Shown here in pieces: positions 1 to 20,199 of a stretch of DNA of 20,199 bases; within the stretch, counting starts at the first letter, position 1, and every line of letters starts with the position of its first letter. Location of the stretch: IMG/VR virus record IMGVR_UViG_3300022540_000259, positions 1 through 20,199 of that record, one strand, 5' to 3'. Below the pieces are notes generated by a model. The model saw only the letters and a program-made list of their open reading frames with translations. It did not search any database and was not told where the DNA came from. Position numbers and translations under genes: made by a program. The DNA is from a virus.

Positions 1-13
1 TAAAAAACTGGGT

Positions 14-580
14 TTGTTTCAAACAATGAGTTGGGCCGATGTTGAGGAAGATACAGTTATTCCTTACAACCTTGGGTTACAATGGGGTGGAATGAGTATT
101 GGTTGGCCAGACTGGAAGTTTATCAGAAGTATTATGCAAAGGAATGATGTTAAAAAGATGTTAGAGTTTGGTTGTGGCCTTTCGTCTCTTCTTATACAAA
201 AACACTCTAATATTATTAGTCTTGAAACAAGCGAGGCTTGGAAGAAGGCAATAGACACTCTTTCTGCAAGTAACTATAAAGGTAAAAACTTATTGGATAT
301 AAAGATGTGGGATGGTAAGAAAGCTGTAGAGTTTCCTGATAAGTTTGATTTGATTTTTATTGATGGGCCAGGGATTCTTGGAGAGTGTATTAGTAGAGAG
401 TGTAGTTTTGCAACAGCAGTAAAGTGTAGTGACAGAATAATCGTTCACGATGCCGGACGGGAAAGAGAAGTCTTACTTCAGCAAAAATATTTATCAAAAG
501 ACTTCAAAGTTGTTGGTCGAAGTGGGTTTACAGAACAGTCATGTGTGTACTGGATTAAGAAAGGAGACAGTGATGGATAA
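14..580 (+). CDS. Class I SAM-methyltransferase-fold protein (possibly 5' truncated)
   Basis: This 188-aa product has the look of a class I (Rossmann-fold) methyltransferase. A glycine-rich SAM-binding motif LEFGCGLSSLL lies at about residues 50-60, an acidic strand end (SLET) follows, and FDLIFIDGPG at about 111-120 matches the motif after strand 4. The substrate cannot be told; sugar, protein or small-molecule methylation are all possible. The frame begins with TTG and has an ATG four codons later (position 26), but it stays open to the window edge and neither start has a convincing ribosome binding site. The true start may therefore lie upstream. The end overlaps the next gene by 8 bases (ATGGATAA), which suggests translational coupling. 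The fold call is fairly safe; an actual enzymatic role is inferred. Confidence 0.6.
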   Translation: MFQTMSWADVEEDTVIPYNLGLQWGGMSIGWPDWKFIRSIMQRNDVKKMLEFGCGLSSLLIQKHSNIISLETSEAWKKAIDTLSASNYKGKNLLDIKMWDGKKAVEFPDKFDLIFIDGPGILGECISRECSFATAVKCSDRIIVHDAGREREVLLQQKYLSKDFKVVGRSGFTEQSCVYWIKKGDSDG

Positions 581-740
581 GAACCAGGCATTAAATTTGT
601 TAGTTCAAGTTGTAGAGCATTACAAAGGAACTGCCGAGGAGCATAGGGTGTTAGCGAAGGCGTTATCACTTATCATGCAGTTAGTTCAGAATGCTGAGGA
701 AGCTGGAGAACTTAGGAAAGAAGTTAAGACAGATAAGTAA
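573..740 (+). CDS. Small helical protein, 55 aa, unknown function
   Basis: The start is the ATG at 573. AAGGAG at 561-566 sits six bases upstream, whereas the longer frame from 450 would overlap the upstream gene heavily and lacks such a site. The product is a short, charged, probably all-helical protein with heptad-like leucine/valine spacing (LLVQVVEHY, LSLIMQLVQNAEEAGEL) and no cysteines or membrane segment. I do not recognise the family. Its place at the end of a coupled pair, followed by two hairpins, suggests it closes a transcription unit upstream of the inserted HNH gene. Confidence 0.6.
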   Translation: MDKNQALNLLVQVVEHYKGTAEEHRVLAKALSLIMQLVQNAEEAGELRKEVKTDK

Positions 741-746
741 TCTGTC
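728..746 (+). promoter_or_regulatory. Perfect 7-bp hairpin overlapping a stop codon
   Basis: GACAGAT (728-734) and ATCTGTC (740-746) form a perfect 7-bp stem with a 5-base loop. The last codon and TAA stop of the 55-aa gene lie in the loop and 3' arm. No T-run follows, so it is not a classical terminator by itself. It may act with the hairpin 13 bases downstream, or protect an mRNA 3' end. Confidence 0.4.
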
Positions 747-759
747 TCCTCGTTGGATT

Positions 760-783
760 GGGGTAAGTAACCCTTGCCCCTTT
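760..783 (+). terminator. Terminator-like hairpin
   Basis: GGGGTAAG (760-767) pairs with CTTGCCCC (773-780) as an 8-bp stem with one G-U pair and the 5-base loop TAACC, followed by TTTCT. The stem is GC-rich in an AT-rich genome and lies between the 55-aa gene and the HNH gene. The T-run is short, so termination may be partial. Confidence 0.5.
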
Positions 784-803
784 CTGACGTTTAAGGAATT
801 ATA

Positions 804-1256
804 ATGGCACAATTAACCAAAGTTTGTTCTTCTTGTAAAATAGAAAAGTCTTGGGATGATTTCTACTCGCGGCGTGGTAGAAAAAATCCTCCGTGTCAAT
901 GTAAGGGGTGTACTATAATAAAACAAAAAGAATATTATCAGAAAAATAAAAAAACTGTTGGGTTAAAGCACAAACATCCTGTAGTAAGAGCTAAAATGCG
1001 TAAACAGCGTATTGAACGAACAAGGAAAAACAAGCAAAAAGCTATAGATTACAAGGGTGGTAAATGTGCTCGATGTGGATATAATAAATGTACGGCTGCT
1101 ATGGACTTTCATCATATCGACTTATCTAAAAAAGAAAGACAAGTTAGTGATATTTTAGGTGGTGCATGGGCAAAATCTAAAAAAGAGTTAGATAAATGTA
1201 TTCTTTTATGTGCTAATTGTCATAGAGAATTACATCATACGGAGAAATATCAATGA
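804..1256 (+). CDS. HNH homing-type endonuclease with N-terminal zinc finger
   Basis: The 150-aa product has two modules. The N-terminus has a Cys pattern (C8-x2-C11 and a C31/C33/C36 cluster) like the zinc finger that precedes many phage HNH nucleases. After a Lys/Arg-rich linker there is a Zn-binding HNH core: CARCG at 88-92, DFHHIDL at 101-107 and CANCHRELHH at 136-145. The invariant His and Asn residues are present, so it looks intact. The expected role is site-specific DNA cleavage that drives spread of its own gene (homing). AAGGA precedes the ATG, and the TGA overlaps the next ATG (ATGA). No conserved intron surrounds it, so it is a free-standing endonuclease inserted between virion genes. 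Confidence 0.88.
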   Translation: MAQLTKVCSSCKIEKSWDDFYSRRGRKNPPCQCKGCTIIKQKEYYQKNKKTVGLKHKHPVVRAKMRKQRIERTRKNKQKAIDYKGGKCARCGYNKCTAAMDFHHIDLSKKERQVSDILGGAWAKSKKELDKCILLCANCHRELHHTEKYQ

Positions 1257-1996
1257 GTCGTCTAACATTAAATTATTCTGAAATTTATACTTTAGTTTCT
1301 CAGTTCTTGGGATTGGGCGACACAGCATCAGACGCAACAAAAGCAATCGTGGCACGTGGTTATCGCCAATTTTTATTTCCAATAGATGTACAGACGGGTC
1401 GGCCACACGATTGGAATTTTCTTAAACAGTATTATACTTTTAGTACAACTTCTGGGCAGCATAAGTATGCCCTCCCGATTGACTTTAGCGATTTGTTAGA
1501 TGACCTTCACTATGACACGGGGAAGGGTGTTTCTCATTTGTTGAAAAGAAGTGCTGAACAAATTGAGGAAATGAGAGTTAATTTTGATAATACAGCCTAT
1601 CCTGAGTTCTACGCTGTGACCCCATCAAAATATGACTTAGAAATTGGTACGGTTTATGAGTTATGGTTATATCCAACCCCTGGTCAAGTTTACGCTTTTG
1701 CTACTTTTTATAGAATTGACCCCTTAAAACCATCGGCCACCACAGACTTAATGGTAGGGGGTATAAGGGCAACCGAAGCAATTTTGGAATCTTGTTTGGC
1801 CGCTGCCGAATTAGAACAGGATGATGCAATTGGGATTCATTCCCAAAAAGCTAATGAATTAATACAAAAGCTAATAGTTGCAGACACAATTACTAATTCT
1901 GATTATATTGGTAATTTATATCAGGACAAAGATAGGGTATGGCCTCCACCAAGAGGTTACTTTACTTACCCCTCAATGGATAATGTCTATCCCTAA
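1253..1996 (+). CDS. Putative head-tail adaptor/connector protein
   Basis: This 247-aa protein lacks signal or membrane segments and mixes an N-terminal helical part (a YSEIYTLVSQFLGLG-like start) with aromatic beta-rich stretches such as YYTFSTTSGQHKYALP. The overall character, size and position before small beta-rich proteins and a propeller-type tail protein fit phage head-tail adaptor or tail-tubular-A-like proteins. This is judged from composition and context, not from a decisive motif. Translation probably starts at the ATG overlapping the HNH stop, with GGAG about 8 bases upstream inside the HNH coding sequence. The inserted HNH gene therefore carries this gene's ribosome binding site. 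Confidence 0.5.
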   Translation: MSRLTLNYSEIYTLVSQFLGLGDTASDATKAIVARGYRQFLFPIDVQTGRPHDWNFLKQYYTFSTTSGQHKYALPIDFSDLLDDLHYDTGKGVSHLLKRSAEQIEEMRVNFDNTAYPEFYAVTPSKYDLEIGTVYELWLYPTPGQVYAFATFYRIDPLKPSATTDLMVGGIRATEAILESCLAAAELEQDDAIGIHSQKANELIQKLIVADTITNSDYIGNLYQDKDRVWPPPRGYFTYPSMDNVYP

Positions 1997-2048
1997 TGTG
2001 GGGATATAAAATTTATTAATGCAAAGAACTAATTAAGGAAGCAAAATT

Positions 2049-2423
2049 ATGGCAAGTGCAGGTAATTTTTTCGAGACTGAGAGAAAAGCGTTCGATTTGA
2101 GGACTAAATCACTAACAACCTCAGCTACAACTATCACTTATACTGCAAGGGTTGGTGGGGCATCAGATGATTTTATTGTAGATAGGGTAATTCGAGTTAC
2201 CACTACAGCGGGTAATAGTATGACTATTACACTTCCTGATGGAAAGTTTTATGGTCAAAGGGTATTGGTTATTTTTGAAGTGGAAGGAAGTAATGAAAGT
2301 GTAGATGTAACAGCCACCACTGGTGATAGTGCCACCCAAATGACTGCTGCTGGTGGTTATTCAGATTTAGTTTATTTGGGTGATACACTTGGCTGGGCAG
2401 AGCTAAGTAATGAGGCCACTTAA
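2049..2423 (+). CDS. Small beta-rich virion protein, 124 aa
   Basis: The sequence alternates Thr/Ser/Val-rich strands with glycine turns (ITYTARVGGASDDFIVDRVI, SMTITLPDGKFYGQRVLVIF), which suggests a compact beta-barrel or beta-sandwich. Such proteins in phage structural operons are often capsid decoration, head-fibre or spike components, but nothing identifies which. AAGGAAG lies ahead of the ATG, and the next gene follows after 15 bases containing its own AGGAG. Function is inferred from location only. Confidence 0.55.
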   Translation: MASAGNFFETERKAFDLRTKSLTTSATTITYTARVGGASDDFIVDRVIRVTTTAGNSMTITLPDGKFYGQRVLVIFEVEGSNESVDVTATTGDSATQMTAAGGYSDLVYLGDTLGWAELSNEAT

Positions 2424-2438
2424 GATAGGAGATAGATA

Positions 2439-2774
2439 ATGTCAAAATTTTACAACACAAGTTTAGACAGAGTTCCCAATTCTGGTGGTTCAAACAGAGT
2501 GTCCATACCAGCAGACCCATTTAAGATAAGAGGAGGTACTGGTACAGGCGGTGCTACAAGTGTGCCCTGTAAAGAATGTTGGATTGAAGCTGCGAATGGT
2601 GATAGTTCAGTTAGAGTTAATATTGGTTCGGCTTGCTCAACAACTACAGGGATACATGTACCAGAACAAGGGACAGACTATAGGGCTTTACATATACCTA
2701 TAGATGATTTGAATAAACTTTATTTTATTGGTGCGGCCAATACAGATAGAGTGGATATTTTATATAGGGAGTAA
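2439..2774 (+). CDS. Small beta-rich virion protein, 111 aa
   Basis: A Gly/Ser/Thr-rich, strand-forming protein of the same general type as its upstream neighbour, without obvious sequence repetition between the two. Residues around VRVNIGSACSTTTGIHVPEQ and LNKLYFIGAANTDRVDILYR look like successive beta strands. It may be a decoration or tail accessory protein. A strong AGGAGA lies upstream of the ATG. The stop is only two bases before the LAGLIDADG gene, so the latter was inserted directly against this gene's end. Confidence 0.5.
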   Translation: MSKFYNTSLDRVPNSGGSNRVSIPADPFKIRGGTGTGGATSVPCKECWIEAANGDSSVRVNIGSACSTTTGIHVPEQGTDYRALHIPIDDLNKLYFIGAANTDRVDILYRE

Positions 2775-2776
2775 TT

Positions 2777-3214
2777 ATGGCTTTAAGGAAAACCGATATA
2801 GCTTATATTGCTGGTTTAGTTGATGGTGAGGGAAGTATAATTATTGCTAAATCATATGTTACTAAATATGGTAATTGCTATAGGATTACTACAACCATAA
2901 CGAATAATAATTTGGCTATATTGGAATGGGTTAATGATAAATTTGGTGGTCACATACATAAATCTAATAGTTGTTATATGTGGCAATTAAACGGAAAGAA
3001 GTGTCATAAATTTTTAATATCATTAGCGCCTTACTTAAAAATTAAAAGTGAACAAGCAGAATTAGCTTTGCAGTACATTAGTACTATTAAACACACTGGC
3101 TGTAAAAAACTCTCTAAGGCTATTGTTAAACAAAGAGAGGTGCTTAGAAGAAAAATGCAAAAGTTAAATGGTGAAAGATATATAATACGGAGGGAAGAAG
3201 GTGGCGATTTTTAG
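2777..3214 (+). CDS. LAGLIDADG homing endonuclease, single motif
   Basis: Residues 10-20 read YIAGLVDGEGS, a standard LAGLIDADG helix with its catalytic acidic residue. It is followed by strand-forming segments (SIIIAKSYV, CYRITTTITNN) and a basic C-terminal region, as in this nuclease fold. Only one motif is present in 145 aa, so it should act as a homodimer on a near-palindromic site. It is free-standing, with no intron or intein sequence around it. A GGGAG site precedes the ATG. The 3' end overlaps the downstream small basic gene by 14 bases and supplies that gene's ribosome binding site, which hints at precise integration. Local sequence is visibly more AT-rich than the neighbouring virion genes, consistent with recent acquisition. 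Confidence 0.88.
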   Translation: MALRKTDIAYIAGLVDGEGSIIIAKSYVTKYGNCYRITTTITNNNLAILEWVNDKFGGHIHKSNSCYMWQLNGKKCHKFLISLAPYLKIKSEQAELALQYISTIKHTGCKKLSKAIVKQREVLRRKMQKLNGERYIIRREEGGDF

Positions 3215-3416
3215 AAGAAAGAAAAAGGTTGTCAAACCTAAAGGTGAAGAGTATAGAAAGGTTACTACTCGGTTATTGAGGAAATATCCACAAATGTTTG
3301 AAGTTGTTGGTACGCCAGGACAAATGAAGGCTTACCGTTCAGCATCTCCAACTGAGAGAAAAACATTAAAACGAACAATGCCTCTTAGAATGAAGAAGAA
3401 ATATGGGAAAAGATAA
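3201..3416 (+). CDS. Small, very basic protein, 71 aa
   Basis: The start is GTG at 3201, with GGAGGGAAG just upstream; the reading frame overlaps the end of the LAGLIDADG gene. The product is strongly Lys/Arg-rich (FRRKKKVVKPKG at the start, RMKKKYGKR at the end) and soluble, so binding to nucleic acid or to an acidic virion protein is plausible. I do not recognise it. The stop overlaps the next start (TAATG), so translation of the two is likely coupled. Confidence 0.6.
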   Translation: MAIFRRKKKVVKPKGEEYRKVTTRLLRKYPQMFEVVGTPGQMKAYRSASPTERKTLKRTMPLRMKKKYGKR

Positions 3417-3646
3417 TGAGTAATATAGACATGCCCTCCCCGATAAAAGGGGTAAGCGAAAGTTTAGACCCATCGAAGCAGATACCCCTAACTTCCGGTT
3501 ATATGAACAATGTTCGGGCAACCGATGTTCTTGAGAGGCAGATTCGGATAGGTCAGCGTCCAGGGTTGGATAAAGTGTTTGATGAACAAATTGGTGAGGC
3601 GGCTTATCCGATAGTCGCTATCTGTACAATTACGACTATTGATTAA
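3416..3646 (+). CDS. N-terminal fragment of a split tail protein, 76 aa
   Basis: The 76 residues read like the very beginning of a long phage tail/propeller protein, not a complete small protein. An extended SPIKGVSESLDP start is followed by NNVRATDVLERQIRIGQRPG, which resembles the 'RPG' arginine-rich entry segment of tail-tubular-B-like proteins. It then breaks off after AICTITTID. The following gene opens with an unrelated beta-sandwich domain before tail-like sequence resumes at about its residue 181. I infer that this piece and residues about 181-766 of the next ORF once formed one chain. The two ORFs are in different frames with stops between them, so no simple readthrough joins them. 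Confidence 0.55.
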   Translation: MSNIDMPSPIKGVSESLDPSKQIPLTSGYMNNVRATDVLERQIRIGQRPGLDKVFDEQIGEAAYPIVAICTITTID

Positions 3647-3659
3647 TTGAGATAAAATT

Positions 3660-5960
3660 ATGGCAGCGACACTTCACGATAACTTTACCGGTGATACAGC
3701 AGACGGTAATCTTTTAATGAACGATGCAGACGATTGGGGGGGACAGTCATTTACTACCTCCGTTGCTTATAATATTACTCAGATTGACGTGTACCTTGCC
3801 AGAGGTGTAAATGGTTCTACCCATGAGGTGGGAACTATTATAGTAGCTTTATTTGCAGTTGACGCTTCTGGGTATCCTACAGGGGGTGCATTAGCATCGG
3901 GCACTATTGCAAGTGACGATATTCCCGCAACCGGTAGTGCGGCTTTCGTGACTTGTACTTTAAGTTCAGCATACATCCTCTCTAATAATACAAAATACTG
4001 TATTGTAGTTCACGGAACCTCATTAGATGCTAATCATAAGCTTTATTGGACTTTTCACGATGATGGGGCTAACGCAAGTGCGTTTGCTGGTGGTGATGTA
4101 GAGTGGAGTACGACAGGTGGTGTTCCTGGCGGTTGGGCTGGAGGTACTGATACTACTGCTGATTGTTTATTCAGATGTTGGGGGGATGCTGCCCCGCAAT
4201 CTGACAAGGTGTACTCTAAGTCTCTTGTAGCCATAGGGAACCATGAAGTTTGGTACGAAAATCCTGCTGGTACAATGGATGAACTTGATGCTGCCAATGC
4301 ACAAATCAACACATCCAACCCATTAACAGTAACAGAGGCGTTTCAAAAACTGTTCATTGCCAATGGGGTTAATCTTAAAGTAGCTGATTTCATAAATACA
4401 AAGATTCTTACTGCTGACATAGGCCCACATCCCCCTGACCCTGGAACTGTCTTGACTGGTGATACTACTACTGCCAAAATGATAGTGGATTATGTCACAT
4501 CTTTAACAGATAATGTCGCTTCTGCAATTTATGGCAAACGGATTACTTCTGCCACATTCATAGCCAGTGAAACGATATCAGGTACAGATGATGATGATAA
4601 TGATATTAATTTTGATATGACGGCTGCTGCCGAAGTAAGCCCCCCACATTGGTATGATTGGACTGTATTTGGTAATAGCATGACATTTGGTGTGATGCCT
4701 GATTCAGCATACTTGGTGTGTAGATACAGAGGCAGGTTGGTTCTGTCAGGAAACCCCGATTATCCTCATCAATGGTATATGTCCAAGATTAGTTTTCCAT
4801 TTAATTTCCTGTATGGCCTTGCTGACCCTATGACGGCGGTGGCGGGGACTAACGCTAATGCTGGTGAACTGGGCGACATCATAAGGGCATTGATTCCATT
4901 CGGTGATGATTTCCTAATCTTTGCCTGTGCCAATTCCATACATCTGTTGGATGGTGACCCCGCAGGCGGCGGCTCTATTGATGAATTGGACAGCAAGACT
5001 GGAATCTTTGGCCCTTGGGCCTGGTGCATAGATGGATTGGGTGACTTGTGGTTCTACGGCACTGGTGGTCTATACAAGATGGCGGGTGGTCGCTCTCGGC
5101 CTGTGAATGTTAGTCAATCACATCTGCCGCAGTTGGTTGATACTTGGGCGGCCCTTCCTGGGACACATCGAGTAATTCTTACTTATGACCCGTACAGAAA
5201 TGGTATAATCATTTCAAGAACCACAATAGATGGTGGAGCAAATCTCAATTATTGGTATGACCTAAGAACAGAGGGGTTTTACCCTGAGACTTATCCAACT
5301 GCATGTGGGATATTTTCTTCACACTATTATGATTCTGATGCCACAGCAACAAAGGGATTGGTGTTGGGTTGTAATGATGGGTACATAAGAAACTTCTACA
5401 ACGCAGATAAGAACGATGATATAGGCACAACCAATAGGCAAATCTCAAGTTATGCAACTTGGCCTATACAACATCTGACGGAGGACAATGACAAGGAAGG
5501 TAAACTAACATCCCTCACTATCGAATTAGCGGGTGGTGGAGCAGCTGGTGATTTTGGTGACACAGATGAGGTAGACTATGAGATTCACGTTGCGGATGAT
5601 GCGGAAACCTGCTTGGAGAAAATCAAGGATGGCGATACCCCATTTACCAGCGGCACGTTGTCTGGTACGGGGCGTAAGGCAAGAATAAGGACAAAGATTC
5701 GTGGAGCTTATCTTGGACTAAAGTTTTATAATTTAATTACTACAACTGATTGGGCAACTGCTACTGTTTATGCGGTTGATGATTTGGTGGTGTATAGTAA
5801 TATAGAGTATATTTGTATAGTTGCACATACGTCTGATTCGGGCGGCCCACTACATGAGGAACCTGACACAAACACCACAGATTGGACAGCAACTACCGCT
5901 CAAACTTGGGCAATAAATCGTGTCTACGGAATCGTTAAGGGGGCTGGTAATATTAAATAA
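3660..5960 (+). CDS. Large tail structural protein with N-terminal beta-sandwich domain
   Basis: The 766-aa product has two parts. Residues 1 to about 178 form a beta-sandwich of the 'choice-of-anchor R'-like type: QSFTTSVAYNITQIDVYLA, a GYPTGGALASGTI loop, and a closing DCLFRCWGD. From about 181 (DKVYSKSLVAIGNHEVWYEN) the sequence shows repeated short strands with glycine turns and aromatic motifs (GDDFLIFACANSIHLLDGDP, GLGDLWFYGTGGLYKMAGG), like the propeller blades of phage tail hub proteins. A role in the tail tube or nozzle is likely, with the extra domain perhaps exposed for host-surface binding. It follows the 76-aa fragment by 13 bases and has only a weak ribosome site (TTGAG). The identification rests on sequence style and position. 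Confidence 0.6.
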   Translation: MAATLHDNFTGDTADGNLLMNDADDWGGQSFTTSVAYNITQIDVYLARGVNGSTHEVGTIIVALFAVDASGYPTGGALASGTIASDDIPATGSAAFVTCTLSSAYILSNNTKYCIVVHGTSLDANHKLYWTFHDDGANASAFAGGDVEWSTTGGVPGGWAGGTDTTADCLFRCWGDAAPQSDKVYSKSLVAIGNHEVWYENPAGTMDELDAANAQINTSNPLTVTEAFQKLFIANGVNLKVADFINTKILTADIGPHPPDPGTVLTGDTTTAKMIVDYVTSLTDNVASAIYGKRITSATFIASETISGTDDDDNDINFDMTAAAEVSPPHWYDWTVFGNSMTFGVMPDSAYLVCRYRGRLVLSGNPDYPHQWYMSKISFPFNFLYGLADPMTAVAGTNANAGELGDIIRALIPFGDDFLIFACANSIHLLDGDPAGGGSIDELDSKTGIFGPWAWCIDGLGDLWFYGTGGLYKMAGGRSRPVNVSQSHLPQLVDTWAALPGTHRVILTYDPYRNGIIISRTTIDGGANLNYWYDLRTEGFYPETYPTACGIFSSHYYDSDATATKGLVLGCNDGYIRNFYNADKNDDIGTTNRQISSYATWPIQHLTEDNDKEGKLTSLTIELAGGGAAGDFGDTDEVDYEIHVADDAETCLEKIKDGDTPFTSGTLSGTGRKARIRTKIRGAYLGLKFYNLITTTDWATATVYAVDDLVVYSNIEYICIVAHTSDSGGPLHEEPDTNTTDWTATTAQTWAINRVYGIVKGAGNIK

Positions 5961-5971
5961 AGGACAATAAT

Positions 5972-6775
5972 ATGGCTATTGGACAAGAATATCAATCAGC
6001 CAGACAAGCTAATGAGCAAAGATATGCTCAGGCTATGGCTATTTATGATGAGATAATTAAACGTTATCAGCCAGGTGGGACATTCGGGAAGGCCGCATTA
6101 GGCCAACTTGAAACACAAAAAGTTAGGGATGTTGGTCGAGAGACCCAGCAAATGATTTCCTCTGGTTTGTATGGAACCACAACTACTGCCGGATTGCCTA
6201 CGAAATGGGAAGCGGAGGTTGGTGCCCCTTCTCGATTGCGTCTTGAAGATATTATGATGCAAAGGTTGTCCCAAGCTCAGATTGGCAAGGCGGGGTTCAT
6301 AGAACGCAGGGAGGATGTCTACCCCGATGTTGGTGCTTACGCAGGATATGCTGGTCAAGAGGCTGCTGCAAAGCCTGCAACCACTTGGGGACAATATGAC
6401 CCTAATTATATGCAATCACTCTTTGGTGGTTTAACTGGTGCTCCTGGTATTGGTGGTGGTGCAAGAACAACTACACCTACACCCACTCCTGCAAGAGCCT
6501 CTACGCCTACTGCACCTTCGGCCCCACCCCCAGGAAGCCCGGCGGCATTGTGGGCAAAAGGCCCAGAAGTCTGGGGAAAGTCACTTGAGGCGGAGAAAGC
6601 AAGGGCAGGCCCAGGTGGTATGTATGGTACGGAGGTTGGTGCTGCCGAAGCAAAAGCAGAACCAACTATCGCCGAGTATTTACAACAGCATGGAGTAGAC
6701 CCTACTTCTACTGACCCAAAATTGATGGGCAGAGCAAGAACGTTACAAAAACAATGGGCAAGTTTGTATAGATAA
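5972..6775 (+). CDS. Virion-associated protein with Pro/Thr/Ala-rich linker
   Basis: A 267-aa protein with an N-terminal helical segment (about residues 1-60, rich in Gln, Ala and charged residues), a central region, and a low-complexity Thr/Pro/Ala stretch at about 165-192. A short helical C-terminal domain follows, ending TLQKQWASLYR. The pattern, helices around a disordered linker, is common among internal virion or tail-accessory proteins. No catalytic motif is seen and I do not recognise the family. AAAGGA precedes the ATG. The next gene starts 10 bases downstream. Confidence 0.55.
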   Translation: MAIGQEYQSARQANEQRYAQAMAIYDEIIKRYQPGGTFGKAALGQLETQKVRDVGRETQQMISSGLYGTTTTAGLPTKWEAEVGAPSRLRLEDIMMQRLSQAQIGKAGFIERREDVYPDVGAYAGYAGQEAAAKPATTWGQYDPNYMQSLFGGLTGAPGIGGGARTTTPTPTPARASTPTAPSAPPPGSPAALWAKGPEVWGKSLEAEKARAGPGGMYGTEVGAAEAKAEPTIAEYLQQHGVDPTSTDPKLMGRARTLQKQWASLYR

Positions 6776-6785
6776 GGTATAAATA

Positions 6786-8732
6786 GTGTTAACCCCGACT
6801 CCGAAACGATGCGACATCAGTGTTAAGAAGTCTATTCAACTGTTGTCGACTAAACTTGATTATGGTGCAAGTCCGATATTTTATGGGCTGACCTTGAGGG
6901 GTCTAACTGCATCTACACTGATTGGTGCTAACGCCGACAAGTTGCTTGAGTCAGTAACCATAGGTACTGGCCTTGACTACACCAGACCCACATTATCATT
7001 ATCTCATCTCGGTATCGAAGCTCTTACTGACCCTGGTGCTGATAGGATATTCTTTTGGGATAACAGTGCGTCCGCAAGTAAATGGTTGGGCATGGGTAAT
7101 TCTGTGGCAATTATTGGTGTCACGTTAGATACAATTCAAGATATTAGAACATCAGCCAGTCCTACATTTATTGGATTGACTTTATCTGGTAAGGTTACTT
7201 CCGGTTCTTTTGCTTCACCTGTAGATGTAACAAATACACGCCAATACGGATTTGAACTTCATTATTCAGGTAATAATTATGATGTCACTGGTATTCGCTC
7301 AAGAGCAAGACTTAAAACTACCGATACGACTGCAACTGCACAAGGAGCTTTACTTCAAGCTGCTAATGAAGATGGCATAAATGCTGGTGTGCTTAATGGT
7401 GCATTGATTGAAGCCATAGGTAAATCAGATGCCAATGCTGCTACTATCGCTGTAATGCGTGGTGCTTTGATTAATACTGAGTGGGGTGATTATGATACAG
7501 TCACCAACCTCAAGACTCTGCACGTTAGGACTCATTCAAGAAATGCTGCTGGTGCTGGTTCCTTTGGTACTGGTTATGGATTATATATTGAGAATGAGGC
7601 CGTAGGCGGGAATGGTCAGGCTTTAGATGCGGGGATATACTTTAAGGGTACTAATTTATCGGCAGGGAATAAAGCGTTTACTTATGGGATTGATTTCAGT
7701 GGTGGGACGTTTGGTGTTGCTGATATAAATCTTACAACTAATGCTTCACTTATAGCTGTAAATGGTGCTACTTTTCTTGCGAACGATGGTACGGCTAATA
7801 TGTTTTTAGGTGAAGATGTTTTTAATAATAGTAGTGGTACTGCTAATGTGGGTTTAGGTTATCGAGCAGGTTATAATAATGATGCTTCAGGAGGAGGTTT
7901 TTTCGGTGGATATAATGTTTATATAGGCAATCAATCAGGTTACGGATTAACTACAGGAGTTAATAATACTGGTTATAATAATGTAGCAATCGGGAATGCA
8001 AGTTTGATACGCAATACAACTGGTTATAATAATGTAGCAATAGGCAACAAAGCTTCATATTACAATAATAGTGGTTATAATAATGTAGCAATCGGGGGAA
8101 GTGCATTACTGGATAATATAGTTGGGCGTAATAATATTGCGATAGGTGCTAATGCTTTGTTTGCTGTTAATAGTCTTAACAATGTGGCAATAGGTATCGC
8201 TTCTTTAAGATATACTACAGGACGAGATAATATGGCCGTAGGAACAAATGTAGGTTATAGAAATGCAGCAGGAAATTATAACGTTGCGTTTGGTTCGCTT
8301 GCTATGTATTATTCGGTGTCAGGAGATGAGAATGTAATAATTGGATACCGGGCTGGATTTGGTTCTGTTGTAGGTGAGTCTTATTCTGATAATGTTTTTA
8401 TTGGCTCTTATTCTGGTTATAAGGCAACAACAGGAAGTCAAAATATTTATTTAGGTTATAGGTCAGGCTATAACCAAACTACTAATTCTAATCGTCTCAT
8501 AATAGATAATCGACAGAGAGCAGATGTAGCTACAGAATTGACTAATGCCATTCTTTATGGTATAATGGCTGCTACTCCGGCAGACCAGTGGCTTTCAATC
8601 AACGCCCATATCATTGTTGATGATATGCCTGTTGGTTCAGACCAGGCTAACGCCGGAGCAGCAGCAGATGAACTTTGGGTGACTTCAGGCCACGCAACTT
8701 TACCCGATAATGTAGTAATGAGGGGTGTGTAA
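6786..8732 (+). CDS. Tail fibre / receptor-binding protein with YadA-head-like repeats
   Basis: This 648-aa protein uses a GTG start at 6786 with AAGG about 9 bases upstream. Residues 1-150 have short repeated strand motifs (SPIFYGLTLRGLT and SPTFIGLTLSGKV), typical of trimeric fibre shafts. Residues 150-325 are Gly/Ala/Asn-rich strands. From about 337 to 570 come thirteen repeats of the form xNxxxG followed about 16-17 residues later by the next (for example NNVAIGNASL, NNIAIGANAL). This is the left-handed beta-roll pattern of YadA-type adhesin heads. The C-terminal about 70 residues may form a tip or trimerisation unit. No membrane anchor or secretion signal is present, which fits a phage fibre better than a bacterial adhesin. 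The likely role is host recognition. Confidence 0.75.
   Translation: MLTPTPKRCDISVKKSIQLLSTKLDYGASPIFYGLTLRGLTASTLIGANADKLLESVTIGTGLDYTRPTLSLSHLGIEALTDPGADRIFFWDNSASASKWLGMGNSVAIIGVTLDTIQDIRTSASPTFIGLTLSGKVTSGSFASPVDVTNTRQYGFELHYSGNNYDVTGIRSRARLKTTDTTATAQGALLQAANEDGINAGVLNGALIEAIGKSDANAATIAVMRGALINTEWGDYDTVTNLKTLHVRTHSRNAAGAGSFGTGYGLYIENEAVGGNGQALDAGIYFKGTNLSAGNKAFTYGIDFSGGTFGVADINLTTNASLIAVNGATFLANDGTANMFLGEDVFNNSSGTANVGLGYRAGYNNDASGGGFFGGYNVYIGNQSGYGLTTGVNNTGYNNVAIGNASLIRNTTGYNNVAIGNKASYYNNSGYNNVAIGGSALLDNIVGRNNIAIGANALFAVNSLNNVAIGIASLRYTTGRDNMAVGTNVGYRNAAGNYNVAFGSLAMYYSVSGDENVIIGYRAGFGSVVGESYSDNVFIGSYSGYKATTGSQNIYLGYRSGYNQTTNSNRLIIDNRQRADVATELTNAILYGIMAATPADQWLSINAHIIVDDMPVGSDQANAGAAADELWVTSGHATLPDNVVMRGV
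7797..8495 (+). repeat. Coding region for thirteen YadA-head-like protein repeats
   Basis: Within the fibre gene, residues about 338-570 contain thirteen copies of an Asn-x-x-x-Gly core spaced mostly 16-17 residues apart, with some longer spacers near the ends. Conserved Asn, Gly and small hydrophobic positions fit stacked beta-roll coils in a trimer. Confidence 0.7.
7971..8092 (+). repeat. Three near-identical 51-bp tandem DNA repeats
   Basis: The 20-mer GGTTATAATAATGTAGCAAT occurs exactly at 7971, 8022 and 8073, spaced 51 bases (17 codons) each. The remaining repeats of the fibre have diverged at the DNA level, so this trio looks like a recent in-frame duplication able to expand or contract. 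Confidence 0.85.
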
Positions 8733-8733
8733 A

Positions 8734-9066
8734 ATGGCGGATGTAATATTAAACATAAACGTCCCAGACATATGGGTGACAAGAGTTCTTAATGCGTTCA
8801 ATACAATAACAGATACTCACATGATGATTGAAGCGAAGGGGCACGCACCCAGTCCAGAAGATGAGTTCGATGGTCATTGGGATTTTAGCATTGAAGAAAA
8901 ACAACTTACTGAAAATAACAAACAGTTTGGTGAACGGGTTTTGAGAGAACTTGGTAAAGCAGTAGTTCACATGGTGGATAAAGCAGAGGATTATACCAAA
9001 TATAGAAATGAAGTTGCTACTATTATACCACCTGCTTCTGATGTTCCAGAGAATATATTAACATAA
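8734..9066 (+). CDS. Unknown protein downstream of the fibre, 110 aa
   Basis: The start chosen is the ATG at 8734, with AGGGG at 8721-8725 at good distance; a GTG three codons earlier would include that ribosome site. The protein begins with a hydrophobic strand (DVILNINVPDIWVTRVLNAF), continues with an acidic middle (SPEDEFDGHWDFSIEEKQL) and ends helical. It has no cysteines and no membrane segment. Its place immediately after the fibre gene would suit a fibre-assembly or tail-accessory protein, but no family is recognised. Confidence 0.55.
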   Translation: MADVILNINVPDIWVTRVLNAFNTITDTHMMIEAKGHAPSPEDEFDGHWDFSIEEKQLTENNKQFGERVLRELGKAVVHMVDKAEDYTKYRNEVATIIPPASDVPENILT

Positions 9067-9091
9067 GAAAACTATATTCAGGATTATTGAT

Positions 9092-9955
9092 ATGATACGA
9101 ATTGAACACGGTAGGCCTGAAACTTTAATAGCCGCAGCACGCAGAGCAGGGGAAGCCCAAGCTGCTTTGAGGGCACAGGAACAGGCCGAGAGACTCCAAG
9201 CCCAACAAAGGGAATTTGAGTATCGAACTGCTTTGGCACAGCAGGATATGGCCATAGACTTACAGATGCAGGAGCGTGCCAAGTTGTGGGAAATACAAAA
9301 GATGGAGCTTCGTAGCCAAGTAGATTTCCAGCGTGAGGAGCAGCAACGTCAACGTAAATTAGATAATGCAGATAATGCTATACAGCAGATAGATAAAGAG
9401 GTACTGGCTGGTAGGATGACAGAGAAAGAGGCATATCCCATTAAACTGAAATACCAGATGAGCAAAATGGATGCTGATATTCCTGTTTCTTTATTACCCC
9501 CTGGTGATGAGGAGGATAGGTATGGTGTTGACCCTTACTGGATGAGAGGGAGGGATGCCCCAGAGGGAACGCCAGAACGTCAACTGTATGAAGCTAAGAT
9601 GGCAGAAGGAATATCTGGGGAGAGAAGGGGTGTTGTTCCCTACTATCTTGACCCAACGTTTATAGGTAACTATCCAGAGGCGGCTCGTCAGGCACAAGAG
9701 GCCAGGGGTATATTTCTTAGTGATGAGGAGTTTGAAAACCTTAAAGGGAGAACAACAGAACTTCCTTTAGGCGATAAGCCTCTTGATATAGGGGTGCAAA
9801 CAGAACAACCAAAATTGACATTTATGGGTTATGGTAAAGAAAGGGTAGTAGAACGACCACTTGATGATGCTACAGCAAGACAGATACTTATTGAAGCAGG
9901 TGGGGATAGAGATAAAGCGAGACAGATAGCGAGACAGAGAGGGTATTCATTTTAG
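9092..9955 (+). CDS. Coiled-coil virion protein, 287 aa
   Basis: Residues about 14-120 are an almost uninterrupted Gln/Glu/Arg/Ala-rich helix with coiled-coil character (for example EQAERLQAQQREFEYRTALA). A Pro/Gly-containing middle (VSLLPPGDEEDRYGVDPYWM) and a helical C-terminus (DDATARQILIEAGGDRDKAR) follow. Long Gln-rich helical proteins at this point of a phage late operon, just before the largest gene, are often internal virion or ejection proteins; that role is inferred. AGGA is placed 9 bases before the ATG. The stop is TAG and the HNH gene follows after two bases. Confidence 0.55.
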   Translation: MIRIEHGRPETLIAAARRAGEAQAALRAQEQAERLQAQQREFEYRTALAQQDMAIDLQMQERAKLWEIQKMELRSQVDFQREEQQRQRKLDNADNAIQQIDKEVLAGRMTEKEAYPIKLKYQMSKMDADIPVSLLPPGDEEDRYGVDPYWMRGRDAPEGTPERQLYEAKMAEGISGERRGVVPYYLDPTFIGNYPEAARQAQEARGIFLSDEEFENLKGRTTELPLGDKPLDIGVQTEQPKLTFMGYGKERVVERPLDDATARQILIEAGGDRDKARQIARQRGYSF

Positions 9956-9957
9956 AA

Positions 9958-10302
9958 ATGGCTAAAAGAAACCACAATAATATAAACCTATATCGTGAAG
10001 TAATAAATCAATGTTGTAATCCGGATTGTAAATTTGGGTGGGGATTAAACACTCATCATATCCATCCTTTAGCAAAAGACGGTGATGATTTATACCTCAA
10101 CTATATAACGCTTTGTGCGGATTGTCATAAAAAAGGTGGGGTTCATTCACGGTATAGTGAAATGCAGATAAAACTTCTTGTGTACAAGTTATTTGCGGAG
10201 AAAATGAAATTAAACTATGATTCTTCTGATTTACCCCAGGAGGAGTTTCACAAGCTTCTTTTGAAGCAACGTAGAATATCACGATTAGAACAAAAAAATT
10301 AA
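9958..10302 (+). CDS. HNH endonuclease (second)
   Basis: A compact 114-aa HNH nuclease. The zinc and catalytic pattern is CNPDC at 20-24, THHIHPLAKDG at 32-42 (the first His pair), NYITLCADCHKKG at 48-60, and a trailing His in GVHS. This arrangement matches the common C-x3-C...HH...N...C-x2-C-H HNH family, and all key residues appear intact. It lacks the N-terminal zinc-finger module of the first HNH protein. It sits between two virion genes with a 2-base gap upstream and a terminator-like hairpin directly downstream, so it resembles a self-contained insertion. Ribosome site is weak. A homing role is inferred; packaging-associated HNH nucleases usually sit beside terminase genes, which are not seen here. 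Confidence 0.85.
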   Translation: MAKRNHNNINLYREVINQCCNPDCKFGWGLNTHHIHPLAKDGDDLYLNYITLCADCHKKGGVHSRYSEMQIKLLVYKLFAEKMKLNYDSSDLPQEEFHKLLLKQRRISRLEQKN

Positions 10303-10326
10303 CCACAGGGCATCCTGGTGTGTTTT
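10302..10326 (+). terminator. Possible hairpin terminator after HNH gene
   Basis: ACCA (10302-10305) can pair with TGGT (10316-10319), and inner G/C bases extend the stem around a GCAT loop; TGTTTT follows. The stem has a bulge and is short, so termination is uncertain. Confidence 0.3.
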
Positions 10327-10342
10327 AAGGGTATACTGTAAG

Positions 10343-13300
10343 ATGGCAGATGTGTTTGATACAATTAGTATAGAACCTGAAACTAAAAGAAGAGACATCT
10401 TTGATACAATCCAAGCTCCATTAGAGAGGCAACTGGGGGCTTTTAGAGGAGCAGGTGCTACAGGCACATGGGATGAAGAACCTACAGGATTACTACCCAG
10501 ATTTGGCAAGCAATTCTACAATGTAGCGTTAGCACAGCCAGCTCAAGCCATAGCTACAGAGTCCCGTGCAGGGCGGTTAGGCACATTGTTAGAGGCTCAA
10601 TCTTCATTAGAGCAACAGTTCAGGGGGCAGATAGAACGAGGAGAGCCTGTAACCAAACAACAGATGGGGTTTTATACCAAGCCTTATAGTAAATGGTCAT
10701 TGGGAGGAATACTAAAAAAGAAGCGTCCTGAATGGGCACAACAGATATGGCAACTCCACCAAGCTGGGGGGATAAGAGTAGGTGAACCAAAGAAAATTAC
10801 ACCACAAGAAACCAAGGACTTATTCAAGGAGGCAAAGGCCAATGCCATTAGGCAAGATGATGTATCTGCTTACGTTAGCGAAGCCTCAAATCTTGCTGAG
10901 TCAGCAGTAGACGTGGTAGCTGGAATATCAGGATTTATGTTTCAGTTAGCAGCATTAAGGCGAGCCTTTCCTGCTGCTCATCCTGCTGTAATATGGGAGA
11001 TACAGAATCAAGTTACAGGAGGTACGCCTGGGAGTGGACTATTAACTTATGGTGCTTTTACTGGCCCTGGTAAGATAATCAAGGGTACTACTAAAGCGGC
11101 ACAGGCAGGCAGGATAATTACTGAATCTGCATCTCTTGCCACACTATCTGCAATAGAGCAGAAAATAAATACTGGTGAAATAGACCCAGTACAAATTGGT
11201 ATTGCCGCCGCGTTACCCTTTGCTTTAAGAACCCCCAAAGCTATCAAGAGTTTGATAAGAAAGCGTAACCCCAAGGTTATGAAAGCTATTGCAGAAGTAA
11301 CAATGGCAAAACCAGTAACCAAAGTTCCAATCGATGATGCTAATAAAGCAATAACAGCTTGGTCTAAAAAAGCCAAGATGTTGAATAAAACAGAGCGTAA
11401 GGTGGCTGTACATAAACTACGTCAACGACAGGCAGCAGCAGGTAAGGAAAGGTACAAGCTTGAAAGAGAGGCAGGCACTCCACGCTTGTTGGCATTTAGA
11501 AGGGCAAGGAAAGCGTACAAGGGCAAGGCCGCTGTACCTGAGATAGAACCACTGAAACTAACTCCTGAGCAACAGGAATTGTACGGAAGAAAGATAGAGC
11601 AGGTTTACCCAGCAGAGTATCAGTTCCAACGCACTGGTGCAGCAGAAGCCATAACGAAAATGACAGAGGGTAGGATTCCCACCAACTATGAGTTTGGATT
11701 ACTTGAACCTATATTTGGTAGGGATACTACCAAGAGGTTATTTGGCGAGTTAATAAAGAAACGACCGTTCAGTGGTTGGGAGTTACCAGCATTGGTCATA
11801 CAAGCTTTCAAATCTAAGTTTGGTTTGGACATTCAGATGTTCAGGCAGGCGAGGAGTTTGGCTGTTCGGCATCCTGTTCTCTATCTGAAATCATCTTGGG
11901 TCAATGCCCGTGCATATATTAGTAACAAATATGCGGAGCGAATGTATACACAAGTAAAGAACTCTCCTGGATATATGGAGTCTGAGAAGTTAGGGTGGAA
12001 TTATGTAGGTGAGGCGGGCTATTCATCTAAACGGTTGGAATATTATGCTCTTGGATTGACTGAAAGATTGATTACTACCAAATTCAAATCTCCTAAACTT
12101 GATAAGACTGTTGGTGCGAGTATGAGAGCTTGGGGCAAGTTGCTTGGGGCATCCGAGCGTGGTGCTGTGGCGGGTATCAACAATATGCAGAAGAGTTTGT
12201 ATGATATTGCAGCCAAGAGTGTTCGCAGGTTGAACCTCACACCAGCCCAACAAAAACTGTGGATGAAGAACAGGGCCAAGACCCACAACACATTTATAAA
12301 GATTCTTAGAGTGCCCCCTGGCAAACAGTACCAGGGGCTTAGGAAACTAAAGCAGGTAGCCAATTATCTTTTGTTTTCTCCATCTATGACTATTGGTAGG
12401 CCATTGTCTATCAAGGCGTTGGTAGCCAACAAGGGAAGCAGGAAGTACGCTGCTGGGGTCATAGCCTCTAACATAGCAAGTATATATGCCATCACAGCTA
12501 TTCCAACTATTATTGGGCATCAGATGAGATTGCAGAACCCAGAGGAGGAGCCTGATGTGAATGGTGAACTCAATGTGCTGGATGGCAACTGGGGTAAGAT
12601 AAGATATGGCGATACTGTATCTGACTTTAGTGGTGGTGATGCTCCTTTCTACAGGACACTTGCTCGCATAGGTGTGAGTGCTTACATGAAAAGTGAAGGG
12701 GCAATTACAGGAAAAGTCGTTACTGATGTCGCTGGCAAACGAGTCCCTGATGCTGGTGAGACATTGAAGCGGTATATTGAAACTCGTGAGACAGCCGCTT
12801 TGGGGTATGCTGATACAATGCTTACTGGCAAGGACTGGATGGGAGAACCAATACCAAGGTTGGAAGCAACAGTCCGTGCACTGAGCCCAGAGCTCATTGA
12901 GGCTGTGGTCGAGGCAGGCATGGCCGATGGCCTGTGGATGAGTCTGGCATCCTTTGCTGCCGCATCCACATCGGTTGGAGTAACCACATACCCTGTCAAG
13001 GCAGCAGCCACCCGCTCCAAGTTCAGGGATATTGTGTCACAGACGAAGCACAATATGGATTGGGATGAGTTGTCAATGTCCCAGCAGAACAGATTGCGGT
13101 CTGAACACAGGAAACAATTTGATGTTTTATCTGAAAGAGTAAGGAAGGAACGGGTAGGTAAACCCATATCTATTGAGAAAATAAAGGAAGAGGAATTGAG
13201 GGCAGGCAAACGAATCACTGGCATGCTGTCTAAGCCAAACCGACAATGGGTTGAGGATATAAGTATAGGGGTGAGCAGGCGGCCTAAGAATTGGTATCTA

Positions 13301-13477
13301 ACCGATAAGAGGTATAATAGGTATCAAGAACTTGTGGCACAGTTTGTTGACGAAAAGTTATCAAGGGTAGATTTCACTGGTATGGAGGATAAGAGAAGGG
13401 TTGCCAGGGTGCAGGTGATTGTGAAGGTGGCAAAGAACAAGGCGTTGGCCACATTGAGGCGGGAGATGGGACGATGA
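10343..13477 (+). CDS. Large virion (ejection/polyvalent-type) protein, LPD38-like region
   Basis: At 1044 aa this is the largest product. It begins with a duplicated DVFDTI/DIFDTI motif (residues 3-8 and 18-23). A hydrophobic helical region lies at about 185-300 and a basic linker at about 300-400. Residues about 595-860 resemble 'large polyvalent protein associated' domain LPD38 of phages (GASERGAVAGINNMQKSLYD, QVANYLLFSPSMTIGRP, WGKIRYGDTVSDFSGG). One likely membrane-crossing helix is at about 702-726 and a charged helical tail ends the protein. Large, partly membrane-active proteins in this position are usually internal virion proteins delivered into the host with the DNA; that is inference. 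The ATG has AAGGG about 11 bases upstream. The TGA overlaps the next ATG. Confidence 0.65.
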   Translation: MADVFDTISIEPETKRRDIFDTIQAPLERQLGAFRGAGATGTWDEEPTGLLPRFGKQFYNVALAQPAQAIATESRAGRLGTLLEAQSSLEQQFRGQIERGEPVTKQQMGFYTKPYSKWSLGGILKKKRPEWAQQIWQLHQAGGIRVGEPKKITPQETKDLFKEAKANAIRQDDVSAYVSEASNLAESAVDVVAGISGFMFQLAALRRAFPAAHPAVIWEIQNQVTGGTPGSGLLTYGAFTGPGKIIKGTTKAAQAGRIITESASLATLSAIEQKINTGEIDPVQIGIAAALPFALRTPKAIKSLIRKRNPKVMKAIAEVTMAKPVTKVPIDDANKAITAWSKKAKMLNKTERKVAVHKLRQRQAAAGKERYKLEREAGTPRLLAFRRARKAYKGKAAVPEIEPLKLTPEQQELYGRKIEQVYPAEYQFQRTGAAEAITKMTEGRIPTNYEFGLLEPIFGRDTTKRLFGELIKKRPFSGWELPALVIQAFKSKFGLDIQMFRQARSLAVRHPVLYLKSSWVNARAYISNKYAERMYTQVKNSPGYMESEKLGWNYVGEAGYSSKRLEYYALGLTERLITTKFKSPKLDKTVGASMRAWGKLLGASERGAVAGINNMQKSLYDIAAKSVRRLNLTPAQQKLWMKNRAKTHNTFIKILRVPPGKQYQGLRKLKQVANYLLFSPSMTIGRPLSIKALVANKGSRKYAAGVIASNIASIYAITAIPTIIGHQMRLQNPEEEPDVNGELNVLDGNWGKIRYGDTVSDFSGGDAPFYRTLARIGVSAYMKSEGAITGKVVTDVAGKRVPDAGETLKRYIETRETAALGYADTMLTGKDWMGEPIPRLEATVRALSPELIEAVVEAGMADGLWMSLASFAAASTSVGVTTYPVKAAATRSKFRDIVSQTKHNMDWDELSMSQQNRLRSEHRKQFDVLSERVRKERVGKPISIEKIKEEELRAGKRITGMLSKPNRQWVEDISIGVSRRPKNWYLTDKRYNRYQELVAQFVDEKLSRVDFTGMEDKRRVARVQVIVKVAKNKALATLRREMGR

Positions 13478-13638
13478 ACGACCATGACCTTCTGATTGAG
13501 GCAATTACTATCCTTAAAGAGCTTAAGGTAGATTTTGATAACCACCTAAAAGACCACAAAAAATATATGTACTTGGCATTATCTACTGCTATAGGTGCAA
13601 TAGTTACGCTTGCAATTACCTTAATTAAAGTGCTTTAA
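13474..13638 (+). CDS. XhlA/holin-like small membrane protein, 54 aa
   Basis: Reading from the ATG that overlaps the preceding TGA (ATGA) gives 54 residues. A charged amphipathic helix (LLIEAITILKELKVDFDNHL, then KDHKK) is followed by one membrane helix (residues about 31-54, including LSTAIGAIVTLAITLI). This layout is that of XhlA-type haemolysin/holin accessory proteins, and its place at the end of the late operon fits a lysis function. No endolysin gene is visible beside it, so the lysis role is a guess. GGGAG lies 7 bases ahead of the ATG. It converges with the - strand gene that ends at 13635. Confidence 0.65.
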   Translation: MNDHDLLIEAITILKELKVDFDNHLKDHKKYMYLALSTAIGAIVTLAITLIKVL

Positions 13639-13639
13639 T
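13624..13639. terminator. Palindrome at convergent gene ends
   Basis: ATTAAAG (13624-13630) and CTTTAAT (13633-13639) are perfect inverted copies separated by two bases, spanning both convergent stop codons. A T-run (TTTTT) follows seven bases later on the + strand. It is AT-only apart from the centre, so it would be a weak terminator; it may be partly a by-product of overlapping TAA/TTA stop codons. Confidence 0.25.
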
Positions 13640-13829
13640 ATACATTCTTTTTACCAGAGCAATCATTTAGTTTGTTTAATTTTTCCCAAAATCTTACCAA
13701 CCCATCTGTATCACACCAATCAGCCGTACCACCTGTACCACTATCCGGCACATGTCTATAACACACGGTGCACTCAGCCTCACAAAATTTATGCTGATAA
13801 ATTCCAGCAGGTTTCCATTTATGTTTCAT
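13635..13829 (-). CDS. Small Cys-containing protein, 64 aa
   Basis: A 64-aa product with cysteines at 16, 20, 23 and 39, three of them in CEAECTVC, which could hold a metal. The C-terminal helix (LVRFWEKLNKLNDCSG) is charged and aromatic. GGAGG sits seven bases ahead of the ATG, which makes it a convincing gene. It is the last gene of the leftward operon and overlaps the end of the convergent membrane-protein gene by three bases. The family is not recognised. Confidence 0.6.
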   Translation of the reverse strand: MKHKWKPAGIYQHKFCEAECTVCYRHVPDSGTGGTADWCDTDGLVRFWEKLNKLNDCSGKKNVY

Positions 13830-13844
13830 TCTAAATCCTCCAAA

Positions 13845-14003
13845 TCATTCTTCATTCCAATCATAAAGTTCTGTCATACAATAATGGTTGAAGGCCTCAC
13901 GGGTTTCCTTCTCTGTCTTGAACGGCCCCTGCCTAAAGGCCCAAGTTTCTTCAAAGAAATACCACTTACCATCTTTATCTTGATGTACTGGTTCTTGTAT
14001 CAT
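13845..14003 (-). CDS. Small aromatic-rich phage protein, 52 aa
   Basis: The ATG overlaps the stop of the upstream gene (ATGA) and is preceded by AAGGAGAAG. The 52 residues include DGKWYFFEETWAFRQGPF followed by KTEKETREAFNHYC. This is the recurring plan of very small phage proteins: a short strand pair with 'W-x-F...GPF' and then one helix. The function of that group is unknown to me. No membrane segment. Confidence in the gene comes from the ribosome site, the coupling and the family-like pattern. Confidence 0.65.
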   Translation of the reverse strand: MIQEPVHQDKDGKWYFFEETWAFRQGPFKTEKETREAFNHYCMTELYDWNEE

Positions 14004-14314
14004 TTCTTCTCCTTTGGTGGTATATAACCGTCTAAAATATTACCACATATTTTACAATAATTTTGAGATTCAGACAAGATTACTTTTGCTTGTAATTTTC
14101 TATTCTTTCCAATCAAACAATTAAGCATCCGCTTCAAATCTTCCCTGTCTATCTTATCCTCTGGGTCACAACCGTGTTTCTCTATCAAATCAGTAGCATC
14201 TTGGTCATACATATCAAGCCGTATTTTTAGGCTTCTATTCTCCCTTTCAAGTTTCTCAAACCCATCAACATACTCTTGATAAGTCCAAGCTCTTTCTCTA
14301 TTACCCCTTGCCAT
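14000..14314 (-). CDS. Coiled-coil protein with C-terminal CxxC, 104 aa
   Basis: The product starts MARGNRERAWTYQEYVDGF and continues as a charged helix with heptad spacing (FEKLERENRSLKIRLDMYDQ), then more helix. A CKICGN pair near the C-terminus could be half of a zinc site, with other ligands from a partner chain. GGTGGAG precedes the ATG, and the start lies inside the 3' end of the upstream 36-aa gene (14 bases shared). No known family is recognised; a DNA- or protein-binding role would fit. Confidence 0.6.
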   Translation of the reverse strand: MARGNRERAWTYQEYVDGFEKLERENRSLKIRLDMYDQDATDLIEKHGCDPEDKIDREDLKRMLNCLIGKNRKLQAKVILSESQNYCKICGNILDGYIPPKEKK

Positions 14315-14411
14315 TTCTCCACCCTTTCACAATACGTTTAATTAGGACAAACAACCTATGTACAATCCAAATTATAAGCCCTATTATTAATAAACTATTA
14401 AATACTTCCAT
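14301..14411 (-). CDS. Single-pass membrane microprotein, 36 aa
   Basis: A very short gene that overlaps both neighbours by 14 bases. Its ATG at 14411 is preceded by a near-perfect AAGGAGG nine bases upstream, inside the end of the 60-aa gene. It encodes MEVFNSLLIIGLIIWIVHRL and then a Lys/Arg-rich tail (FVLIKRIVKGWRNGKG). It is one hydrophobic helix with a positive, probably cytoplasmic, C-terminus. Such microproteins in phages can be lysis regulators, superinfection factors or anchors; the sequence does not decide. The strong ribosome site is the main support. Confidence 0.6.
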   Translation of the reverse strand: MEVFNSLLIIGLIIWIVHRLFVLIKRIVKGWRNGKG

Positions 14412-14580
14412 CTGGTAGTTCCTCCTTAATTAAATCTCCTGCTAAAGAAGGGTCTAATACACCCTTGTAGTATATCCATTCCAAGGCTGCTTTCCAAACA
14501 ATTTTAGATTGCTCCTTGGTAAGATAAGTGCTAAATTCATACTGACCTATCTTCTCCCACCACTTTTCAAATTCTTTCAT
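14398..14580 (-). CDS. Small helical protein downstream of polymerase, 60 aa
   Basis: I place the start at the ATG at 14580, because AAGGA lies seven bases upstream and the upstream TTG alternative has none. The product begins MKEFEKWWEKIGQYEF, a common opening among small phage proteins, and continues with a helix (TKEQSKIVWKAALEWIYYKG) and an acidic end. Conserved-looking Trp pairs suggest a folded helical hairpin. Function is unknown. It follows the polymerase C-terminal fragment after 80 bases that show no further gene. Confidence 0.6.
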   Translation of the reverse strand: MKEFEKWWEKIGQYEFSTYLTKEQSKIVWKAALEWIYYKGVLDPSLAGDLIKEELPDGSI

Positions 14581-14660
14581 ATATTTTCCTTCCAAAACAA
14601 AGCTCACACCCAAAAATTTTATAAGGTCTGGGTTTTCTATTTTTAGGATAACTTCTTTTT

Positions 14661-16565
14661 TTATTTACAATCGCCATATCTATTTCCATAAGTAATATCA
14701 ATATCCCAATCTAAGAATATTGGAAGTGCCGCTATCATACATTTTTGTATATAATTTATTGCTATTTCTAAATAAGTTGTAGGGGTTTCAACACAAACCT
14801 CATCATGTACTAAATTAACCAATTTAATATTTGTATCCTTAACAATCTCTGATGCTGCTTTCTTAAGAACGTCTCCACCATAAGATTGAATCTTGAAATT
14901 AAAAGCCTGCCTATAACACCTCTCCTTACCCCACTTGTTTAACTTGTAGAAGTCAGGGAATCTCCTCTTACGCCTTGACATATTTGTAACAAACCCATAC
15001 TTGTATACTTGCTGACGGGTCTGCTCAATAACTCGTTTAAGTCCTGGATACTGGGCAAAGAACTTGTCGATGAATACCTGTGCCTCTTTCTCTGAACAGT
15101 TAAAATCCTTAGCAAATCCATAAGCCGACTTACCGTATGCCGTACCAAACACCACACACTTACAATCGTCACGTTGTTCTGTGTACTTTGCCTTTGCTGC
15201 CTTGTGCTCCTCTGTCTTGTCAGTTAGGCCAAAAGCAGATATATTCAGTCCGTGCATCTCGTTGGCTGTGGCTAAATGAACATCATAACCTTTCCGTAGT
15301 GCATTTTTTAGGTTAGTGTCACCACTCTCCTGAGCCATTATACGGACTTCCTGACCACAATTTCCTGTAATAGACACTTTACCATTTCGTCTAACTATTA
15401 ATGTATGTTGCGGCATGGTTACACAATATACATAGCCCTTATATGGAATTACATCTTGCTTTAGAGTTTTTATATATGTTGATGTTTTTTTGGTTAAAGT
15501 AACTTCACCACAATCTTTTCTCAAAATTATTTTATCCGTCTTATTTCTAATAGTATAATTAGACCTACGCCCACTTAATATCCCAAGCTCTTGTACTATT
15601 TCACAATTTTCGAGATTAGTAGAGTAGTAAATATGACTATCCTTACTCCCATCCCATAATTCCAGTTCGTCTAAAAATATATTACGACAAACGAGGGTTA
15701 AATCCTTTAATAGTTTTCTGTTGAATGTTTTATTTGTTAGTAAATACTTCATAAACCGTTGTTCGGGTTGAAAGTTTATTCCATACCCAGCAGCCTTAAT
15801 TTTGCTAATCCATACTTTATATTTAATATCTAAATTACAAAGTATATTTTTAAGCCTATCTATTTTTCTTTTTTTCTTTAACCAAAATGTTATACCTTGT
15901 TTATCAATTTTACTATCAGCTTGGATTGCGGCAACAAGAGCCACAATATTAAAGTTTTCATCTTTATTACCATTATATTTGCCTGATTGTATTTGACTAA
16001 GATGTTTTTTAACAAAAAAGTTATCCGCCCTCTGGTATTCTGTTTTTCCATTTTTGTTATTTAACAATAAACATTTATGATTATTTGTTACACATAAATC
16101 TACCTGTCTATCCCCGTGTATGTGGTACAAACCACCGTCATAATACACATTCTGGTATGCTACAGGTGTTGCGAAGGTAACTCTACCATCTGACCATTGA
16201 GCTAATTTTTCATTAGTTAGCCAACAAAACCTTCTCCACCCATCTTCGGTTAAAACCTCGGTATCTGGCGAGAAGCAGTAATCAGCAACAATAAGAACAT
16301 TGTCAGACTCGGCCACAAATAAATTACGTATATTGGCAATGTCATTGTTTTTAGGAAGTTGCTCAATGTTAGGCTTACTACAAGATAATCTACCTGTCAC
16401 GCAGACAGTGTTGTGAAAGGAGGGTCGTATTCGTCCATCTTTTTGGACAAAGGTTTCAAATGGAATAAGGAATGTAGATAATAATTTTGACACCTTCCTA
16501 TATTTTAATAATAAATTTATAAACTTTAATTGTTTCTCAAGTAACTTTCTATTTTCTCTTGGCAT
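14661..16565 (-). CDS. DNA polymerase family A, C-terminal catalytic fragment with intein
   Basis: The 634-aa precursor holds the thumb, palm and fingers of a family A (Pol I-like) polymerase interrupted by an intein at 97-402. Host-protein landmarks: KYRKVSKLLSTFL (21-33), TGRLSCSKPN (57-66), motif A as VADY before and CGQEVRIMA after the intein, and the O-helix R465-x3-K469-x3-F473-x3-YG. Motif C is VHDE at 586-589. The catalytic Asp residues (D95, D588) are present, so the spliced product should be competent if it meets the missing N-terminal parts. Exonuclease and early polymerase regions are encoded by two separate upstream ORFs. The ATG at 16565 lies inside the end of the Endo VII-like gene (40-base overlap). 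Phe in the O-helix is the residue associated with discrimination against dideoxynucleotides in this family. Confidence 0.92.
   Translation of the reverse strand: MPRENRKLLEKQLKFINLLLKYRKVSKLLSTFLIPFETFVQKDGRIRPSFHNTVCVTGRLSCSKPNIEQLPKNNDIANIRNLFVAESDNVLIVADYCFSPDTEVLTEDGWRRFCWLTNEKLAQWSDGRVTFATPVAYQNVYYDGGLYHIHGDRQVDLCVTNNHKCLLLNNKNGKTEYQRADNFFVKKHLSQIQSGKYNGNKDENFNIVALVAAIQADSKIDKQGITFWLKKKRKIDRLKNILCNLDIKYKVWISKIKAAGYGINFQPEQRFMKYLLTNKTFNRKLLKDLTLVCRNIFLDELELWDGSKDSHIYYSTNLENCEIVQELGILSGRRSNYTIRNKTDKIILRKDCGEVTLTKKTSTYIKTLKQDVIPYKGYVYCVTMPQHTLIVRRNGKVSITGNCGQEVRIMAQESGDTNLKNALRKGYDVHLATANEMHGLNISAFGLTDKTEEHKAAKAKYTEQRDDCKCVVFGTAYGKSAYGFAKDFNCSEKEAQVFIDKFFAQYPGLKRVIEQTRQQVYKYGFVTNMSRRKRRFPDFYKLNKWGKERCYRQAFNFKIQSYGGDVLKKAASEIVKDTNIKLVNLVHDEVCVETPTTYLEIAINYIQKCMIAALPIFLDWDIDITYGNRYGDCK
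15360..16277 (-). mobile_element. Intein with divergent LAGLIDADG endonuclease, 306 aa
   Basis: The inserted protein begins with Cys97 (block A, CFSPDTEVLTEDGW) and has block B VTNNHK with T160 and H163. It ends KVSITGN followed by Cys403 as the +1 residue. The penultimate residue is Gly, not the usual His, and block F reads VYCVTMPQHTLIV. Two LAGLIDADG-type motifs lie between blocks B and F: ALVAAIQADSK (209-219) and FLDELELWDGSK (297-308). Both keep the acidic residue but lose glycine positions, so cleavage activity is doubtful. Splicing residues are otherwise intact. The intein sits two residues after the motif A catalytic Asp, a favoured conserved target. The coding DNA is visibly more AT-rich than the flanking polymerase. 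Confidence 0.92.
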
Positions 16566-16990
16566 ATTTTATACCATCCCAGTCTTGAATTACAATTAGA
16601 ACAAAGAAGTCCACGAATCTTACCAGAGGTATGGCAATGGTCAATCACTAATTGTGTAGTATTTCCTTTTCTTTTACGAGTTTCTGGTTTTCCACAAATT
16701 AAACACACCCCATTTTGAGACGCAAACATCTCATTATATTGTTCAATAGTTATTCCATAATTATATCCTAAGCTATAATATCTCCTCTCGTTTCTATATC
16801 GTTCTCTATTTTGCTTCCACCACTCTTTTTGACATTTTTTGATATGTTCTTTATTTTGCTGGCGGTATTCTTTGCAACACTCTTTGCACCAAATATTTAA
16901 TCCATCTTTTTTCCTTTTGGTTCTGTTAAAATAGCTCGCCGTTGCTGGCAATTTTGTTTTACACTTACAACATATTTTCATTTGTAACAT
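16526..16990 (-). CDS. Endonuclease VII-type HNH homing endonuclease
   Basis: The 154-aa product has an N-terminal zinc module (CCKCKTKLPATASYFNR with C7/C8, C10, and CKEC at 35-38), a basic linker and a C-terminal recombination endonuclease VII core. The core reads GVCLICGKPE (95-103), VIDHCHTSGKIRGLLCSNCN (115-134) and SRLGWY. His and Asn catalytic positions are present. It separates the middle and C-terminal polymerase fragments, overlapping the first by 26 bases and the second by 40. AAGGA lies six bases before the ATG. No room remains for a group I intron, so it is an intronless insertion. T4 endonuclease VII resolves DNA junctions, but proteins of this short form inside other genes are usually homing enzymes. 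Confidence 0.9.
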   Translation of the reverse strand: MLQMKICCKCKTKLPATASYFNRTKRKKDGLNIWCKECCKEYRQQNKEHIKKCQKEWWKQNRERYRNERRYYSLGYNYGITIEQYNEMFASQNGVCLICGKPETRKRKGNTTQLVIDHCHTSGKIRGLLCSNCNSRLGWYKICQEKIESYLRNN

Positions 16991-17582
16991 TCAGTTTCCT
17001 TTCAACATCACTTTTTAACCTTTCTAAAACTTGTGTTGTTGTTGCTAAGTTTCCCTTCTTAGTTTTCTCTGTTAATTTAATACCTAAACTATGTAAACAC
17101 TTTGCAACCTGTTGCCCACTATTCATATTAATCTGGGGCTTAGCGAATACCTTTCTTCCTCTGGGGGTAATTCCTACATCATACCCCTTACCAAATAACT
17201 TTAACATCTCATCTTCTAATTGGTAGGACAAGTGACTTACATCTTCTTTCATCTTCTTTGCTGCTTTAACATCTGTGGCTATCCCATTTATCGCAAGGTG
17301 CATCAACGCTTTCTGGAATGGGAACTCGATATCATAAGCAAGGTGATGCAAACCTTGTTTTTCTATCTGGGGTGACTGTAGTTTATACAAGTCATAGGTA
17401 TTTATTGCATCTTCTGTAGCATACTTAGCAAACTCTGGACTATCAGTACCATACTGTATGACATCTTTATATTTTGTTGTTTCTCTATGGAGTTGAGTAC
17501 GAGTCAGGTACTTTAATCCGTTCTCTTTTAGGTTTTCATCGAGTAGGTGACTCGCCGTAAGTGTATCGTAGATTATTGGCAT
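16965..17582 (-). CDS. DNA polymerase family A, middle fragment (Exo III to thumb start)
   Basis: This 205-aa ORF carries sequence that normally lies inside a single polymerase chain. It opens MPIIYDTLTASHLLDENLKE, which ordinarily follows the Exo II region, then Exo III as YATED (Y54, D58). A helical linker follows, and then the start of the polymerase domain (INMNSGQQVAKCLHSLGI, GNLATTTQVLERL). The last about 15 residues look like readthrough into the inserted Endo VII-like gene. The ATG directly follows the TAA of the Zn-ribbon gene. It has no independent domain boundary at either end, so it is best explained as the middle of a broken gene. Function would need non-covalent pairing with the other two fragments. 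Confidence 0.9.
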   Translation of the reverse strand: MPIIYDTLTASHLLDENLKENGLKYLTRTQLHRETTKYKDVIQYGTDSPEFAKYATEDAINTYDLYKLQSPQIEKQGLHHLAYDIEFPFQKALMHLAINGIATDVKAAKKMKEDVSHLSYQLEDEMLKLFGKGYDVGITPRGRKVFAKPQINMNSGQQVAKCLHSLGIKLTEKTKKGNLATTTQVLERLKSDVERKLNVTNENML

Positions 17583-17741
17583 TTAATCAGTTATATCCCC
17601 AGATATAATACCACAAGTATCCGAGCACTTATAATTACAATCAGGATTATCACATTCTATTTCTTGTATAAACATACTACCAGTACCGTATAACTCACCG
17701 GTACTACATTTTGGACAGGGATATTTTCTACTATCATTCAT
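17583..17741 (-). CDS. Zinc-ribbon small protein, 52 aa, inside the polymerase locus
   Basis: The ATG at 17741 overlaps the methyltransferase stop (ATGA) and follows AAGGAGGGG, one of the best ribosome sites in the window. The product has a CPKC pair at 9-12 and further cysteines at 30, 35, 39 and 43 (CDNPDCNYKCSDTC), which fits one or two zinc knuckles. It ends in TAA immediately before the ATG of the middle polymerase fragment. Together with the methyltransferase it forms the inserted cassette. It could give DNA-target specificity or be an unrelated passenger; nothing in the sequence decides. I do not recognise a named family. Confidence 0.75.
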   Translation of the reverse strand: MNDSRKYPCPKCSTGELYGTGSMFIQEIECDNPDCNYKCSDTCGIISGDITD

Positions 17742-18373
17742 ATTTCTATCCCCTCCTTTAACTCAGCAATTCTTTGTTCGATAACTTGACAGTATTTTTC
17801 TGAAATTTCACTGGCTATATAATCACAATTATTTATTATGCAGGAAACAGGAACAGTACCGCTTCCACAAAATGGGTCATAAACTGTTATTCTTTCTCCT
17901 CTTGCAACTCTACTTATTATCCAGTTAGCCCATCCGATAGGCTTAGGACAAGGATGATTAAATGAACCTTTTTTTGTTCGTCCAACATTTTGAAAATAAT
18001 CGTGCATATACAACAAGTTAATTCTTCTGCCATAAACAAGATGAGGCTCCCAATCATTAAAACCTATATAAGCCGCGTGACCAGTAGAGCCCTTGTACCA
18101 ACAAATAAGCCAATCAGGAGGGTAGTTAGTATATATCCATTTAAGTCTCCTTATCTGGCAACTGGGCAGTATTACCATTTTTGAAACTCTTATCATTTCT
18201 GGTAAAACTCGTTCCATTAATTTGTACCAATTTTCTTCTGTATCATCATAACTATCATATTTCAGATTTATTCCATAAGGCGGGTCAGTTAATATAAAAT
18301 CAATTTCTTTATCCCCTAACTTAGACATTGTAATTAAACAGTTCTCATTGTATATTTTGTTTAACTCAATCAT
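17738..18373 (-). CDS. Beta-class DNA methyltransferase (N6-adenine or N4-cytosine)
   Basis: The 211-aa enzyme shows catalytic motif IV DPPYG at 30-34 before the SAM-binding motif I DPFCGSGTV at 166-174. HPCPKP (140-145) and GWANWIISR lie just ahead of motif I. This motif order defines the beta class of amino-methyltransferases. DPPY is more often found in N6-adenine enzymes, but N4-cytosine cannot be excluded. No restriction endonuclease is visible, so it is an orphan enzyme, as often in phages, where it may protect against host restriction. It lies between polymerase fragments; its ATG overlaps the exonuclease fragment's stop (ATGA) and its own TGA overlaps the Zn-ribbon start. Length is short for the class, with a small target-recognition region. 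Confidence 0.92.
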   Translation of the reverse strand: MIELNKIYNENCLITMSKLGDKEIDFILTDPPYGINLKYDSYDDTEENWYKLMERVLPEMIRVSKMVILPSCQIRRLKWIYTNYPPDWLICWYKGSTGHAAYIGFNDWEPHLVYGRRINLLYMHDYFQNVGRTKKGSFNHPCPKPIGWANWIISRVARGERITVYDPFCGSGTVPVSCIINNCDYIASEISEKYCQVIEQRIAELKEGIEI

Positions 18374-18660
18374 ATATCTATTTCTTCCTTCTTGAGTGAC
18401 ATCATATCGTAGGGGGCTGAGTGCATCACTATCATCTTAGCCTCTGAAATATAATAGTCAAGAATCATCAACAGCTCTTTCTTGTACTTCTTCTTGATGT
18501 CAACATAGCACGCTTGCTTTCCATCACAAATTGAGAAGCCTATCATTTCAAGGTCAAGCCAGTTAAGTGAACTTGTCTCGGTATCAAAGCTAAACACATC
18601 TTTACAGTTCGCCATCCATTCCTTGAAATCATTGGGGGTTGTTATCACGCTCGTTTTCAT
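18370..18660 (-). CDS. DNA polymerase family A, N-terminal 3'-5' exonuclease fragment
   Basis: This 96-aa ORF contains Exo I as FSFDTETS (D26, E28) and Exo II as VMHSAPYDMM (D85) of a DnaQ-like proofreading domain, then stops at KKEEIDI. In intact relatives the next residues would resemble PIIYDT, which is exactly how the middle fragment begins after its Met. Exo III is therefore missing here, and the domain cannot be complete by itself. The ATG overlaps the previous stop (ATGA) with only a weak ribosome site, so it is probably translated by coupling. It is the first of three polymerase pieces. Confidence 0.88.
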   Translation of the reverse strand: MKTSVITTPNDFKEWMANCKDVFSFDTETSSLNWLDLEMIGFSICDGKQACYVDIKKKYKKELLMILDYYISEAKMIVMHSAPYDMMSLKKEEIDI

Positions 18661-19082
18661 CTTAGCATAGAAGTCAAATGACAGTTCACTGCGTACACAA
18701 TTCTCTTATAATATTCCTCGTAACTCCCGTCCACAGCAGAAATTATAGGAATATTATGAAGAGTGGCATAATCTATTTCTACTTTCATTCCACTTGATAT
18801 ATAATCATCAGGGGCAAACACGACTATAAAGTTACTCCGAGAAATAATGTCACAATCTACATCTAATATTTGTTTTTCTGTCAAATGCCCCTTACGATAA
18901 GCTGGGCCAACAAATTCTTCATAAGCACCTGGAACGTGGAAATTTATATTGGAAAATTCCTCACCAAGCGTTTCACCAAATGATATGGCTTTCTTGTTAT
19001 TGGCATCCATAAATTCTTTAGTTGCATTATTTCCCATTTTACCTCTAATGCTGTGAGATATATACACTTTTATTACATTCAT
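18657..19082 (-). CDS. Nucleoside 2-deoxyribosyltransferase-like protein
   Basis: The 141-aa product begins with a strand and glycine-containing loop (VIKVYISHSIRGKMGNN). It contains CDIISRSNFIVVFAPDDY and the motif SSGMKVEIDYATLHNIPI (97-114). The Gly-Met-x-x-Glu part is the signature of the nucleoside 2-deoxyribosyltransferase/DNPH1 fold, with E102 as the likely nucleophile. Such phage enzymes act on deoxynucleosides or their monophosphates, so it fits nucleotide metabolism beside MazG and DNA polymerase. Substrate is not determinable. AAGGGG precedes the ATG. Relation to related uncharacterised DUF4406-type proteins is also possible. Confidence 0.7.
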   Translation of the reverse strand: MNVIKVYISHSIRGKMGNNATKEFMDANNKKAISFGETLGEEFSNINFHVPGAYEEFVGPAYRKGHLTEKQILDVDCDIISRSNFIVVFAPDDYISSGMKVEIDYATLHNIPIISAVDGSYEEYYKRIVYAVNCHLTSMLR

Positions 19083-19095
19083 TTCTACCCCTTTG

Positions 19096-19242
19096 TTATA
19101 TTATAAAAATTATTACATTAGCTATTGAATAAAGAATGCCCAGACAAAAGGACTTCCAATCACCATTAGTAAGATTGATAACTGATAAACCCAACATAGA
19201 AACTATTAGTAATGCTGCAAGAAATAGTTTAATTTTACCCAT
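19096..19242 (-). CDS. Small two-helix membrane protein, 48 aa
   Basis: A short gene with AGGAG seven bases ahead of the ATG. The 48 residues form two hydrophobic helices, KLFLAALLIVSMLGLSVI and FCLGILYSIANVIIFII, joined by the polar turn NLTNGDWKS. That is the shape of a small class II holin or other phage membrane microprotein, although its place among early nucleotide-metabolism genes argues for a membrane or host-takeover role instead. Family unknown. Confidence 0.65.
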   Translation of the reverse strand: MGKIKLFLAALLIVSMLGLSVINLTNGDWKSFCLGILYSIANVIIFII

Positions 19243-19252
19243 CCTTCCTCTC

Positions 19253-19585
19253 CTATTTTAATTCCCAACCATATTTTTCAAACAATATAGCCCACATCAA
19301 AAATATATAATTTATATCATCTGATAACTTTTCCTGCCACCGTTCCTGGGTATGTTCGTCATCGTTTGCATCATCATTCAGCATATCATCAATAGATACA
19401 TCGTGTTTCAATTTCATACCACGTAAGCACTCAAGTGGCGTTTTACCACTCATTAAAGCAGCACGTTTGAAGTTATATAGTTTATCATCTCCCCTTGCAT
19501 ACTCAGCAGACTTCTTGCACATAACCCCCTTTATGTATTTTTCAATAACATATGATAAGAACTCATCAAATTTCTTTTCAGTCAT
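19253..19585 (-). CDS. All-helical phage protein, possible MazG/DUF1599-like
   Basis: This 110-aa protein contains KKSAEYARGDDKLYNFKRAA and then GKTPLECLRGMKLKHDVSI, a pattern recurrent among phage proteins (K-x2-x-Y...D-x-L-x-NFK...KH-x-SI). It continues as an acidic helix (DDMLNDDANDDEH) and ends with an aromatic helix. Similarity in style to small MazG-like or DUF1599-type nucleotide-related proteins is possible, but no E-x2-E...E-x2-D metal site is clear. AAGGAGG precedes the ATG, which overlaps the stop of the 37-aa gene (ATGA). Confidence 0.6.
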   Translation of the reverse strand: MTEKKFDEFLSYVIEKYIKGVMCKKSAEYARGDDKLYNFKRAALMSGKTPLECLRGMKLKHDVSIDDMLNDDANDDEHTQERWQEKLSDDINYIFLMWAILFEKYGWELK

Positions 19586-19695
19586 ACCAACCTCCTTCTT
19601 ATTTGATTATGTCTATAAATCCGTTCACATACCTTACATTTTATTCGTGGTTTATATACACCCTTATAGTTAGGATGCTTATAGCATCTTGTCAC
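19582..19695 (-). CDS. Zinc-finger-like microprotein, 37 aa (GTG start)
   Basis: Reading from GTG at 19695, just inside the 3' end of the MazG gene, gives MTRCYKHPNYKGVYKPRIKC, then KVCERIYRHNQIRRRLV. The Cys/His arrangement (C4, H7, then CKVC at 20-23) and the NYKG-x3-KPR core match a widespread type of tiny phage protein probably binding one zinc ion. The strongly basic tail suggests nucleic-acid contact. It ends in an ATGA overlap with the next gene. The ribosome site is weak, so translation is probably coupled to MazG. Confidence 0.65.
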   Translation of the reverse strand: MTRCYKHPNYKGVYKPRIKCKVCERIYRHNQIRRRLV

Positions 19696-20044
19696 CCTCA
19701 TCTCTATTTATAATCCTCTCTGCGTCAAATACTCCATCTGGATAACGCTTAGTAAGCTTTTCTATATTCAATTTACGTACCTCATCTATATCAGTACCCA
19801 CACAATTACACATAGATTGAAAATAGAATAGTATGTCCCCAAGTTCTTTGATAGTATAATTAATATCTATACAATGCTGCTGCCATATGACCTTCTTAAT
19901 ATGGTCAAGTAGCTCCCCCGCCTCACCAGATATACCAACAGCAGAGTGGAGAATATCCCCCGATAAACCCATCCTATCATTGTACGCTCTGAGACAATCT
20001 ACGAACTTGGGGTAATCAAAATTCCTGTATTCTTCTTCTGTCAT
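19679..20044 (-). CDS. MazG-like nucleotide pyrophosphohydrolase
   Basis: The 121-aa product shows the MazG metal-binding signature: GISGEAGELLDHIKK (E41, E44) and KELGDILFYF (E67, D70). It is a single helical domain, as in phage forms, with the C-terminal phage-type ending LTKRYPDGVFDAERI. These enzymes hydrolyse nucleoside triphosphates (dNTPs, sometimes ppGpp-related substrates) to monophosphates, which can adjust nucleotide pools during replication. AAGGAG lies ahead of the ATG. It follows the Cys-rich gene without a gap (TAA then ATG) and overlaps the start of the 37-aa gene. Confidence 0.88.
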   Translation of the reverse strand: MTEEEYRNFDYPKFVDCLRAYNDRMGLSGDILHSAVGISGEAGELLDHIKKVIWQQHCIDINYTIKELGDILFYFQSMCNCVGTDIDEVRKLNIEKLTKRYPDGVFDAERIINRDEGDKML

Positions 20045-20199
20045 TTACCTTTCTCCTTCAGTTAAAACATCATTAATTATTTTTTTACAAATATCGGCCT
20101 CAACATCTTTTTCTAATCCACCCCTACGAAATGGATAGAAGGGACAAGACCTATCCGTACACTCACGGATGTCACGAACTTTGTTGCCGGTGCAGTAGA
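20045..20199 (-). CDS. Cys-rich phage protein, C-terminal part (truncated by window)
   Basis: The frame enters from the right edge and ends with TAA at 20045-20047. The visible 50 residues begin YCTGNKVRDIRECTDRSC, followed by PFYPFRRGGLEKD. The 'YC-x-GN...EC-x-D-x-x-CP-x-YPFR-x-G' pattern is common in a small phage protein family with four metal-binding-type cysteines; its function is not known to me. The gene is upstream of and presumably co-transcribed with MazG. The start lies outside the window. Confidence 0.65.
   Translation of the reverse strand, partial: YCTGNKVRDIRECTDRSCPFYPFRRGGLEKDVEADICKKIINDVLTEGER

Follow-up and report, generated by a model that had tools for sequence, protein, structure and literature searches.

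How a phage DNA polymerase came to lie in separate pieces, and whether these still make up a replicative enzyme, is the question raised by IMG/VR record IMGVR_UViG_3300022540_000259, whose analysed stretch of 20,199 nt is referred to here as the window. In this uncultivated phage the family A DNA polymerase is encoded by three separate minus-strand ORFs of 96, 205 and 634 aa. The first (exo-N, 18370..18660, 96 aa) is the N-terminal half of the 3'-5' exonuclease domain with Exo I (D26/E28) and Exo II (D85), and matches Pfam DNA_pol_A_exo1 (E=5.7e-9) and positions 299-395 of NCBIfam PRK05755. The second (16965..17582, 205 aa) contains Exo III (Y54/D58), the start of the polymerase domain and the first part of the thumb, and continues the PRK05755 match from 399 to 582. 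The third (14661..16565, 634 aa, or 328 aa without its intein; Pfam DNA_pol_A 5.3e-63) comprises the remaining thumb, the palm and the fingers with motif A (D95), motif B (R465/K469) and motif C (HDE587), the thumb itself thus being divided between the second and third chains.

Exo I-III and then polymerase motifs A, B and C are complete and in order across the three chains, and no conserved polymerase segment is missing from the three pieces, none of which contains a frameshift or premature stop. The Pfam DNA_pol_A profile is matched with hardly a gap (26-70 in the second piece, then 68-160 and 162-380 in the third), and the exteins sum to 96+205+328 = 629 aa. The first-pass annotation, which had read one polymerase from three ordered ORFs on one strand, with an intein in motif A and about 629 aa left after its removal, was borne out, and no conserved segment proved to be missing at the junctions. 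The catalytic residues are intact across the chains, and polymerase and exonuclease activity would both be expected.

The interruptions appear to differ in age. The break between Exo II and Exo III was found at the identical codon in six of six related IMG/VR contigs (five distinct sequences), all of which have an exo-N counterpart of 96 aa followed by a second chain of 485-510 aa without HNH or intein interruption; these longer ORFs begin with the same MPxI[FY] residues as the second piece of the window. The split clade is monophyletic (support 100/100), and its unsplit sister polymerases (n=7: L048-L053 and L063, the frame of the last running to its contig end) have a single open frame through both break points. 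This distribution indicates that the exo split is ancestral to the whole clade. An assembly or sequencing artefact might be suspected in a metagenomic contig whose arrangement is unique; however, it is scarcely credible when six other contigs show the exo split in identical form, every inserted gene is a complete ORF and a divergent flanking tract (see below) is centred on the HNH gene. A DNA-pattern scan (ATG-P-x-...-FDT) for further split polymerases returned only four known clade contigs and four chance matches, three other viral-contig scans with polymerase and exo alignments yielded no further clade members, and a genome-contig scan led only to PolA genes in MAGs that are distant and ordinarily arranged.

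At the exo seam, GIE/GID and [IF]F are separated by four residues in split and aligned intact sequences alike, so no residue has been lost. On the model of the unsplit sister L053, the exo break maps to coil at residues 96-102 (mean pLDDT 82) and the thumb break to coil at residues 288-293. Both breaks are thus predicted to sit in loops between secondary-structure elements: they fall within domains, as first proposed, but spare the structural elements themselves.

The first chain has been maintained. Its dN/dS is about 0.06-0.17 where dS is finite, rough values with synonymous sites close to saturation, and there is no frame damage; exo-N is under purifying selection. Diverged phage PolA proteins are known to lose exonuclease activity (PMC11348598), and it is conceivable that the proofreading domain is being lost here as well, with exo-N a relic or a protein of some other role and the polymerase chain working alone. 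This is quite unlikely, however, considering that the acidic residues of Exo I, II and III are retained on both chains in all members, that exo-N is kept at 96 aa throughout and is under purifying selection, and that the start of the second piece, the other half of the exonuclease fold, is conserved too.

Between exo-N and the next chain lies a slot whose length (155-1238 nt) and contents vary across the clade. Most relatives fill it with a different gene, often a DNA methyltransferase (several families are represented); a Zn-ribbon and a small membrane protein also occur. In the window, it carries a window-specific N6/N4-type DNA methyltransferase of 211 aa (17738..18373, minus strand; Pfam N6_N4_Mtase 1.5e-15, PHROG 67 1.4e-29) and a Zn-ribbon-like protein of 52 aa (17583..17741, minus strand), which has no significant Pfam family and is 87% identical to the sole slot gene of L011/L012. 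The first-pass annotation had implied that this cassette split the gene; however, the exo break is also present in relatives without a methyltransferase (L011/L012, with the Zn-ribbon only, and L009, with only a 55-aa membrane protein), and therefore the methyltransferase was not the splitter. No homing endonuclease was found in the present-day exo slot, the genes there being methyltransferases, Zn-ribbon or membrane protein. The only trace of one is a weak resemblance between a 26-aa leader in L008 and the N-terminal end of an L050 HNH protein (40% identity, E=0.011); Pfam does not recognise this leader, and its assignment to NUMOD4 was rejected for want of Pfam support.

The slot is entered through a Shine-Dalgarno-like sequence within the last exo-N codons and an ATGA stop/start overlap (18370..18390, minus strand). 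In L011 and L009 it is coding throughout (155 and 163 nt), with stop and start codons overlapping or abutting. The operon is tightly packed and probably translationally coupled. In addition, a 21-bp near-copy of the slot-entry junction recurs at the methyltransferase end (17758-17738); scanning with this motif gave 4 and 0 mismatches for the window copies and 1, 2, 1 and 2 for the exo ends of relatives (5 in L008), against about 0-0.2 hits in a shuffled-sequence control. As a tentative proposal, to which we give slightly less than even weight, the fixed break in the proofreading domain may have become a permanent docking site at which genes, mainly DNA methyltransferases, are exchanged; in this scheme the exonuclease would fold only from two chains, the exo-N end would supply the ribosome-binding site of the slot gene and the 21-bp near-repeat may serve the exchanges. 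The literature searched contained no example of a family A proofreading domain fixed as two chains and carrying a slot for exchangeable cargo.

The second break holds an Endonuclease VII-type HNH gene of 154 aa (16526..16990, minus strand; Pfam Endonuclease_7 1.1e-19, PHROG 2633 7.9e-28), positioned in the thumb loop at a site uninterrupted in all six relatives. It overlaps the second piece by 26 nt and the third by 40 nt and therefore leaves no space for an intron core. Self-splicing introns (group I or II, in cis or in trans) would offer one continuous polymerase mRNA, and other phages, SPO1 and Bastille among them, commonly carry HNH-bearing group I introns in their family A polymerase genes (PMC11878797), sharing with this locus the target gene family and an endonuclease-linked interruption. 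Whereas RNA splicing restores one mRNA in those phages, neither an intron nor room for one was found here: with E values as high as 5 admitted, Rfam returned a chance snoRNA match but no intron for the window region, and it returned no intron at the L010, L011 and L013 loci, with a sensitivity left uncertain by the equally negative Listeria P70 locus, and the entirely coding L011 and L009 slots also speak against it. We regard introns as very improbable. The HNH-interrupted Listeria polymerase of P70/LP-114 was itself considered as a precedent, and Rfam intron models gave no match there.

Around the HNH gene, identity between window and clade falls to 0.13-0.6, and within-clade identity is still about 0.8-0.93. 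Such a divergent tract is what homing with co-conversion predicts; it probably spans 16466..17297 (minus strand, edges approximate), and it flanks the HNH gene only, no comparable tract being present at the exo site. The thumb break is therefore best attributed, from sequence comparison, to putative HNH homing. The HNH split is known from a single contig, both adjoining pieces have extra non-native residues where they break, and the window is a 20-kb fragment; on these grounds it might be argued that the insertion abolished function and that a recently broken, decaying copy is observed in a phage relying on another polymerase. This is unlikely, however. Motifs A, B and C are intact and every piece is free of frame damage, the C-terminal extein of the third piece shows dN/dS of about 0.08-0.13 against relatives, and this piece has its own start codon with GGGATGG upstream. 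Each relative record contains one family A match and none to family B or C, and a second polymerase, which the first-pass annotation had named as contrary evidence, was found neither in the window nor in the six relatives.

The third interruption is an intein of 306 aa (15360..16277, minus strand) between Tyr and Cys of motif A, where all six relatives have DYS or DYV and no insert. Class 1 residues can be read directly (Cys1, block B TNNH and a C-terminal ...ITGN^C, with Asn and +1 Cys); the penultimate residue is Gly, likewise in the Vequintavirus intein, and the middle region is endonuclease-like. The match to Pfam Intein_splicing (PF14890; E=7.6e-5, 23 bits) is under the curated cut-off of 35.8, and a single-sequence AlphaFold2 model reached a pLDDT of 33. 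The whole intein is homologous end to end (28-30% identity, best E about 2e-20) to phage inteins in RNR, NAMPT and DNA polymerase genes, including those of T5-like RNR, staphylococcal phage NAMPT and Vequintavirus DNA polymerase, and it would be expected to splice. A search of viral contigs found no intein relatives. The Vequintavirus polymerase, suggested by BLAST span as a same-site case, was rejected: its intein lies at another point (GDAH^C...GN^CNN), whereas the present one interrupts motif A in a polymerase of family A.

The HNH gene and the intein, whose state is known from one contig, are additions present in the window and in none of its six relatives. The earlier idea of three independent insertions holds for these two, but the clade-wide exo break is not an equivalent event in one phage. 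Of the variants lacking each insertion that were suggested as a check, HNH-free and intein-free loci were found in all six relatives; the exo break was kept in all six and absent from the seven sisters.

We consider it probable that the locus encodes a family A DNA polymerase of the genes-in-pieces kind, interrupted by three events that differ in age, and that its chains assemble non-covalently. The exonuclease domain would have been cut long ago, possibly by a homing endonuclease, in the loop that joins the Exo II helix to the next strand, without loss of residues, and the split would then have become fixed in the phage clade and the gap turned into a slot with swapped cargo, mostly DNA methyltransferases. 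In the window lineage only, an Endo VII-type HNH homing endonuclease would have entered the thumb-tip loop, co-converting flanking polymerase sequence, and a homing intein would have entered motif A. Trans-assembly of the chains is the best reading: the working window enzyme would consist of exo-N, the middle piece and the spliced C-terminal piece held together non-covalently, and that of the relatives of exo-N and one chain of 485-510 aa.

Genes-in-pieces enzymes are already known from T4, Aeh1 and phage 25. Aeromonas phages 25 and 44RR have a replicative polymerase in two pieces (gp43A/gp43B), with a homing endonuclease gene at the split in phage 25, whose gp43A/B co-purify with polymerase activity (PMC2988022); that enzyme is of family B, whereas the present one is of family A and is cut within the RNase H-like exonuclease fold, with changing slot cargo, a second split and an intein. 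The HNH break matches Aeh1 nrdA, split by mobE, and T4 topoisomerase gene 60, split by mobA, in which, with no intron involved, a free-standing homing endonuclease within an essential gene results in separate chains; the divided NrdA of Aeh1 is active (PMC2988022). Here, however, the target gene is another one, and the exo break now holds exchangeable genes and no endonuclease.

These findings suggest that selfish insertions may leave a permanent mark on a replicative enzyme, in the form of a split RNase H-like exonuclease kept by purifying selection throughout a clade, and that the scar may be reused as a place to exchange modification genes, which could be of use against host restriction. 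The one-chain sisters, the two-chain clade and the window with three chains and an intein provide a comparative series for the tolerance of a polymerase to cutting, and the two-chain exonuclease may be a natural template for split-polymerase design in vitro.

A family A DNA polymerase was found to be spread over three ORFs on the minus strand of the window (18660 to 14661 of 20,199 bases). The first piece (exo-N, 96 aa) carries Exo I (D26, E28) and Exo II (D85), the second (205 aa) Exo III (Y54, D58) together with the beginning of the polymerase domain, and the third (634 aa) motif A, motif B (R465, K469) and motif C (HDE at 587). Pieces 1 and 2 are separated at the exo break by a gap, or slot, in which the gene of an N6/N4 DNA methyltransferase is followed by that of a 52-aa Zn-ribbon protein; what separates pieces 2 and 3 is an HNH gene of the Endonuclease VII type. 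Without the intein the exteins total 629 aa, and the matches to the PRK05755 profile (299-395 in piece 1, 399-582 in piece 2) and the Pfam DNA_pol_A profile (26-70 in piece 2, 68-160 and 162-380 in piece 3) are nearly gapless. ORF layout, motifs and profiles thus bear out the proposal of the first-pass annotation that one polymerase extends over three ORFs, with an intein in motif A.

IMG/VR scans revealed six related contigs with polymerase pieces 57-75% identical to those of the window, two of which are identical across the compared 2-kb polymerase stretch. All six have the window's split codon (...KEGI[ED]x* followed by MPxI[FY]...), which excludes an artefact for the exo split, and consist of a 96-aa exo-N and a single uninterrupted ORF of 485-510 aa; neither HNH nor intein is present in their polymerase ORFs. 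Their slots hold a Zn-ribbon gene alone (L011 and L012), a 55-aa membrane-like protein (L009), a PHROG 757 methyltransferase and a small ORF (L010), an N6/N4 methyltransferase different from that of the window (L013), or a PHROG 24333 methyltransferase and an MT-A70 gene (L008). Slot contents differ among members sharing one split, so the methyltransferase, contrary to what had been supposed, was not what split the gene; it is one of several occupants of a slot that is old. Phage family A polymerases often carry group I introns (PMC11878797). No intron match up to E=5 was detected in the window region, nor any in L010, L011 and L013, and the slots, down to 155 nt, are entirely coding. A second polymerase elsewhere is also disfavored, as each relative record (n=6, 31-51 kb, possibly incomplete) gave a single match to family A and none to families B and C. 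MT-A70-type methyltransferase genes were also observed upstream of exo-N (L008 5783-6301; L009 6553-7242, its domain preceded by extra sequence; L010 3470-3928), and gene turnover is fast across the whole exo-N neighbourhood of the relatives.

An additional scan yielded seven sister polymerases, with identities of about 37-41% over the C-terminal part that was searched (49% over 61 residues for L063, which is truncated by the end of its contig); in each of them one open frame reads through both break points. Maximum-likelihood analysis placed the six distinct split sequences in one clade (100/100) beside the intact ones, indicating that the exo split is a derived state, already fixed when the clade began to diversify. 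Split proteins and the intact ones aligned with them alike have four residues between GIE/GID and the [IF]F strand; the seam is therefore scarless, the new start Met replacing one residue. Both breaks map to coils in a model predicted for L053, an intact sister (mean pLDDT 82): residues 100 and 101 border the seam, within the coil that connects helix 86-95 with strand 103-106, and the HNH break corresponds to residues 288-293, which separate thumb helices. Aligned with Klenow fragment, the seam directly follows GIEL, near residues 435/436 (hand-counted numbering). Within the clade, the Exo III region of L013 (approximately 8073-8220; piece 57% identical) is unlike its own clade and resembles intact sister L049 (HGLKVLA..., YGMNDAIWTYQL), which suggests recombination in the part of the second exo half that directly follows the split. 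The L011 polymerase (1862-3319), like that of L012, lacks about 24 fingers residues that all other clade members have, its length there being nearer ordinary PolA.

Exo-N is 96 aa in every member, retains all catalytic acids and is under purifying selection (dN/dS about 0.06-0.17, counted where synonymous change is unsaturated; about 0.04-0.09 for the first 95 codons of piece 2). With the catalytic residues of a single active site divided between two chains, non-covalent assembly would be the simplest reading. At the boundary of exo-N and slot, stop and start codons share ATGA, and the final codons of exo-N contain AAGGAGGG, which resembles a Shine-Dalgarno sequence; in L008 the overlap between exo-N and the first slot frame is 8 nt. 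At the far end of the slot, its stop codon and the start codon of the next polymerase piece overlap, adjoin or lie one base apart. Such stop-to-start packing suggests translational coupling of exo-N, slot and next piece.

The window methyltransferase ends in KEGIEI*, and its last 21 bases show 1, 2, 1 and 2 mismatches to the exo ends of relatives (5 for L008) and 4 to the window's own, compared with about 0-0.2 such sites per locus in shuffled sequence. It is therefore bracketed by near-direct repeats of the junction, an arrangement that would fit insertion or exchange at the slot; a stereotyped ribosome-binding site could explain part of this likeness, as similar motifs precede other genes. 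In L008, a 26-aa leader (MFKRIKDFPNYLVCDDGIVKRGGRNM, 6755-6832) right at the exo stop resembles the N-terminus of an HNH protein in L050 (12788-13390; 40%, E=0.011). This possible relic hints at, but does not prove, the former presence of a homing endonuclease in the slot.

Of the three independent insertions originally proposed, the HNH gene and intein are later arrivals, in the window only, whereas the exo split is old and common to all six relatives. Window-clade identity is about 0.7-0.9 across most of the polymerase. Around the HNH gene, in a tract that begins near residue 95 of piece 2 and extends to residue 33 of piece 3, it drops to 0.13-0.6, against about 0.8-0.93 among the clade members themselves, a pattern expected if homing had brought in flanking sequence of a distant donor by co-conversion. 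No comparable drop surrounds the intein, and a milder dip occurs near the C-terminus. The intein (306 aa, C...GN^C, between Tyr and Cys of motif A) is end-to-end 28-30% identical to phage inteins in RNR, NAMPT and Vequintavirus polymerase genes, the last at a different insertion site. Because the Pfam intein profile matched below its curated cut-off and no usable single-sequence structure model was obtained, the assignment is based on homology and on the residues at the splice sites. Interspersed with the rightward structural genes are an HNH-like ORF (804-1256, +; weak Pfam HNH match, E=0.28), a LAGLIDADG gene (2777-3214, +; 3.4e-5) and an HNH gene (9958-10302, +; 4.7e-7); polymerase HNH and intein included, this makes about five homing-endonuclease-like elements in 20 kb. 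In addition, 6786-8732 (+) encodes a 648-aa protein whose many NNVAIG-type repeats, as read from the translation, appear to resemble head repeats of trimeric adhesin-like tail fibres.

Such a split is unmentioned in the passages of phage family A polymerase surveys reached by term search (PMC11348598, PMC6302109), and further search of open papers found none; given that scope, novelty is provisional. Genes in pieces are known in T4-type phages, such as Aeh1 nrdA (mobE), T4 gene 60 (mobA) and gene 43 of phages 25 and 44RR; Aeh1 NrdA is active though split, and phage 25 has a 43A/43B pair that co-purifies with activity (PMC2988022). The window polymerase can provisionally be placed with these genes in pieces, as a new form.
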